The notes beneath the pieces were generated by a model. It searched no databases and was not told the origin of the DNA. It saw only the letters and a program-made list of their open reading frames with translations. From assembly GCA_023663905.1 (NCBI GenBank), contig JAMPGO010000001.1, positions 517,286 to 581,285 on the forward strand: DNA of 64,000 bases, read 5' to 3'. A program made the translations under genes and the position numbers. Origin of the DNA: Ruminococcus flavefaciens (GTDB lineage Bacteria; Bacillota; Clostridia; Oscillospirales; Ruminococcaceae). Positions 1 to 64,000 of this stretch are shown here, piece by piece (positions within the stretch are counted from its first letter, which is position 1; each line of letters starts with the position of its first letter).

Positions 1-88
1 TTTTTTAATTTGTCAAGCCCTTTTTCAAACTTTTTTCAAATTATTTTTTCGTGATACTCTCGATTCTTCCTCGCCCGACAGCTTTATT

Positions 89-117
89 ATTATATCACAC
101 ATTTTTGCATTTGTCAA
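89..117 (-). promoter_or_regulatory. Sigma-A promoter reading out of the left edge
   Basis: On the minus strand TTGACA (112-117) and TATAAT (89-94) are separated by 17 bases, a perfect consensus. Transcription would start near 82 and leave the window. The controlled gene is not visible. A second TTGACA lies at about 11-16. Confidence 0.7.
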
Positions 118-161
118 GTAAAATATCGGGCTGAATTTTTGTTGATTTTTGTGTAGTATGC

Positions 162-191
162 AAAAAAGGCACGACCGTATAGCCGTGCCTT
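162..191 (-). terminator. Rho-independent terminator after the first pilin gene
   Basis: An 8-bp perfect stem (166-173 with 184-191) is followed on the minus strand by a run of six T. It lies just after the stop codon of the pilin-like gene at 198. Confidence 0.85.
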
Positions 192-197
192 GTGATA

Positions 198-884
198 TTA
201 CGTTGTAGTCACATCATTTGCAGAATCGAGGTCAAACCACGTCATTTCGGCGGGAACAATTCTGTCAGCCCTGATAGCGTCGATGTCATACGACGAACTT
301 TCCTCAAGCTCATCAAGAGTTATGGGGTAAGTACCGAGGTATCTGTCGTTCACGGAGCGAGCAGTGACAACGGACATAACCTTATAGTCCTTGACATAAA
401 TCTTGTAAACAAGCTCATCCTCGTTGATAATCTGGTTGATTGAATCGGCAATCTTATCATTCCAGTTTGATTTCGTCGCCTTCCAGCCGGTAGTTGAAAC
501 AGCATTTCCTGCGGAGTCCACACGATAGCCCGTAGAGCCGTCCCAGAAATAGTACCACTCCGTCTCCGTGCCTGTGATAGCACTGCTCTCGTTTTTGGGG
601 AAATCGCCGTAAATCCACTTTTCGAGGTCAGCCATTTTCGCCGTATCCTTGGGAGTAGCGGAATAAGCCTCCATAAAATCGTTCATATATCTGCGCTCGG
701 CGAATTTCATATCGGTCACGACGGTCTGAGCGGCATTGAAAACGGTTTTTGCCTTAAGGTTCTGGCTTCTCGTCCTCGCCCTCTGCATATAATAGCCCCA
801 CGACGGAATCAGAACGCCTGCGAGTATGCCGATAATAGCGATAACTATAATAAGCTCAATGAGCGTAAAGCCTTTTTTTCTCAT
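198..884 (-). CDS. Type IV pilin-like protein (prepilin)
   Basis: A 228-residue prepilin. It opens with MRKKG and then FTLIELI, the class III signal where prepilin peptidase cuts after Gly and methylates Phe. The conserved Glu5 is present and the hydrophobic assembly helix follows. The C-terminal part is a variable globular domain with many Trp and Tyr and resembles no family I can name. The start at 884 was chosen because a strong ribosome site (AGGAGGA) sits just upstream; an in-frame Met at 968 lies beyond the promoter. It has its own promoter and terminator, so it is transcribed alone. It is a minor or alternative pilin beside the more Ala/Thr-rich pilin at 1063. Confidence 0.88.
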   Translation of the reverse strand: MRKKGFTLIELIIVIAIIGILAGVLIPSWGYYMQRARTRSQNLKAKTVFNAAQTVVTDMKFAERRYMNDFMEAYSATPKDTAKMADLEKWIYGDFPKNESSAITGTETEWYYFWDGSTGYRVDSAGNAVSTTGWKATKSNWNDKIADSINQIINEDELVYKIYVKDYKVMSVVTARSVNDRYLGTYPITLDELEESSSYDIDAIRADRIVPAEMTWFDLDSANDVTTT

Positions 885-914
885 AGAATCTCCTCCTGAT
901 ATAAACTTAAATAT

Positions 915-943
915 ATTATAGCAAATTATTAACAATTTGTCAA
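915..943 (-). promoter_or_regulatory. Sigma-A promoter of the first pilin gene
   Basis: On the minus strand TTGACA (938-943) and TATAAT (915-920) are separated by 17 bases. The start codon at 884 is about 30 bases downstream. Confidence 0.8.
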
Positions 944-1002
944 TAATACAGGCTTGAAAATTCTGCACAATCTTTTGCCGATTATTTTGTACATTATTCA
1001 GC

Positions 1003-1033
1003 AGACAAAAAAACCCTCCGCCGAAGCAGAGGA
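1003..1033 (-). terminator. Terminator of the major pilin gene
   Basis: On the minus strand a 7-bp stem closes on a TTCG tetraloop and is followed by seven T. It lies about 30 bases after the stop codon at 1063. Confidence 0.85.
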
Positions 1034-1062
1034 TTTTGAATAGATTTGATTTTTTAAGGTAA

Positions 1063-1734
1063 TTACTTTACAGTAATTGTTGCGTCAGTACCATCGCCTT
1101 TTGAACCAATACCAACTGTGAAGCCCTTTTCATCAGCAGCTGTAACACCAGGAGCAGAATCAGCAGTAGTAAGCTTACCGCCGCAAGCAAGAATAGTAGC
1201 ACTTGCAAGAGCAGCATCAGGAACAGCAGCCGGAGTACCTGAGGGCTTGTATGAATCATAAGTATCAGTTGTGGAAACACCACCGGGCTGTGTGCCTGTG
1301 TATGTTGAATCCTGTGCAACAGCTACAGCAAGGCAAGTACCGCCTGTGATAGCAGCCTTAGCAGTCTTGATTTTTGAAATATCCTCAAAGAAGTTTGCAA
1401 CCTTTTTATCGAATTTTTTACCTGAACCCATTTCAGTCTTTAAATCACTAGAGAACTTATCACCAGTAGCAGCAGACCAAGCAGCACTTGCAGCAGCTGA
1501 ACCGTCCCATACAGCTATACCTGTACCGCCTACGTCAATACCCTCTTCATCAAGCTCTGTGAGAGCTGTGTTGATAGCCTTGTAAACAGAAGAAGCAGCT
1601 GTGTTAGCAGATGAAACCTTAGACTTCTTTACATATCCGAGCATTGTAGGCACAAGGATAGCAGCGAGAACACCGATGATAGCGATAACAACGATGAGCT
1701 CAATAAGGGTAAAACCCTTCTTTGTAGTTTTCAT
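1063..1734 (-). CDS. pilA: Major type IV pilin (PilA-like prepilin)
   Basis: A 223-residue prepilin starting MKTTKKG and then FTLIELIVVIAIIG. The leader is seven residues, with Gly at the cut site and Glu5 of the mature pilin conserved. After the helix the protein is rich in Ala, Thr, Gly and Ser, typical of an exposed major subunit. The codons are strongly biased (GCA, GCT, GTA), the ribosome site is AAGGAGG, the promoter is perfect and the 5' leader is GC-rich and structured. All of this fits very high expression. 'Major pilin' is inferred from these signals. It probably works with the PilB, PilT and PilC encoded nearby. Confidence 0.87.
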   Translation of the reverse strand: MKTTKKGFTLIELIVVIAIIGVLAAILVPTMLGYVKKSKVSSANTAASSVYKAINTALTELDEEGIDVGGTGIAVWDGSAAASAAWSAATGDKFSSDLKTEMGSGKKFDKKVANFFEDISKIKTAKAAITGGTCLAVAVAQDSTYTGTQPGGVSTTDTYDSYKPSGTPAAVPDAALASATILACGGKLTTADSAPGVTAADEKGFTVGIGSKGDGTDATITVK

Positions 1735-1821
1735 AATTGAAAACCCTCCTTTATAAAATTTTTTTGTGCTTTCGCACTATGTGGGGCGGGTCCGTTCTCC
1801 CTTGCCCCTTTCCGTAATTAT

Positions 1822-1850
1822 AGTATACCACTTCATTCATAAAATGTCAA
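1822..1850 (-). promoter_or_regulatory. Sigma-A promoter of the major pilin gene
   Basis: On the minus strand TTGACA (1845-1850) and TATACT (1822-1827) are separated by 17 bases. The predicted start near 1815 gives an 80-base leader. Confidence 0.82.
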
Positions 1851-2033
1851 TACTTTATTTGAAAAATTTTCTTTTTTAACGCAATTTTTACACTGAAACG
1901 GTAAATAGCCGTTTATTTTTTGTGATTTTCGTCAATATGCACAACTTTATGTAAATAAGATAAAAAACATAACTTTTCACAGCAGATATTTTAATAAATT
2001 CACTGTATATTAACATCTGTGTTATACATCGGG

Positions 2034-2063
2034 TAAAAAACAGCGGAAAATAAATTCCGCTGT
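2034..2063 (-). terminator. Terminator of the pilB-pilT operon
   Basis: A 9-bp stem (2040-2048 with 2055-2063) is followed by a run of T on the minus strand, directly after the pilT stop codon. Confidence 0.85.
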
Positions 2064-2070
2064 ATTTCAA

Positions 2071-3171
2071 TCAGCTCATACCGCCTGTAGGTGTTCCGCC
2101 CATCTGCGACAGGAATCTGTAAAACTCCTGCTTATCCTGGCATTTCTCGAGAGCGTCAATCTCGTTGATAGTACCTTTTGCGGTGTGACGGGCAAGTTCC
2201 TGGTCGAGGGACATCATACCCTGCTGTTTACCTGTCTGAATAGCCGACTGGATAAGGTGAATCTTGTTGTCACGAATCATAGCGGCGATAGCGTCGGTAA
2301 CGTTAAGAATCTCCATAACGGCGATACGACCCGAGTTGTCCTTTTTCGGAATAAGGGTCTGAGAGATAACGCCGACGAGGTTGTTTGCGAGCTGTGTACG
2401 AATCTGCTGCTGCTGATGTTCGGGGTAAACGTCGATGATACGGTTAATAGTATCAGCTGCGGAAGTGGTGTGAAGCGTAGACATAACGAGGTGACCTGTT
2501 TCGGCGGCAGTTACGGCAGCCTGAATCGTCTCGAAGTCACGCATTTCTCCAACGAGAATAACATCGGGGTCTTCACGGAGAGCGGCACGGAGAGCGAGTG
2601 CGAAGCTCGGAACGTCGTCGCCGATTTCACGCTGGTTAACCATACATCTCTTATGCTCGTGTACATACTCGATAGGGTCTTCAACGGTGATGATATGAGC
2701 GGAGCGGTTAAGATTTACGAAGTCAATCATACCTGCGAGCGTTGTGGATTTACCTGAACCCGTAGGACCTGTTACAAGCACGAGACCACGAGGGCGCATA
2801 GCGAAATCCGCAAGAATCGGCGGAAGGCTCAAATCCTCGAGCGTAGGAATATCATTACGGAGAAGACGGATAGCGATAGCAGGCTTGCCCTTCTGGAAGT
2901 ACACGTTTACACGGTGACGGTAACCGCTCTTTGTCTGAAAAGAAAAGTCCGTATCGATGTGGTTGTTTATCTGAGTCTGCTGATTCTCATTGGTCATCTG
3001 AGCAACGATGTCCATTATCTCCTCTTCGTCCATTTCGGGATACTGAGTACGCATAGTTCTGAGTGCGCCGTTAAGACGTACAACAGGTGCGATAGCGTTT
3101 GTAAAATGCAAGTCAGAACAGCCGAGAAGTCTTACTTCATCGAGGATTCTGTGAATATTGATAATGCCCAT
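2071..3171 (-). CDS. pilT: Type IV pilus retraction ATPase PilT
   Basis: A 366-residue secretion ATPase of normal PilT length. It has Walker A GPTGSGKS (135-142), Asp box TVEDPIE (162-168), Walker B DPDVILVGEMRD (201-212) and His box (221-235). The N-terminal PAS-like domain carries the SDLHF motif. It lacks the long N-terminal domain and the cysteine zinc motif of PilB, which points to retraction rather than extension. It lies 24 bases after pilB, with its own AGGAGG site, and is the last gene of the operon. A retraction motor implies twitching or pilus-driven attachment. Confidence 0.93.
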   Translation of the reverse strand: MGIINIHRILDEVRLLGCSDLHFTNAIAPVVRLNGALRTMRTQYPEMDEEEIMDIVAQMTNENQQTQINNHIDTDFSFQTKSGYRHRVNVYFQKGKPAIAIRLLRNDIPTLEDLSLPPILADFAMRPRGLVLVTGPTGSGKSTTLAGMIDFVNLNRSAHIITVEDPIEYVHEHKRCMVNQREIGDDVPSFALALRAALREDPDVILVGEMRDFETIQAAVTAAETGHLVMSTLHTTSAADTINRIIDVYPEHQQQQIRTQLANNLVGVISQTLIPKKDNSGRIAVMEILNVTDAIAAMIRDNKIHLIQSAIQTGKQQGMMSLDQELARHTAKGTINEIDALEKCQDKQEFYRFLSQMGGTPTGGMS

Positions 3172-3195
3172 ATTAAATTTCCTCCTGATTAGATA

Positions 3196-4872
3196 TTATA
3201 CAGAGAATGTAGAACGTACAAGTTCGTCAATTGAAGTCTGACCTGCCTGTACAAGTACGGAAGCGTTGTCACGGAGAAGCTTAGTGCCGTTAGCCTTTGC
3301 AGCCTTTTCAATCTCCTCCTTACCGCCTCCTGCAGCGATGATAGCGGAAACCTTTGCAGTACAGTGAATAATCTCGTGGATAGCGGTTCTGCCCTTATAT
3401 CCTGTATTATTGCAGTTCGGACAGCCGACAGGCTCGCAGATTTCGATTGATTCCGGAATACCCATAAGTTCGTTTTCTTCCTCTGTGGACATTCTGGGCT
3501 GTTTGCAGGCAGGGCAGAGAACCTTGATAAGTCGCTGAGCGATAACGCCGATAAGCGAAGTAGCAACCATATAAGGAGCAACGCCCATATCTACGAGACG
3601 GACAACGGTTGAAGCAGCGTCGTTTGTATGAAGTGTGGAAAGAACCAAGTGACCTGTGATAGCGGCACGGATACCGATGTCGGCAGTTTCCGTATCACGC
3701 ATCTCACCTATCATAACGATGTCAGGGTCCTGACGGAGGATAGAACGAAGAGCTGCGGCGAACGTCATACCTGCCTTCTGATTAACCTGACACTGGTTGA
3801 TTCCGTCAATTGATTTTTCGACAGGGTCTTCAACGGTAACAACGTTAACGTGCGGTTTGGCGATTTCACCGAGAGCGGCATAGAGGGTAGTTGTTTTACC
3901 TGAACCTGTAGGACCTGTTACAAGGATAACGCCGTGCGGTACTCTCAGCATTGATTCAAAGAGCTGGTAGTTATAGTCGGACATACCGAGGTCGGTAATC
4001 TTACGGAGAGCAATCTGTCCTGTTGAAAGAATACGGATAACTATCTTTTCGCCGTGAACCATAGGAAGTGAAGATACACGGACATCGAGCGTACAGCCGT
4101 CAACAACCTGTGTAAAACGACCGTCCTGCGGGATTCTCTTTTCGGCGATGTTCATACCGCTGATAAGCTTGAAACGTGTTGTCAGCGCACTGTGTACGGC
4201 GGAAGAGATATTCATAAGCTCAACAAGGTCGCCGTTTACACGGATACGGATTCGTGTATACTTGTCAAAAGGCTCGATATGAATATCGGTTGCGTCAGCT
4301 CTGAACGAGTTTTCAACGATAGTCGTCGCAAGCTTAACGATAGGAGCTGATTCAACTCTGTCCTTAGCCTCTTCTTCCTCAGCGGAAAGCTCATTTCCGG
4401 CGAGTGCGTTAACGCTGTCGATAACGCTGTCAACGTTCTGCATTGAATAGCATTTACCTATAGCCCTGTTGATAGCCGTCTGTGTTGCCAGTACAGGGAC
4501 AGTATCCATACCTGTTGAAACCTTGATGTCCTCAAGAACGATAAAGTTTACAGGGTCATTTGTTGCAACGGTGAGACGTTTTCCGGTTACGGCAATAGCA
4601 ATAACAGTATGCTTTCTTGCAAGTGCCTCAGGAACTTTCTGAACAGCGTCCGTGTTGATGTCGATATTGTCAAGGTCAACATACTGAACTCTCAGTTTTC
4701 CTGCCAGAGCCTTTGTAAAATTGACTTCCGACATAAAACCAAGCTCAACGACAACATCGCCGAACTTTTTCGCTCCGTTGGATTCCTTCTGAGCCTCAAG
4801 GACTTTCTGAAGCTGGTCGCCCGTGATGAGTCCCTGACCGACTAAGTAGTCACCTATTCTCTCGTTTCTCAT
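3196..4872 (-). CDS. pilB: Type IV pilus extension ATPase PilB/GspE
   Basis: A 558-residue ATPase with the full PilB layout: an N-terminal GspE/MshEN domain (about 1-140), then the ATPase core with Walker A GPTGSGKT (320-327), the TVEDPVE Asp box, Walker B DPDIVMIGEMRD and a His box. It also carries the tetracysteine zinc site, CPAC (453-456) and CPNC (484-487), that marks assembly ATPases. It powers pilin polymerisation through the platform protein PilC, encoded in the neighbouring operon. It is the first gene of the pilB-pilT unit and diverges from the prepilin peptidase gene. Confidence 0.95.
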   Translation of the reverse strand: MRNERIGDYLVGQGLITGDQLQKVLEAQKESNGAKKFGDVVVELGFMSEVNFTKALAGKLRVQYVDLDNIDINTDAVQKVPEALARKHTVIAIAVTGKRLTVATNDPVNFIVLEDIKVSTGMDTVPVLATQTAINRAIGKCYSMQNVDSVIDSVNALAGNELSAEEEEAKDRVESAPIVKLATTIVENSFRADATDIHIEPFDKYTRIRIRVNGDLVELMNISSAVHSALTTRFKLISGMNIAEKRIPQDGRFTQVVDGCTLDVRVSSLPMVHGEKIVIRILSTGQIALRKITDLGMSDYNYQLFESMLRVPHGVILVTGPTGSGKTTTLYAALGEIAKPHVNVVTVEDPVEKSIDGINQCQVNQKAGMTFAAALRSILRQDPDIVMIGEMRDTETADIGIRAAITGHLVLSTLHTNDAASTVVRLVDMGVAPYMVATSLIGVIAQRLIKVLCPACKQPRMSTEEENELMGIPESIEICEPVGCPNCNNTGYKGRTAIHEIIHCTAKVSAIIAAGGGKEEIEKAAKANGTKLLRDNASVLVQAGQTSIDELVRSTFSV

Positions 4873-4942
4873 TATACAAACCTCCGCTTATTTTTTGGAT
4901 TACCCGAAATAAAATAAATTTCGCCGTAATCTCAAATTATAC

Positions 4943-4970
4943 TTGAAATTTTTAAAATATATGCTATAAT
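4943..4970 (+). promoter_or_regulatory. Promoter of the prepilin peptidase gene, in a divergent promoter region
   Basis: TTGAAA (4943-4948) and TATAAT (4965-4970) are separated by 16 bases. On the minus strand a TATAAT at 4936-4941 and a TTGACA at 4978-4983 could serve pilB, but neither has a well-spaced partner, so the pilB promoter is uncertain. Confidence 0.6.
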
Positions 4971-5014
4971 AATATTATGTCAACAACTTTAAATGTAAAG
5001 GAGGTCAAAAACTT

Positions 5015-5851
5015 ATGTTTGAATTTGAAAATATGCTTCATAATGAATTTACGGAGCTTCCATTCAAAGTTATGTTTTTAACCGTAGTATTTCTTTTTGG
5101 CATCTGCATAGGAAGTTTTCTGAACGTCGTAATCATCAGGCTTCCACGACACGAGTCGCTTATTAAACGAGCGTCGCATTGTATGACGTGCGGGACAAAA
5201 ATCAGACCGATTGATTTAATTCCTGTTTTCAGCTGGCTTTTTCTGAGAGGAAAGTGCCACAGCTGTGGAGAAAAAATCTCGCCCCGCTATCCGATTGTGG
5301 AAAGTCTGAACGGACTGCTTTATGTACTCTCGTTCATAGTGCTTGACATTAATGCTAAAGCCATAATAACCTGCCTTCTTATGTCGCTTCTCATCGTCGT
5401 AGGCTTTATGGACTGGGACACACAGGAAATTGATATGATAGTAGTCGGTATAATCCTGGTGCTTGCCGTTCCGCTGGCAATATTCACAGACGACGTTACA
5501 CTTGCAAGCCGTATAATCGGCGCATTTGCTATAAGTGTTCCCTTTTTCATAATAGGAGAAGTAAGCCGTCCGATTATCAGGAAGAAATTCAATGAAGATT
5601 TCCGTGCAATCGAACTTGGCGATACAATTCTGATGTTCGCCGCAGGAGCTGTTCTCGGAACACAGGCTGTTATCGTTTCAGCATTGATAGGTATTGTAGC
5701 CGCTGCTGTAGGCGGACTTATAAGTAAAATGGTCACAAAAAATTCAGTATTTGCTTTCGGACCGTATCTTTCAATAGGCATTGCAGCAGCAATGCTCTGG
5801 GGAAATCAGATAGCCCAATGGTACATAGGACTGTTAACATTTGAACCTTAA
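5015..5851 (+). CDS. pilD: Prepilin peptidase (A24 family, PilD-like)
   Basis: A 278-residue polytopic membrane aspartic protease that cleaves prepilin leaders and N-methylates the new N-terminus. The bifunctional form is shown by the cytoplasmic zinc loop with Cys56, Cys59, Cys81 and Cys84. The catalytic Asp residues are one of Asp133/Asp135 (FMDWDTQEID) and Asp203 in ELGDTILMFAAG, which is a variant of the usual GxGD (here L-G-D). The GSFLNVVIIRLP signature is at 33-44. The ribosome site is AAGGAGG. It sits between the two pilus operons and presumably processes all the prepilins here. Confidence 0.93.
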   Translation: MFEFENMLHNEFTELPFKVMFLTVVFLFGICIGSFLNVVIIRLPRHESLIKRASHCMTCGTKIRPIDLIPVFSWLFLRGKCHSCGEKISPRYPIVESLNGLLYVLSFIVLDINAKAIITCLLMSLLIVVGFMDWDTQEIDMIVVGIILVLAVPLAIFTDDVTLASRIIGAFAISVPFFIIGEVSRPIIRKKFNEDFRAIELGDTILMFAAGAVLGTQAVIVSALIGIVAAAVGGLISKMVTKNSVFAFGPYLSIGIAAAMLWGNQIAQWYIGLLTFEP

Positions 5852-5863
5852 ACAGAATAAATT

Positions 5864-5899
5864 ACAGGCAGCAGCATATTTGACTGCTGCCTGTTTTTT
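5864..5899 (+). terminator. Terminator between pilD and the convergent pilus operon
   Basis: An 11-bp stem (5864-5874 with 5884-5894) is followed by T6 on the plus strand. The minus-strand side has a poor T run, so termination of the convergent operon here is less certain. Confidence 0.8.
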
Positions 5900-5905
5900 A
5901 TCTGA

Positions 5906-7138
5906 TTATATAGGTGGCAAATAGCCGGGAACAGTTGTAGCCATTGTAGCGTCGATATTCTGCCATTCGGTATCCTGGATTTCACTCGGCACAGTGAATA
6001 TAATATAAATATTATTTTCAGTGCCGTCAGTAATTCTCTTGAAAGGAGCAGAACCGAGGTTATTGGTAACTGCTTCAATTATCGTATGTCCGTCCTCAGT
6101 TGCAACAGTACCGTCGCTGTTAAGCTTTTTACGGTAATACTTTACAGCTTTTGATTCCTTCTGCATCTGAACATTCTTGAATGTCATTCCGACAGAACTC
6201 ATTGCGGCAGGAGACTTGAAAACAACAACATTTTCTGTCTCTTCAGAACCATCTAAAAGAGTTTTCGTATAAGTACAGTCAATCTTGTTATCAAGTATGC
6301 CGTCGCCGTCTTTATCATCATTCATAAAAGATACGATATTCACAACAAACTGATACTCGTTAACACTGTCGCTGAATAAATTATCAGATGAATCAGTCAT
6401 TGCAGTTATTCTGCTGTAGAAGAACTTCTCACTTTCGGGAAGCGCAGGCGAATAAGCTGAAAGGTCGGTTATCGGCTCAAAAGTATTCATACCGAGCTGA
6501 TAGTAATAGGAATAATCCTTGAAATGCTCATCATTTACAACCTGTCTGTCTGATATGCGGTTAACTGTAGAATGATTGAAAGTCGCATCATCATATATAA
6601 TCTTAGTAAGAGGAGTATAGCCCATATCTATCATTTCCTGGTCAGTATACGAACCCTGTGGAACTTCGGTATTTGCAACCGGGTCAAAGTATACTATTGT
6701 AGGTTTGCCCATACCTGAAGTAAAGTCATAAACAGATTCATAGATTCTGCCTGCTTCAAGCGTATCCGTACCGTCTGAAACAGTATCGTTTATAAGCTTG
6801 AGTACGTGAACTTTACCCTTAAGCGGGTCAAGATTTTCATCAATACCGCCGTCATAGTAAGTGTCAACAAAATCCCTTACGAGTTCCTGTTCTGTTGCGC
6901 CGTTCAAGCCTTTCTCATATACAATGATATTCTGCGCAGGCTTGATAGACTTTGAAATATACTCGCCGATGTTGTCAACATAAGCGGACGTTCGCTCTCT
7001 TACTGAAGTTTTGGTCATAATTCTTGATACAGGGTCAATAAACGACATAACAAGAGTCATAATCACGCTGAAAATTGCAAGAACGATGATAAGTTCAATA
7101 AGAGTGAAACCTTTCATAGTTTTTTTATTCTTATTCAA
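5906..7138 (-). CDS. Prepilin-like protein (PilW/PulJ-type minor pilin)
   Basis: A 410-residue protein with a class III leader ending MKG and then FTLIELIIVLAIFSVIM, so Glu5 is kept. The long C-terminal domain has the length and the TSVRERTSAYVDNIG-type helix seen in PilW/PulJ-like minor pilins; this assignment is by architecture. The start is TTG at 7138, seven bases after GGAGG; the first Met (7117) has no nearby ribosome site. It is the last gene of the pilC operon, 20 bases after the preceding prepilin gene. It is probably a tip or priming subunit. Confidence 0.8.
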   Translation of the reverse strand: MNKNKKTMKGFTLIELIIVLAIFSVIMTLVMSFIDPVSRIMTKTSVRERTSAYVDNIGEYISKSIKPAQNIIVYEKGLNGATEQELVRDFVDTYYDGGIDENLDPLKGKVHVLKLINDTVSDGTDTLEAGRIYESVYDFTSGMGKPTIVYFDPVANTEVPQGSYTDQEMIDMGYTPLTKIIYDDATFNHSTVNRISDRQVVNDEHFKDYSYYYQLGMNTFEPITDLSAYSPALPESEKFFYSRITAMTDSSDNLFSDSVNEYQFVVNIVSFMNDDKDGDGILDNKIDCTYTKTLLDGSEETENVVVFKSPAAMSSVGMTFKNVQMQKESKAVKYYRKKLNSDGTVATEDGHTIIEAVTNNLGSAPFKRITDGTENNIYIIFTVPSEIQDTEWQNIDATMATTVPGYLPPI

Positions 7139-7158
7139 ATCAATACCTCCGTCCTTAA

Positions 7159-7608
7159 TTAAGTAGACGATTCTGTAGGAGTTGTCGGTGCTGTCGACGG
7201 AGCAGTAGGAGTCTCGATATCGATAAACTGCATATTGAGATTTCCTCCAAGCTCATTTTTTGCAACTGAAACACTATTACCGTCCTCATCAACTACAATT
7301 TCAGTTGCCGGCTCGCCTACTTCATAAGCTTCGCCGTTCAGGTCGATTGAAAACGACTTGCCGTTTGCAGAACCGCTCACAGTAATCATCTTTGCTTTTG
7401 TAGCAACCTGTTTTGCAGCGTTCTTGTGTCCCATTTCAGCAACAGGAGCCTGTGCGACAGTTTTCTGGTTGACATTCTTGGCAGACCTTATATACATATT
7501 GATTACATTTGAAGTCTGCACAAGAACGAGCGTCAGGACAGCAAGAATAGCAAGAGAAATGATGATTTCCATAAGGGTCATACCCTTGAAATTTTTTCTT
7601 TTTTTCAT
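7159..7608 (-). CDS. Small prepilin-like protein (PilV/PulI-type minor pilin)
   Basis: A 149-residue protein with the leader MKKRKNFKG and then MTLMEIIISLAILAVLTLVLV. Met replaces Phe at position 1 of the mature protein and Glu5 is retained. The C-terminus is a short, low-complexity Pro/Thr/Ser tail. Its size, its leader and its place between a PilX-like and a PilW-like gene match the minor pilin sets that prime pilus assembly. The ribosome site is AAGGAGGG. Confidence 0.78.
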   Translation of the reverse strand: MKKRKNFKGMTLMEIIISLAILAVLTLVLVQTSNVINMYIRSAKNVNQKTVAQAPVAEMGHKNAAKQVATKAKMITVSGSANGKSFSIDLNGEAYEVGEPATEIVVDEDGNSVSVAKNELGGNLNMQFIDIETPTAPSTAPTTPTESST

Positions 7609-7620
7609 TACTGTCCCTCC

Positions 7621-10600
7621 TTAATATTCATCATAGTAAAGTATTCTGTAATTGAATGCGTTTTCGCCGTCGCCAACAAAATCATCATCATCAGAATCCG
7701 GGTCAGTAACAAACAATACATTCAAACGCTCTGGTACATCTGCATAGCTTGAATTTACACAGCCTATAATAAACGGATTGTTACTGTTGCTTAATTCATT
7801 GCCATTGTAGTATATATGCTCTATTTTACTTGCACACGGCATTTTTGAACCTGCTGTAATTTTAAATCTAAGTTCAGAAGAAACGATATTTGCAATAAAT
7901 CCTTGTGCGTTGGTAGTGTCAATTACTGAATTATGACCACCATAAATATTTATATGAGGTTTTCCTAATTTATTGAGATTAAGACCGCCCATATCTACAT
8001 TTCCATATGATATAATACCACTTGTTTCATCAGCAAGAGCTTTCATATAAGATGTCGGAGCAACCCAATTATTATTATCAAGTATCATTTTACCATTTTC
8101 TTCAATATAAAAATTAACACTTCCGCCTTCACTATCATTTACAATAATGCTGGCATCATTGGAAAATGTAATATTTTTTACAATAACAAGTATATCCTTT
8201 GTACCTGGTTCAAATATCAGATAACCACCATTTACTTTAACATTATCGAGAATACAGTCATCAGTAATAATAGCACCTACACCCAATTTTTCTTTATTAA
8301 TCTCATTATCCCAATCATCTTTTGAATATTTATATGAACCATTTGACTGAATATTAGTAGCATATCCTAATTTGTCTTTCTGTGCATTGAAAACTTGCTG
8401 AATGTTACTAAAATAAACCTGACTTTCATTTTCAGTTCCAACTTTTTTATAAAGCTCCTCGTGCTGTGCAGAAAGCTGTGTGGAAAGCTTACCTTCCTTA
8501 TACGGATTGGCAACATCTTCAAGAACTTCTTTAAATGTCTTTACAATTTTTGTCTCTTCTATAGAAGTAGTGCCGACTTTCTTTAAACCTAAAATAACTT
8601 CTCTTTCAGCATATTCAGGATAAATAACAAGGTCATCAGGTACAGCATATGTTGTCACAGAACCCGGGTTAGCTGTTGCAGGTGAAACAGGATAACGTGT
8701 TTCTATTTCAAACCATACTGATGTGCTGTTTTCATCATATCCGCTGCCGAAAGAGGCTGCAAATTCAGCCATTGTATCCTGCTTTGAATGTGAATCGGCA
8801 AACTTGTCATTGCCGTCTGCATCAGGAACAGTCCTGAAGTCTTTTATTACTTCGTGATTGTTTGTCGGGTCAACATAATATTTTTCCTTATCTGTCGGAA
8901 CAGACTTTGTAACATATCCCCAGGTATCGTCCCAGACTGTTTCTACATAATAGTACTCTATTGCATTGTCAGCAGGATTATGCGGACGATGGTCATTCCA
9001 ATTATCTTTCTGATATCCGGGTTCAATATAATCTGCTATATCAAGACCGCTATTTGTAAAATTAACAGGATTACAGTAATAACTTGGGTCATCAGTACCA
9101 AATATAGCTATCGGGTTAAAGTCGTCTTTCCATTTATAGTAGTAAGTTACATTATTAGCGTGCCATACTGCCGGTTCATCTAAAAGTCCATATTGCTGAT
9201 TGGGGTCTTCACCGGGCTTGGGTTGTGCTTTATATTCCAGATAATAACGCTTGCCGTTTGTAACCTCTTCGGCATTCGGATATTCAGAAGCATTATGGAG
9301 GAATGTGCTGTGTTCAACATATTTCGGGTCTGCTTCAACACCGCTGTCAAGACCTGTTGCCTTGCTGCTGTCGCAGTAAATCTTGCTGTCCTTTTTCAAT
9401 TTGAGCTTTCCGCTGTTAATCTTAAGCTCGCCTTTTACAATAACATCGCCATTTACAGTAACATTACCATCAATTTTAAGATTACCGCCGACAACAAGGT
9501 CTCCGTCAATTGTAGTAGTACCCTCAATTGTGCAGTCTTTATCTGCACGCACATCGCCGCTTACACTCATATTGAGAAGTATAAGCTCTTTGTTTAAAGA
9601 ATATATACTTGCTGTTGTATGCGATTCAACAGCTCCTGATTTTGCTTTGTTGACAACAGAAGCACTCCACGCATACAATTTACTGCCGGTATTACCGCCT
9701 ATTCTGCTTGTTTCATTTGGATTCATACAGTAAATATCGCCGCCTATATAACATTTATTTGCTATAGTGGCTTCACAGGTATCAATAGAACCGCAGAAAA
9801 TATTAAGCGGGAACGGGTCTAAGTCATCGCCAAGATATACACTTGTACTGCTTTTCTGTGATATTTTTCCGTCAACATAGATATAAGGTATCTTATTGAA
9901 ATCAAGAGTTGTTGTTTCTTCGGGTGTTGAAGATTTTAAATTTGATGTATAACTCTGCCCACCATTCTCAAATCCTAAATCGCCCCATACAGTAATACCT
10001 TTTCCCTCTTCCGGGAAAATAAAACCTTTCCAGTCATCGACAAGCATATTATTATTTACATATAAGTCTGCTTCTGCAATTGCACCATAATTGTCAAGTA
10101 TGAATGTTGTGTCGCCCTCAGCACCATACGGCGCAAACTGTCTGTACAATGTAAGGTCATAATTCGGATTAGGCAAATCTGAACCATCAAGTGTTTTCTT
10201 ATTCCAGTTGTATTTATATTCATCGGAAGTTCTGTAAGTGTAATCATAGAAAACAGCACCCTCAACATCATTTGTGTCAAATGTTCCGTTACTGTTTTTA
10301 TCTTCACCAAGTTCAGGAACGTTGATATATGTTCCGCCGTAAAGATTTGTCTGACAGGTAAGTTCAGCACCGGCAGTAGTAACAAATCCTGCACCGCCGC
10401 CGCCATTGCCTTTGTCTTTTGTCGGAGGCTGTTTTACGATATATGCAGATGTTGTGGAGTCAACTCCTGCCATCGAGACAACTGAAGTGAATTTAAGAAT
10501 ATCGCCGTCAATCCACTCTTTTTTGTCAGCGTCGTAAAACTTTTTCTTACCGACAGGCTTGATTTCCACAGGTTCAATATCGCCGTATTTGCCCACATTC

Positions 10601-10890
10601 GGAACAGTGCTTCCGTCCAGCTGAACATTTACTCTGATACCTGTACTATCAACTGTTGAAACGGCATTTGCATAGTCGGGGCTTGCAACCATTGCCTTGA
10701 TAGCAGCGTCAACGACAGTACGTGATGTTACCTCCGTCTGTGCAGTTGAGTAGTTTACGTGCGCCCTGTTGTTTGCAGCCGTTGCAAGTGCCAGCGTACC
10801 GAACAGGAACACAATAAGAATCGACATTACACAAACAACCGTCAGCAGGACTGAACCGTGTAATCTTCTTTTCTTTTCTTTTTTTATCAT
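7621..10890 (-). CDS. Very large PilX-like surface protein of the pilus operon
   Basis: A 1089-residue protein. The N-terminus (GSVLLTVVCVMSILIVFLF, 12-30) matches the PilX N-terminal membrane segment and lacks a class III cleavage site. A Gly-rich linker (160-168) leads to a large extracellular part with Ca-loop-like stretches such as DKNSNGTFDTND (197-208). At about 440-506 there are short repeats of the type GDLVVGGNLKIDGNVTVNG, as in bactofilin-like or right-handed beta-helix folds. Ordinary PilX proteins are about 150-250 residues, so this one is far longer. Its position between pilO and the minor prepilins suggests a pilus-tip adhesin. Parts of the coding DNA (around 7.8-8.4 kb) are markedly AT-rich. 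Confidence 0.72.
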   Translation of the reverse strand: MIKKEKKRRLHGSVLLTVVCVMSILIVFLFGTLALATAANNRAHVNYSTAQTEVTSRTVVDAAIKAMVASPDYANAVSTVDSTGIRVNVQLDGSTVPNVGKYGDIEPVEIKPVGKKKFYDADKKEWIDGDILKFTSVVSMAGVDSTTSAYIVKQPPTKDKGNGGGGAGFVTTAGAELTCQTNLYGGTYINVPELGEDKNSNGTFDTNDVEGAVFYDYTYRTSDEYKYNWNKKTLDGSDLPNPNYDLTLYRQFAPYGAEGDTTFILDNYGAIAEADLYVNNNMLVDDWKGFIFPEEGKGITVWGDLGFENGGQSYTSNLKSSTPEETTTLDFNKIPYIYVDGKISQKSSTSVYLGDDLDPFPLNIFCGSIDTCEATIANKCYIGGDIYCMNPNETSRIGGNTGSKLYAWSASVVNKAKSGAVESHTTASIYSLNKELILLNMSVSGDVRADKDCTIEGTTTIDGDLVVGGNLKIDGNVTVNGDVIVKGELKINSGKLKLKKDSKIYCDSSKATGLDSGVEADPKYVEHSTFLHNASEYPNAEEVTNGKRYYLEYKAQPKPGEDPNQQYGLLDEPAVWHANNVTYYYKWKDDFNPIAIFGTDDPSYYCNPVNFTNSGLDIADYIEPGYQKDNWNDHRPHNPADNAIEYYYVETVWDDTWGYVTKSVPTDKEKYYVDPTNNHEVIKDFRTVPDADGNDKFADSHSKQDTMAEFAASFGSGYDENSTSVWFEIETRYPVSPATANPGSVTTYAVPDDLVIYPEYAEREVILGLKKVGTTSIEETKIVKTFKEVLEDVANPYKEGKLSTQLSAQHEELYKKVGTENESQVYFSNIQQVFNAQKDKLGYATNIQSNGSYKYSKDDWDNEINKEKLGVGAIITDDCILDNVKVNGGYLIFEPGTKDILVIVKNITFSNDASIIVNDSEGGSVNFYIEENGKMILDNNNWVAPTSYMKALADETSGIISYGNVDMGGLNLNKLGKPHINIYGGHNSVIDTTNAQGFIANIVSSELRFKITAGSKMPCASKIEHIYYNGNELSNSNNPFIIGCVNSSYADVPERLNVLFVTDPDSDDDDFVGDGENAFNYRILYYDEY

Positions 10891-10943
10891 AGTTAACCGC
10901 CTTTCAAGTTATCTTATACTTCATAACTGTACGAATGGCAAGA

Positions 10944-11690
10944 TTATTCCTGCGACAGATTGGGCTGTGCAAGGTCGTAAACTGAGTAAAGTGAAATAAC
11001 AAATTGTGCAGTAGGTTGTGCTACGTCTTCATCATCGTCTTTGGAGTCGCCGGGAACTTCCTTGATTTCGATATTGCCGAGAGTAACGCTGTTAATAATA
11101 ATAGTCTCATCCTGTTCCTCAATGGCTGTCATATAGTCCCAGATATTCTGCTTATCCTCTGCTGTAACTGAAATTGAATACTGACCGAGGAGAACGCTTT
11201 CCTGAGTTCTTGCGGCGATTGTATCGCTTTCGGTTCTTGCGGAGTTGTTTGCGTCCTGATAATCGCCGTTGAGGTCAGCCTGTGAGAGCTGGTCCTCTGC
11301 GAGGAAGCTGGGAGTGAAGTAGTAGTAGCTGAGAGTACCTGTGCTGAGGTCCATAGCACTGAGGTTCATAATCTTTACTTCACATTCTTCTGCAAAGTGC
11401 TGCATATACTGGTCGAGCTTTCTTGCATTGAAAATGCTGTTGTAGTCAACAAAATTTTCTGTAAGCTTTGTTGTATCGTTGTAAACGTCAGTGATGTTTT
11501 CCTTGAGAGGTTCAATCTCGGCAACCAGTCCGTCAACCTCTGCCTTCTGCGTTTCAAGGTCAGCGAGAGTAGCCTTGTTCGATTTGATTTCCTCATTCTT
11601 CGGCTTTATGAGAAGGAAAAATCCTGCGATAAGAATAGCGAGTGCAAGCAGAATGCCAAGAATGACCAGGTCTCTGTAATTAAGTTTCAT
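10944..11690 (-). CDS. pilO: PilO-like pilus alignment protein
   Basis: A 248-residue bitopic membrane protein: a short cytoplasmic start, one membrane helix (LVILGILLALAILIAGFFLL), a coiled coil (about 30-65) and an extracytoplasmic alpha/beta domain. This is the PilO/GspM layout. Start 11690 was chosen over 11696 because it lies nine bases from the GGAGG site rather than three. It follows pilMN by 14 bases. The family assignment rests on topology and gene order, since PilO sequences diverge strongly. With PilN it links the PilM ring to the outside. Confidence 0.75.
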   Translation of the reverse strand: MKLNYRDLVILGILLALAILIAGFFLLIKPKNEEIKSNKATLADLETQKAEVDGLVAEIEPLKENITDVYNDTTKLTENFVDYNSIFNARKLDQYMQHFAEECEVKIMNLSAMDLSTGTLSYYYFTPSFLAEDQLSQADLNGDYQDANNSARTESDTIAARTQESVLLGQYSISVTAEDKQNIWDYMTAIEEQDETIIINSVTLGNIEIKEVPGDSKDDDEDVAQPTAQFVISLYSVYDLAQPNLSQE

Positions 11691-11704
11691 TTTCATCTAC
11701 CTCC

Positions 11705-13360
11705 TTATTCTGAATCTGTTCCGGATTCTTCAGCAGGCTTGTAAGCGCTTTCCCTGCCGTTGATTGCGACTGTAACGCTGAATGTAGCCGACTCGGTTTC
11801 ATCGCCCTGAGAGGAAACACGATTGCCGTCCTCATCAGTGCTTTCAATTGTTTCGGTCTGTACGGAAACAGAATATCCGGAATATGTAGCGGTATGATAA
11901 TAGCCCTTGTTTCCTTCATAGTCATCTGCAATGAGGTGGTCAATGAAGAGCGACGGGAGCTTCTGAACCATTTCTCCGCTTCCGGCTGCGTTTACAGAGA
12001 AGTTCATTGTACCGCCTGAATACGAAGGAGTTGAGATATAGCAATCGTCAAGTGAGAGTTCGTCTGCCGTTGCGTCAAGCACTTCCTGAATCGTCATATA
12101 CTTATCGCTGTTGATGACAGGCTGTGAATAGAAAGCGTCTCTTGCATTGACAATCTTGGTGTTATAGGCATTTACGCTCTCCTGTATGCCGAGAAGCTTT
12201 GTACGGAAATCAAGTTCGGGCTGTTTTGCGTCAATATAGGACTGTGTTTCGTCAATATCATCCAGAACGCCGTTGTTCATAACATTCAGGGCAAGCCAAG
12301 CACCGCCTGCAATTACAGCAGCGCCTATAACACAACCGAGCATAACGAGAAGTCCTGCCTGATTATTGGACGAACCACCGCCGCCTCCTGCTCTCTTCAT
12401 AGCTGCGCCGAGTTCTGTTTCAAGGAGGTTGATTTTCTCGGTGTCCTTGTTACGCTTGAACATAGCGCCGATAGCGTTAGCATAGAGTGAGAACTCGAGA
12501 TTTTCGTGACCGTGAATCTGCGGAGGAACATTGATAAGGCTTACGCTCAGGTCAAGCTTTTCAAGCTCGTCGGTAAGTCTCACATAGTCGTGAGTATCGC
12601 CGTAGAAGATGATGTTTTCGATTACTTCGCCTGTATTACGTGTTCTGTGGAACTGAAGCATACGGAAGATATTTTCGTTTACAGCTTCAAAAACATAGTC
12701 AGGAGAGTTATTGTAATCGGCAGGGTCGATTGAAGCGAAACGTGAGAACGAAAGCTGTCCCTGCTCATAGAGGTTGAGAGAAATGAAGTTGTTATCAATC
12801 TGTACGGCGAGAAGAGGCATTTTAGTCTTGATTTTCGTATCAGCAAGAAGAACCTTTGTAATACAGTTACATCCGACCATAACAGACTTGAGAGAGATAC
12901 CGAGAAGCTTGAAGACTTCCCTGTAGCTGTTTACGATTTCATAAGGGCAGGCAGTGGCAAGAACTTTTACCATAGCTTCACCCGAATCGCCCTTTTCATC
13001 AGCGTCGCCCACGATAGCGTAGGTGATACTGAAAGAGTCATCGAGATTGAGAGCGGACTGCATCTGCTGTTTTACGGCTTTCTGCATATCCTGCGACTTT
13101 GCAGGCTTGGCAACAGTAAGCTCCTTGAAAATCGTGAGGTTTGACGAAAGGCTTACGATAGCCTCCTTGTCGGGCATTTTGTTGTTTTTGAGGACTTTGT
13201 TAATCAGGGTAGCGATATTTGGAATATCCTTTACGTGACCGTTGACGATAAGTCCCTCATCGACGTTAAGGGTAGCAGCGGAGCTGATTTTGATTTTGCC
13301 GTTGCTTTCGACACCTTTAACGACACGTATATTTCTATCAGTAATATCAAATGAAAGCAT
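11705..13360 (-). CDS. PilM-PilN fusion protein
   Basis: A 551-residue protein. Residues 1-305 are PilM-like, an actin-like fold starting MLSFDITDRNIRVVKG. The motif INLLETELG (310-318) follows, then a Gly/Ser linker, a membrane helix (about 336-360), a coiled coil and a PilN-like extracytoplasmic domain ending in a Ser/Glu-rich tail. In other bacteria PilM and PilN are separate, and the cytoplasmic INLLP peptide of PilN binds PilM. Here that peptide lies in the join between the two domains. The fusion is one open frame with no frameshift. The ribosome site is AAAGGTGG. It would form the inner-membrane platform together with PilO and PilC. Confidence 0.83.
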   Translation of the reverse strand: MLSFDITDRNIRVVKGVESNGKIKISSAATLNVDEGLIVNGHVKDIPNIATLINKVLKNNKMPDKEAIVSLSSNLTIFKELTVAKPAKSQDMQKAVKQQMQSALNLDDSFSITYAIVGDADEKGDSGEAMVKVLATACPYEIVNSYREVFKLLGISLKSVMVGCNCITKVLLADTKIKTKMPLLAVQIDNNFISLNLYEQGQLSFSRFASIDPADYNNSPDYVFEAVNENIFRMLQFHRTRNTGEVIENIIFYGDTHDYVRLTDELEKLDLSVSLINVPPQIHGHENLEFSLYANAIGAMFKRNKDTEKINLLETELGAAMKRAGGGGGSSNNQAGLLVMLGCVIGAAVIAGGAWLALNVMNNGVLDDIDETQSYIDAKQPELDFRTKLLGIQESVNAYNTKIVNARDAFYSQPVINSDKYMTIQEVLDATADELSLDDCYISTPSYSGGTMNFSVNAAGSGEMVQKLPSLFIDHLIADDYEGNKGYYHTATYSGYSVSVQTETIESTDEDGNRVSSQGDETESATFSVTVAINGRESAYKPAEESGTDSE

Positions 13361-13382
13361 TTATTTTTCCACCTTTCTGTGT

Positions 13383-14579
13383 TTATTCTTCCATACCTTC
13401 CATAGCACCATAGAGTGCGGGGTAGATTCCGACAACGACGAATCCGATGATAACACCCATAAAGATAAGCATTACAGGCTCAACCATACTTACGAGACGC
13501 TTTACAGCGGAGTCGGATTCTTCCTCATAGTAATCGGAAGTCTTGTCAAGAATTGAATCAAGTGCGCCGGCTTCTTCTCCTACATAAATAACGGAGCAGA
13601 ACATTGACTCAAAGATTTCTGTTCTGGTGATAGCAGCCGAAAGAGTTTCGCCCTGCTTAACCTCATCAATAACATTTTCAAACTTTTCATCAACGTACAT
13701 ATTTCCGAGAACGGCTGAAGCCTTCTGGAGGCAGTCAACCATAGGAATACCGCTTGAATAAAGGTTGGAAAGAGTTCTTGAAAAACGACCTGTATAGATT
13801 TTTGTCATAAGAGGACCGATGGACGGGGCTTTTATAAGAAGCCTGTCGAATTTCAGTCTCAGGCTCGGGACTTTGAGCGCATAGCTTATGCCGAAGAATG
13901 CGGCAACTGCGATGATGATGAGTATGTACCACTTGTGAATGATAAAGTCTGAAATTGCGTCCATCATTTTCGTAAGCGCCGGCATTGTAGACGGGTCGTC
14001 GTACATATCGATAAACGTAGGCATAATAAACGCAAAAAGGAAGATAACGATAACAACGCAGAGTACGGCAAGGATAATCGGGTAAATCATAGCACTCTTT
14101 ACGGTGTTTTTAAGTTTGTTTTCGTTTGCATAATGGTCGGACATTCGAGTCATAATAACATCGAGAGAACCGCTTGACTCGCCTGCATTGACCATAGAAA
14201 TGAGGAAGTCGGGAAATGAGCCTTTGTGCATTTCAAGGGTTGACGAGAAGGATTCACCTTTCTGAACGTTTTCATAGATGTCCTGCCAGATAGCCTTGGC
14301 TTTTTCGTTCTCCTGTTCTCTCGTCATAATGTCGATTGCCTTAACGAGGGTAAGACCGGAAGTCAGCATAGCACTGAGCTGACGACAGCAGAACGAGAGT
14401 TCATTTGTGCTGAATTTATAAATCGACCTTGAACCACTCGCTGCTTCTTCTTTGTAGTCTTTGATAAATAGACCTCGTTCTTTCATTTTTTCGAGGAATT
14501 CCTGTTCATTTTCAGCATTAGCCTTGCCCTTGACCTGCTTTCCACGGGCATCCTGAGCGATATAGGAATAACTCTTCAT
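13383..14579 (-). CDS. pilC: Type IV pilus inner membrane platform protein PilC
   Basis: A 398-residue protein of the GspF/PilC family. It starts MKSYSYIAQDARGKQVKGKA, the family's usual opening, and has two T2SSF repeats (about 60-185 and 265-390), each with the Gly-Glu-x-x-Gly motif (NAGESSGSLD and YVGEEAGALD). Three membrane helices are visible. It is the rotating platform that PilB and PilT act on. It is the first gene of the operon pilC-pilMN-pilO-pilX-like-minor prepilins, 22 bases before pilMN. Confidence 0.93.
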   Translation of the reverse strand: MKSYSYIAQDARGKQVKGKANAENEQEFLEKMKERGLFIKDYKEEAASGSRSIYKFSTNELSFCCRQLSAMLTSGLTLVKAIDIMTREQENEKAKAIWQDIYENVQKGESFSSTLEMHKGSFPDFLISMVNAGESSGSLDVIMTRMSDHYANENKLKNTVKSAMIYPIILAVLCVVIVIFLFAFIMPTFIDMYDDPSTMPALTKMMDAISDFIIHKWYILIIIAVAAFFGISYALKVPSLRLKFDRLLIKAPSIGPLMTKIYTGRFSRTLSNLYSSGIPMVDCLQKASAVLGNMYVDEKFENVIDEVKQGETLSAAITRTEIFESMFCSVIYVGEEAGALDSILDKTSDYYEEESDSAVKRLVSMVEPVMLIFMGVIIGFVVVGIYPALYGAMEGMEE

Positions 14580-14640
14580 AAAGAAACCACCTCCATATTT
14601 TTTTTAAGCCGGAACAATCCATAGTGCCTTAATAATAACA

Positions 14641-14669
14641 ATTATAACATATTAAAAGTTATTTTTCAA
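14641..14669 (-). promoter_or_regulatory. Sigma-A promoter of the pilC operon
   Basis: On the minus strand TTGAAA (14664-14669) and TATAAT (14641-14646) are separated by 17 bases. The leader to the pilC start would be about 55 bases. Confidence 0.78.
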
Positions 14670-14842
14670 TCGTGTTTTTGACTTAAATAATCACATAATT
14701 TTTATAAATATTCACCAACTTTTATACTATATGTAATATAGGGAATGCAAAAATCATTTTTTCTACAAAAAGACGATTAAACGGCGCAGGAAATCACGGC
14801 TTCCGTGCGTGTGGCAGACGCACATTTTTTCTTTATAATAAC

Positions 14843-14871
14843 ATTATATCACAAATATATAGAATAAGCAA
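14843..14871 (-). promoter_or_regulatory. Second upstream promoter, for a pilC leader or small RNA
   Basis: On the minus strand TTGCTT (14866-14871) and TATAAT (14843-14848) are separated by 17 bases. Transcription would begin near 14836 and run straight into the GC-rich hairpin island. Confidence 0.5.
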
Positions 14872-14940
14872 TATATTTTTGAAAATTTTTTTCAAATTAT
14901 GAATTAAAGCAATTATGTTAACTTAATACGGCATAATTTT

Positions 14941-14971
14941 AAAGCGTACTCGAAAAAATCAGGTACGCTTT
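14941..14971 (-). terminator. Probable asnB terminator
   Basis: A perfect 9-bp stem (14941-14949 with 14963-14971) lies 8 bases after the asnB stop codon. The T run on the minus strand is weak (TTTAAAATT). Confidence 0.55.
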
Positions 14972-14978
14972 CTATACA

Positions 14979-16805
14979 TTATATAAGGCTGATTTTATAA
15001 TGCCTGAGCCAGCAGTCAAGCTGAATGAAAAACGCTATCGTCTGCGGAAGATTCATAAGCTGACCATACCACTGTACGTGGTCGCCGTGAAGCAGGAGAC
15101 GTTCCAGCTCCGAGCGTTTTACAAGTTCCGTAAGCGGTGTGGGCTGTGATATTATATCCCTGAGCCTGTCAGAAACAGCTTCCAGAAATGCAGGGTTGTG
15201 CGTTTTGGGATAGGGACTCTTTTTCCTGCGGAGGACTTTTTCGGGAAGCCAATCTTTCATAGCCTCACGGAGCAGACCCTTTTCCCGACCCATATAGTCC
15301 TTGTATTCCCACTTCACATTGTACATATATTCCGCTATTCTGTAATCGCAGAACGGCACACGCACTTCAAGTCCGCTGTACATAGACATCCTGTCCTTGC
15401 GGTCAAGGAGATTCTGCATAAACCAGTCAAAATTAAGCTGTGTCATTTCACGCATTCTGTATTCCGTCTCATCGTCCGACGGCAGTTTTTCGGCATAATC
15501 AGCCGTTTTTCTGTATGCGCTGTACACAAAATCCTCTGCGTTGATTTTTTCGGCATAATCATCGCATATAAAGCGCTTGCGGTAAGCGGTACTCTGCGCC
15601 CAAGGGAAGCCGTCCGTCATTCTTATATCCTTGTCACGATACCAGGGATAACCGCCGAAAAGTTCATCGGCGCATTCGCCCGAAAGTGCAACCGTACCGT
15701 ATTTCTTGATTTCACGGCAGAAAATCAGCATAGAAGCGTCAACATCAGCCATTCCCGGAAGTCCTCTTGCATACACAGCGTCGTCAAGGGCTTCAACAAG
15801 CTCGGGCGTATCGATAACCGTCCAGTGGTGAACGCTGTTAAGGTAATCCACCATACAGTTGATATACTCGGGGTCGCTGTTCGGCTGAAAATGGCTTTTG
15901 GTAAAATATTTTTCATTGTCCTGATAATCAACAGAGAACGTGTGCAGAATCTTCCCACGCTTTTTCAGCTCAGATGATGCAACTGACGATATAAGGCTCG
16001 AATCCAGTCCGCCCGAAAGAAAAGTACACACAGGAACATCCGAGACGAGCTGTCGCCGTATTGAATCAATAACAAGCTCACGGGTATGCTCAACGGTCTG
16101 CTCAAAAGTCTCGTTCAGCTCGTATGCGTGAAGTCGCCAGTATTGCCACAGATTCAGCCCGTCGGAATCATAGAAACCGCAGTAACCCGACTTTACCTCT
16201 TCCACACCCTTGATAACTCCACAGCCTGCCGTACGTCCTGGAGCAAGAAGCAGAATCTCCGCCACACCGTTTTCGTCTATTTGGTGCGGAATATCGGGAT
16301 ATTCAAGAAGTGCGCCGAGTTCCGAAGCAAAAACAAGCCTGCTGTCTGATTTGTAATAAAACAAGGGCTTTACACCGATTCTGTCACGTGCAAGAAATAC
16401 CCTGTGATTTTTTTCGTCGTAAACGGCAAAGGCGAATATTCCGTTAAAATGATTAACGCAGTCCGCACCCCATTTGATATAGCTGAAAAGCACAACCTCC
16501 GTATCCGACTTTGTTTCAAGCTTAAACTCCGCCGAAAGAATATCCCTGAGTTCCTGCGTGTTGTACAGCTCGCCGTTGTACACGATAGTGTAATCAGCAC
16601 CGCCGACATTAACAGTCATAGGCTGGCGACCGCCCGATATATCGATGACGGCAAGCCTCGTATGGACAAGGGCGACTTCCTTTGCAAGAAAAATCCCACG
16701 CTGGTCAGGACCTCTTCGCAAAAGGGCTTTCTGCATAAGCTCGCAAGATTTGAGTTCGCCACGCATATCATCTCTGAAGCTGATAACTCCTGCAATTCCG
16801 CACAT
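14979..16805 (-). CDS. asnB: Asparagine synthetase B (glutamine-hydrolysing)
   Basis: A 608-residue enzyme making asparagine from aspartate, ATP and glutamine. Cys2 of MCGIAG is the glutaminase nucleophile. The N-terminal class II amidotransferase domain covers about 1-210, with RLAVIDISGGRQPM typical. The C-terminal synthetase domain has the PP-loop SGGLDSS, then SGECADELFGGY and the Arg/Lys-rich MYSGLEVRVPFCD region. The length is normal. It stands alone with its own terminator. No T-box leader is visible upstream. Confidence 0.93.
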   Translation of the reverse strand: MCGIAGVISFRDDMRGELKSCELMQKALLRRGPDQRGIFLAKEVALVHTRLAVIDISGGRQPMTVNVGGADYTIVYNGELYNTQELRDILSAEFKLETKSDTEVVLFSYIKWGADCVNHFNGIFAFAVYDEKNHRVFLARDRIGVKPLFYYKSDSRLVFASELGALLEYPDIPHQIDENGVAEILLLAPGRTAGCGVIKGVEEVKSGYCGFYDSDGLNLWQYWRLHAYELNETFEQTVEHTRELVIDSIRRQLVSDVPVCTFLSGGLDSSLISSVASSELKKRGKILHTFSVDYQDNEKYFTKSHFQPNSDPEYINCMVDYLNSVHHWTVIDTPELVEALDDAVYARGLPGMADVDASMLIFCREIKKYGTVALSGECADELFGGYPWYRDKDIRMTDGFPWAQSTAYRKRFICDDYAEKINAEDFVYSAYRKTADYAEKLPSDDETEYRMREMTQLNFDWFMQNLLDRKDRMSMYSGLEVRVPFCDYRIAEYMYNVKWEYKDYMGREKGLLREAMKDWLPEKVLRRKKSPYPKTHNPAFLEAVSDRLRDIISQPTPLTELVKRSELERLLLHGDHVQWYGQLMNLPQTIAFFIQLDCWLRHYKISLI

Positions 16806-16896
16806 AAAATAACCTCCGTTTTCAGTTTGTCAGTTATATTAATATGCAGAATCTCCGCCGATTGTTCATAAAAGGCAGATTTTTTTATATTTATTC

Positions 16897-16925
16897 TTGA
16901 CAATATGCTGATTAAATGATATAAT
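16897..16925 (+). promoter_or_regulatory. Sigma-A promoter of the ymdB-like gene
   Basis: TTGACA (16897-16902) and TATAAT (16920-16925) are separated by 17 bases; the start codon is 33 bases further on. Confidence 0.82.
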
Positions 16926-16958
16926 AAAATATTATTCAGAAAGTCAGGTTGAAATTTT

Positions 16959-17735
16959 ATGAAAAATTTACTTTTTATAGGCGACGTTGTAGGAAAATCG
17001 GGCTGTGATTTCTTCTGCTCGAAAATCAGGGAAATCAAGAAGAAGTACAGCATTGATATTACAGTGGTGAATGCCGAGAACTCTGCGCAGGGAAACGGCA
17101 TAACACCGCTTTCCGCAAATACGCTGATAAGTTCGGGCGCAGATGTGCTGACTACGGGAAACCACGCATTCAAGCGAAAAGAAGCCCACGATATGTTCGA
17201 TTCCAACTCGGGTTGCATTATCCGTCCCGCAAACTATCCCGAAGGCTCTGCGCCCGGAAAAGGCGTGTGTATTCTCGATATGGGCGCATATTCCGTCTCT
17301 TTTGTAAATCTTATGGGTACGACATATATGGACGCTCTTGATAATCCTTTCAGCAAAATAGATGAGATTCTTGAGGATATTGATACGCCGAATATCTTCC
17401 TCGATTTCCACGCAGAAGCGACATCCGAGAAGAAGGCTATGGGGCATTACCTGACAGGCAGGGTTACAGGAGTTTTCGGCACTCACACGCACGTACAGAC
17501 GGCGGACGAGATGATTCTCGGCAGTCACACGGCATATATAACCGACGCAGGAATGACAGGACCTGAAATTTCGTGTCTCGGAATTGATATTCAGCCCGTG
17601 CTTACAAAATTCCGCTTCCGCACACCTTCCCGCTTTACCGAAGCCACAGGAAAATGTTTTCTTTGCGGAGTTTATGTCGAATTTAACGAAAAAACCGGCA
17701 AATCGCACAAAATAGAACGTGTAATTGTGAGATAA
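16959..17735 (+). CDS. ymdB: YmdB-family metallophosphoesterase (TIGR00282)
   Basis: A 258-residue cyclic-nucleotide phosphodiesterase-like protein. The metal ligands are in order: FIGDVVGKSG, NAENSAQGNGIT, TTGNHAFKRKE, DFHAEATSEK and GTHTHVQTAD. In Bacillus subtilis YmdB hydrolyses 2',3'-cAMP and affects biofilm versus motility decisions, and its gene is next to spoVS, as here. The length matches the family (about 264). Its spoVS neighbour has a separate promoter. Confidence 0.9.
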   Translation: MKNLLFIGDVVGKSGCDFFCSKIREIKKKYSIDITVVNAENSAQGNGITPLSANTLISSGADVLTTGNHAFKRKEAHDMFDSNSGCIIRPANYPEGSAPGKGVCILDMGAYSVSFVNLMGTTYMDALDNPFSKIDEILEDIDTPNIFLDFHAEATSEKKAMGHYLTGRVTGVFGTHTHVQTADEMILGSHTAYITDAGMTGPEISCLGIDIQPVLTKFRFRTPSRFTEATGKCFLCGVYVEFNEKTGKSHKIERVIVR

Positions 17736-17758
17736 TGCACAAAGTTTGTGTTAAACAC

Positions 17759-17787
17759 TTGCATTTTTCCTGAATATAATGTATAAT
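17759..17787 (+). promoter_or_regulatory. Promoter of spoVS
   Basis: TTGCAT (17759-17764) and TATAAT (17782-17787) are separated by 17 bases. A near-palindrome GTGTTAAACAC (17748-17758) abuts the -35 element and could bind a regulator. Confidence 0.65.
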
Positions 17788-17867
17788 GTATTTATAAAAT
17801 AGCCGTGAAAATAAGCTGTGTCTGTTTTTCGGCTTGTAAAATAATCCATATACAGGAGGGTCACACC

Positions 17868-18128
17868 GTGGAAATTTTAAAAGTGTCATCAAATTCAAAG
17901 CCTAATTCCGTTGCAGGTGCAATCGCCGGAGTTATCAGAGAACAGAAAGCCGTAGAAGTTCAGGCTGTCGGTGCAGGTGCTGCGAATCAGGCAATCAAGG
18001 CAATAGCAATTGCAAGAGGTTATCTCGCTCCGATAGGTATCGACCTTATCTGCATACCTGCTTTCGCAAACATTGAGATTGACGGCGAAGAGAGAACCGC
18101 TATGAAGCTTATCTGCGAACAGAGATAA
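17868..18128 (+). CDS. spoVS: Stage V sporulation protein S
   Basis: An 86-residue Alba-like protein (MEILKVSSNSKPNSVAGAIA...). It matches the known SpoVS protein in length and along its whole sequence (QAVGAGAANQAIKAIAIARG, DLICIPAFANIEIDGEERTA). The start is GTG at 17868, eight bases after AGGAGGG; an upstream ATG-initiated reading adds 21 unrelated residues and is rejected. SpoVS acts in spore coat and septation control but is also common in non-sporulating relatives. The gene order with ymdB is conserved in Firmicutes. Confidence 0.92.
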   Translation: MEILKVSSNSKPNSVAGAIAGVIREQKAVEVQAVGAGAANQAIKAIAIARGYLAPIGIDLICIPAFANIEIDGEERTAMKLICEQR

Positions 18129-18141
18129 TTCACAAGTTCTG

Positions 18142-18170
18142 AAAGCGGACATCACGTCCGCTTTTTCTTT
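18142..18170 (+). terminator. Terminator of spoVS
   Basis: A perfect 9-bp stem (18142-18150 with 18156-18164) is followed by a T-rich run. Confidence 0.85.
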
Positions 18171-18188
18171 TGTAAGGAGTCAAATTGT

Positions 18189-19109
18189 ATGAACATTGAA
18201 GTAAACAGAATCAATTCGGGAATTGCACAGAATCCCACAGAATATATCCGTTCCACAAACGAGGCGTATTTATGGCATATCACTGAAATCGCACGTAATA
18301 TCGCCGAAAACAGAGAGCAGAAGCCTGTTGTCCTGCTGTCAGGTCCGTCAGGCTCGGGAAAAACAACCACTGCGCTTATGCTTGCAAAGATACTCGGCGA
18401 AACGGGATGTCCGACCCACACGCTTTCTATGGACAATTATTTTAAGTCGCTGACGGACGAGGAACGTGAGCTTTCCGTACTCGGCAGGCTTGATTTGGAA
18501 TCGCCCGACAGGGTTGACAAGGATTTGCTGAACACACAGATTGAAGCTATCGAAAAATGCCGTGCTGTTGATATTCCGAAGTACGACTTTGCAGAATCAA
18601 GGCGGAACGGCATAAAAATGAATTTCAAGCGCAACGAGGGCGAGCTTGTTATTTTCGAGGGCATTCACGCACTCAACCCCGATGTTATAACAGTTCCCGA
18701 GAGCAGTATATGCAAGCTCTATGTAAGCGTAAGAACACGTATAGTGTGCGGAGATATTATTCTTCATCCGTCCAAAGTACGTCTTATGCGCCGTATGATT
18801 CGTGACAGGAATTTTCGCAGACGTTCGCTCCGTGAGACAATGAATATGTTCCAGAGCGTTGAATCGGGCGAAAACAAGTATATAATGCCATATAAGCACC
18901 GCTCGGACTATGATATTGATACATTTATGGCTTATGAAATGAACGTCTACAGAAACAGTTTGCTTGATGAGCTTAAAACAATGGGCGACGTTTCAGAGCT
19001 TGCGGACGTTACGGAGGTACTTGAAAATCTGGAAGCACTCGGCTCGGAAAATATAACTCCCGATTCGCTTATATGCGAGTTTATCGGCGGCGGAATGTTC
19101 AAATATTAA
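18189..19109 (+). CDS. Uridine kinase/phosphoribulokinase-like P-loop kinase
   Basis: A 306-residue protein with Walker A GPSGSGKTTT at about 52-61, followed by SMDNYFKSLTDEE, DLESPDRVD and VIFEGIHALNP, the order of motifs in uridine kinase and PRK enzymes. The first 45 residues extend the usual kinase and may help bind substrate. Related short kinases in Firmicutes are annotated only as nucleoside kinases, so the true substrate is unknown. The ribosome site is AAGGAGT. It is followed 18 bases later by the tandem membrane protein pair. Confidence 0.78.
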   Translation: MNIEVNRINSGIAQNPTEYIRSTNEAYLWHITEIARNIAENREQKPVVLLSGPSGSGKTTTALMLAKILGETGCPTHTLSMDNYFKSLTDEERELSVLGRLDLESPDRVDKDLLNTQIEAIEKCRAVDIPKYDFAESRRNGIKMNFKRNEGELVIFEGIHALNPDVITVPESSICKLYVSVRTRIVCGDIILHPSKVRLMRRMIRDRNFRRRSLRETMNMFQSVESGENKYIMPYKHRSDYDIDTFMAYEMNVYRNSLLDELKTMGDVSELADVTEVLENLEALGSENITPDSLICEFIGGGMFKY

Positions 19110-19127
19110 ACTATACGGGGATTATTA

Positions 19128-19679
19128 ATGGGGAATATTGACTACATCGAGCCTAATAAAATTGGTTATACGGAGCTTTCCAAAGAGGAGCGGATAATTA
19201 TTCTTAAATCAGAGCGAAAGTATATAAAAAGAATTTTGCGGTCTGCTTTTATTGCTGTAATCTTAATATTTATGGTATATGAATGGATAAGAGTTGTTTT
19301 TATTCGCCGTGAAATTGAACAGTTTTTGGATATATTTTATTTAATAATATACATCGTGTGTTTATTGGCAAGTATCAAGTCTGTTAACCATATCAAGTAT
19401 ACTGCCTCTGCCTACGGGACTGTAATCAAAAAAGATATTATAACGCAGAGAGTATTCGCAGGGAAGAAGTACAGGTATAAGCGGTATATCGCCGACCCTA
19501 TGCGTACCGACAGACCTACAGTCGAGCAGGAATTTTACTACCTCACGCTGAAACTTGCGGACGGCAGATATGTGCGCTATGTCAACTGCCTGCGTGATGA
19601 CTTTATTGCCATATCCGAAGGCGATACCGTACTTGCCGTGTGCTATGGGTTCAACGAAATAAAGTGGTATGTGATATAA
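19128..19679 (+). CDS. Membrane protein of unknown function, first of a tandem pair
   Basis: A 183-residue protein that I do not recognise. It has a charged N-terminus (YIEPNKIGYTELSKEERIII), two hydrophobic helices (about 43-62 and 73-92) and a C-terminal soluble domain containing TASAYGTVIKKDI and LKLADGRYVRYVNCLRDDF, probably a beta-barrel-like fold. Its last base is shared with the start of the next gene (TAATG), so translation is probably coupled. The next gene encodes a paralogue with almost the same 3' end. Confidence 0.6.
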   Translation: MGNIDYIEPNKIGYTELSKEERIIILKSERKYIKRILRSAFIAVILIFMVYEWIRVVFIRREIEQFLDIFYLIIYIVCLLASIKSVNHIKYTASAYGTVIKKDIITQRVFAGKKYRYKRYIADPMRTDRPTVEQEFYYLTLKLADGRYVRYVNCLRDDFIAISEGDTVLAVCYGFNEIKWYVI

Positions 19680-20257
19680 TGGGGACTATTAAATATGTTC
19701 AGCCAAACGAAATCGGTTACATTGAACTTTCCAAAGAGGAGAAAAAAATCATAAAGAAAACTATGAAACACTCCGTCAATCCAAATATTTTAACAATACT
19801 GTTTTTCAGTGAAAACAGAATCAGACGTGGTTTGCCATTGTCAATATTTTTACTAATTTTTCTGTCAGTAACCGTAAATAAGATTGACCGCATAGAGTGG
19901 ATTGTGCTTTTTGTGATATACTGTGCCTATATTTTATGTATGATTATGCTGTACATTCAGCCGAAAAAAGTCGAATATACAGCGTCTGCCTATGGTACTG
20001 TAGTAAAAAAAGAAATTGTACCTCAGAAAGTCATCAAGGGAATGAAATACACCTACAAAAAATTTTCCAATGATAATCCCGTAACGAGCAAGCCTGTCAC
20101 AGAACAGGATTTCTACTACCTTACGCTGAAACTTGCGGACGGCAGATATGTGCGCCACGTCAACTGCCTGCGTGATGATTTTCTTGCCGTATCCGAAGGC
20201 GATACCGTACTTGCCGTGTGCTATGGGTTCAACGAGATAAAAGGTTATATAATTTAA
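19679..20257 (+). CDS. Membrane protein of unknown function, second of a tandem pair
   Basis: A 192-residue paralogue of the preceding protein. It shares the QPNEIGYIELSKEE opening, two membrane helices, the TASAYGTVVKKEI motif and the C-terminal LADGRYVRHVNCLRDDF segment. The start at 19679 overlaps the previous stop; a longer reading from 19640 would lie within the upstream gene and is rejected. The membrane helices and the region between them have diverged, but the last 130 bases are about 95 % identical to those of the first gene, also at silent sites. Confidence 0.62.
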   Translation: MGTIKYVQPNEIGYIELSKEEKKIIKKTMKHSVNPNILTILFFSENRIRRGLPLSIFLLIFLSVTVNKIDRIEWIVLFVIYCAYILCMIMLYIQPKKVEYTASAYGTVVKKEIVPQKVIKGMKYTYKKFSNDNPVTSKPVTEQDFYYLTLKLADGRYVRHVNCLRDDFLAVSEGDTVLAVCYGFNEIKGYII

Positions 20258-20260
20258 CAG

Positions 20261-20299
20261 AAATCAGGGAATTTTTTTAAAATTTCCCTGATTTTTTTT
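20261..20299 (+). terminator. Terminator of the tandem membrane protein genes
   Basis: A 10-bp stem with the left arm AATCAGGGAA and a matching right arm ends in a run of eight T. Confidence 0.85.
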
Positions 20300-20324
20300 G
20301 TAACGACACTTATTTTAAAGCGAC
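20299..20324 (+). promoter_or_regulatory. Candidate ECF-type autoregulated promoter
   Basis: TGTAAC (20299-20304), 16 bases, then CGAC (20321-20324). This resembles the Bacillus sigma-X type consensus TGTAAC-N17-CGAC and lies 26 bases before the ECF sigma gene. No sigma-A promoter is visible in the same gap. Confidence 0.55.
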
Positions 20325-20349
20325 TAACTTACAGAAAGGCGGTGAGAGA

Positions 20350-20826
20350 ATGGCGGATGATATAAAATCCTACTACGAGGAACACGGAAGAAAAGTGTAT
20401 CTGTACCTGCTGAGTCTGTGCCGTAATGAAGATACTGCCGAAGAACTCACGCAGGAGACTTTTTATCAGGCTATACGCTCGCTGTCAAAATATCGTGGGG
20501 ACTGCTCCGTGTATACGTGGCTGTGCGGTATTGCGAAAAATATGTGGCTTCGTGAACTGAGACGGCAGAAAAACAATCCCATTGCCGAGCCTGATTACAC
20601 AGAAGCCGATTTATCACCTCCACCTGACATCGTAGCCGAATCGGAGAGCGGTAAAATGTCCCTGCTGAGACAGATTCACGCACTGCCCGAAACCGAAAAG
20701 GAAATAGTCCTGCTCCGTGCAACAGGCGAGCTGACATTCAGGGAAATCGGCGATATTTTCGGCAGAACAGAGAACTGGGCAAGAGTTACTTTTTACCGTG
20801 CGAAACAGAAGCTTAAGAAGGAGTGA
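20350..20826 (+). CDS. ECF-family RNA polymerase sigma factor
   Basis: A 158-residue sigma-70 factor with only regions 2 and 4, as in ECF (group IV) factors. Region 2 is at about 10-75 (LCRNEDTAEELTQETFYQAI and YTWLCGIAKNMW); region 4 is at about 105-155 (LPETEKEIVLLRATGELTFREIGDIFGRTENWARVTFYRAKQKL). It is followed six bases later by its likely anti-sigma factor. A promoter of ECF type lies just upstream, suggesting autoregulation, probably in response to envelope stress. Confidence 0.9.
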   Translation: MADDIKSYYEEHGRKVYLYLLSLCRNEDTAEELTQETFYQAIRSLSKYRGDCSVYTWLCGIAKNMWLRELRRQKNNPIAEPDYTEADLSPPPDIVAESESGKMSLLRQIHALPETEKEIVLLRATGELTFREIGDIFGRTENWARVTFYRAKQKLKKE

Positions 20827-20832
20827 TTTACA

Positions 20833-21507
20833 ATGAAGTGCAGTATTATCCGTGATTTGCTTCCGCTTTACTGCGATAAACTCACATCGGCGGAAAGCAA
20901 TGAGGAAATCGAAAATCATCTGCGCAGTTGTGCGGAATGCGCTGAAATCTATGAGAATATGTCGGAGGGAATTGATATGACTGAACAGGAGAAGAATATC
21001 CAACCGTTGAAGAAAGTGAAAATGCGATTTTTAATTAATCTTATCTGCGGTATACTTGGAACAGCTGTTGTGCTTTTCGGAGTATTTATACTTGTTTTCC
21101 GGGGAGTTGTTCCCATAAGCTCCGATAAACTTTCGTGGACTTTTGAGGAAAGTTCAATGACCGGTTTTAACGGCGAAGTTGATGACAACGGAAATTTTAT
21201 TGAAAATGAAAGATATGATATAAAATTCATTAACATAGTATTTACAGGCGACTGCTCCTGTACAAGGGAAAAAGGCAATTCTGAATATATTTATAATGAT
21301 GACGGAACTATTACCAAACAGCACCATATAACGATATATCCTGTTATAAAGCTTCCGTTTGATGACAGAGGTGAATATCCGAATCAGTACAGCTGGGGAT
21401 TCAGTGGATACAATGAGAATGATACTCTCACAATCCACTGCCGTGACAAGGATATGACATTCTATCTGAAAGACCTTGTTGAAGAAAGCGGTCTTACTTT
21501 GGAATAA
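20833..21507 (+). CDS. Membrane anti-sigma factor with zinc-finger domain
   Basis: A 224-residue protein. The N-terminal ZAS-type finger has His29, Cys33 and Cys36 (HLRSCAEC) with Cys14 as a likely fourth ligand. One membrane helix (about 66-90) follows, and then an extracytoplasmic domain of about 130 residues that I cannot assign. Position and layout show that it restrains the sigma factor encoded six bases upstream. The outer domain presumably senses the signal. Confidence 0.82.
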   Translation: MKCSIIRDLLPLYCDKLTSAESNEEIENHLRSCAECAEIYENMSEGIDMTEQEKNIQPLKKVKMRFLINLICGILGTAVVLFGVFILVFRGVVPISSDKLSWTFEESSMTGFNGEVDDNGNFIENERYDIKFINIVFTGDCSCTREKGNSEYIYNDDGTITKQHHITIYPVIKLPFDDRGEYPNQYSWGFSGYNENDTLTIHCRDKDMTFYLKDLVEESGLTLE

Positions 21508-21540
21508 CAAAAAGGGACTTTTTACAGTCCCTTTTGTTTA
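21507..21540. terminator. Bidirectional terminator between convergent units
   Basis: A perfect 9-bp stem (21511-21519 with 21525-21533), flanked by A and T runs on both sides, separates the anti-sigma gene from the ABC transporter operon. Confidence 0.85.
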
Positions 21541-23424
21541 TTATGAAAGCTCGAACATACCTGTGTAGAGCTGATAGTATTTGCCCTTCTGCTCAATAAG
21601 TGCGTCGTGATTGCCACGCTCGATAATCTTACCGTATTCAAGCACCATAATAGCGTGCGAATTGCGGACGGTCGAGAGTCTGTGGGCGATGACAAATACC
21701 GTTCTGCCCTCCATAAGCGAATCCATACCCTTTTCAATAAGCGCCTCTGTACGTGTATCAATCGAGCTGGTAGCCTCGTCAAGAATGAGTACAGGCGGAT
21801 TTGCAACCGCAGCTCGGGCAATCGCAAGAAGCTGTCGCTGTCCCTGCGAGAGATTAGCGCCGTCGGAGGTAAGCATAGTATTATAGCCGTTTTCAAGGTG
21901 AGTTATAAAGCTGTCGGCATTGGCAAGTTTTGCAGCAGCATAAACTTCCTCGTCAGTTGCGTCAAGCTTGCCGTAGCGGATATTGTCCATAACAGTACCC
22001 GTAAACAAGTGAGTATCCTGCAAAACAACCGACTGCGAACGTCTGAGGTCGCTTTTGCGGATTTTGTTGATGTTTATACCGTCGTATCTGATTTTTCCGT
22101 CGGGAACATCGTAGAATCTGTTAATCAGGTTTGTTATAGTGGTCTTGCCTGCTCCTGTTGAGCCGACAAACGCAATCTTCTGACCTGCCTGAGCATACAG
22201 GCTTATACCGTTGAGGACAGTTTTTTCGGGGTCGTAGCCGAAATAAACGTCGTCAAATTCAACGTGACCACGTACTTCCGTGTAAGTCACAGTGCCGTCA
22301 GCCTTGTGAGGATGTTTCCAAGCCCATATATCGCCGTTTTCGGATTCAACAAGCTCGCAGTTTTTGTTAACGGTCTTTACAAGAGTAACATAGCCGTCGT
22401 CAGCTTCGGGCTGTTCGTCAATAACCTTGAATATACGTTCCGCACCTGCAAGAGCCGTAAGGACGGAGTTGAGCTGTTGAGATACCTGAGTAATCGGCTG
22501 AGCGAACTGACGTGTGAACTGGAGATACGATACAACCTTGCCTATATTCATACCGCCGAAGCCGTTCACCGCCATAATACCGCCGACTATAGCTGTTGCG
22601 GCATAGTGCAGATAGGAGAGGTTATTCATAATCGGCATAAGGATATTGGCAAAGGTATTCGCACGGGTAGCCGCCTCGCAGAGTTCCTCGTTGAGCTTAT
22701 TAAACTCCTCATTCGCCTTATCCTCGTGGCAGAAAACTTTTACAACCTTCTGTCCGTCAATCATCTCCTCGATATAGCCGTTAGCCTTGCCTATAGCTTT
22801 CTGCTGTGCAATAAATCCCTTACTGCTTCTCTTGCCGATAAAGCCTATAACGTTTACGATGATAACGAGCATAACGACAACGATAATAGTGAGAATCCAG
22901 CTGTACCAGAGCATAAGGAAGAAAACGCCGACAATAGTTATTGCGGAGCTGATAAACTGTGCGATACTGTTGCTGAGCATTTCACGGAGCGTATCGGTAT
23001 CGTTGGTATAAAGCGACATCAGCTCGCCGTGAGTGTGCTTGTCAAAATATTTAATCGGTAGAGACTCCATTTTATTGAACAGGTCGTTTCTGATACGCAT
23101 AAGGGTTGTGGTTGAGATTTTCATCATCATACGCTGATACAGAAGCGTTGACAATGCGCCGACAGCGTAAATAATACCCATTCCTGCAAGAATCGCAATA
23201 AATCTTGCCTTATCCCAGTCGCCTTTCAGACCCTCCGCAAGATTATTTACAAGCGGAGTAAGCAGTGCATTTCCTGCGATACCTGCAACGGCGCTGAGTA
23301 TTACACCGACCACAACAAGCACGAAATGAACCTTGAAACCGTACATATAGCTGAAAATACGTTTTACTATGCCCTTTACATCGGAAGGCTTCTCGCCGGG
23401 CTTCATATTCTTTTTAGGCGGCAT
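21541..23424 (-). CDS. Heterodimeric ABC exporter, catalytically complete half
   Basis: A 627-residue half-transporter with six membrane helices (about 30-320) and an ATPase domain (about 385-620). Walker A is GSTGAGKTT, Walker B is LILDEATSSID with the catalytic Glu, and the H-loop is FVIAHRLS. The signature is LSQGQ in place of LSGGQ. Together with its partner it forms one normal and one degenerate ATP site, as in BmrCD, LmrCD or TmrAB. A 45-residue insertion (about 342-386) precedes the ATPase. Its start overlaps the partner's stop by one base (TAATG). The substrate is unknown, probably drugs or lipids. Confidence 0.9.
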   Translation of the reverse strand: MPPKKNMKPGEKPSDVKGIVKRIFSYMYGFKVHFVLVVVGVILSAVAGIAGNALLTPLVNNLAEGLKGDWDKARFIAILAGMGIIYAVGALSTLLYQRMMMKISTTTLMRIRNDLFNKMESLPIKYFDKHTHGELMSLYTNDTDTLREMLSNSIAQFISSAITIVGVFFLMLWYSWILTIIVVVMLVIIVNVIGFIGKRSSKGFIAQQKAIGKANGYIEEMIDGQKVVKVFCHEDKANEEFNKLNEELCEAATRANTFANILMPIMNNLSYLHYAATAIVGGIMAVNGFGGMNIGKVVSYLQFTRQFAQPITQVSQQLNSVLTALAGAERIFKVIDEQPEADDGYVTLVKTVNKNCELVESENGDIWAWKHPHKADGTVTYTEVRGHVEFDDVYFGYDPEKTVLNGISLYAQAGQKIAFVGSTGAGKTTITNLINRFYDVPDGKIRYDGININKIRKSDLRRSQSVVLQDTHLFTGTVMDNIRYGKLDATDEEVYAAAKLANADSFITHLENGYNTMLTSDGANLSQGQRQLLAIARAAVANPPVLILDEATSSIDTRTEALIEKGMDSLMEGRTVFVIAHRLSTVRNSHAIMVLEYGKIIERGNHDALIEQKGKYYQLYTGMFELS

Positions 23425-25151
23425 TATTCATCTCCTCCTTTCTGCTGTGAATCATATACTTCACGGTAAATAGAGCTTGATTTGAGAAGCTCGTCGTGAG
23501 TTCCTATATCAGTAATCCTGCCTTCGTCCATTACAATGATTCTGTCAGCGTCCTGTACAGACGAAATTCTCTGCGCAATGATAAACACTGTCGTTTCGGC
23601 AAGATTCTCACGGAATGCTTTTCTGATACTTGCGTCGGTAGCAGTATCAACGGCACTGGTCGAGTCGTCAAGAATCAGGATTTTCGGCTTTTTCAGCAAG
23701 GCTCTTGCAATACAGAGGCGCTGTTTCTGTCCACCCGAAACGTTTACACCGCCCTGACCCAAATCCTGCTCATAGCCGTTCGGGAAATTCATAACAAACT
23801 CGTGTGCGCAAGCCTGTTTGCAGGCTTCAATGATTTCCTCGTCGGTAGCTTCCGCATTACCCCATTTCAGATTCTCCTTGATAGTACCCGAGAAAAGCAC
23901 GTTCTTCTGAAGCACCATAGCAACCTGATTTCTGAGCGTATCGAGGTCGTATTTTCTTACGTCAATACCGCCGACGGAAACCTCGCCGTCCGTAGCGTCG
24001 TAAAGTCGTGGAATAAGCTGTACAAGCGATGTTTTGGATGAACCCGTACCGCCGATAATACCGATTGTTTCGCCCGATTTTATATCAAGATTGATTTTTT
24101 CAAGCGCAAGGTTATTCATATCCTTGAAATAGCTGAAACTTACGTTCTTAAAGCTTACAGAACCGTCCGGAACTTCTGCAACCGGCTTTTCAGCGGAAAC
24201 AATATCCGGCTCTTCTGTGAGAACTTCATATATACGCTGGATTGAAGCCCTTGAAATAACGAACATCATAAACATAAACGAGAGCATCATAAGCGACATA
24301 AGAATCTGACCTGTATATGTTACAAAAGTAGTGAGGTCTCCAAGCTCCATAGTACCGCCCGTAATCATATGACCGCCGAACCAGAGAATGGCGATAATGC
24401 TTGCATATATACATAACTGCATAAACGGCATTGTAAGAATGGTAAGCTTTTCGGCATTGAACTGTGCCTTGCGGACTTCTTCAGTATTGTTTGTAAACTT
24501 CTTCTTTTCATAATCCTCACGGACAAAAGCCTTGACTGTTCTTATGCCGATAAGATTTTCCTGAACGCCTGCATTCATATTGTCGTATTTTGTAAGCATA
24601 GCCTTGAAGCGAGGGTGTGCCTTTGTCATAATCAGTGCCATAGCGATTGCAAGCACAGGGATTGCGCACAGGAATATCAGCGACAGCCTTGAATTAAGCT
24701 TGATGGACATAATAAATGCCCATATCAACATCATAGGCGCACGGATTGCGGTTCTTATGAACATCATAAAAGCCATCTGTATGTTGGTTACGTCCGTTGT
24801 GAGACGTGTTGTCAGGGAAGCGGTCGAGAATTTATCGACGTTCGCAAATGAAAATCCCTGAACTTTTCTGAACAGCGCACCTCTGAGATTCTTTGCGAAT
24901 CCGACAGCGGCAACGGCACTGAATCTTCCTGCGACAGCTCCGAAAATAAGCGATACGACAGCCATAGCAACCATAAGCACACCCATTACGGCGACGTGCT
25001 TTATATTGCCTTTCTGAATGCCGTCGTTGATGATAGAAGCCGTAACATACGGGATAAGTACTTCCATAGCAACCTCGCCTATAATAGTTACAGGCGCAAG
25101 GATAGCCTGTTTTTTGTATTCTCCGACATAGGATAAAATTTTTTTCAGCAT
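23424..25151 (-). CDS. Heterodimeric ABC exporter, degenerate half
   Basis: A 575-residue half-transporter with six membrane helices and one ATPase domain. Walker A is GGTGSSKTS (the usual Gly before Lys is Ser), Walker B ends LILDDSTSAVD with Asp for the catalytic Glu, and the H-loop has Gln (IIAQRIS). Its signature VSGGQ is intact. This matches the non-hydrolysing half of known heterodimeric exporters. It lies one base after the MarR gene stop and is co-transcribed with it. Confidence 0.9.
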   Translation of the reverse strand: MLKKILSYVGEYKKQAILAPVTIIGEVAMEVLIPYVTASIINDGIQKGNIKHVAVMGVLMVAMAVVSLIFGAVAGRFSAVAAVGFAKNLRGALFRKVQGFSFANVDKFSTASLTTRLTTDVTNIQMAFMMFIRTAIRAPMMLIWAFIMSIKLNSRLSLIFLCAIPVLAIAMALIMTKAHPRFKAMLTKYDNMNAGVQENLIGIRTVKAFVREDYEKKKFTNNTEEVRKAQFNAEKLTILTMPFMQLCIYASIIAILWFGGHMITGGTMELGDLTTFVTYTGQILMSLMMLSFMFMMFVISRASIQRIYEVLTEEPDIVSAEKPVAEVPDGSVSFKNVSFSYFKDMNNLALEKINLDIKSGETIGIIGGTGSSKTSLVQLIPRLYDATDGEVSVGGIDVRKYDLDTLRNQVAMVLQKNVLFSGTIKENLKWGNAEATDEEIIEACKQACAHEFVMNFPNGYEQDLGQGGVNVSGGQKQRLCIARALLKKPKILILDDSTSAVDTATDASIRKAFRENLAETTVFIIAQRISSVQDADRIIVMDEGRITDIGTHDELLKSSSIYREVYDSQQKGGDE

Positions 25152-25152
25152 A

Positions 25153-25668
25153 TCAGGTCTCCTTTCTCATATCCATATTGTCCATTTTTTTGAGAAGCAT
25201 ACAGCAGAGTTCCATAGGATTGGAAAAATCGCTGTCAATGCCCTCGATTTCACGCATTTCGCCTACAATTCTTTCAAGGAATCCCATAAGTACGTTTTTT
25301 TCCTCTTCAGAAAAATCCTTGAAAATCAGCTTGTCATAATCATCAAAAATTTTTATAAAGCCTGTGATTTCCGAACGACCCTTGTCAGTGAGCGAAAGTC
25401 TCTTACAGCGCTGGTTATCCTCATCCACTGTTTTGGTGATGAGACCAGCTTTTTGCAGACGTTTTGTGGAAGTTGCAACCGATGCGGGCGAAACCCCGAG
25501 ACATTCAGCTATAGTCGCCTGTGTGCAGTGTTCGTTCTGCTCGATTGTTTTCATTATGGCAACCTGCCCGAAATGAATTGAAGATTTTTCGCTTATCCTG
25601 CGGATAAAAAAATGCCTTAGCAGGTGGATATTTTCAATCATCTCCACAAGCTGTTTGTTCTCAATCAT
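25153..25668 (-). CDS. MarR-family transcriptional regulator
   Basis: A 171-residue winged-helix repressor. The DNA-binding part is TQATIAECLGVSPASVATSTKRLQKAGLITK, followed by the wing DEDNQRCKRLSLTDKG. It is the first gene of an operon with the two ABC exporter halves, separated by a single base, the usual arrangement for an autoregulated drug-efflux unit. A perfect palindrome in its leader (25711-25724) is the likely operator. Confidence 0.9.
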   Translation of the reverse strand: MIENKQLVEMIENIHLLRHFFIRRISEKSSIHFGQVAIMKTIEQNEHCTQATIAECLGVSPASVATSTKRLQKAGLITKTVDEDNQRCKRLSLTDKGRSEITGFIKIFDDYDKLIFKDFSEEEKNVLMGFLERIVGEMREIEGIDSDFSNPMELCCMLLKKMDNMDMRKET

Positions 25669-25710
25669 ATATAAAAAACACCTCCGTAAAAATAATCAGC
25701 CGTACAGACA

Positions 25711-25724
25711 GTTAAACGTTTAAC
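25711..25724. promoter_or_regulatory. Likely MarR operator
   Basis: GTTAAACGTTTAAC is a perfect 14-base palindrome lying between the -10 box and the marR start codon, about where transcription has begun. A related GTTTAAAC palindrome occurs at 25843-25850, beside the citrate synthase promoter. Confidence 0.65.
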
Positions 25725-25740
25725 GGTTCTGCAATACTAT

Positions 25741-25769
25741 ATTATAGCACTGTATTATGAAATTGTCAA
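25741..25769 (-). promoter_or_regulatory. Promoter of the marR-ABC operon
   Basis: On the minus strand TTGACA (25764-25769) and TATAAT (25741-25746) are separated by 17 bases, a perfect consensus, so strong unless repressed. Confidence 0.85.
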
Positions 25770-25855
25770 GTAAAAAATGCACAACTCAACGGCATTTTAT
25801 TTGGTTAATATGTCTATACATAACAGACAATTTGTATGGAGTGTTTAAACTGTAC

Positions 25856-25884
25856 TTGACAGTTTTAGTGAAATATGTTATAAT
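25856..25884 (+). promoter_or_regulatory. Promoter of citrate synthase
   Basis: TTGACA (25856-25861) and TATAAT (25879-25884) are separated by 17 bases. Confidence 0.83.
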
Positions 25885-25942
25885 AATATTATTGCTATAT
25901 TTTTAATAAAATTCATAGACAACGAAAGGACGGCGATAATCA

Positions 25943-27310
25943 ATGGATTACAGATTTACCGAGATTACTCCGCAGATTGAAAAGCTTGCAGAAAAATCAC
26001 TTGAGGGCTACAGAATCGACCCCGAACTCTACACGCAGTACGATGTAAAAAGAGGTCTCCGTGACCTTAACGGCAACGGTGTTGTTGCGGGACTTACCAA
26101 CATCAGCACTATCAAAGTGCTTGAAGGTACGGACGGCGTTTCAAATCACGGCGACGGAAAACTTTTTTACAGAGGAATTGATGTGGAAGATATTGTCGCC
26201 GGCTTTATCAAGGAAAAGCGCTACGGCTTTGAAGAGACAATATATCTGCTCCTCAACGGCAATATGCCTTCGGAACACGAACTCAGCGACTTCAAACAGC
26301 TTCTTGCTGATTTCCGCTGTCTGCCTCCGACTTTTACAAGAGATGTCATTATGAAAGCTCCGAGCAACAATATGATGAACACCCTTGCAAAGAGCGTTCT
26401 CGCCCTTTATTCATACGACGACAAGGCAAACGATATATCCATTCCCAACGTTCTCAGGCAGTGTATCGAGCTTATCACGCTCTTCCCTGTGCTTGCCGTA
26501 TACAGCTACAACGCATATAAATATTCGAGCGAGGGCGGAAGCTTCTTTATCCACGACCCCGACCCGAATCTCTCTATTGCCGAAAATCTGCTGTATATGC
26601 TCCGTGACAACAAGCAGTTTACCGAGCTGGAATCACGCATACTCGACCTTGCGCTTGTCCTTCACGCTGAACACGGAGGCGGAAATAATTCCACTTTTAC
26701 CGTTCACGTCGTATCATCTTCGGGAACTGATACCTATTCCGCAATCGCAGCCGCACTCGGTTCACTCAAAGGTCCTAAGCACGGCGGTGCAAATATCAAG
26801 GTTGCTATGATGTTCGATGATATGAAAAAGAATGTGAACGACTGGGCAGACGAGGACGAGGTAAGAAATTATCTACAGAAGCTTCTTAAAAAGCAGGCTT
26901 TTGACAATGCAGGACTTATCTACGGTATGGGTCACGCTGTTTACTCGCACTCCGACCCTCGTGCAAAGGTTTTCAAGGGATTTGTTGAGAAGCTCAGCTC
27001 CGAAAAGGGCAGACACGATGAATTTATGCTCTATTCGCTCGTTGAGAAGCTTGCACCCGAGGTTATTGCCAATGAACGCAGGATTTACAAGGGTGTATGC
27101 GCAAACGTGGACTTCTACAGCGGATTTGTTTACCGTATGCTCGGAATCCCGGACGAGCTTTTTACTCCGCTTTTCGCCGTATCACGTATTGCAGGCTGGT
27201 CGGCACACAGAATCGAGGAGCTTATCAACTCCAACAAGATTATCCGTCCCGCTTACAAGGCTATCTCTCCAATGCGTGAATATACCGATATGGAAAACCG
27301 TATGGACTGA
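25943..27310 (+). CDS. gltA: Citrate synthase
   Basis: A 455-residue enzyme condensing acetyl-CoA with oxaloacetate. Catalytic motifs: LVLHAEHGGGNNSTFTVH, GSLKGPKHGGAN and GMGHAVYSHSDPRA (catalytic His in GHAVY), with the late Asp in NVDFYSGFVYRML. The N-terminus is about 40 residues longer than the short Bacillus enzyme, like the citrate synthases of Clostridia. In a fermenting anaerobe it feeds the oxidative arm to 2-oxoglutarate and glutamate. It is followed 30 bases later by an aldose-1-epimerase-like gene. Confidence 0.93.
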   Translation: MDYRFTEITPQIEKLAEKSLEGYRIDPELYTQYDVKRGLRDLNGNGVVAGLTNISTIKVLEGTDGVSNHGDGKLFYRGIDVEDIVAGFIKEKRYGFEETIYLLLNGNMPSEHELSDFKQLLADFRCLPPTFTRDVIMKAPSNNMMNTLAKSVLALYSYDDKANDISIPNVLRQCIELITLFPVLAVYSYNAYKYSSEGGSFFIHDPDPNLSIAENLLYMLRDNKQFTELESRILDLALVLHAEHGGGNNSTFTVHVVSSSGTDTYSAIAAALGSLKGPKHGGANIKVAMMFDDMKKNVNDWADEDEVRNYLQKLLKKQAFDNAGLIYGMGHAVYSHSDPRAKVFKGFVEKLSSEKGRHDEFMLYSLVEKLAPEVIANERRIYKGVCANVDFYSGFVYRMLGIPDELFTPLFAVSRIAGWSAHRIEELINSNKIIRPAYKAISPMREYTDMENRMD

Positions 27311-27340
27311 TTATTATAAAACCGAAAGGATTTGATTAAA

Positions 27341-28348
27341 ATGAAAAACACAACACAGCTTATCAACTGGAACGGCACTGTCTGCGTAAAGATGAACGCA
27401 GGCGGATACGAGGCGCTTGTTGCTTACGAAATCGGCTCGAACGTTGTCAGACTGAGAGACAATGAAAATGGTATGGAGTTCTTCCGCTGGAATCCCGACA
27501 ATACAGCTGACGACATAAGACAGTCGGCAGAAGTATGGGGACTTCCCACGCTCTATCTCCCGAACAGATTCGCAGACGGCAAGCTTAAGACAAGCGACGC
27601 ACTCTATCAGCTTCCCGTTAACGAGAAAGCACCGTACAACAACCACATTCACGGCTTCCTGCACAAGAGAACATTCGAGCTTTTGGAGCATAATTCCGAC
27701 AGCAATTGTGCGTGGGTAAAAGTCCGATATGTCTATGACGAGAACGATGAGTTCTTCCAGTATCTTCCTGTAAAGTTCACTGCCGAGTATACTTTTACGC
27801 TCTCTGCAAACGGTCTGGAGCAGGAAATCAGCTTCACCAACAACGACGGCAAGGTTCTGCCGATGTCGCTTGCTTCGCATACCACTATCAATGCTCCGTT
27901 CGTTGACGGCGCAAAGGAGAGCGATATAAGACTTACCGTCCCTGTAGGCAAGAAGTGCGAGCTTAACGACCGCTGTCTGCCGACTGAGAATCTCAAATCG
28001 CTCACTATGTGGGATTTGGAATACAAGAACGGCACGAAATGCCCTGTTCTTCAGATTGTTGACAATGATATGTACTTCGGCGAATGCGCAGACCTTGACG
28101 GCGAGCAGTTCCACGGTGTTATTGCCGAAGATACAGCCAGCGGAAAGAAGCTCTGCTATGAAGTATCGGACGAATATAAGTTCTGGATTATCTGGAATGA
28201 CCGTGGCTTTAACCACTACTTCTGCCCCGAGCCTATGACTGCTATGATTGACGCTCCCAACCTCAGCCTTGAACCCGATATTTCCGGCTATGTTGAAGTA
28301 AAACCCGGCGAGACATATACCGCTCATCAGAGATTTTTCAGCAGATAA
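27341..28348 (+). CDS. Aldose 1-epimerase-like protein
   Basis: A 335-residue beta-sandwich protein of the galactose mutarotase family. NNHIHGFLHKRTFELLEH holds the HGF motif with the probable catalytic His, and SFTNNDGKVLPMSLASHTTINAPF the second His region (ASHTTIN). A late Glu lies in FCPEPMTAMIDAPNL. The ATG at 27341 is ten bases from AAAGGA; a TTG at 27332 is less likely. It may interconvert sugar anomers for the cellobiose phosphorylase encoded next, but that gene has its own promoter. Confidence 0.82.
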   Translation: MKNTTQLINWNGTVCVKMNAGGYEALVAYEIGSNVVRLRDNENGMEFFRWNPDNTADDIRQSAEVWGLPTLYLPNRFADGKLKTSDALYQLPVNEKAPYNNHIHGFLHKRTFELLEHNSDSNCAWVKVRYVYDENDEFFQYLPVKFTAEYTFTLSANGLEQEISFTNNDGKVLPMSLASHTTINAPFVDGAKESDIRLTVPVGKKCELNDRCLPTENLKSLTMWDLEYKNGTKCPVLQIVDNDMYFGECADLDGEQFHGVIAEDTASGKKLCYEVSDEYKFWIIWNDRGFNHYFCPEPMTAMIDAPNLSLEPDISGYVEVKPGETYTAHQRFFSR

Positions 28349-28417
28349 TTTTCGGGTTTGTTGAAATTGCACAAATTTTGACAGAAAAATAATACACTGT
28401 TATTTTCTGCTAATCTA

Positions 28418-28446
28418 TTGTAATAAAATAAAATATATGTTATAAT
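28418..28446 (+). promoter_or_regulatory. Promoter of cellobiose phosphorylase
   Basis: TTGTAA (28418-28423) and TATAAT (28441-28446) are separated by 17 bases. An imperfect AT-rich inverted repeat (28382-28409) just upstream may be a regulator site. Confidence 0.7.
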
Positions 28447-28506
28447 ATTATAAATTGCGGGAGTAATTCTGCATTAAAACACAAACACAAAGGAGAAAAT
28501 TTTATT

Positions 28507-30963
28507 ATGAAGTTCGGATTTTTTGACGACGCTAAAAAGGAGTATGTTATCAATTCCCCGAAAACGCCTTATCCGTGGATTAACTATCTCGGAACACAGG
28601 ATTTCTTCTCGCTGATTTCCAATACAGCAGGCGGATATTCTTTCTATAAGGACGCTCGCCTCAGAAGAATCACACGTTACCGCTATAACAACGTTCCGAT
28701 TGATATGGGAGGTCGCTACTTCTACATCAACGAAAACGGCACTATCTGGAATCCCGGCTGGTCGCCTGTAAAGACAGAGCTTGACTCTTACGAGTGCCGT
28801 CACGGTATGGGCTACACTGTCATCACAGGTAAGAAGAACGGTCTGAAGGCTGAAGTTACTTTCTTCGTTCCGCAGAATTATTCAGGCGAAGTTCAGCAGG
28901 TTGTTCTTACTAACGACAGCTCAGAGGAAAAGACATTCTCTTTCTTCTCATTCGCTGAATGGTGCTTATGGGATGCTCAGGACGACTGCACAAACTTCCA
29001 GAGAAACTTCTCTACAGGTCGTGTTGAAGTTGTAGGCTCAACTATCTACCACAAGACTGAATACAGAGACAGACGTGACCACTTTGCTTTCTATACTGTA
29101 AACGACGAAATCGACGGCTATGATACCGACAGAGACTCATTCATCGGTCTCTACAACGGCTTCAATGACCCGCAGGCTGTTGTTGCAGGCGAAGCTAACA
29201 ACTCTTTCGCTGACGGCTGGTCTCCTGTTGCTTCACACTACAAGAAGATTACTCTCGCTCCCGGCGAATCAAAGACTCTTATCTTCATCCTCGGCTATGT
29301 TGAAATGCCTGTTGACAAGAAGTTTGAGGCTGACGGCGTTACTATCAACAAGGAAAAGGCTCTTGCAATGATTGACCAGTACAACACACCTGAAAAGGTT
29401 GCTGAAGGTCTTGCTGAGCTTAAAGCTACCTGGGACAAGCTCCTCGGTATCATCAACGTTAACACTCCTGACGACAAGGTTGACCGTATGGTTAACATCT
29501 GGAATCAGTATCAGTGTATGGTTACATTCAACCTCTCACGTTCTGCTTCTTACTTCGAGAGCGGTATCGGTCGTGGTATGGGCTTCCGTGATTCCAACCA
29601 GGACATCCTCGGCTTCGTTCACCAGATTCCCGACAGAGCAAGACAGCGTATCATTGATATTGCTTCAACTCAGCTTGAGGACGGCGGATGTTATCACCAG
29701 TACCAGCCTCTCACAAAGAAGGGCAACTCCGACATCGGCGGTGACTTCTCTGACGACCCGCTGTGGATGATTCTCTCCGTTTCCGCTTATATCAAGGAAA
29801 CAGGCGACTGGACAATCCTCGATGAACTCGTTCCTTATGATAACGACGAATCAAAGGCTAAGCCTATGCTCGACCACCTCAAGGTTTCATTCTACAAGAT
29901 TGTTAACAATCTCGGACCGCACAACCTCCCGCTTGCTATGCGTGCTGACTGGAACGACTGTATCAATCTCTCCTGCTATTCAGATACACCCGGCGAGAGC
30001 TTCCAGACTTACACAAATCCGAAGTTTGCAGAAGAGGGCGGTTATTCCAAGGTTGCTGAATCCGTAATGGTTGCAACTCTCTTCACTTATGCAGGTCCTA
30101 ACTACGTTGCTATTCTCAAGCACCTCGGCAAGGACGATGAGGCAGAAGCTGCACAGGCTGAGATTGACAAGATGAAGAAGAACGTTATGGAATACGCTTT
30201 TGACGGCGACTGGTTCATCCGTGCTTACGATTCCGAAGGCAACAAGATGGGTTCAAAGGAATGCGAAGAGGGTAAAATCTTCATCGAACCGCAGGGCTTT
30301 GCTGTTATGTCCGAAATCGGCAAGGAAGAGGGCGCTGACATCAAGACTCTCGAATCAATCGACAAGTACCTCAACACAAAGTACGGTCTTGTACTCAACA
30401 ACCCTGCATTCACAAAGTACTATATCCAGTACGGCGAAATCTCTACATACCCGGGCGGTTACAAGGAGAACGCAGGTATCTTCACACACAACAATGCTTG
30501 GATTATCTGTGCAGAGGCTTATGCAGGTCGTGGCGACAAGGCATTTGAATACTACAGCAAGATTGCTCCTGCTTTCAACGAGGAAATCTCCGACCTCCAC
30601 AAGACTGAGCCGTACGTATACGGTCAGATGATTGCAGGTAAGGACGCAAGCAGATTCGGCGAAGGCAAGAACTCGTGGCTTACAGGTACAGCCGCTTGGA
30701 ATATGGTTGCTATCTCACAGTACATCCTCGGTCTTGCTGCTGACTGGAACGGTCTCAAGGTTGACCCGTCAATCCCGTCGGAATGGGACGGCTTCACAGC
30801 TTCCAGAAAATTCCGTGGCGCAACATACAACATCACTGTCAAGAATCCCGACCACGTATGCAAGGGCGTTAAGGCAATGACTGTTGACGGCAATGCTGTT
30901 GACGGCAATGTTATCCCTGCTTATGCTGACGGTGTTCACGCTGTTGAAGTTGTAATGGGCTGA
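28507..30963 (+). CDS. cbp: Cellobiose phosphorylase (GH94)
   Basis: An 818-residue cytoplasmic enzyme that splits cellobiose with phosphate into glucose 1-phosphate and glucose. It has the N-terminal beta-sandwich ([15 protein letters not shown], then [10 protein letters not shown]), the [10 protein letters not shown] region and the (alpha/alpha)6 barrel with [21 protein letters not shown]. The catalytic-acid motif is [11 protein letters not shown] (DWND at 481-484), and GESFQ follows. The C-terminal domain ends in a normal GH94 fashion. The length and the ADWNDC motif point to cellobiose rather than chitobiose or cellodextrin. Codon use is strongly biased (highly expressed). It is the intracellular partner of the GH5 cellulase at 58941. 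Confidence 0.94.
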
Positions 30964-30986
30964 TAGGCGCATAATATAATAAAAAC

Positions 30987-31014
30987 AAGGCGGATTGCAA
31001 CAAATCCGCCTTTT
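30987..31014 (+). terminator. First terminator after cellobiose phosphorylase
   Basis: A 10-bp stem (AAGGCGGATT and its complement, 30987-31012) ends in a short T run. Confidence 0.8.
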
Positions 31015-31020
31015 CTGTAC

Positions 31021-31052
31021 AAAAAAGACTGCACGCTGTGGCAGTCTTTTTT
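31021..31052 (+). terminator. Second, tandem terminator after cellobiose phosphorylase
   Basis: A 12-bp stem (31021-31032 with 31041-31052) ends in TTTTTT. It backs up the terminator just before it, as expected for a highly expressed gene. Confidence 0.85.
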
Positions 31053-31126
31053 GCGTTATTTTCGGTTTTTGAAATATAAGGACATTCTCAATAACATTAT
31101 TTTATCTCTGTCAGAAATGCACTTTT

Positions 31127-31147
31127 AGTACTGATAAGTACTATAAT
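31127..31147 (+). promoter_or_regulatory. -10 box with candidate operator of the small XRE gene
   Basis: TATAAT (31142-31147) has no clear -35 element. Two AGTACT arms (31127-31132 and 31137-31142) form an inverted repeat that overlaps the -10 box, where an autorepressor could bind. Confidence 0.5.
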
Positions 31148-31239
31148 ACACATTGTATCATAAAAATATGCTAAAGTCAATATGTCGGTTTATTTTTTTA
31201 AAAAATCGGCATATTCTACATATATCGGAGATGATTTTT

Positions 31240-31455
31240 GTGTATTTTCAAAGACTAAGGGACTTGCGTGAGGATATGGATATGAACCAGACGCAGGTTG
31301 CAGAACTGCTCAGAACAAAGCAGACTGTCTATTCACGCTATGAACGTGGCTTTCAGACGATTCCTACAGAGCATCTTATTGCACTCGCTGACTTTTACAA
31401 CGTATCCACAGACTATATTCTCGGACGTACGAACATCAAGGAAGTAAACAAATAA
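31240..31455 (+). CDS. Small XRE-family helix-turn-helix regulator
   Basis: A 71-residue protein that is almost only a Cro/CI-type domain: RLRDLREDMDMNQTQVAELLRTKQTVYSRYERG, then IPTEHLIALADFYNVSTDYILGRT. The start is GTG at 31240, nine bases after GGAG; the ATG at 31231 touches the ribosome site and is unlikely. Its targets are unknown. It stands alone, with its own terminator, and may repress itself through the AGTACT repeat upstream. Confidence 0.83.
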   Translation: MYFQRLRDLREDMDMNQTQVAELLRTKQTVYSRYERGFQTIPTEHLIALADFYNVSTDYILGRTNIKEVNK

Positions 31456-31465
31456 TATGGAACGG

Positions 31466-31497
31466 AAGCGGATTTTCAGCAGTCCGCTTTTGTTTGT
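31466..31497 (+). terminator. Terminator of the small XRE gene
   Basis: A 7-bp stem (31466-31472 with 31483-31489) is followed by a T-rich run. Confidence 0.75.
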
Positions 31498-31547
31498 TTT
31501 GTACAAAATCACTTCCTGAATTTTATGAGCGTTATAGCAATTTACAC

Positions 31548-31576
31548 TTGAAATTATCGCACGGATATGATATAAT
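31548..31576 (+). promoter_or_regulatory. Promoter of the ECF S-component gene
   Basis: TTGAAA (31548-31553) and TATAAT (31571-31576) are separated by 17 bases. A small CCTAT/ATAGG hairpin lies in the leader. Confidence 0.75.
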
Positions 31577-31630
31577 AACAATAACCTATTATTGCGATAG
31601 GAATATGAATTTCAGCAGGAGTGATTATTT

Positions 31631-32164
31631 ATGGGAACAAAATCAGTCTCAACGGCTAAAATGCGCCTGATTACAACGACAGGACTTTTCGCCGCACTTA
31701 TCTACGTTTTCACCGCTTACATACACGTTCCGACAGGAGCAGGCTACACGCACGCAGGAGACGGTCTTATATATCTCGCCTCCTGTATTCTTCCGACACC
31801 CTATGCGGTTATGGCTGGTGCTTTGGGCGGAGCATTGGCGGACGGTCTGTCGGGCTTTCCTGTGTGGATTCCCGCAACTGTTGCAATCAAGGCTGTAACT
31901 GCCCTGTTTTTCTCGAATAAGGGCGAAAAAATAATCACACTGAGAAATATTCTCGGAATCATTCCGTCGCTTGCGGTCTGCGTGGTCGGCTACAGTTTAT
32001 ATGAGGGTACTGTAATGGCTGGCGGTCTGTCGTGGACTGCAATCACCGCAGGATTTACACAGACTCCTGCCTACTGTGTGCAGGTCGGCGCAAGTACTGT
32101 GCTGTTTATTGTCACAGGCATACTGCTTGACAGAATCGGCTTCAAGAAAATGTTCAGCAGATAA
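31631..32164 (+). CDS. ECF transporter S component (TIGR04002-like)
   Basis: A 177-residue protein with about six membrane helices. The N-terminal ATTGLFAALIYVFTAYIHVP-type start, THAGDGLIYLASCILPTPYAVMAGALGGALADGLSG and FPVWIPATVAIKA follow the pattern of vitamin-binding S components, including the Ala-rich face used to contact EcfT. The vitamin cannot be told from the sequence. It could use the EcfA1-EcfA2-EcfT module encoded at 43.8-47.8 kb. No riboswitch is visible in the 40-base leader. Confidence 0.78.
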   Translation: MGTKSVSTAKMRLITTTGLFAALIYVFTAYIHVPTGAGYTHAGDGLIYLASCILPTPYAVMAGALGGALADGLSGFPVWIPATVAIKAVTALFFSNKGEKIITLRNILGIIPSLAVCVVGYSLYEGTVMAGGLSWTAITAGFTQTPAYCVQVGASTVLFIVTGILLDRIGFKKMFSR

Positions 32165-32166
32165 AG

Positions 32167-32195
32167 AAAAATCCCACACACTGTGGGATTTTTTT
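32167..32195. terminator. Bidirectional terminator between ECF S component and rnz
   Basis: An 8-bp core stem (32171-32178 with 32182-32189) is flanked by A and T runs on both sides. Confidence 0.85.
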
Positions 32196-33096
32196 ATTTA
32201 AGAACCGTTTTTTCGCCGTCTCTGCTGATAATCGTATCCGCAAAAATTGCCCTTACGCTGTCGGTATATTCCGCAGGATTCACAAGAGCAGGACTGTAAT
32301 GCGTGAGCCAGAGCGTGTGCGAGTGCGAATCCCTTGCAATCCTTGCGCTCTGTGAGAATACCATATGCCCCTTTTCCGCCATTTTCTCCGTATACTCGTC
32401 ATCGCCGTACATACCTTCGCTTATAAGCAAATCGGAATCCTTTGCGAAGTCAATCATATCAGAAAAATACCTGCTGTCCGTCATATAAGTTACTTTTATG
32501 GGCTTGCGCTGTCCGTCGGTCACCATTTCCTGCGTGATTTCCCTGCCGTCAATAACGAGCGTGTTTCCTGCGTGAAGCTCTTTCCAGTATCTTACATCTA
32601 TATTCAGCGATTTTGCCTTCTGCGGACTGAATACGGGCTTGCGGTTCAGCACCAGCGAATAGCCGAGACAGTCAACGCTGTGCTTCATCGGCATTGACGA
32701 TATTACCATTTCATTCCATTCAAAATCAGCCTTGCGGTCAAGCGGAAGCTCGTGTATCTCGATTTCAAACGGCAGTACAGGGCATATACAGCAAAGCTTT
32801 CTTACCGTTTCAGCTATGCCGATGTGACCGTAGATTTTAAGAACATCTGTTTTACCGCAGTTTCCAAGCGACAGGAGAAGTCCTGCAAGTCCCGAAATAT
32901 GGTCTGCGTGAAGATGAGTTATAAGCAGTGTATCAAGATGACTGAGCTTGATACCGTGCTTTTTTATTGCTATCTGCGTACCCTCTCCGCAGTCAATCAG
33001 GCAGGCTTTGCCGTTGTATTCCAGCCAGAGAGCGGTGAGCCACCTGTCGGGTAGAGGAAGCATACCGCCTGTGCCTATGAGAGTTGCTTCTATCAT
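32194..33096 (-). CDS. rnz: Ribonuclease Z
   Basis: A 300-residue metallo-beta-lactamase-fold nuclease that matures tRNA 3' ends. It has LIDCGEGTQIAI, the zinc motif THLHADHISGL (HxHxDH), MPMKHSVDCLGYSL, YMTDSRY and the late HYSPAL. The length matches the short (ElaC) form. It is transcribed alone from a consensus promoter. Confidence 0.92.
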   Translation of the reverse strand: MIEATLIGTGGMLPLPDRWLTALWLEYNGKACLIDCGEGTQIAIKKHGIKLSHLDTLLITHLHADHISGLAGLLLSLGNCGKTDVLKIYGHIGIAETVRKLCCICPVLPFEIEIHELPLDRKADFEWNEMVISSMPMKHSVDCLGYSLVLNRKPVFSPQKAKSLNIDVRYWKELHAGNTLVIDGREITQEMVTDGQRKPIKVTYMTDSRYFSDMIDFAKDSDLLISEGMYGDDEYTEKMAEKGHMVFSQSARIARDSHSHTLWLTHYSPALVNPAEYTDSVRAIFADTIISRDGEKTVLK

Positions 33097-33118
33097 TCTG
33101 CCACTTCCTTTCCTTTAC

Positions 33119-33147
33119 ATTATAGCACGTACGAAGTCGTATGTCAA
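33119..33147 (-). promoter_or_regulatory. Promoter of rnz
   Basis: On the minus strand TTGACA (33142-33147) and TATAAT (33119-33124) are separated by 17 bases. Confidence 0.83.
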
Positions 33148-33208
33148 CAGTTTTTGCCGATTTACCGCCGTTGCAACTGACGGTTGACAAATTTCCAAGC
33201 AGGATTGA

Positions 33209-33237
33209 TTGACTGCAACCGCCTTGTATGGTATACT
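33209..33237 (+). promoter_or_regulatory. Promoter of the membrane-bound XRE regulator
   Basis: TTGACT (33209-33214) and TATACT (33232-33237) are separated by 17 bases. Confidence 0.72.
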
Positions 33238-33271
33238 GGAATCACAGAAAAACTTATGAAGGTAATTTACT

Positions 33272-34276
33272 ATGATTCTCGCAGACAAGATTATTGAACT
33301 TCGCAAAAAGGCAGGCATTTCGCAGGAAGAGCTTGCCGAAAAGCTCGGGGTGAGCAGGCAGTCGGTTTCAAAATGGGAAATGGCACAGTCCACACCCGAC
33401 CTTAACCGCATACTTAAAATGTCGGAAATTTTCGGTGTGACAACTGACTATCTTCTTAAAGACAAAATCGATTTGGCTAAACCCGAATCCGCAGAGGACG
33501 TTTCCGTTATGGGCATACCCGACGAAACAGCTCCTCCGCTCATATACGTTTCAATGAAACAGGCGAACGAGTTTTTATCCGCAAACAAAAGACACGCACT
33601 TTTAATCGCTCTCGGAGTCGCACTCTGTATCGTCTCAGTAATTCCGCCGATACTGATTGACATATTCAACAGCTCTGTCCTTGAAGATTTGAGCGTAATA
33701 TTTATGTTTATGATTATCGCCGTTGCCGTTGCGCTGTTTATATTCTCGGGACTGACAATGAAGAAGTTTGATTTTCTCCGCCAAAAATGCCTTGATACGG
33801 AGTACGGCATTGACGGAATGGTGAGGGCGAAAAAGGAGCAGTTCCAGACAAGATATATAATGATGATTATCGCAGGCGTAATTCTCTGCATTATGTCCGC
33901 TGTCCCTGTAATAACACTGAATGCGGTAACTGACAGCGACTTTTTCGATTTGATTGGCACTGCTCTGCTGTTTGTACTCGTTGCCGTCGGTGTATTCCTC
34001 ATAGTCAATGCAAACATAATGAACAGTGGATACAGTATTCTTCTTGAAGAGAACGGCTACAGACGTGAGCGCAAGGCAAGACCTCACGGCGGACAGGCTC
34101 TCAAATCCGCAAGTATCGTGGGTATGTTCTGGTGCATTGTGCTTGCTGTTTTCTTTGCATACAGCTTCACAACGTGGGATTTCGGCAGAAGCTGGATTGT
34201 TTTCCCGATTGCAGGTGTGCTTACTCCTGTAATCGCAACTATCGCAGGTTCAGTCAATAAAAATAACAAAGACTGA
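33272..34276 (+). CDS. XRE regulator with C-terminal membrane domain
   Basis: A 334-residue protein. The first 65 residues are a Cro/CI-type helix-turn-helix ([53 protein letters not shown]). A linker and about six hydrophobic helices in three pairs follow, with a repeated pattern ([19 protein letters not shown] and [19 protein letters not shown]). Such membrane-tethered XRE proteins are common in Firmicutes. What they sense is unknown. It is a single-gene unit with its own promoter and terminator. Confidence 0.85.
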
Positions 34277-34285
34277 ATCAGCAAT

Positions 34286-34316
34286 AAAAAATCACTCCCG
34301 AAGGAGTGATTTTTTG
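34286..34316. terminator. Bidirectional terminator between convergent genes
   Basis: An 8-bp stem (34291-34298 with 34303-34310) with a CGAA loop is flanked by A and T runs. Confidence 0.85.
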
Positions 34317-34321
34317 TTTTG

Positions 34322-34714
34322 TTAAATTGGTGCGATAGCGGGAATAAAATTCCGCACGATGAAGTATACACCGAAGAGGGCAAGCACAGTCCACCAAACC
34401 CACGCTTTCCTCGTCAGTATTGTTACTTTTCTGCCGAAGATGTCGGAGACAAGTTCTATGTACAGTGCGAGAAGAAGAACCGCTATAACAGGCAGGGAAA
34501 TATTTTCTCTCAGTGCGAGCAGGAAATGCCCGTGGAGCATAGCGTTGACGCTTCTTGTATTTCCACAGCCGGGACACCACAAGCCTGTCATCTTATGAAA
34601 CATACATTCGCCGAGGACAGGTGCGAGACTCATTATGAAATCTCTGAAAACATATACAAGTATAACCGCCAGCGGAGCTGATATTGCAACGATAATCTGC
34701 TGTTTCCTTGTCAT
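34322..34714 (-). CDS. DUF2752 membrane protein
   Basis: A 130-residue protein with three membrane helices and the DUF2752 signature ECMFHKMTGLWCPGCGNTRSV, with Cys47 and Cys50 in CPGC. The function of the family is unknown; the CxxC next to a membrane suggests redox or metal chemistry. The gene starts six bases after the stop of the DUF4190-like gene, so both are one unit. Confidence 0.85.
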   Translation of the reverse strand: MTRKQQIIVAISAPLAVILVYVFRDFIMSLAPVLGECMFHKMTGLWCPGCGNTRSVNAMLHGHFLLALRENISLPVIAVLLLALYIELVSDIFGRKVTILTRKAWVWWTVLALFGVYFIVRNFIPAIAPI

Positions 34715-34720
34715 TGTATT

Positions 34721-35110
34721 TTACATAAACATAGAGAACACAGAAGAGTATAAACCAAGTTCTTCCTGTAAACTTTCTGTAAATGCACCGCCTACAATTA
34801 TCCAGATAATGCTTCCTACTATACCGATAGCACCTGTGATAATTCCGGCAAGAGCCATACCCTGTCCGCCCATATTCTTTGTTTTGCTGAGAATACCAAG
34901 AATAACACCTGCAAGACCACAGATAATTCCTATAGGTGTACAACAGCAGAATCCGAGAATTGAAACAATACCGCATACCATAGAAGCGATTGACAAACCC
35001 TTGCTTCCGCCCTGATTCTGAGGTGGCTGACCGCCGAAATTGGGCTGAACATCGCCCGTGCTTGGAGAGCTGTAAAGATTTACATTCTCGTTGTTGTTGA
35101 AATCGTCCAT
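34721..35110 (-). CDS. Small DUF4190-like membrane protein
   Basis: A 129-residue protein with a Asn/Gly/Pro/Gln-rich cytoplasmic start and two membrane helices. The first helix region has three adjacent Cys (FCCCTPIG). The segment SIASMVCGIVSILGFCCCTP and GLAGVILGILS match the DUF4190/CD225-like pattern. The start at 35110 was chosen because the upstream ATG overlaps the GGAGGAT ribosome site. Its function is unknown; it is paired with the DUF2752 gene. Confidence 0.75.
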   Translation of the reverse strand: MDDFNNNENVNLYSSPSTGDVQPNFGGQPPQNQGGSKGLSIASMVCGIVSILGFCCCTPIGIICGLAGVILGILSKTKNMGGQGMALAGIITGAIGIVGSIIWIIVGGAFTESLQEELGLYSSVFSMFM

Positions 35111-35141
35111 AAATATATCCTCCATTTAATTTAATAGGGAT

Positions 35142-35170
35142 ATTATATCACAGATTTTTAATAATGTCAA
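35142..35170 (-). promoter_or_regulatory. Promoter of the DUF4190-DUF2752 pair
   Basis: On the minus strand TTGACA (35165-35170) and TATAAT (35142-35147) are separated by 17 bases. Confidence 0.83.
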
Positions 35171-35232
35171 TGGTTTTTTCACAAGATTGTCACATTTCAC
35201 AGTAAATGGCGAAAATTTGTGGATTTATAGGG

Positions 35233-35904
35233 CTATTTAACGGTTATACTACCCTCTGTGAGGTGGCTGAAGGTGTATTTTTCAAGCGACAGGTCCTCGG
35301 AGCTGTTGTGGAATCGGTCGGTATCCATATAGTAGAAGCCTATGGGATAGACCGTACCGCTTTCTGCGTCGTCGGGTATTTTCAGCTGGAATGTCGCAAT
35401 GTCGCCGTCAAGACCGTAGTCGTCCGCAAACATCTCCGCAAAGAAAAAACATCCCAGGTTATTTGATGTGAGTTCCACAGGCATATTCTCCGTCCAGAGC
35501 ATTGCCGTTGCGCCCGAAGAATACCTCGAAGCCTCGCCTCTTTCATAATCAACAAGGCTTTCCTCAACGTCAAGCATACTTACTTCAAGAACGTCGGGGA
35601 ATGTTATATGAATACCGCAGAAGCTCCAGTTTTTCTCGCCGTTTTCAACATAAACGGTAACGTCGGCATATTCTCCTGCCTTTGCGGTGGTGTTGCTGAT
35701 ATAAAGGCGAGGACCGTCCTCGGCAGCGATAATCTCGGTTGCAGGCTGGGTCTCCGCTTCGGAGGATTCTTCGGGCTGTGAAACGGAAACTTCACTGCTC
35801 ACGCTCTCGCTCTCACTGCTGTTATTCGTACCTCGGCAGGCTGTCAGCGATACAAGCATACCGACAGCCACGGCAAAAGCCGTTATTTTCCCGAATGAAA
35901 TCAT
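35233..35904 (-). CDS. Lipoprotein with a cohesin-like domain
   Basis: A 223-residue lipoprotein with lipobox LTAC (Cys23), a Ser/Glu-rich linker (about 25-62) and one domain (67-223). The domain has cohesin-like features: LYISNTTAKAGEYADVTVYVE at the start, FCGIHITFPDVLEVSML, then GDIATFQLKIPDDAESGTVYPIGF and a final TEGSITVK. Cohesins bind dockerins, and two dockerin proteins are encoded in this window (45494 and 58941). It could anchor one of them on the cell. Its ATG directly follows the clpE stop (TAAATG). The cohesin call is from pattern only and not from alignment. Confidence 0.62.
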   Translation of the reverse strand: MISFGKITAFAVAVGMLVSLTACRGTNNSSESESVSSEVSVSQPEESSEAETQPATEIIAAEDGPRLYISNTTAKAGEYADVTVYVENGEKNWSFCGIHITFPDVLEVSMLDVEESLVDYERGEASRYSSGATAMLWTENMPVELTSNNLGCFFFAEMFADDYGLDGDIATFQLKIPDDAESGTVYPIGFYYMDTDRFHNSSEDLSLEKYTFSHLTEGSITVK

Positions 35905-38238
35905 TTATTCCTTCTCCTTATTTGCGCCTGTAACGGTAATCTCATCGCCCTCTGACGATATGCTGATTACGTCCGTCTCAGATACTTTGTTGATTATAAT
36001 TTCGGCGATTCTGTCCTCAATTTCCTGACGGATAACACGACGTATATCTCTTGCGCCATAGGGCTTGCCGTAGGACTTCTTTGCAATCAGCTCAAGAGCC
36101 GTTCTGTCATATTCAAGCTCGATATTCTTCTCGGCAAGCGGTTCTTTCATCTCGTCAAGCATAAGTCCAGCAATATCGGCGAAATCCTTTTCCGCAAGCT
36201 GTCTGAATACAACAACCTCATCGATACGGCTGATAAATTCGGGACGGAGGAACTCTCGCAGACCCTTCATTGCCTTATCCTTGGAAATCTCATTCTCCGT
36301 GCGGTTGAATCCCACACCAATACTCTTGTCGGTTGAGCCTGCATTCGAAGTCATACAGATAATCGTATTCTCAAAGTTAACCGTTCTGCCGTGTGCGTCG
36401 TCAACCTTGCCCTCGTCAAGAATCTGCATAAGAATATTCATAACATCGGGATGTGCCTTTTCGATTTCGTCAAAAAGAATTACAGAATACGGCTTTCTGC
36501 GGACTTTCTCTGTAAGCTGTCCTGCTTCGTCATAGCCGACATATCCCGGAGGCGAACCAATCATTCTCGCAACAGAGTGCTTCTCCATATATTCAGTCAT
36601 ATCAAGGCGGATGAGCGGTTCTGTCGAATCAAAAAGCTCCTCCGAAATAGCCTTTACAAGCTCGGTTTTGCCGACGCCTGTAGGACCTACAAAGATAAAC
36701 GATGCAGGGCGACGGCGCTTGCTGAGCTGTACTCTTGTACGCTTGATAGCCTTTGCAAGAACAGATACGGCTTCATCCTGACCGAGAACACGCTTTTTAA
36801 GCGCTTCCTCAAGACGTGCGATTTTAAGAAATTCCGTCTCCGCAATCTTGCTTGCTGGGATTCCTGTCCAGAGTTCAACAACCTTTGTTATATCATCCTC
36901 GGTAACCTGAACATTCTCGGCAGCTTCCCTGAGATTTTCAAATCTGTCCTTTGCGTGAATAAGCTTGCTCTTTACCTCGGCAAGTGCCTGATAATCGGGT
37001 TCTGCCTGTTCGGAGAGATTCTTCTCCATACCTTCAAGCACGGAAATCTCCTTTTCGGTCTTTACATATTCAGCAAGCTCAGGTGAACGTATACTTGCGT
37101 GCGCACAGCCCTCGTCCATAAGGTCGATAGCCTTGTCGGGAAGAAAACGGTCTGTTATATATCTTTCCGAGAGAACAGCGCACACCCTGATAAGATAATC
37201 GGAAATCTTAACCTTGTGGTAGTTCTCGTAGTATTTTCTTATGCCCATAAGCACGTCAACAGTATCTTCAATAGTCGGCTCGGCTACTGTTACGGGCTGG
37301 AAACGTCTTTCAAGTGCGGAATCCTTCTCGATATACTTGCGGTACTCGCTGAACGTCGTTGCACCGATAACCTGAACCTCACCTCTGGACAGCGCAGGCT
37401 TGAGAATATTTGCGGCATTCATTGAACCCTCTGAATCGCCTGCTCCGACGAGATTGTGAACCTCGTCAATGAACAGAATAATATTGCCCTCACGCTTTAC
37501 TTCGTCAACAAGTCCCTTCACACGGCTCTCAAACTGTCCTCTGAACTGAGTTCCCGCAACAAGAGCAGTAAGGTCGAGAAGATACACTTTCTTGTCCATA
37601 AGATTGAACGGAACGTTTCCCTCTTCGATTCTCTGGGCAATACCCTCGGCAATAGCGGTTTTACCTACACCAGGCTCACCGATAAGGCAAGGATTATTCT
37701 TTGTACGGCGTGACAGAATCTGTATAACACGTGCGATTTCCTTGTCTCTGCCGATTATATTGTCAAGCTCGCCGTCGGAAGCCTTCTTTGAGAGATTGGT
37801 GCAGTAGCTTCCGAGGAATTTAAGCTCCTTTTTCTTTGCGGATTTCTTCTCCTTCCTGCCCTCTTTAGAGCCGAAAAGATTAGGCATTTCAAAATTCTTG
37901 CCGAAAGGGAATCCCTCTTCCTTGGCTTCTGACGCTTCGGGATTCGGAACGTCGCCCTGCACGGGATTTCCTCCGAACATATTAGAAATAAAATCAGGCA
38001 TAAGACCAGAACCTCCCATTTCAAACGAATCTCCGTCAAGCATATCCATCATCTGCTCCGAGAGATGTTCAATTTCGTCATCTGTAATACCGAGCTTTTC
38101 CATATAGTCCGCAACCTGCGGTATATTTCTCTCCTTTGCGCAGGTAAGACAGAGACCCTCGTTTTTCTTTTCATTGCCCTGAACCGATGTAATAAATACA
38201 ACAGCCGGTCTTTTTTTGCACGCACTGCACATTATCAT
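35905..38238 (-). CDS. clpE: ClpE-type AAA+ chaperone ATPase
   Basis: A 777-residue Hsp100 protein. The N-terminal zinc finger (Cys4, Cys7, Cys30, Cys33) is the hallmark of ClpE and is absent from ClpC. Two AAA+ modules follow: GEPGVGKT (187-194) with [12 protein letters not shown], and GPTGVGKT with the second Walker [16 protein letters not shown]-like coiled segment lies between them. The loop with VGF (SIGVGFNR) matches the ClpP-docking tripeptide. It unfolds proteins for ClpP. No CtsR box is visible upstream; it lies within a long co-directional run. Confidence 0.93.
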
Positions 38239-38270
38239 AATTATTTTATCCTCCTGTTTAAGTATGTTAT

Positions 38271-39173
38271 TTACATTTCCAGCGTTAAATCATAGAAATA
38301 TCTGAATATAAAAGTCCTGTCAACAACGTCGTTGTTGAAAAACAGCATTTCATTGCTTCCCATTATCGCCCACAGACGGATTACAACCGCAACGGCAAAT
38401 ATCATAATACCGCCTGTTATGATTCCCATAAATCCGCCCGAAATATGCGAGACCGTACTCTCTGGGCTTCTCTCTCTTCTGCCTGTAAATGAATTTATCA
38501 CGGCAAGCAGTATGAGATACACCGCAATATAAATCAGGACAAAGCCTGTGAGACGGAAAATCGTGCCGTAAGCTTTCGCCGTATAGTTATCGGCGATATA
38601 GACCGAAGCATTATGCAGGCTTTCCTTGTCAAGCATAAGAAGTATGAGTTCCTGCATACCTGAGCTGTCGTTCCTGATTTCATTTCCTGCTGTCTCTCCT
38701 GCAAATTTATTCAGCGACTGGGTTATAATATCGCTAATCACCACAGCATAGCCCTCACGGACTTTCTCCAGCAGTACGGATTCATTTTCTTCGGCTTTCC
38801 GTGCATTGATATTGTTGATATAATTACACAGATTCCTGTCAAGGTCGCCGTCCGCTTCAAAAACATCCTCAAGCTTCTCCGTGCTGACTTTTATGAAATA
38901 TCCCATATTTTCAAGATAATCAGCATACTTCAAGGTAAAAGTATCGCTTCTGAGATTTTTTTCAATCTTCCTGACATTACTGCTTCTTATGGTATTTTTA
39001 TAAAGCTCCTGCGAGACTGTTCCGCTTACGGCAAACGATACAAACATGGCAACCGCACAGCTTATCGCTGTAAACGTACCTCTGAGGAAGCCTTTCTTCC
39101 CTGCAAGGAAGATACACACAAGCAGTACGGCGACTGCAATAACATCATAGAACCACCAAAATTCTGTTCCCAT
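38271..39173 (-). CDS. CvpA-like membrane protein
   Basis: A 300-residue protein with about four membrane helices. The start, WWFYDVIAVAVLLVCIFLAGKKGFLRGTFTAISCAVAMFVSFAVS, matches the CvpA pattern (a short first helix, then KKGFLRG). A long loop of about 100 residues is inserted between the second and third helices. CvpA proteins are linked to envelope stability and export, with no defined activity. It is co-directional with clpE (32-base gap) and the DUF5711 gene (17-base gap). Confidence 0.72.
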   Translation of the reverse strand: MGTEFWWFYDVIAVAVLLVCIFLAGKKGFLRGTFTAISCAVAMFVSFAVSGTVSQELYKNTIRSSNVRKIEKNLRSDTFTLKYADYLENMGYFIKVSTEKLEDVFEADGDLDRNLCNYINNINARKAEENESVLLEKVREGYAVVISDIITQSLNKFAGETAGNEIRNDSSGMQELILLMLDKESLHNASVYIADNYTAKAYGTIFRLTGFVLIYIAVYLILLAVINSFTGRRERSPESTVSHISGGFMGIITGGIMIFAVAVVIRLWAIMGSNEMLFFNNDVVDRTFIFRYFYDLTLEM

Positions 39174-39190
39174 TTCAACCTCCCGATTTA

Positions 39191-40357
39191 TCAGCTTTCA
39201 TAATTTATGCGGTCAATCTTGCTGAAGCTTTTGAGAAACACATAGTTTGAGCTTCTGACGAATCCCGTATATGAATCATTTACGGAAGCGGTTGAACGCA
39301 GGCTTCCTGTAAAATCATACGCAAGCACGGCATTCTGCGTCATAACATAGGCGAGACCGTCGTTTACAACAACATCAATAAGAGGTGTTTCAAAACTCAG
39401 GATAATGGGTTCAGTACCACCTCCGTCAAAGAGAGCCATAATATATCTTCGCCTGTCGTCGCTGTTGATTATAACCGCCGATTGTCCTCCGTCGCTCGAG
39501 CCGTCTGCCAAATCGCCGTCATAGCGGTAAAACGAACTTATCTGACCGCTTGTATCAACATATCCGCAGGCATCCATTCCAAGCACAAACGCTCCGCCGT
39601 CGTAGCCGTATACATTAAGCCCGAGCGTGTCAAGTCCCTGAGAAGTCCATTTTTCACCGCTTTCGGTAAATACAGCTTTCTGAACGGAAGTTACAATCGA
39701 ACCGTTCTCGGCATATATGTAACCTATGATACATCCACTGCTTTTATCCGTAAAGCTTATGTCGCTGACTTTCTGAACACATTTGCGCTCGTAGATTACC
39801 TCTCCACGGTCGTCATATACAGTAACCTCGCATTCGTAATTCTCCGACTTCGTAACAACCGCCGTATATCCCTCACTGCTGAGACGGGCGAAAATAATAT
39901 TTTCGTCAAGCTCTTTTGAATAGACAATGTCATTTCTGTCCTCAACGCTGAACCTGTTTCCGCTGTGTTCATAGATAAGAACCTCGTCGTCCACAGCACT
40001 CATCACTGCATTAGTATATGCGTGCTGACGTTTTTTAATTAATCCGCCCTCTTCGCTGTAGAAATAGATATAAGCGTCGCTGAGAACGACTAAATTACCG
40101 CCTGAACAGTCCGTTTGATAATTTACACCGCCGTTTATCTCAATCGGAAAATTTCCCTCCGCAAGTCTGCCGTCATTGACGATAGTAGTATACTGCTTGC
40201 CGAGTCCTCTCAGTTTCGGAAGCCACATTTCTTTAGTGAGATAAGCCGAAGATGCCAGAACAGCAATCACCATAAAAATGATAAGCCTGATAATCATTTT
40301 TCTCCGTTTTTTTCGTTTTTTAAGCTCAACCATATCATTCATATCATACATCGGCAT
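39191..40357 (-). CDS. DUF5711-like membrane-anchored beta-propeller protein
   Basis: A 388-residue protein with a basic cytoplasmic start (KKRKKRRK), one membrane helix (about 22-42) and an outer domain of repeated beta-strands (GGNLVVLSDAYIYFYSEEG, DDEVLIYEHSG, DGGAFVLGMDA and others) typical of a seven-bladed propeller. This matches the DUF5711 family of Clostridia. Its role is unknown; the position between truA and cvpA-like is shared with relatives as far as I know. Confidence 0.72.
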   Translation of the reverse strand: MPMYDMNDMVELKKRKKRRKMIIRLIIFMVIAVLASSAYLTKEMWLPKLRGLGKQYTTIVNDGRLAEGNFPIEINGGVNYQTDCSGGNLVVLSDAYIYFYSEEGGLIKKRQHAYTNAVMSAVDDEVLIYEHSGNRFSVEDRNDIVYSKELDENIIFARLSSEGYTAVVTKSENYECEVTVYDDRGEVIYERKCVQKVSDISFTDKSSGCIIGYIYAENGSIVTSVQKAVFTESGEKWTSQGLDTLGLNVYGYDGGAFVLGMDACGYVDTSGQISSFYRYDGDLADGSSDGGQSAVIINSDDRRRYIMALFDGGGTEPIILSFETPLIDVVVNDGLAYVMTQNAVLAYDFTGSLRSTASVNDSYTGFVRSSNYVFLKSFSKIDRINYES

Positions 40358-40395
40358 TGCTTTTTACACCCTCCTCAAATAGCTTGAAAAAATCG

Positions 40396-41130
40396 TCAAT
40401 AAAACACCCTGTTGAGATACAGACCGTGAGCCATAGCCGTTCTGCCTGCTCTGAGCCTGTCCCTCGCTTCGATAATGGCAGGTATATCATCGGGCGAAAT
40501 TCTGCCCTCGTTTATATCAATAAGCGTGCCTGCAATTATCCTAATCATATTATACAGAAAACCGTTGCCTTTTACAAGTATTATCACAGAATCTCCACTA
40601 TTTTCTATTTCAAGGGAATAGATTGTGCGGATTGTTGTTGAAACATTTGTACAGTCTGCACAGAAGCTCGCAAAGTCGTGAGTGCCGACAAAGAAGCGTG
40701 AAGCATATCTTGCCTTCTCAACATCAAATTTCCGCCTGTAGTGGTATTCCAAATCTGCGCCGAAAGGATTCTTTGATTCCGAGCAGTGCATTTTATAAAT
40801 ATATTCCTTGCCCTTGCAGTCGAAGCGTGCGTGAAAATCAAGCGGAACGTCCTCACAGCTCAGGATTGATATATCGTCGGGAAGCTCGCCGTTCACACCT
40901 CGGCAAAAACCGATGTTCCTGATACTGCTCTCCGTCTTTACATTAAAGCAGAACTGATTTGCGTGAACTCCTGTATCAGTCCTCGAACATCCCGTTATCG
41001 TCACCTTCTCGTTCAGTACCTTCGATACCGCCCTCTCCAGCACTTCCTGCACCGTCAGGGCATTCGCCTGTATCTGAAATCCGTGATATTTCGTCCCTCT
41101 GTAAGCCGTCATCACCTTCAGATTCCTCAT
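40396..41130 (-). CDS. truA: tRNA pseudouridine synthase A
   Basis: A 244-residue enzyme that makes pseudouridine at positions 38-40 of tRNA anticodon stems. It begins MRNLKVMTAYRGTKYHGFQIQ, and the catalytic Asp52 is in CSRTDTGVHA. GNGFLYNMIRIIAGTL is conserved near the C-terminus. The first 155 bases overlap the end of yfhO in another frame. truA commonly follows ecfT in Firmicutes, and here yfhO has come between them. Confidence 0.93.
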   Translation of the reverse strand: MRNLKVMTAYRGTKYHGFQIQANALTVQEVLERAVSKVLNEKVTITGCSRTDTGVHANQFCFNVKTESSIRNIGFCRGVNGELPDDISILSCEDVPLDFHARFDCKGKEYIYKMHCSESKNPFGADLEYHYRRKFDVEKARYASRFFVGTHDFASFCADCTNVSTTIRTIYSLEIENSGDSVIILVKGNGFLYNMIRIIAGTLIDINEGRISPDDIPAIIEARDRLRAGRTAMAHGLYLNRVFY

Positions 41131-43786
41131 CTGTATTCACCGCCTTCTTCTTTTTTAATATATTTTCAATAACCAGCGCTATAATAAGTGCCAGAAGAGC
41201 CTCTCCGCTGATAATAAGTCCGAGTGTGAAGCCGTCGGGAGTGTATTTCAGCACGATTTCGTGATTTCCTGCTCCGACTTCAACACCGAGCATTGAATCC
41301 AGCACCTTGAAAGTATCTGCCCTCTCGCCGTCAATCCATACCTTCCAGCCCTTTTCGTACGGAATCGAAAGATACAGCACGCCATTTTTCAGAGCATTTA
41401 TACTGCCCTTGATTTCAGTATCTGTAAATTCAGCAATTTCAAGCTGTTCGTCGGCAAGCTTCTCATAAGCACGCTCAAAGGCATTTGTTTTAAGGGCATA
41501 GCACATAAGCGTGTAGCTTCCTGTTTTGCGGTCATCGGCAATCTTGAACTCAACCTCCGATACGCTTCCTGCCTGACCGTTGCCCATAGGGAAAACTACG
41601 GGATAATCCTTGACGGAAACGGAATTATCGGCACTTATGCCGTCACAGCGTACATTTATACTCTCAAACGCACCGTTCCGTGCATAGCCGTATAAATACG
41701 AATCCTCCAGCCCTGCATAGCTGTATATAGCTCCTGCGGATTTGTCCTTGTCGGTAAGCCTGAAAGTATACGAGCCGTAAGCTGTCTTTGAGGCTTCAAG
41801 ATTATCATACGATACAAGATGTACAGGCTGTGCGGTAAAGATATTATCATCAATACCTGTTGCAAGCTTCATAACACTGTTCTGATATTCAAACGGATTT
41901 GAAGCTTCGCTTGCAGACAGCTCAAGAATACCGTCATCCATCATAAATCCCAGCGACAGCGGATATTTATTTTCATAAAGATACACATTTGCGCTGTGTT
42001 CCATACGCTCGAGATTATATTCGCTGTTGTTGAGCATACCGTTTTTGGAGATGATATAATCAAGCCCGAGAAGCATATTTACAACAGGAGTTGAATTTCT
42101 GTAGTAGAACCTGTTTCCTGCTTCGGAAGAGTAAAGTCCGAGATTTTTGAAAAGCCTTGTTACAGAAACATTCGCCGACGACGAAAACTGCGATACACCA
42201 TTATAGCCGTACAATGCACTGTCGTTGAGCGTGTAAGTCGAGGTCATTTCACAGCGGTAAAAAAGCGGATTATCCTTTTCACGCATTATGTCAAGGACTT
42301 CCTGAACGTTCTCGTTTGAAGCAGGATATGAATTATAGCTTGAACTTCCGACTTTTCCCACGCCTATTGAAGCGTTGGCAGTAAATTCAGTTATCACGAC
42401 AGCGCAGATAAATATATTTACTACCGCCCTTTTGATTTCCTGCTGTTTTACAGGTATAACCCTGACGGCTATGAAAATCAGGATATAGGCGACCGTTATA
42501 ATCAGCGAGCTTCTGAATGCCGTACTCATCTCAAATACTTTTCCGTCTTTTGTCGCCGTGTAGTAGTTAAGTCCGAACACAACGGCAGGTGCGATAATCA
42601 GCCAAGGGTACAGAATCAGCTTTTTATTGGTCATAACAGCATAAGCCCTGTAGCCTGCTGAAATCAGCACGAAGCTGAATATAAACGAGAATCTGTAGGG
42701 AAGCTGATTTGTTGCGTGAAAGCCGTGCCATATGAAATTAAGCATATTCATATTACAGCTTACGGCGATGAGTGCGAGCATAAAGAGGGTTGTTATTTTT
42801 TCACGGATTTTTATTTTCAGCGAGAAGAGAAATACTCCGAAAAGCGTTACGGCAAGCATTCCGCACGCAAAATTCGGCAGTCCCTCAATATTCGTGGGTT
42901 CATTGTATGAAATAAGATTCGCAAAAATATCCGCCCAGTTCTCATACCACGATACCGTCAGCGGAAATTTATTTTCCGCACTGTATGTCATTTTAAGCCC
43001 GAGATATGCAGGCAGGAGCATAAATGCCGAAAGACCTATGCTTATTACCGACGACAGCGCTATAATACCGAGCTTGCGGAAAAAATCCTTCACACCCTTG
43101 CCGTTTATTATAATACTTCCTGCGAACATAAAAATTGTGAATATACAGGTGAAGAATGCAATATAATAATTTGCGAGAAGCGACAGTGCAAGGGCAATGG
43201 TATACAGCTTCCACTTACCCTCACGGCATATCGCTGTAACACCCTGCATAACGAGCGGAAAGAGTGCGATAGTATCGAACCACATAACGTTCCAGTAGTA
43301 GCCGAGAGTGTAACTGCAAAGAGCGTACATAACCGAAAAGATTACTATGGACAGGTCTTTGCGATTGTAGGTATACCGCAGGAAACAGCTGAAAAACGCA
43401 CCGCTGAATCCTATTTTTGCCACAAGGATATATGTCAGGGAATCACGGATATGGTCGTCATCGAAGAAAACTGAAATCCAGTTCAGCGGACTGGCGGCAT
43501 AGTATGAAATAAGCGAGAGAAAATTTGTTCCCATACCGTTTTCCCACGAATACAGGAACGAACCGCCATCAAGAAGCTTTTCCCGCACTACACGGAAAAA
43601 CGGATAATACTGATGCCATAAATCAACAACAAGCATCTGCTGGTCGCCGAAAGGGTAAATGTTTTCGTCCCTGAAAGCCAGTAGCATTATAACCGACGGA
43701 ATAATAAACGAGAGGCAGAAATACAGCACACCGTTGTCATACAGCAATTTCACAGGTCTGCTGTTTCGTAGTTTCTTAAAATCCAT
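40976..43786 (-). CDS. yfhO: YfhO-family membrane protein
   Basis: A 936-residue protein with about 13 membrane helices, an N-terminal GT-C-like core (DLWHQYYPFFRVVREKLLDGGSFLYSWENGMGTNF) and a large outer domain (about 480-860) followed by a last membrane helix. In Bacillus YfhO is needed to glycosylate lipoteichoic acid. The charged, Gly/Glu-rich tail (about 885-936) is encoded over the start of truA; this tail is unlike the body of the protein. It lies 18 bases after ecfT. Confidence 0.85.
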   Translation of the reverse strand: MDFKKLRNSRPVKLLYDNGVLYFCLSFIIPSVIMLLAFRDENIYPFGDQQMLVVDLWHQYYPFFRVVREKLLDGGSFLYSWENGMGTNFLSLISYYAASPLNWISVFFDDDHIRDSLTYILVAKIGFSGAFFSCFLRYTYNRKDLSIVIFSVMYALCSYTLGYYWNVMWFDTIALFPLVMQGVTAICREGKWKLYTIALALSLLANYYIAFFTCIFTIFMFAGSIIINGKGVKDFFRKLGIIALSSVISIGLSAFMLLPAYLGLKMTYSAENKFPLTVSWYENWADIFANLISYNEPTNIEGLPNFACGMLAVTLFGVFLFSLKIKIREKITTLFMLALIAVSCNMNMLNFIWHGFHATNQLPYRFSFIFSFVLISAGYRAYAVMTNKKLILYPWLIIAPAVVFGLNYYTATKDGKVFEMSTAFRSSLIITVAYILIFIAVRVIPVKQQEIKRAVVNIFICAVVITEFTANASIGVGKVGSSSYNSYPASNENVQEVLDIMREKDNPLFYRCEMTSTYTLNDSALYGYNGVSQFSSSANVSVTRLFKNLGLYSSEAGNRFYYRNSTPVVNMLLGLDYIISKNGMLNNSEYNLERMEHSANVYLYENKYPLSLGFMMDDGILELSASEASNPFEYQNSVMKLATGIDDNIFTAQPVHLVSYDNLEASKTAYGSYTFRLTDKDKSAGAIYSYAGLEDSYLYGYARNGAFESINVRCDGISADNSVSVKDYPVVFPMGNGQAGSVSEVEFKIADDRKTGSYTLMCYALKTNAFERAYEKLADEQLEIAEFTDTEIKGSINALKNGVLYLSIPYEKGWKVWIDGERADTFKVLDSMLGVEVGAGNHEIVLKYTPDGFTLGLIISGEALLALIIALVIENILKKKKAVNTDEESEGDDGLQRDEISRISDTGECPDGAGSAGEGGIEGTEREGDDNGMFED

Positions 43787-43804
43787 AAATTCCGAACTCC
43801 TGAC

Positions 43805-44611
43805 TTATCTGATTATGATATTAACGGCTATTGCAGTGGCATAGAACAGAACTGTAACAGCAAGTGCGATGTAGTCTCTTGGTGCGGATTTAAGCTGTCT
43901 GAGACGTGTTCTGCCCTCTCCGCCGTTGTAACATCTGCACTCCATAGCCGTTGCAAGCTCGTCCGCACGTCTGAATGAGGATATAAACAGCGGAACTAAA
44001 ATTGAAATCATATTTTTCGCCCTCGTCATAAAGCTTCCCGTATCAATTTCCGCTCCTCTCGCCTTCTGTGCAGACATAATCTTGTCGGTCTCCTCAATAA
44101 GCGTGGGAATGAATCTGAGAGCTATGGACATCATCATTGCAAGCTCGTGGACAGGTACTTTAATCTTCTTCAGAGGCGACAGCAGACGTTCTATAGCGTC
44201 TGTGAGCGTTATGGGCGATGTCGTGTAGGTCAGAAGCGAGCTTCCCATAATAAGAAGCATTATTCTTATTATCATAAATACGCTGATATTTATACCGTCA
44301 ATAGTGATTTTAATAAATTTCCATTCAAAAAGCACGTCGCCTGTTCTTATGAAGATAATATTCAGCAGAGCTGTAATAAGCAGGAACGGAAAAATCGGCT
44401 TGAGACTCTTGAAAAACATCCTGAACGGTATCTTTGAAAGCAGAACTGCCATTATCGTGAAGAACGCACCCACAGCAAGGCAGATTATATTCTCGCCTGT
44501 GAAAAGCATAAGAATATACAGCAGGGTTATAATTATCTTGAATCTCGGGTCAAGACGGTGAATAAGGCTGTCGCCGGGAAAAAACTGACCTATTGTTATA
44601 TCCCTGAGCAT
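43805..44611 (-). CDS. ecfT: ECF transporter T component EcfT
   Basis: A 268-residue membrane protein with about five helices. It starts IGQFFPGDSLIHRLDPRFKI, typical of EcfT. The two coupling helices carry AQKARGAE and SFRRADELATAMECRCYNGG, which dock on the EcfA ATPases. It joins EcfA1, EcfA2 and exchangeable S components for vitamin or metal uptake. Its ATG follows the ecfA2 TGA directly. Confidence 0.93.
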   Translation of the reverse strand: MLRDITIGQFFPGDSLIHRLDPRFKIIITLLYILMLFTGENIICLAVGAFFTIMAVLLSKIPFRMFFKSLKPIFPFLLITALLNIIFIRTGDVLFEWKFIKITIDGINISVFMIIRIMLLIMGSSLLTYTTSPITLTDAIERLLSPLKKIKVPVHELAMMMSIALRFIPTLIEETDKIMSAQKARGAEIDTGSFMTRAKNMISILVPLFISSFRRADELATAMECRCYNGGEGRTRLRQLKSAPRDYIALAVTVLFYATAIAVNIIIR

Positions 44612-45469
44612 TCATATTCCTCCTTTCAGGCGGTTAAGAAGCAGATTTTCGGCATATTCAAGCGTATATACATCCTTGCCGAAATCGATTCCACGCTTTT
44701 TAAGCTCGATAAATACTTTCGTAATCTGCGGAACGTCAAGACCTATCTGCGAGATTTCCTCCGCACGGCTGAAAACCTTTTCCGTATCGTCATAGCAGAA
44801 CAGTCTGCCCTTATTCATAACAAGAATCTTGTCGGCAAAGCCTGCTATATCTTCCATACTGTGCGAAACAATCAGGACAGTATTCTTCACACGCTTGTGA
44901 TAAGCCTTGATATGGCTGAAAATCATATCACGACCCGCAGGGTCAAGACCTGCTGTAGGCTCGTCCAGAATAAGCACCTTCGGATTCATCGCCATAACAC
45001 CTGCGATAGCTACACGTCGTTTCTGTCCGCCCGACAAATCGAACGGCGAACGCTGAAGAAGTTCTTCTTTAAGACCGATGTCGTGAGCTGTTTCAAGTAC
45101 ACGCTTCTTGATTTCGGCATCGTCAAGACCCATATTCTTACAGCCGAAAGCAATATCCTTGTATACTGTTTCCTCAAAAATCTGGTATTCGGGATACTGG
45201 AAAACAAGTCCGACCTGAAATCTGACATCACGGATTTTTGACTTGTCCGCCCATATATCCCTGCCGTCAAGCAGAATTTTTCCCGAGGTCGGCTGTAAAA
45301 GTCCGTTGAAATGCTGTATGAGAGTTGATTTGCCCGAGCCTGTATGACCCATAACCCCAACCATTTCGCCTTCTTCTATTTTTAAGTTAACGTGGTCTAC
45401 AGCGGTTTTCTCAAAAGGTGTACCCTGACTGTAGACGTAAGTCAATTCCTGAGTTTCAAGGACTGCCAA
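44612..45469 (-). CDS. ecfA2: ECF transporter ATPase EcfA2
   Basis: A 285-residue ATPase with Walker A GHTGSGKST, signature LSGGQ (in FDLSGGQKRRVAIAG), Walker B VLILDEPTAGLDP and the H-loop in IVSHSMEDIAG. The TTG start at 45469 lies nine bases after AAGGAG and gives the usual N-terminus (M)AVLETQELTYVYS; the ATG at 45493 would place that site inside the gene. It normally follows ecfA1 directly; here an LRR-dockerin gene is in between. Confidence 0.92.
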   Translation of the reverse strand: MAVLETQELTYVYSQGTPFEKTAVDHVNLKIEEGEMVGVMGHTGSGKSTLIQHFNGLLQPTSGKILLDGRDIWADKSKIRDVRFQVGLVFQYPEYQIFEETVYKDIAFGCKNMGLDDAEIKKRVLETAHDIGLKEELLQRSPFDLSGGQKRRVAIAGVMAMNPKVLILDEPTAGLDPAGRDMIFSHIKAYHKRVKNTVLIVSHSMEDIAGFADKILVMNKGRLFCYDDTEKVFSRAEEISQIGLDVPQITKVFIELKKRGIDFGKDVYTLEYAENLLLNRLKGGI

Positions 45470-45493
45470 TTGTTTCGTCTCCTTTGCAAGCAA

Positions 45494-46933
45494 TTATTTT
45501 TTTGATTCAAGATATTTTTCGATAGTATCCGTTCCGCCTGTCGAGGTGTAGGAATAGTAACCGAGAATAATCGATGAATCAACGGCATCAATCTTTCCGT
45601 CGCCGTTCACATCGGCGGATTTCTTCATAGCTTCGGTAAAACTGCCCGAGCCGTCAGTTGAGAGCTTCGAGTATTCAATAATGACAAAAGAAGCGTCGGT
45701 AGCGTCAATCTTATTGTCGCCGTTAATATCGCCCGTTTCAAGCTCTCTTGCGGGCGCTTCGCCGATAGATTCAAATTTATAGCCGTATTTATCGGCATAA
45801 GCCTGTGCTGTGGAGTTGGTATAGCCGTAGATTGTGCCGTTATAATATACATCAGAACTATACTGATAATTATTTGAAATTGTATTTGAAGCACCATAAA
45901 TTTCACATTCAGGATTTAATATCGTTATTGATGTTAAATTCTGGCAGTCTGAAAATGCAATATAATCAATTTTTGTTACACTATCAGGAATTATTACTGA
46001 TATTAAAGAACTGCCACTAAATGCAACAGGCTGAATAGTTTTAACACAATCCGGAATAGTTATTGATGTTAAACTTGAACAATTACTGAAAGCATATCCG
46101 TTGATATACGGAAGGCTGTTTGAAAGTTTTACTGATTTCAGATTTATACAGTACTGAAATGTATTTCCTCCCATATTTGTTACACTGTCCGGAATTGTTA
46201 TTGATGTTAAAGAAGAACAACTCATAAAAGCAGCCATTCCGATACGTGTTACACTATCAGGAATTGTTACAGAAGCTAAAGCGCTACAATCATCAAATGC
46301 CTTATCTCCGATACTTGCCACACCATTCGGAATAACTATTGATTTTAAGTTCTCACAACTTGAAAATGCACTCATTCCAATAGTTTTTACACCTTCAGGA
46401 ATCATTACTGATGTTAAATGTTCACATCCCGAAAATGCACCATTTTTAATATCTGCTACACTATCTGGAATAACATATTCTTCTTCAGTTTTTCCTCGTG
46501 GATATTTAATCAATTCTGTTTTTGTGCCATTAAACAGAACACCATTTTCACTTGAGTAACGCCAACTACTTCCAAGTATATTTATTGATTTCAAATTATC
46601 ACAACTTGAAAATGCGCCGATTTCAATATTATTAACACTATCAGGTATTGTTACTGATATTAAATTTTTACAGTTATAAAACGCATTATCACCAATGTGT
46701 TTTACAGGAAAGCCATCAATCTCCGCAGGAATCTCAATCTCTGTTGCCGATTCGTCACAACCAGTAATATAAATATAATCGCCATCACCTTTATAACTAA
46801 GTAAGTCGTATGTTCCATTATAACTATATATACTCGCCGTAATAACAGCATTATCAGCATTCATAACAGACGGCATAGCTCCGCCTATAACGCATACAGC
46901 CATAATTCCTGCGATAATCTTCTTCATATTCAT
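45494..46933 (-). CDS. Secreted BspA-type leucine-rich repeat protein with dockerin
   Basis: A 479-residue secreted protein. It has a signal peptide (MNMKKIIAGIMAVCVIGGAMPSV), then about ten LRR_5 repeats of the type LTSITIPDSVTKIGDNAFYNC (about 60-345) and a C-terminal type I dockerin (397-479). Both calcium loops of the dockerin are canonical (DINGDNKIDATD and DVNGDGKIDAVD). It would bind a cohesin, so it is a cellulosome-like or cell-surface part, probably for binding rather than catalysis. It breaks the ecfA1-ecfA2 pair. Its DNA is more AT-rich than its neighbours, suggesting later insertion. Confidence 0.88.
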   Translation of the reverse strand: MNMKKIIAGIMAVCVIGGAMPSVMNADNAVITASIYSYNGTYDLLSYKGDGDYIYITGCDESATEIEIPAEIDGFPVKHIGDNAFYNCKNLISVTIPDSVNNIEIGAFSSCDNLKSINILGSSWRYSSENGVLFNGTKTELIKYPRGKTEEEYVIPDSVADIKNGAFSGCEHLTSVMIPEGVKTIGMSAFSSCENLKSIVIPNGVASIGDKAFDDCSALASVTIPDSVTRIGMAAFMSCSSLTSITIPDSVTNMGGNTFQYCINLKSVKLSNSLPYINGYAFSNCSSLTSITIPDCVKTIQPVAFSGSSLISVIIPDSVTKIDYIAFSDCQNLTSITILNPECEIYGASNTISNNYQYSSDVYYNGTIYGYTNSTAQAYADKYGYKFESIGEAPARELETGDINGDNKIDATDASFVIIEYSKLSTDGSGSFTEAMKKSADVNGDGKIDAVDSSIILGYYSYTSTGGTDTIEKYLESKK

Positions 46934-46951
46934 ATATTTTCCTCCGCAAAT

Positions 46952-47794
46952 TTACTTGATGAGCAGTTTTTTAAGCGCCTCAACGCATTCCTGCTCCGTG
47001 ATAATCTCCGTTGAAATATCAATCCCTGCCTTTTTAAGTTCCCACGCAAGCTCAGTAACCTGCGGAACGTCAAGCCCTATCTTCTTTATCTCTGCAACGT
47101 GCGAGAATACGGCTCTGGGAGTATCATCGAGAACCACCCTGCCCTTGTCCATTACCACAACACGTCCGCACTGCGCCGCCTCGTCCATATAGTGAGTGAT
47201 GAGGACTATAGTAACACCCTCAGCATTCATCTTCCTGATTACCGACATAACCTCTCGCCTTCCCTGCGGGTCAAGCATAGCGGTCGGCTCGTCAAGAATA
47301 ATGCACTTCGGTCGCATTGCAATAATTCCTGCGATAGCAACACGCTGTTTCTGTCCGCCTGAAAGCTGTGCAGGCGAATGAAGCCTGTAGTCGTACATAT
47401 TTACAGCCTTAAGTGCGTCGTCAACACGTCTGCGCATTTCCTCATACGGTACTCCGAGATTTTCAAGGGCAAAGGCAACGTCCTCCTCGACAATAGACGA
47501 TACTATCTGATTGTCGGGATTCTGAAATACCATTCCTGCCCTCTGACGGAGGTCAAATATTTTTGCTTCATCAGCCGTATCAATGCCGTCAACAAGAACT
47601 TTTCCCGAAGTCGGCGCTAAAATTGCGTTGATATGCTTTGCGAGAGTTGATTTGCCCGAGCCGTTATGTCCGAGAACGGCAACAAATTCGCCCTCTCTGA
47701 TATTCAGGTTTATGCCCTTAAGTATCTCAACAGGCTTTTCACTGTTGGCTTCATAGCTGAAATGAAGGTCTTTTATTTCTATTATATTACTCAT
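46952..47794 (-). CDS. ecfA1: ECF transporter ATPase EcfA1
   Basis: A 280-residue ATPase with Walker [10 protein letters not shown], a Q-loop in [10 protein letters not shown], signature LSGGQ, Walker [14 protein letters not shown] and the H-loop in [12 protein letters not shown]. The start at 47794 gives [15 protein letters not shown]; a longer reading from 47830 lies wholly within the previous gene. It overlaps the DUF4230 gene by eight bases (ATGAGTAA), so translation is probably coupled. Confidence 0.92.
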
Positions 47795-48503
47795 CTGTCG
47801 CACCCTGCTTATCTTCCGAGAATTTTTCAAAAACTATTGTATAATCAGTCCTGATAAGCTCGATTGATTCAAGGCTGTTTTCAATAAGAGCCTGAGCGTT
47901 CTTGTCGGCACTCTCAATAAGTCCGTTTTCAACAGCCTTTTTCTCCATAAATCCCTTGCTTTCGCCGATAAATTTATTAACGTCGTCAACTGCCACAGGA
48001 TTGAATATATTATTTGTCTGGTCAAGAGTTTCAAAGCTGTCCTCAAAAACCTCGTGGCTTAAAATTTCAGCTTCGGGCATAGTCACAGTGATTGTTTTAG
48101 CCGTCTCGTCAATATCGCACACAACATCGCCGATACTTATTCCTGCCTTTATTCTGCCGTCCCAGCGCACTATAAACGATTTCTGCGTAAGAGGAATATC
48201 CACACCATCAAGCCATCCGCTCTCGAACTGCTTCTTGTCCTCAAATTTACCAGAATCAGTATAGAGGTACTCAACAGTCGCAAGCTCGTCAATGGCATTA
48301 ATCTGCGACATAACCTCGTCTATTGATACAACCGCCGTAATCTGCTCCATAACGGCAACGGAAGCCTCTTCTTCAGCCTTTTTGTGTTCGGAATATTTGG
48401 TGAGGAGTATTCCCGCAAAGAAGCTTATAATAATCATCACAACAAATACAGCTGTTCTCTTCAGACTTTTTTCAAGTTTTGATTTTGATTTTTCAGTTCC
48501 CAT
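47787..48503 (-). CDS. DUF4230 membrane-anchored protein
   Basis: A 238-residue protein with one N-terminal membrane helix (about 17-36) and an outer domain with [41 protein letters not shown], the DUF4230 core. Its function is unknown; the protein is found in many Gram-positive bacteria. The last eight bases overlap ecfA1. Confidence 0.75.
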
Positions 48504-48529
48504 TTTAATATAACTCCTTTATTAGTAAA

Positions 48530-49393
48530 TTATCTCTGCCATATAGCAGTAGAACCGCACGGAAGCGCCATTCCCGTTGATTTCACAGGGATTCCTATTT
48601 CGTCAAAGGAAACGTTTCCGCCGAATTTATCAGTCAGCAGACTGCCGAGAATATAGCCCATTACGGACGGCGAAAGACCCGTAGTATAACTGTTTATCAG
48701 GAAAAACAGCGGATTATCCGAGAGAACTCCCAGACAGAGCTTGACAAGGTCGTATACGCTGTCCTCAAGCTTCCAGATTTCGCCGTTTGAGCCACGACCA
48801 TAGGACGGAGGGTCCATAATAACAGCGTCGTATTTTCTGCCTCGCCTGATTTCCCTCGCAACAAATTTCTCGCAGTCGTCAACAATCCAGCGCACAGGCT
48901 TTTCGGAAAGTCCCGAAGATACAGCGTTATCCCTTGCCCACTGCACCATTCCCTTTGAAGCGTCAACGTGGCACACAGAAGCTCCTGCTTCCGCACACGC
49001 AAGAGTTGCACCGCCTGTGTATGCAAAAAGATTCAGAACATTTATTTCCCTGCCTGCCCTGCGGATTTTATCCGCCATAAAATCCCAGTTTACAGCCTGC
49101 TCGGGAAAAAGTCCCGTATGCTTGAAACCTGTCGGGCGGATATTGAACGTCAGCGCACCATAGCTTATATTCCACGAGGACGGCAGTTTTTTCCTGAACT
49201 CCCACTGTCCGCCACCCTTATCCGAGCGGTGATAGTAACCGTCCGCACCGTTCCAGAGCGGATGATTCCTGTCGGTTTTCCAGATTATCTGCGGGTCGGG
49301 TCTGACAAGGCTGATACCGCCCCATTTTTCGAGCTTCTCGCCGTCTGATGTATCTAAAATAATATAATCTTTCCAGTTATCTGCTGTTCTCAA
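48530..49393 (-). CDS. Class I SAM-dependent RNA methyltransferase (COG1092-like)
   Basis: A 287-residue Rossmann-fold methyltransferase. It has the SAM-binding motif NVLNLFAYTGGATLACAEAGA, VHVDASKGMVQWARDN and the catalytic motif DPPSYGRG of 23S rRNA cytosine methyltransferases such as RlmI/RlmK. It has no PUA domain at the N-terminus, so it is the short form. The start is TTG at 49393, seven bases after AGGAG. The substrate is probably RNA, but the position is unknown. Confidence 0.83.
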   Translation of the reverse strand: MRTADNWKDYIILDTSDGEKLEKWGGISLVRPDPQIIWKTDRNHPLWNGADGYYHRSDKGGGQWEFRKKLPSSWNISYGALTFNIRPTGFKHTGLFPEQAVNWDFMADKIRRAGREINVLNLFAYTGGATLACAEAGASVCHVDASKGMVQWARDNAVSSGLSEKPVRWIVDDCEKFVAREIRRGRKYDAVIMDPPSYGRGSNGEIWKLEDSVYDLVKLCLGVLSDNPLFFLINSYTTGLSPSVMGYILGSLLTDKFGGNVSFDEIGIPVKSTGMALPCGSTAIWQR

Positions 49394-49411
49394 ACTTCAT
49401 TCTCCTCTGAT

Positions 49412-50758
49412 TCACGCCTGTGTGCGCTCTTTTATAGTCTCGGCAATCTTCATTGCCATATCGTTTATGGCAGAGAAATCCCTGCCCTCAATTCTGATAC
49501 GTATAACAGGTTCTCTGCCTGTCTCTCTGACGATGATTCTGCCGTCATCGCCGAGAATGCCTTCAAATTCCTCGATAAGGCTTGTTATAACCTTGTCGTT
49601 CTTCCATATTTCGCAGAATTTCCTGCCAATCGGCACATTAAGCATAACCTGCGGGAATTTCTCGATGATAGCCGAAAGACTGCTCATCGTCTCGCCCGAT
49701 TTCCTGAGTATTTCAAGAAGCCTGATTCCTGTGAGCATACCGTCGGCATTGGGCATATCATCGGGAAAAATAATATGTCCCGAAGGGTCTCCGCCTATAC
49801 TGCAATCGCATTCAAGCATTTTCTGAATCATACTTCTTTCGCCGACAGGTGCGGAAACAACTTCTATGTTGTTAGCCTTTGCGAACTGAATCAGGCTGAG
49901 GTTATTCGCCTGTGTTGCAAGAATAGCGTTGTTATTCAGCTTGTCACGCTTCTTCATACTTCTTGCACAGAGGGCGATTATAATATCGCCGTCAACAAGC
50001 GAGCCGTTCTCATCCACAGCCAGACAGCGTTCGCCCGAGCCGTCAAATGCAAGTCCGCACACGCATTTGTTTTCGACAACAAAATCCATAAGCGATTCAA
50101 TATGAATACTTCCGCTTGTATTTATATTCGTTCTGTCGGGCTTATTTCCCATAGCAACGACTTCCGCACCGAGATTTTTAAAAAGTCCCTCCGCTATAGT
50201 GCTGGTGCAACCGTTTCCGCAGTCAACAGCGATTTTCAGTCCGCTGAGGTCTGCCTTTGCGATTTCTTCGAGACGTTCTATGTAGCTCTCAACAGCGTTC
50301 TCACAGCGGATAACCCTGCCGTATTCCTTACGCTGAACAGGTGCAATGTCCTGCGGAGATTCAGTAATAAGGCGCTCTATCTCGTCCTCCGCCTCGTCGC
50401 CGAGCCTGTAGCCGTTTGAAGCAAACAGCTTCAGTCCGTTGAAATCCGTGTTGACGTGGGAAGCTGTAATCATAATTCCGCTGTCAGCACCCTTTTCACG
50501 GATATTCCACGCAAGAGCCGCCGCAGGAATTTCACCGAGAAGCTCAACATCCGCACCGCACGAGCATATTCCCGCACATAATGCGGATTCAAGTGCGTCG
50601 GAGGAACTTCTTGTATCCTTGGCTATGAGAAACTTAGATTTTCTGTCCTTAGCAGAAAGTATGAAGGCAAGCGCACGTCCGACCTGCATAGCAAATTCGC
50701 ACGTAAATTCAGTCACGGCAATGCCTTTCATACCGTTTTTTCCGAATATTTTTCCCAT
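49412..50758 (-). CDS. GlmM-like phosphohexomutase with altered active site
   Basis: A 448-residue protein that lines up with phosphoglucosamine mutase over its length (MGKIFGKNGMKGIAVTEFT). Ser100 of the phosphoserine loop is kept (TASHVN, where GlmM has TASHNP). The metal loop, normally DGDGDR, is DGSGER (239-244), and the phosphate loop RxSGTEP is RETGREP. Two of the three metal-binding Asp are thus changed. It may be inactive, use another metal or substrate, or be regulatory. The start at 50758 was chosen because of spacing from AAGGGAG. A normal glmM should exist elsewhere. Confidence 0.82.
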   Translation of the reverse strand: MGKIFGKNGMKGIAVTEFTCEFAMQVGRALAFILSAKDRKSKFLIAKDTRSSSDALESALCAGICSCGADVELLGEIPAAALAWNIREKGADSGIMITASHVNTDFNGLKLFASNGYRLGDEAEDEIERLITESPQDIAPVQRKEYGRVIRCENAVESYIERLEEIAKADLSGLKIAVDCGNGCTSTIAEGLFKNLGAEVVAMGNKPDRTNINTSGSIHIESLMDFVVENKCVCGLAFDGSGERCLAVDENGSLVDGDIIIALCARSMKKRDKLNNNAILATQANNLSLIQFAKANNIEVVSAPVGERSMIQKMLECDCSIGGDPSGHIIFPDDMPNADGMLTGIRLLEILRKSGETMSSLSAIIEKFPQVMLNVPIGRKFCEIWKNDKVITSLIEEFEGILGDDGRIIVRETGREPVIRIRIEGRDFSAINDMAMKIAETIKERTQA

Positions 50759-50763
50759 TTTTA

Positions 50764-51222
50764 TCATTTCTCCCTTATTTTATATATAACTAACGGCTTA
50801 CGACCGCCGAAAATATCATCAGAGGAATTATAGATTTTCTCTGACGGGAAATTATTGTATCTGTTGTACACCCTGACCTTATCAGCACGGCGAATGCAGA
50901 AAACCGTGTGAATCGAGGAGAGAAAAGGCTTTCCCGTCCACGATGATATAATAAACGCTTCTGCATTGTCAGCTGTTTTAACTTTTTCAGATTCAGCCCC
51001 GAAATGCTTCAATGCCCTGCCGAGACAGTAGATATTGCACCCGAACAGCCCGAAAAATACGGCATAGCGTTCCATAAATTTCAGTACGGCGCATATATCC
51101 TGCGGAATACCGAGATATTCCAGCGCATTGCACACGGCTATAGCTTCACAGCCGTTTAAGCTCGCAGGGAAAAGCCCGTACCTGAGCTTTGCCGTCTCAC
51201 CTGTCCCCTGTCCGTTTATCAT
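50764..51222 (-). CDS. Papain-like (C39-type) cysteine peptidase-like protein
   Basis: A 152-residue protein that I assign only to a fold. [16 protein letters not shown] with Cys25, IHTVFCIRR with His105 and VYNRYNN with Asn120 give the order Cys-His-Asn of papain-like enzymes, as in C39 peptidases. There is no signal peptide or membrane helix. It overlaps the ruvB stop by four bases (ATGA). Its substrate is unknown, and its position between ruvB and the GlmM-like gene does not reveal it. Confidence 0.55.
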
Positions 51223-52268
51223 ACAAGCTTCAGCTGACCCGAATTATCCTCGGGCGGTGCAAATCCGAGATGTTCATAAGCAAGACGTGTTGCGATTCTT
51301 CCTCTGGGAGTACGTCCGAGAAAGCCTAACTGCATAAGAAACGGCTCGCACACGTCCTCAAGGGTAACAGCTTCCTCGCCGATAGCCGAAGCGAGCGTTT
51401 CAAGCCCGACAGGACCGCCGTTATAGCCCTTGATAATCATATTAAGCATACGTCTGTCGGAGCTGTCAAGTCCGAGTTTGTCAATTTCAAGACGGCTCAG
51501 GGCAATATCCGCAATTTCCTGATTGATTTCGCCGTTGCCCATAACATCGGCAAAATCCCTTACACGTTTAAGCAGGCGGTTTGCGATTCTCGGCGTACCT
51601 CTTGCACGTCCTGCGATTTCACCTGCGCCGTCGGTCGTACAAGGAATGCCTAAAATAACCGCACTTCTGCGTACGATGTCAGTCAGCTGTTCCTTGTTGT
51701 ACAGCTCCAGTCGCTCAATAACACCGAAGCGGTCACGCAGAGGAGCGGAAAGCTGTCCTGCCCTTGTCGTCGCACCAATGAGAGTGAACGGCTTCAAATC
51801 CATTCTGATAGAGCGTGCGGACGGTCCTTTTCCTATTATAATATCAATAACCCTGTCTTCAAGAGCAGGATAGAGAATCTCTTCAACAGCTCTTGAAAGG
51901 CGGTGAATCTCGTCAATAAAAAGCACATCGTTATCCGAGAGACTTGTGAGGAGCGAGACCAAATCGCCGGGCTTTTCGATTGCCGGACCTGTCGTCACTC
52001 TAAGGTTAACACCCATTTCGTGGGCGATTATGGCGGAAAGAGTAGTTTTGCCCAGTCCGGGAGGACCATACAGCAGAACGTGGTCAAGAGGCTCGCCTCT
52101 GCGCTTTGCAGCCTCAATGTATACAGCTATCTTTTCCTTGACCTTATCCTGTCCGATATACTCGTGCAGGGTCTGCGGTCGGAGCGTTACTTCAATCTCG
52201 CCGTCCTCCTGAATATTCTCGGGAGCGACAACTCTCGGAGCGAACTCCATATCTTCTGTCTGTATCAT
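51219..52268 (-). CDS. ruvB: Holliday junction helicase RuvB
   Basis: A 349-residue AAA+ motor with Walker [10 protein letters not shown], Walker [10 protein letters not shown], sensor 1 GATTRAG, the Arg finger region APLRDRFG and the C-terminal winged helix ([13 protein letters not shown]). It drives branch migration with RuvA. It is separated from ruvA by an LRR gene and an sseB-like gene, although the order ruvC-ruvA-ruvB is kept. Confidence 0.96.
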
Positions 52269-52277
52269 AAAAACTCC

Positions 52278-52997
52278 TTATTTCTCAAAGAATCGTTTCT
52301 GTCGTGTATAGAACAGCTCCGCCTGTTCGGAAGCGGATTTGCCTGTTGACTGCTGACAGCTTATAAAGCTGAGGTGTTCGCCGTCTTTTTTCACTTTGGA
52401 TATATACTTCGACAGCGGAACAAAAAGATTGCGTGTATTTCCTGTCATATCAAGCACAAAAAGTATCTGCGTATCATTTCCGCACACCATCTCGGCAACC
52501 GAAGCGCTCTCAACATTAGGCTGTTTTTCAAGGAATTTCGATACAGCCTTTTTAAGATGCTCAACAGAATGACTGCACGGACGGAAAGTTACCCTGTCGT
52601 TGCGGTCGTATGAAATAGCCCTGATTCTCTGATTGCGTGCAAGCATAAGAATAGTCTTTATCTCCTGCGAGGAAAATTCCTTGCCGTAAGAATCGGGATT
52701 GAGAACAGCCGAAGCCGACTGAATCAGGTCAAAAAACCTGAGACAGTTTATCTTGTAGCAGTCAACATAACGGCGGGCGAACTGCTGTAAAGCCTGATAG
52801 CTCGTAAAAAACGGTATGAAAATATCGCCGTTGGTGTTCTGTGTAGTGACAAGCTCCAGCTGAATATCAGAACCGCCCTGCTCCGAAACGGAATTTTTGC
52901 AGATTACATATATATCGCTTTTTATAAGGGTCTGCAAAAACAGCGAGCGCTTTGACGGCTCTGTTATTGCGTCCTTAAGAAGTTCATCAAGATTCAT
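52278..52997 (-). CDS. SseB-like protein
   Basis: A 239-residue soluble protein. The first 115 residues match the SseB N-terminal pattern: LFLQTLIKSDIYVICK, then GDIFIPFFTSYQALQQFAR and GVxLNP-like AVLNPDSYGKEFSSQEI. The C-terminal half is similar in size to the SseB C-terminal domain. SseB has no clear function (serine sensitivity in E. coli when overproduced). It lies nine bases before ruvB in the ruv run. Confidence 0.68.
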   Translation of the reverse strand: MNLDELLKDAITEPSKRSLFLQTLIKSDIYVICKNSVSEQGGSDIQLELVTTQNTNGDIFIPFFTSYQALQQFARRYVDCYKINCLRFFDLIQSASAVLNPDSYGKEFSSQEIKTILMLARNQRIRAISYDRNDRVTFRPCSHSVEHLKKAVSKFLEKQPNVESASVAEMVCGNDTQILFVLDMTGNTRNLFVPLSKYISKVKKDGEHLSFISCQQSTGKSASEQAELFYTRQKRFFEK

Positions 52998-53009
52998 TCT
53001 GTCATCTCC

Positions 53010-53540
53010 TTACCTGTATATTACTTCTTTACAGTCCTCGAAAGCACGACTACCAATTACGCAATTCCCCGGCACTGAAATTACAAGATTTCTGCAATGC
53101 CTAAATGCCTCTCTGCCAATTGATTTTACAGAGTCTGGAACAAATATTTCTTTAAGTTCATAACACTCTTCAAATGCACCAACATCAATCTCTTCTACAG
53201 AATCTGGAATATTTATGCTTTCAAGATGATAACATCTTTCAAATGCACAGTATCCAATTTTTTTGACAGAAGTTGGAACAGTTACACGTACAACATCTGT
53301 TTTAGCAAAAACGCTATCAATTTCTTCTATTCCATAAGGAATTTCAAAAACGCCATACTGCATATCTTTGAAAATTCCACACATATTTGCAATATGATAC
53401 TCATCCATATATCTACTGAAAAACAAATACCTTTTTAGTATATCGACTTCACTGCGAAGCTCTGCGATTTCAGCCCTCATAGCTCTTATATCATCCATAC
53501 TGCCGGGAATATTTCCGATTGTTGTTTTATTATCAGCCAT
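53010..53540 (-). CDS. Cytoplasmic LRR_5 (BspA-like) protein
   Basis: A 176-residue protein with an N-terminal coiled coil (about 15-42) and about four LRR_5 repeats, for example VKKIGYCAFERCYHLESINIPDS and VEEIDVGAFEECYELKEIFVPDS. It has no signal peptide, which is unusual for this repeat type. It lies between ruvA and the sseB-like gene, breaking the ruv operon. Its DNA is AT-richer than ruvA and ruvB. Confidence 0.75.
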   Translation of the reverse strand: MADNKTTIGNIPGSMDDIRAMRAEIAELRSEVDILKRYLFFSRYMDEYHIANMCGIFKDMQYGVFEIPYGIEEIDSVFAKTDVVRVTVPTSVKKIGYCAFERCYHLESINIPDSVEEIDVGAFEECYELKEIFVPDSVKSIGREAFRHCRNLVISVPGNCVIGSRAFEDCKEVIYR

Positions 53541-53551
53541 AATTTTTACCT

Positions 53552-54157
53552 CTACTTTCTTGAAGCCATATAGCGGAGCGTTTCTTTAATAAGCCCCTGT
53601 GTATCAAGCCCTGAATCAAGCTTGCGGAGTATCGGGGCAATTTCACCCTGAGAATAGCCCAGTACCATAAGAGCTTCCATTGCCTCGCCTACAGATGAGC
53701 TGTCGGCTACCGCAGAACCGCCTGTATAGCCCGAATCAGTCATATCAAGCGATTCTGACGAAATTTTGTCTTTAAGCTCCAGCACGATACGCTGTGCGGT
53801 TTTTGCGCCGATTCCCTTTGTTCTGGTGAATGCCTTATTATCGCCCGAAGCAACTGTAAATGCAAACTGCTCGGGAGTCATATCCGACAGAATAGAAGTC
53901 GCCGCCTTCGGACCTACTCCCGAAACGGATATTAGCAGACGGAAGCAGTTAAGCTCCTGAAGCGTTGCGAATCCGAAAAGCTCAACCATATTCTCCTTTA
54001 TATACAGGTGAGTGTAAAGCATAACGTCGCTTCCTGTTTCGCCGAGCCTTGAAACAGTGTTATAAGACGTTTTGCAGGCATAGCCTACTCCTCCGCACTC
54101 AACAACAGCAAGATTCATTTCTTTTGTTAAAAGTTTTCCCTTTAGACTGTAAATCAT
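53552..54157 (-). CDS. ruvA: Holliday junction protein RuvA
   Basis: A 201-residue protein with the N-terminal OB fold (MIYSLKGKLLTKEMNLAVVECGGVGYAC), tandem helix-hairpin-helix motifs (LLISVSGVGPKAATSIL and FTRTKGIGAKTAQRIVLELKDK) and the C-terminal RuvB-binding domain (SVGEAMEALMVLGYSQGEI). It starts seven bases after the ruvC stop. Confidence 0.95.
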   Translation of the reverse strand: MIYSLKGKLLTKEMNLAVVECGGVGYACKTSYNTVSRLGETGSDVMLYTHLYIKENMVELFGFATLQELNCFRLLISVSGVGPKAATSILSDMTPEQFAFTVASGDNKAFTRTKGIGAKTAQRIVLELKDKISSESLDMTDSGYTGGSAVADSSSVGEAMEALMVLGYSQGEIAPILRKLDSGLDTQGLIKETLRYMASRK

Positions 54158-54163
54158 TTATTC

Positions 54164-54649
54164 TTACCCCCATCTTGTCGTATGACCGTGACATATCGCT
54201 ATAGCAAGAGCGTCGGCAGCGTCATCGGGCTTCGGAATCTGTGCGAGATTCAGAAGCTGACGTGTCATCTCCATAACCTGCTTCTTCTCTGCCTTGCCGT
54301 AACCCGTAACAGCCGACTTTACCTGCAAAGGTGTATACTCGAAAACAGGCACGCACCTTGTCGCCGCCGAAAGTACCGTAACACCTCTTGCCTGTGCAAC
54401 GTCTATAGCCGTTTTCTGATTTGTAGTGAAAAACAGCTTTTCAATCGCCATACAGTGCGGATGATATTTGTCAAAGATAAACTCAATATCCGTATGAATA
54501 GCCCTGAGCCGTTCAGTAAACGGCGTATGAGCCTCCGTAAGTACTGCACCGTATTCAACAGGGCGGAAATTGATACCGTCATATTCGACAATACCGAAGC
54601 CGACAATGGCATATCCCGGGTCAACGCCTAAAATTCTTATATTTTTCAA
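54164..54649 (-). CDS. ruvC: Holliday junction resolvase RuvC
   Basis: A 161-residue nuclease with the catalytic acids in VDPGYAIVGFG, MAIEKLFF and PDDAADALAIAICH. The TTG start at 54649 gives MKNIRILGVDPG, a normal RuvC beginning. It is the first gene of the 19-gene run and has a promoter 43 bases upstream. Confidence 0.94.
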   Translation of the reverse strand: MKNIRILGVDPGYAIVGFGIVEYDGINFRPVEYGAVLTEAHTPFTERLRAIHTDIEFIFDKYHPHCMAIEKLFFTTNQKTAIDVAQARGVTVLSAATRCVPVFEYTPLQVKSAVTGYGKAEKKQVMEMTRQLLNLAQIPKPDDAADALAIAICHGHTTRWG

Positions 54650-54691
54650 TTTCTCATTTACCTGTTCTGCAAAATTTAAATATACCTTATT

Positions 54692-54720
54692 ATTATAACA
54701 TAACGCAGTTTTTTTTGCAA
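54692..54720 (-). promoter_or_regulatory. Promoter of the ruvC run
   Basis: On the minus strand TTGCAA (54715-54720) and TATAAT (54692-54697) are separated by 17 bases. Confidence 0.75.
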
Positions 54721-54774
54721 CTGTTTTACCACAAAAAAAGCCTGATTTTTTTCAGTCCCTGATATATACGGCAC

Positions 54775-54803
54775 TTGATTTTTCTGACGTTATCTGCTAT
54801 AAT
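54775..54803 (+). promoter_or_regulatory. Promoter of the pheA-metH operon
   Basis: TTGATT (54775-54780) and TATAAT (54798-54803) are separated by 17 bases. The leader is about 27 bases, too short for a T-box or cobalamin riboswitch. Confidence 0.78.
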
Positions 54804-54836
54804 AGTAATACAAATTTGTCCATTGGAGGAAAAAAT

Positions 54837-55952
54837 ATGGATTTGAATCAGCTCAGAAGCAATATTGACGATATAGATAAAGAGATTCTCGCACTTTTTA
54901 TGAAGCGTATGGAACTCTGCAAAGGTGTTGCTGACTATAAAAAGGCTAACAATCTGCCTGTATTTCAAGGCGGACGTGAACAGCAGGTTATTGACAGGAT
55001 AAAGGCGCTCACGAACGACAAGGAACTTGAATCGGGTACGGCTGCGCTTTTCACGACGATTATGGATATAAGCAAGATTTTGCAGAACCGCAAGCTTCTT
55101 TCGGATGAGAGCAGTACTGAATATACCGCACCCGACTTTGCAAATGCAAAGAAAGTAGGCTGTCAGGGTACTTCGGGAGCTAACTCCGAGACTGCCACGC
55201 ACCTTATTTTCGGCGACAAGGAAATAACATTCTACAAAACGTTTGAGGATGTTTTCAGGGCTGTGCAGTCGGGCGAAATTGATTACGGTGTGCTTCCCGT
55301 GCATAACTCAACAGCAGGCTCGGTAAACAGCACTTATGATTTAATGGCGAAGTACAGCGTTTACACAGTCAAGGAAGTATGCGTGGAGATAAACCACTGC
55401 CTTGCCGTAAAAAACGACATTTCCGTTGACGATATAGATGTTGTTTATTCTCATCCGCAGGCAATTTCACAATGCTGTGATTTCCTTACCTCGCACAGGC
55501 TTAAAACGTGCGAATACGGCAACACAGCTACCGCCGCAGAAATGGTTGCGGAAAGCAGTGAAAATATCGGCGCTATCTGTTCTGTTGAATGCGCAGAAAA
55601 GCTCGGACTTCATATCATCGCCAAAAATATCTCGGACTGCTCCGTAAACCGCACCAGATTTATATGTATTTCCCGTGATATGCAGGTTGAGCCTGACGCT
55701 GATTCAATTTCAGTTATGATAAAAATACCCGATACCGAAGGAAGTCTGTACAGGCTTCTTACCAAATTCTACGTAAATGGTATGAATTTGCAGAAAATCG
55801 AGAGCAGACCGCTTAAAGACGGAAGCTTCAATGTTATGTTCTATCTTGATTTCGACGGCAGAATCGATAATCCTGCCGTAAAAGCCCTTATGAACGATTT
55901 GGCTGAAAATGTTGAGTATTTCAGATTTCTCGGCACTTTCAAAAATATCTGA
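54837..55952 (+). CDS. pheA: Bifunctional chorismate mutase/prephenate dehydratase
   Basis: A 371-residue P-protein that turns chorismate into phenylpyruvate for phenylalanine. Chorismate mutase (AroQ) covers about 1-85 (LRSNIDDIDKEILALFMKRMELCKGVADYK). Prephenate dehydratase covers about 107-285 and has VHNSTAGSV and the active-site NRTRFICIS. The ACT domain (about 290-370) has KIPDTEGSLYRLLTKF and LQKIESRPLKDGSFNVMFYLDF (ESRP), the site for Phe inhibition. The start is 54837, eight bases after GGAGG. Confidence 0.94.
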   Translation: MDLNQLRSNIDDIDKEILALFMKRMELCKGVADYKKANNLPVFQGGREQQVIDRIKALTNDKELESGTAALFTTIMDISKILQNRKLLSDESSTEYTAPDFANAKKVGCQGTSGANSETATHLIFGDKEITFYKTFEDVFRAVQSGEIDYGVLPVHNSTAGSVNSTYDLMAKYSVYTVKEVCVEINHCLAVKNDISVDDIDVVYSHPQAISQCCDFLTSHRLKTCEYGNTATAAEMVAESSENIGAICSVECAEKLGLHIIAKNISDCSVNRTRFICISRDMQVEPDADSISVMIKIPDTEGSLYRLLTKFYVNGMNLQKIESRPLKDGSFNVMFYLDFDGRIDNPAVKALMNDLAENVEYFRFLGTFKNI

Positions 55953-55969
55953 CTTGCGAGGTTCTTATT

Positions 55970-58324
55970 ATGAATGATTTTTACGATTTGCTTGACCGTC
56001 CCGGTTTTGTTTTCCTTGACGGCGGTATGGGTACAATGCTACAGTCCGCAGGAATAAGCACGGAACATATCCCCGAGCTTCTCAATATAACCAATCCGCA
56101 GGCTATTATTGACATACACCGACAGTATATCAGCGCAGGAGCTGATATAATCTATGCGAATACTTTCGGGGCGAATGCTCTTAAACTCGCAGGAAGCGGA
56201 CATACTGTTGCCGAAATAGTCGGAGCAGGTGTGGAGAATGCCAAAAAAGCGGGACAGGCTCTTGTTGCGCTTGACATAGGTCCTCTCGGTCAGCTTCTTG
56301 AACCGTCGGGAACGCTTTCGTTTGAAGAGTCTTACGAACTCTACAAGGAAATCGTTATCGCAGGCTCTCAGGCGGATTTGATTGTACTTGAAACAATGAC
56401 GGATTTGTATGAGGTAAAATCCGCACTTCTTGCAGTCAAGGAAAATTCCGACAAGCCTGTGCTTGTAACAATGACCTTTGAGGAAAATATGCGTACTTTC
56501 ACAGGTGTATCGCCTGAATGTATGATTCCTGTGCTTGAAGGTCTCGGCGCAGACGCTGTGGGTGTGAACTGCTCGCTCGGTCCTGAAGAACTCTATCCTG
56601 TTGTTGAGAAAATATGCTCGCTCACTACTCTTCCTGTAATTACAAAAGCCAACGCAGGACTTCCCGACCCTGTGACTAACAAATTCAATGTAAATCCCGA
56701 AGATTTCGCAAAAAGTGCGGTAAAGCTTGCAGGAGCAGGAGTAAAGATTTTCGGAGGCTGCTGCGGAACTACTCCTCAGCACATATCAGCTGTCATAGAA
56801 GCTCTTGAAGGAGTTGAATATACTCCGCAGAACATCACCCGAAAAAGCGTTGTGTGTTCAGCCGTGAACTGCATTGAAATAAACCAGCCACGTGTTATCG
56901 GCGAGAGAATCAACCCGACAGGTAAAAAGCGCTTCAAACAGGCACTTATCGAACACGATATTGACTATATCCTCTCTCAGGCTGTGGAGCAGATTCACGC
57001 AGGAGCTGAAATTCTCGATGTAAACGTCGGTCTGCCTGATATTGACGAAAAGGAAATGATGATTGAGGCTGTCAAGTCGATTCAGGGCATATGCGATGCG
57101 CCGTTACAGCTTGATTCAACCATTCCTGCCGTCCTCGAAGCAGGTCTGCGTGTATACAACGGCAAGGCTATTGTCAATTCAGTAAACGGCGAGGACGAAT
57201 CGCTTGAAAATATACTTCCCATAGTCAAGAAATACGGTGCTTCCGTCGTGGGTCTTACGCTTGACAAGAACGGTATACCGAAAACCGCCGAAGGACGTTT
57301 TGCTATTGCCGAAAAGATACTGCACAGGGCTATGGAGTACGGTATTCCGAAAGAGGATGTGTTTATTGACTGCCTTACGCTTACGGCTTCTGCGGAACAG
57401 GACGGAGTACCCGAAACGCTCAACGCACTCCACAGAGTGAGGACGGAACTCGGGCTACAGACGGTTCTGGGTGTATCAAATATATCGTTCGGACTTCCCA
57501 ACCGTGAGACGATTACACGGACTTTTCTGACAATGGCACTGCAAATGGGACTTACTCTGCCGATTATCAATCCGAACGTTGATTCGATTATCGGCGCTGT
57601 CAGGGCATATAGGCTTCTTGCCGGAATCGACAAGGATTCAAAGGATTTTATCTCGGTCTATGCAAATCAGACTGCCAAGCCCGTTGTTACGTCAGAAAAA
57701 TCCGCTCCTGATTTGATATACTCCGTAGAAAACGGACTTAAAGCCGATGCGGTGAATGCTGTAAAAGAACTGATGAAGTCCGTTGACCCTATGGACGTTA
57801 TCAATAATTATATCATCCCTGCACTTGACTCCGCAGGAGAGAAATTTGAAAAGGGAACGATATTTCTTCCTCAGCTTATTCTTACCGCAGGCTCTGCACA
57901 GGCTTGCTTTGATATTATAAAGGAAAAACTCGCCAATTCAGGAGAAACGGCGGTTTCAAAGGGAAAAGTTGTCCTTGCCACGGTAAAGGGCGATATTCAC
58001 GATATAGGAAAGAATATAGTAAAAGTCCTGCTGGAAAGCTATGGATTTACTGTAATTGATTTGGGAAAAGATGTTCCGCCGGAGACTGTCGTTGAGTCGG
58101 CAATCGAAAATCAGGTGAAACTTGTAGGGCTTTCGGCTCTTATGACGACCACTCTCGGCTCTATGGCGGAAACTGTTGCACTTCTTAACGAAAAATATCC
58201 TGAATGCAAAACTGTTGTCGGCGGTGCTGTACTTACGGCTTCATATGCCGAACAGATTCACGCTGATTTCTATGCAAAGGACGCAAAGCAGACTGTCGAT
58301 ATAGCAGGAAAAATATATTCCTGA
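55970..58324 (+). CDS. metH: Cobalamin-dependent methionine synthase (short form)
   Basis: A 784-residue enzyme. The homocysteine domain (1-285) has its zinc ligands Cys201, Cys264 and Cys265 (NCS and GGCC). The pterin-binding domain (about 300-570) has VIGERINPTGKKRF. The cobalamin cap (about 585-660) and cobalamin domain follow, with His677 in DIHDIGKNIV as the cobalt ligand. The C-terminal AdoMet reactivation domain of the 1227-residue E. coli enzyme is missing, as in many anaerobes, so another protein must reactivate it. It lies 17 bases after pheA. No cobalamin riboswitch was seen. Confidence 0.93.
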   Translation: MNDFYDLLDRPGFVFLDGGMGTMLQSAGISTEHIPELLNITNPQAIIDIHRQYISAGADIIYANTFGANALKLAGSGHTVAEIVGAGVENAKKAGQALVALDIGPLGQLLEPSGTLSFEESYELYKEIVIAGSQADLIVLETMTDLYEVKSALLAVKENSDKPVLVTMTFEENMRTFTGVSPECMIPVLEGLGADAVGVNCSLGPEELYPVVEKICSLTTLPVITKANAGLPDPVTNKFNVNPEDFAKSAVKLAGAGVKIFGGCCGTTPQHISAVIEALEGVEYTPQNITRKSVVCSAVNCIEINQPRVIGERINPTGKKRFKQALIEHDIDYILSQAVEQIHAGAEILDVNVGLPDIDEKEMMIEAVKSIQGICDAPLQLDSTIPAVLEAGLRVYNGKAIVNSVNGEDESLENILPIVKKYGASVVGLTLDKNGIPKTAEGRFAIAEKILHRAMEYGIPKEDVFIDCLTLTASAEQDGVPETLNALHRVRTELGLQTVLGVSNISFGLPNRETITRTFLTMALQMGLTLPIINPNVDSIIGAVRAYRLLAGIDKDSKDFISVYANQTAKPVVTSEKSAPDLIYSVENGLKADAVNAVKELMKSVDPMDVINNYIIPALDSAGEKFEKGTIFLPQLILTAGSAQACFDIIKEKLANSGETAVSKGKVVLATVKGDIHDIGKNIVKVLLESYGFTVIDLGKDVPPETVVESAIENQVKLVGLSALMTTTLGSMAETVALLNEKYPECKTVVGGAVLTASYAEQIHADFYAKDAKQTVDIAGKIYS

Positions 58325-58346
58325 GTAAAATTGCGGGGTGATTTCT

Positions 58347-58736
58347 ATGGACGATTTCAGTATTATCATAATGTTTGTGCTTGGTATATATCTTGTCGCC
58401 CAGATTATGAAATCGCCCGAAACACCTCCCGAACCCAAACCCGACCCCGACAAGAAAACTCAGGAGAAAATTGCGCTTAAAATCCTGCTGAAAAAGACAA
58501 CGCCCGAAGAAGTCGCCGAAAAGGACGGCTATGACATCGAGCATATAAAGCAGTGGATGCAGGATTTTATTGACTATGCCGTGAAATATACCGCCGACGC
58601 TGCAAAAAACAACTCACACGTGGATTATCTCATTGACAATATAGCGATACTGAAAGAAATCTGCCGTGAGTATATCGGCGACGACTGGGAAGAAAAGACA
58701 GGTTATACTGAACGTTCACGCAGGAAATATAAATAA
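58347..58736 (+). CDS. Small single-pass membrane protein of unknown function
   Basis: A 129-residue protein that I do not recognise. A hydrophobic N-terminus (DFSIIIMFVLGIYLVAQIM) is followed by a Pro-rich linker (SPETPPEPKPDPD) and a charged helical domain (KKTTPEEVAEKDGYDIEHIKQWMQDFIDYAVKYT) that may be a helix-turn-helix-like fold. The start at 58347 lies after GGGGTGA. It is co-directional with metH (22-base gap). Confidence 0.6.
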   Translation: MDDFSIIIMFVLGIYLVAQIMKSPETPPEPKPDPDKKTQEKIALKILLKKTTPEEVAEKDGYDIEHIKQWMQDFIDYAVKYTADAAKNNSHVDYLIDNIAILKEICREYIGDDWEEKTGYTERSRRKYK

Positions 58737-58841
58737 CAAATTAAACTTTACTTAATATTTTGATTTGATTTAAGTAATTTATTGGTCGTTTTAACTAAAT
58801 ATTCCGTCAAATATTCTACATTGCAAAATCACCAAATAATA

Positions 58842-58870
58842 TTGACGTTTTTTGAACAATATGTTAAAAT
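58842..58870 (+). promoter_or_regulatory. Promoter of the GH5 cellulase
   Basis: TTGACG (58842-58847) and TAAAAT (58865-58870) are separated by 17 bases. A perfect AT-rich inverted repeat TTACTTAA/TTAAGTAA (58748-58777) lies upstream; it could be a regulator site or a weak terminator. Confidence 0.65.
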
Positions 58871-58940
58871 TAGGTTGAACGGAAAAAATCTTGCACTGGG
58901 TTTTTCCGAAAAATATATACCTATGGGAGGGTATCTTACT

Positions 58941-61166
58941 ATGTTCAAATCAAAAATCACACGTATCATAAGTATGGTTTCTGCAACTGCCTGTATGGCA
59001 ACCTGCATAAACTTTGCTCCTGTTGATATTTCTGAGGCTGTAGAAGTCAAGTCAGCTTTTGAAATCACAGAAGATATGGGTCTCGGCTGGAATCTCGGAA
59101 ACTCACTTGATTCCTATGCGTCCAAACCAAAGCTTGACGAAAATGGTAATACTGTTTATGATGAGGATGGAAACATCGTATACATACCACGTACACCTGA
59201 AGAAGTCAAGGAAATGGGAATTGATACTGAATCAGTGTGGGGAAATCCTAATACTACAAAGCAGATGATTGAAACTGTAAAAGCAAAGGGATTCAACACT
59301 ATCCGTGTTCCTGTATCGTGGTTTCAGCACGTTGACAGCACTAACAGCTACAAAATCAGCGATGAATATCTCGCAAGAGTAAAAGAAGTTGTTGACTACT
59401 GCTATAACAACGATATGTACGTTATCCTCAATCTTCACCACGAAGAAGGCTGGCAGAACCGCTCGACTCTCGGCTCTGATTATGAGGAAATCAACGGCTA
59501 TGTAACCTCTCTCTGGAAACAGCTTGCCGAAGCTTTCAAGGACTACGACCAGCACCTTATCTTCGAGACAATGAACGAACCTCGTGCTACACAGACCGAC
59601 CACGAATGGTGGGGTCCTACTGACTCTGAAGTTGACACTATCAACAAAATCAATGCAAACTCTCTCGAAGTTATCCGTAATGCAGGCGGACAGAATAACA
59701 CACGTCTTGTAATGATGCCCGGCTACTGCGCTTCAAGCGACGTTTCTATGATGTCAAAGGTTGTTATTCCTGACGACGATTACGTTGCCGCTTCCGTTCA
59801 CGCTTATTCACCCTATAGCTTTGCTATGGACGACAACGTTGCCGACCATTCAGTATTTACAGAGGCTAACAAAAACGAACTCATCAACATTATGGACGGT
59901 ATCAGAAAGACTTTCAGCGACAAGGATATTCCCGTCGTTCTTGGTGAGTTCAGTGCTTCCAACTTCGGCAATACCGAAGCAAGATGTGATTGGGCTGAGG
60001 TTTATATGGAGACAACAAAGGCTTACGGCTTCCCGTGCGTTCTCTGGGACAACAATGTTGCGAGCAATGGCGGCGGTGAAGCTCACGGCTATCTCAACAG
60101 AAGCAACTGCACCTGGTATGAAGCTTCCGAGCCTGTTATCGATACAATGCTCAAAGTCCTTGACGATTCGTCTATTGTATGGGGAAGCGCAAGAAAATCG
60201 CCCGTTATCACTCACGACGACATCACAACAGGCAAACAGCTTATTGATACAACATACAGCCTTGATTCTTCCGTAGAGAATGGCGGCTGCACACCCAGTC
60301 TCGATGTTACCTGGAAAGACCTCGAAGGCGGCGACGTTGCTATTAAGTACACGGGCGAAACTCCTGTTATCGCTGTAGTTGACAGCAACTGGAAACACTG
60401 GACAGAAATCAAGCCTTATGACGATGCTGACGGCATTGCTTATTACTCATCTGAACACATCAAAGCTGCTTGTACAGGCACTAAGGACGACCTTGACTCT
60501 CCTGTTCCGTCTCCTGAAGAAATCGAACATATCTTCGCAAGAACAAATGGCATTACTACTATTGAAGCTATGGCTGTAATCGGTGCAGCTGACGTTTCAA
60601 ATGTTGAACCCGAACCCCAAGTTCCGATTTACACTGCCGACCTCTCAAAGACAGACGGCAAAACCCTCACTTTCACAGTAAAGGGTACAGCAGGCTCAAC
60701 AGTAAACGGCTGTGTGGGATATATGGCTGACGAATGGTCGCAGATTGAATGGGCTGACAAAATCGGCGATGACGGTACTGTTACTATCACTGTTGATACT
60801 TCCGTAATTCCGTCCTCTATTTCCTCCGCACAGGTACAGATATGGTGGTGCGACGATAAAAACGCAGAAATCACAATCAACTATGAGGGCGAAACTCCTG
60901 TCGAGACAACAACCGCTTCTTCCGTTGTGAATCCCGGAAAATACCTTGCAGGCGACGCTAACGAGGACGGCGCTGTTGATGTTGCAGACGCTGCCGCTAT
61001 CATCCAGTCCCTCGGCAATAAGGATAAGTATGCACTTTCCGAACAGGGCGCAATAAATGCAGAAGTTGACGGCGTTGAAGGCATTACAGGTATGGACGCT
61101 ATCACAATCCAGAAGGTTGCTGCTCATATGATTAATCTCGAAGATTTACCGCTCAAGGCTTCATAA
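58941..61166 (+). CDS. Secreted GH5 endoglucanase with accessory modules and dockerin
   Basis: A 741-residue secreted cellulase. The signal peptide (1-32) is followed by a GH5 domain (about 45-410) with GWNLGNSLDS, NTIRVPVSW, NLHHEEGW, the acid/base Glu213 in MNEPR and the nucleophile Glu336 in LGEFSASN. Two beta-rich modules follow (about 411-555 and 561-665), each ending in an INYEGETP or IKYTGETP motif; they are probably carbohydrate-binding. The dockerin (668-735) has one canonical Ca loop (DANEDGAVDVAD) and a degenerate second repeat. Start 58941 follows GGGAGGG; the longer frame lacks a signal peptide. The cellobiose it releases would feed the phosphorylase at 28507. Confidence 0.92.
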   Translation: MFKSKITRIISMVSATACMATCINFAPVDISEAVEVKSAFEITEDMGLGWNLGNSLDSYASKPKLDENGNTVYDEDGNIVYIPRTPEEVKEMGIDTESVWGNPNTTKQMIETVKAKGFNTIRVPVSWFQHVDSTNSYKISDEYLARVKEVVDYCYNNDMYVILNLHHEEGWQNRSTLGSDYEEINGYVTSLWKQLAEAFKDYDQHLIFETMNEPRATQTDHEWWGPTDSEVDTINKINANSLEVIRNAGGQNNTRLVMMPGYCASSDVSMMSKVVIPDDDYVAASVHAYSPYSFAMDDNVADHSVFTEANKNELINIMDGIRKTFSDKDIPVVLGEFSASNFGNTEARCDWAEVYMETTKAYGFPCVLWDNNVASNGGGEAHGYLNRSNCTWYEASEPVIDTMLKVLDDSSIVWGSARKSPVITHDDITTGKQLIDTTYSLDSSVENGGCTPSLDVTWKDLEGGDVAIKYTGETPVIAVVDSNWKHWTEIKPYDDADGIAYYSSEHIKAACTGTKDDLDSPVPSPEEIEHIFARTNGITTIEAMAVIGAADVSNVEPEPQVPIYTADLSKTDGKTLTFTVKGTAGSTVNGCVGYMADEWSQIEWADKIGDDGTVTITVDTSVIPSSISSAQVQIWWCDDKNAEITINYEGETPVETTTASSVVNPGKYLAGDANEDGAVDVADAAAIIQSLGNKDKYALSEQGAINAEVDGVEGITGMDAITIQKVAAHMINLEDLPLKAS

Positions 61167-61191
61167 GCTGTGGCAATATACAATCCTATAA

Positions 61192-61226
61192 TAAAAAAAA
61201 TCCGTCTTTTCAGGCGGATTTTTTGT
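61192..61226 (+). terminator. Terminator of the GH5 cellulase gene
   Basis: AAAATCCGTC pairs with the facing GGCGGATTTT and ends in TTTTTT. Confidence 0.8.
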
Positions 61227-61248
61227 CATTTTATCCCCTTATCCGTCA

Positions 61249-61254
61249 TATAAT
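61249..61254 (+). promoter_or_regulatory. -10 box of feoB with flanking inverted repeat
   Basis: TATAAT (61249-61254) has only a weak -35 element. ATCCCCTTAT upstream and ATAAAGGGGGAT downstream form a near-perfect inverted repeat around it; the right arm covers the ribosome site. This could be a metal-regulator operator. Confidence 0.4.
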
Positions 61255-61278
61255 TGACTGAATAAAGGGGGATTTTTT

Positions 61279-62220
61279 ATGGACAATTTCGTTATAGCTC
61301 TCGCAGGTAATCCCAACGTAGGAAAATCAACGGTTTTCAATGCGCTGACAGGAATGAAACAGCACACGGGAAACTGGGCAGGGAAAACGGTTTCCTGTGC
61401 GGAGGGCTGTTTTAATTATAAAGACAGGCATTTTATTCTTGCCGATATTCCAGGAATCTATTCGCTTTTTGCAAATTCCGCAGAAGAACAGACAGCACGG
61501 GATTTTATATGCTCAGGCAAGGCTGACGGTGCTGTTGTTGTGTGCGACGCTTCCTGCCTTGAAAGAAATCTAAGCCTAGCCCTGCAAGTTATGGACAAAA
61601 TCCCCAGAACTGTCGTATGCGTAAATCTGATTGACGAAGCCGAAAAAAAGGGTATCTCTGTTGATTCTAAAAAGCTCAGCGGACTGCTGGGTGTTCCTGT
61701 GGTACTTACATCGGCAAGAAGCAACAAGGGACTTGACGAACTCTGCGAGGCGATGAATAATATTGCCGAAAAAGAACCCTCTCCGCTCAGGCTTAATCTT
61801 CCCGAAAACGACGAGGAGATAATCTCTGCCATTTCGCAGAAAGCAAGCGAAATAGCTTCTCAGGCTGTTTCCTGCAAATCCTCCGAGCCATACCGCCGTG
61901 ACAGACGGCTTGACCGCATATTTCTCAGCAGAACTACAGGTATTCCCGCTATGCTTCTGCTTTTCGGGCTTATTATGTGGATTACCGTAACAGGCGCAAA
62001 CTATCCCTCCGAGCTTCTCAGCAAGGGACTTTTCGCTCTCGGCGATATTATGTCTGAAGGACTGATTAAATCAGGGCTTCCGCTGTGGATTGAAGGTGTA
62101 TTTATTCAGGGCATATACAAGGTGCTTGCGTGGGTGGTCTCCGTAATGCTTCCGCCTATGACTGAGTATAAAAAAAGCCTGCTAATGAAAAAATCCACCT
62201 ATCAGTTATTACTATTATAA
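61279..62220 (+). pseudogene. feoB: feoB, truncated (ferrous iron transporter B, N-terminal part)
   Basis: A 313-residue open frame; complete FeoB proteins are about 600-800. The G domain is whole: G1 GNPNVGKST, G3 DIPGIYSL, G4 NLIDE. The GDI helical domain and the start of the permease (PAMLLLFGLIMWITVTGANYPSELLS) follow. Similarity stops at 62160, just after VSVMLPPM, where family members continue AIFFPLFTLLED. The last 18 residues are unrelated. The rest of the gene is not in the window. Iron transport is probably lost. The break marks the left end of foreign or rearranged DNA. Confidence 0.85.
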
Positions 62221-62275
62221 TGCTTGTACACAATAAAATCAAGATAGTCAAATTAATTTTATTGTTTTAACATAA

Positions 62276-62403
62276 TAATCCTTAAATTTGCTTAATTGCG
62301 AAATAATGAAATAAAAAAATGCTGTCAAGGGCGTGTAAACGTGCATTTTACCCTTGACAGCATTTTTTTATGAATTACAATGAGCAAGCAAATTTAAGGA
62401 TTA
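62276..62403. repeat. Large palindromic unit with 18-base arms
   Basis: The perfect 18-base arms (62276-62293 and 62386-62403, TAATCCTTAAATTTGCTT and its complement) enclose a bidirectional terminator. The shape suggests a MITE-like or boundary element. No target duplication was seen. Confidence 0.65.
62313..62369. terminator. Strong bidirectional terminator
   Basis: A perfect 19-base-pair stem (62313-62331 with 62351-62369) around a 19-base loop has seven T at the end on both strands. It would stop transcripts coming from feoB and leftward transcripts leaving the recombinase segment. Confidence 0.85.
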
Positions 62404-62460
62404 ATTGTCATATCTCCTGCATGAATGAATAGTATTTAACAATGGATTATATACAAAAAA

Positions 62461-62486
62461 GTCGCTTAGTTGGCTACTAAGCGGAC
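62461..62486 (+). repeat. Left inverted repeat flanking the recombinase segment
   Basis: A 26-base sequence that is the exact reverse complement of 63838-63863. Inside it the arms CGCTTAGT (62463-62470) and ACTAAGCG (62476-62483) face each other around the asymmetric centre TGGCT, the layout of a tyrosine recombinase core site. Confidence 0.93.
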
Positions 62487-62512
62487 GACAATTTATACTA
62501 TTTTATAAAATT

Positions 62513-62541
62513 ATAATACAATATTTTATCTGAAAAGTCAA
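62513..62541 (-). promoter_or_regulatory. Outward promoter inside the invertible segment
   Basis: On the minus strand TTGACT (62536-62541) and TATTAT (62513-62518) are separated by 17 bases. It points left through the left repeat. It would point at the gene starting at 63937 if the segment were inverted. Confidence 0.7.
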
Positions 62542-62589
62542 TAAAAAACTATAAAAATGATTTTGAAATCAGCGTTTTTCACAATAGGC

Positions 62590-62618
62590 TAACAGATTTT
62601 ATGTTTATAATGTATAAT
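62590..62618 (+). promoter_or_regulatory. Likely promoter of the recombinase gene
   Basis: TATAAT (62613-62618) has a poor -35 element at 17 bases (TAACAG, 62590-62595), suggesting low expression. Confidence 0.5.
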
Positions 62619-62684
62619 AGATTTAACAGAATTTTTTCTATTAAGGGTCAAAATATGGGTACAGTTAGCAGGAGGTTATAATAT

Positions 62685-63776
62685 ATGTCAAGACGAGGAG
62701 AAAACATCAGGAAACGCACAGACGGCAGGTGGGAAGGACGATACATAGAAGCCTATTCAGTCACTGGAAAAGCCTGTTATCGCTCTGTATACGGCAAAAC
62801 ATATGCAGAAACAAAGGAAAAATTGAAGCAGTGCAAGAAACTTTGTGACAAAAGCACAAGAAGTAGAATAAGTATGGAAGAACTTTTCAAAGAATGGCTG
62901 AATATGAAAGAAAATACTGTCAAGCCGTCTACAAAAGTTACTTACGATTATTTCATAGAAAAACATTTTATTCCTTATTTCAGGAATGTAAAAGCAATGT
63001 ATCTGACGAGTGAACTTGTACAGGATTTTGTATCAGAAAAAAGCAGTCTTTCACCGAAAACTGTTCATGATATGCTTTCACTTCTAATTCAGATTATTAA
63101 ATATGCACAGTCCAAGAAATATATTAATTATTTTGACTTTAACTCTATCACATACCAAAAATTACAGAGTAAGGAACTGTCAGTTTTAAAGAACTCCGAA
63201 TTTATAAAACTTGTAAATTATGTTCAGATACACTTTGAAATACAGAAAATAGGTGTTTTATTGTCCTTGTTTATGGGACTTCGATTAGGTGAAATATGTG
63301 CTTTACAGTGGAAAGATATAAATTTTATGGAAGAAACAATGCACATAAACAAAACTATGCAAAGATTAAAGAATACTGATAAAAACGCAGAAACTAAAAC
63401 AAAAATTGTAATAGACGTTCCAAAAACTCAGAAGTCCATTCGTGATATTCCCATACCCTCTTTTTTAATGACTTTGTTAAGAGAATACAGGTCAAATGAT
63501 AATTCATATATTTTGACTTGCACAACTGATTACATTGAACCACGCACTTATCAGAAAAAATTTAAAACATACCTTGAAGAAGCAGGAATACCCGATATAA
63601 ATTTTCATGCGTTAAGACATACGTTTGCCACAAGAGCCATAGAACAGGAATTTGACATTAAAAGTCTAAGCGAAATATTAGGACATTCAAGCGTAAAATT
63701 TACACTGGAACGCTATGTACACCCCTCAGACGAGTATAAAAAAATGAACTTGGAAAAACTCGCTGTGTTCTATTAA
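62685..63776 (+). CDS. Tyrosine recombinase/integrase
   Basis: A 363-residue recombinase. An arm-type DNA-binding start (RRGENIRKRTDGRWEGRYIEAY) and a SAM-like core-binding domain (about 62-160) are followed by the catalytic domain with Arg200 (MGLRLGEICALQW), Lys in KTQKS (about 247-250), His308 and Arg311 (HALRHTFATRA), His334 (LGHSS) and the nucleophile Tyr344 (LERYVH). All catalytic residues are present, so it should be active. It is the only gene between two perfect inverted repeats, which are its likely substrates. The ribosome site is AGGAGG. Confidence 0.93.
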   Translation: MSRRGENIRKRTDGRWEGRYIEAYSVTGKACYRSVYGKTYAETKEKLKQCKKLCDKSTRSRISMEELFKEWLNMKENTVKPSTKVTYDYFIEKHFIPYFRNVKAMYLTSELVQDFVSEKSSLSPKTVHDMLSLLIQIIKYAQSKKYINYFDFNSITYQKLQSKELSVLKNSEFIKLVNYVQIHFEIQKIGVLLSLFMGLRLGEICALQWKDINFMEETMHINKTMQRLKNTDKNAETKTKIVIDVPKTQKSIRDIPIPSFLMTLLREYRSNDNSYILTCTTDYIEPRTYQKKFKTYLEEAGIPDINFHALRHTFATRAIEQEFDIKSLSEILGHSSVKFTLERYVHPSDEYKKMNLEKLAVFY

Positions 63777-63837
63777 TGGTCAAAATTATGGTCTTATAAA
63801 ATAAATTCTCCCTGATTTTCGCCATTTTTCAATAAAA

Positions 63838-63863
63838 GTCCGCTTAGTAGCCAACTAAGCGAC
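63838..63863 (-). repeat. Right inverted repeat flanking the recombinase segment
   Basis: The exact reverse complement of 62461-62486, 62 bases after the recombinase stop codon. Identity ends sharply at both ends of the 26 bases. Confidence 0.93.
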
Positions 63864-63891
63864 CAAAGCATTACTATGGGTCATTATTATA

Positions 63892-63914
63892 ATAACCTAT
63901 TTTATACAGGTTAT
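63892..63914 (+). promoter_or_regulatory. Hairpin in the leader of the last gene
   Basis: ATAACCT (63892-63898) and AGGTTAT (63908-63914) form a 7-bp stem just before the ribosome site. A TATAAT (63888-63893) overlaps its left arm but lacks a -35 element, so the gene seems to have no good promoter of its own. Confidence 0.45.
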
Positions 63915-63936
63915 GCAAACTAAGGAGGATTTTTAT

Positions 63937-64000
63937 ATGGAAATAAAAAAAATAAGGTGGCAAAAAATCATTTTAGCAATGCCAGTGCTTATGATGTTGT
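63937..64000 (+). CDS. Start of a gene with hydrophobic N-terminus (cut by window edge)
   Basis: Only 21 codons are visible: MEIKKIRWQKIILAMPVLMM and onwards. An AGGAGG site (63923-63928) lies eight bases upstream, so the start is convincing. A basic start followed by a hydrophobic stretch suggests a signal peptide, lipoprotein leader or membrane helix. The product cannot be named. It lies just outside the right inverted repeat and would be the target of the invertible promoter. Confidence 0.7.
   Translation, partial: MEIKKIRWQKIILAMPVLMML

Follow-up and report, generated by a model that had tools for sequence, protein, structure and literature searches.

The window analysed here, a 64,000-nucleotide stretch of Ruminococcus flavefaciens DNA, comes from contig C11 (894 kb) of a 2.22-Mb assembly that is 82% complete. 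Towards its right end lies a cassette in which a recombinase gene is enclosed by inverted repeats. It lies at the left end of an approximately 10.5-kb integrative element that interrupts feoB. The 5′ part of feoB (61279-62158, plus strand) encodes a FeoB_N domain (PF02421) and is cut by the element, the left end of which lies at about 62158. The contig runs on past position 64000, and the 3′ part of feoB, encoding PF07670 (Gate) and PF07664 (FeoB_C) domains, was found outside the window at positions 10724-11734 of the stretch L003, which begins at window position 61915 (about 72638-73648 in window numbering). The edges of the element are marked by homology to loci L034 and L036, which begins at 62158 and 72666. 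Following the cassette, the element encodes a 424-aa secreted protein with a DUF11 domain, a 754-aa BspA-type LRR protein, an M48 peptidase, a TraG/TrwB-like coupling protein, a product with a weak, below-cutoff match to Replication-relaxation, and a large serine recombinase.

The first gene beyond the cassette begins at 63937 on the plus strand, continues through the end of the window at 64000 and extends to L003 position 3273. Its secreted DUF11 product contains an FPNTG-plus-membrane segment and matches a sortase-dependent surface family weakly, below the cutoff. The gene for the BspA-type LRR protein follows directly (L003 3276-5540), and the predicted target of the switch described below is this LPXTG-like/BspA-like surface-protein operon. 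The operon leader (63864-63936, plus strand) carries an AGGAGG Shine-Dalgarno sequence at 63923-63928, 8 bases upstream of the gene, and is partly conserved in an alignment of the subfamily, defined as the window's cassette and its seven nearest relatives. An earlier note on this DNA described the gene at 63937 as having a good ribosome site and lacking a good promoter, and this description stands: no promoter-like site was found on the target-gene strand between the right repeat and the start at 63937.

The left (62461-62486, plus strand) and right (63838-63863, minus strand) inverted repeats, the presumed recombination sites, are exact 26-bp reverse complements of each other, as the earlier note reported. 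Its description of two inverted arms around an asymmetric five-base centre also holds, each repeat consisting of an 8-5-8 core, CGCTTAGT-TGGCT-ACTAAGCG, plus flanking bases, with the two copies oppositely oriented. They are the sole copies in the assembly when up to 3 mismatches are allowed, and a reversed control pattern gave 0 matches in the same search. The exact inverted repeats, an expected feature of invertons, delimit a segment of 1,351 bp (62487-63837) in which the only open reading frame longer than 100 aa is a complete tyrosine recombinase gene of 363 aa (62685-63776, plus strand; PF00589 and PF14659), in agreement with the earlier identification of a single gene inside. The recombinase gene thus lies within its own segment in the manner of Hin-type systems, while the enzyme is a PF00589 tyrosine recombinase and not a serine recombinase as in those systems. 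Residues R200, K247, H308, R311, H334 and Y344, which we take to be the catalytic set, are invariant in 40/40 aligned relatives and correspond to the R-K-H-R-H-Y pattern of Tn916/Tn1549-type integrases; all 40 relatives also contain the Phage_integrase plus SAM-like domain combination. The best solved matches are the 'Int protein' chains of structures 6en0, 6emy and 6emz, presumably Tn1549 Int. Residues 1-60 are partly conserved (GENIYKRKDGRWEGRY), and no Pfam arm-binding domain was found in them.

At the left edge of the segment a promoter-like sequence, P_out (TTGACT-17-TATTAT; 62513-62541, minus strand), points outward and ends 26 bp from the left repeat, as had been proposed. It is a consensus match that recurs across the family, and this match and its conservation mark it as a candidate inside promoter aimed at the flanking gene in one of the two orientations. 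The earlier statement that the promoter faces a terminator was borne out twice over, since its leftward path presently meets two terminator-like hairpins. The first is the left repeat itself with an outside T6 (62455-62486, minus strand), terminator-like for P_out in the present orientation, and the second is a perfect 21-bp stem at 62311-62371 (-33.5 kcal/mol, z -8.1). This stem (62311-62331/62351-62371) forms the inner part of a nested palindrome at 62276-62403, the outer arms of which lie at 62276-62293 and 62386-62403, and which reads as a bidirectional terminator. The palindrome is present in 8/8 subfamily members, with pairing kept in 95.6% of cells and 19/21 pairs of the inner stem invariant. 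Both sides have changed in 4/38 pairs, a number reached by 6/500 shuffles, and additional pair types are no more numerous than chance allows (114/500 shuffles). The possibility that the palindrome is a repeated MITE was not supported, as a search of this genome returned only its own copy and its own reverse match. In genome G410, two contigs end within the left palindrome.

Within the 2-kb region, two terminator-like sites of the repeat-hairpin type were found, compared with a mean of 0.4 in shuffled sequences; these are the left and right repeats, both on the minus strand. Across the subfamily, the 8 nt outside the left repeat contain 5 to 7 T in 8/8 members, compared with 0 to 4 T outside the right repeat. 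A T-run is absent from the outer side of the right repeat, so the same site looks terminator-like at only one end of the segment. The two minus-strand hairpins invite a reading in which the repeats are nothing more than a pair of transcription terminators bracketing a resident integrase gene. However, at least 5 T in the 8 nt outside the repeat occur in only 11/73 (left) and 8/73 (right) of the other cassettes, and the repeats are matched to each other across 1.4 kb. In-place inversion at the repeats in relatives L093 and L248, described below, contradicts this reading for the family, and as T-runs beside the repeats are not general, it was set aside as having next to no likelihood. The T-rich, terminator-like left repeat is a trait of the subfamily, not general to the family.

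The family was surveyed in 297 genomes of the same taxonomic family, 255 of which contained a match to the recombinase at E 0.001, a cutoff loose enough to include distant tyrosine recombinases; under the stricter limit of E 1e-50, matches were present in 40/100 genomes of the genus. Stretches around 80 places were taken from the similarity lists for repeat analysis, and inverted repeats with a score of at least 12 were identified at 69/82 loci, positioned mostly about 170-250 bp before the recombinase start and 50-90 bp after its stop. In an enlarged set of genome loci with a homologous recombinase (101 loci in 78 genomes), such repeats were present at 86 and absent at 15; at four of the latter, no more than 230 bp of contig remain beside the gene. 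Repeats with a score of at least 16 occur in 60/78 genomes, all of them chosen for having the recombinase. The repeat sequence varies between loci while left and right match within a locus: exact repeats of at least 16 bp were found at 68/96 genome loci, in contrast to 1/600 mismatched pairings of left and right sides from different loci. Three pairs of locus names denote the same place (L005 and L252, L035 and L067, L036 and L068).

An outward promoter (score at least 8) is located near the recombinase 5′ end at 51/63 loci, as opposed to 12/63 when the same stretch is reversed and 3/63 at the other end. The larger genome set gave 68/80 at the 5′ end, 17/80 read inward and 3/80 at the other end. 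Corrected for relatedness by clustering the recombinases at 60% identity, the pattern is seen in 28/31 clusters, compared with 6/31 read inward. With viral and plasmid loci included, the figures become 84/96 outward, 18/96 inward and 5/95 at the other end, or 37/40 clusters. These numbers, together with 103/118 loci with repeats and related figures, are inflated because the added viral loci were chosen for repeats: of 80 viral loci, 24 were examined and just 10, all with repeats, entered the 118-locus set. Seven of nine plasmid loci were used, with L207 (a frameshifted near copy of L209) and L210 (a near copy of L208) dropped. Key counts were redone without viral and plasmid loci, and the genome-only figures are in line with the earlier counts. 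Viral contigs L128 and L129 have 9-bp repeats only. Among the matches listed for phage records, no relative exceeded 43% identity, and none of at least 60% was found in 2052 records.

Two short direct repeats flank the recombinase gene. The putative left arm site (62636-62660, plus strand; TTCTATTAAGGGTCAAAATATGGGT) shares its first 19 nt as a 95% direct repeat with 63768-63786, part of the putative right arm site (63768-63793, plus strand), which overlaps and follows the recombinase stop codon and lies in the same direction. GGTCA[A/G]AAT is conserved at the left site in the subfamily alignment, and the subfamily word, GGTCAAAAT, is related to a wider family motif, CCGTCA. In direct orientation CCGTCA occurs before the start at 40/80 and just after the stop at 45/80 genome loci, compared with 4 and 3 reversed, and at both ends at 35/80 loci (16/31 clusters), compared with 0 and 0 reversed. 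The motif was picked after the results of a longest-shared-word test had been viewed, so its counts are post hoc, although they are a clearer form of the arm-site test than the shared word, a weak test in itself (at least 10 nt shared at 22/90 loci in direct versus 3 in inverted orientation). The CCGTCA/GGTCA-type direct repeats are taken as putative arm-type sites that the recombinase may bind. This reading is based on the nearest solved proteins being integrase chains and on arm-binding domains marking the mobile-element branch of the tyrosine recombinases, as stated in PMC8138268.

Natural inversion occurs in this family. Loci L093 and L248, from two species of the host genus, align in three matches whose breakpoints coincide exactly with the 16-bp repeats: the cassettes run in the same direction over 1,389 bp (92.9% identity) while both flanks are swapped, the left over 2,122 aligned bp at 85.9% and the right over 638 bp at 92.8%. 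A second pair, L092 and the viral contig L131 (IMG/VR), shares one 2,527-bp flank at 90.5% identity on opposite sides of the cassette, so that both orientations are represented in the wider family. Comparison of L063 with L079, L081 and L244 places a stretch of flank next to the repeat, 52 to about 200 bp long, on the opposite side. Where homologous flanks start within 400 bp of the repeats, 76 pairs agree in orientation and 8 disagree. Gene directions, based on simple ORF calls, also differ among 69 loci: a lone outward first ORF, with that of the other flank reading toward the segment, lies on the right (off) at 20 and on the left (on) at 10. Contigs end within 300 bp past the recombinase stop at 9/101 loci, compared with 20 ends in the next nineteen 300-bp bins (5,700 bp), an excess expected if the presence of both orientations confuses assembly. 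Upstream, contig ends are only weakly raised: the first three 300-bp bins contain 8 and the following seventeen (5,100 bp) contain 24. Enterococcus raffinosus plasmids were considered as a same-species flip and rejected: L206, L207 and L209 share one orientation, as do the paired L208 and L210. The flank identities between L206 and L209 are 98.6% and 87%.

These results bear on a reading in which a small mobile cassette excises and integrates through the repeats as its attachment sites and the promoter is incidental. The closest solved structures, all of integrases, are compatible with such a cassette, as is the finding that the cassette and its flanks precede different genes in different relatives. 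However, the sites are inverted and not direct, the L093/L248 difference is an inversion in place, the outward promoter recurs in nearly all clusters, and the element has its own large serine recombinase. Excision was rejected on the inverted sites and the in-place inversion in relatives, and the mobile-cassette reading as a whole is highly improbable.

For the window's own cassette the picture is different. The earlier note suggested searching related genomes for the opposite orientation, and there its expectation failed among close relatives: all eight members of the subfamily share the present orientation, and no inverted copy of the window's cassette was found among close relatives in the genomes or viral contigs searched. 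A single orientation among these relatives matches one part of the earlier note's own refuting condition. The proposal of an invertible promoter with its own recombinase is upheld by family conservation and by relatives in both orientations, but not by the cassette's own subfamily, and flipping of the window's cassette is predicted by analogy with those relatives. The uniform orientation could mean that the subfamily cassette is locked or very slow, with an intact recombinase, rare turning and an element that travels in one orientation. Set against this are the window's intact recombinase frame with its presumed catalytic residues and the left and right repeats, which stay matched while their sequence changes between relatives, suggesting ongoing exchange or selection. 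A locked or very slow cassette is unlikely on balance, and the reading favoured here is a self-contained phase-variation switch, in which the recombinase inverts the segment and P_out then drives the surface operon; we consider this account probable.

In the proposed mechanism, the recombinase expressed from within the segment would join the inverted 26-bp sites in antiparallel register, thereby inverting the 1,351 bp that separate them, a step suggested by the orientation of the sites and by the L093/L248 comparison. It would probably also bind the direct-repeat arm sites flanking its gene, in the manner of Tn916/Tn1549-type integrases. In the present orientation P_out would fire left into the two terminators. 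After inversion it would point right, cross the right repeat, where the hairpin has no T-run, and transcribe the surface-protein operon through its leader. Arm-site binding and the effect on the operon are predictions from the arrangement of these elements, and the promoters and terminators are consensus calls with presumed activity.

Two features not described in the earlier note complicate the state of the operon. A second promoter-like site, P_ext (62354-62381, plus strand; TTGACA-16-TACAAT, 11/12 consensus matches), lies outside the segment and points in, reading into the recombinase in the present orientation. In addition, no terminator-like site was found on the plus strand between the recombinase and the target operon in this orientation. 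Within the segment, the recombinase has a weak promoter-like site of its own (62589-62618, plus strand; CTAACA-18-TATAAT, 10/12 matches only). The claim that the present state is off is consequently retained in part: P_out does face terminator-like hairpins, but transcription of the recombinase can continue into the operon, so that the present orientation is probably an incomplete off state, which may be leaky through P_ext and recombinase run-on. P_ext would read the recombinase, and by run-on the operon, in the present orientation only; with the segment inverted, it would run into the left repeat and the T-rich segment end behind it. If P_ext is real, orientation would set recombinase expression and the off state would be a low state.

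Carried further, this suggests a two-level switch, in which the present orientation is expressed or semi-expressed, P_ext and the recombinase promoter giving one recombinase-operon transcript, and inversion substitutes P_out and cuts P_ext-driven recombinase expression, with feedback on flipping. A TTGACA-15/16-TAnAAT sequence is present in 8/8 subfamily left flanks, the plus strand is free of terminator-like sites between recombinase and operon, and the 8 nt met by P_ext behind the left repeat become T-richer after inversion in 6/8 members, all of which are consistent with this arrangement. However, the T count goes the other way in the remaining two (L067 and L252), the sequence is missing from most other cassettes (present in 3/87), and P_ext is a consensus match only, whose -35 lies within the palindrome's 3′ arm, in a terminator stem that is constrained anyway. 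The two-level variant is possible and somewhat doubtful. A broader account builds on the phase-variation switch: a class-wide clade of Tn916-type arm-site integrases may have turned into self-carrying switches of surface and signalling operons in Clostridia and on some enterococcal plasmids. In the subfamily, the recombination site would also terminate transcription from two converging promoters depending on orientation, and each flip would then change both the target's promoter and recombinase expression. This is offered tentatively, as a proposal that falls a little short of an even prospect.

The kind of switch is already known. Hin is given as an example of a recombinase encoded within its own invertible segment (PMC5903667), and the promoter of the hixL-hixR segment reaches the fljBA operon in one orientation (PMC9368917). 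The Salmonella Hin segment resembles the window's cassette in its internal recombinase, its promoter reaching a neighbouring operon and its surface-protein target, but Hin belongs to the serine recombinases and has an enhancer bound by Fis (PMC3798978), while the window's enzyme is a tyrosine recombinase with putative arm sites. The text of PMC5903667 also describes an 844-bp invertible segment in Providencia stuartii that encloses a recombinase open reading frame near fimbriae, similar by description in its internal recombinase and adjacent surface-structure locus; it differs in being one case with 14-bp imperfect repeats. The earlier view of the cassette as a compact design holds in that the recombinase lies inside the switch, but it has these two precedents, and the layout is not unique to this site.

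Other tyrosine recombinase switches have a different arrangement. C. difficile RecV and the E. coli fim switches likewise involve a tyrosine recombinase flipping a promoter or segment (PMC5903667, PMC9993118). In PMC5903667, however, the segments are small (154-230 bp in C. difficile and 314 bp for fim) and have no recombinase inside, whereas the window's segment encloses the gene. PhaseFinderDC inverton group 139 (33 invertons, 32 in Clostridia) is linked to invertase group 35, a tyrosine-type recombinase/integrase (PMC11892184), and resembles the cassette in its class and in a tyrosine recombinase next to the repeats. Inversion was called there from reads, and 'proximal' genes are those intersecting the inverton or within 5 kb. 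The one example given with coordinates has 26-bp repeats with 205 bp between them, too small for a recombinase gene and unlike the window's cassette; group 35 could represent a related enzyme encoded outside its segment or could include some self-contained cases. Tn916/Tn1549-type integrases are similar in best solved matches, domains and, putatively, direct-repeat arm-like sites, but the window's enzyme appears to act in place on two inverted sites and is not the sole integrase of its element. No description of a self-contained tyrosine-recombinase family was found in the openly licensed papers searched and, within that literature, neither the tyrosine version with its putative arm sites, nor its spread, nor the use of the left repeat as a terminator appears to have been described.

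PMC11892184 reports a median of 3 switches per genome in Clostridia-like Firmicutes, paired with proximal invertases. A self-contained cassette of approximately 1.4 kb with recombinase relatives in 12 further families of its class would add many phase-variable surface proteins and two-component systems to this picture, each switch with its own enzyme and site, and the matched enzyme-site pairs, varying by locus, form a ready series on site choice by tyrosine recombinases. The tyrosine-recombinase version of the switch is widespread: in a class-wide sample, 22/291 genomes from 13 families, including the host's, contain a strong relative (E 1e-60). Repeats with a score of at least 14 are present at 20/27 loci of this sample (one of which, L271, is the window itself, and another, L264, repeats L062), with far longer inverted duplications at two and none or weak repeats at five, and the strict outward-promoter pattern is seen at 10/27 loci and the inward pattern at 0. 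On Enterococcus plasmids, recombinase relatives are located before an accessory Sec operon in L206 (18-bp repeat) and L209 (25-bp repeat), and in L211 one with an imperfect repeat precedes a WxL operon.

The integrative element that carries the cassette interrupts feoB, the two pieces of which lie at window 61279-62158 and at positions 10724-11734 of L003, a fetched stretch whose first base is window position 61915. Upstream of feoB, at window 58782-61166, a gene encodes what appears by eye, from its translation, to be a large secreted protein that resembles glycoside hydrolases and has a dockerin-like C-terminal region. Sequence comparison with two further fetched stretches, L034 and L036, places the left end of the element (near 7450-7520 of those stretches) against the 3′ part of feoB and not against the 5′ part, indicating that insertion into feoB has occurred in either orientation. 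A palindromic AT core for the serine recombinase of the element would fit the junction bases at feoB. The host genome also contains a second feoB-like frame of 681 aa, on contig C22.

Genes adjoining related cassettes include response-regulator/histidine-kinase-like pairs, recognized from protein starts and sizes at four loci (L063, L079, L081, and L122), and because of these neighbours some of the switches would be predicted to govern signalling rather than one surface protein.

Long inverted repeats flank the homologous recombinase gene in L288 (G432:C2) and L281 (G676:C14), with scores of 285 and 133, respectively. By eye, the L288 repeats resemble a single coding sequence present twice in incomplete form, as though flipping at this locus would exchange gene versions instead of switching a promoter. 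The locus L114 (the same as L033, G083:C40) has three sites, including an extra left repeat with one mismatch located 92 bp from the first, and alternative inversions could be possible there. In one genome, G410, two contigs (C45 and C25; L307 and L308) both end within the left palindrome of the subfamily, and these are perhaps further copies of the module.

Relatives of the window recombinase are also encoded on Enterococcus raffinosus megaplasmids (L206 to L210). In the annotated L206, an HTH gene follows the recombinase gene, as does an accessory Sec operon; the recombinase frame of L207 stops early compared with that of L209, the two being otherwise 99.9% identical. On plasmid pRUMAL02 of Ruminococcus albus 7 (L212), two more tyrosine-type recombinase genes adjoin the cassette-type integrase, and the same neighbourhood includes three genes annotated as 'recombinase family protein'.
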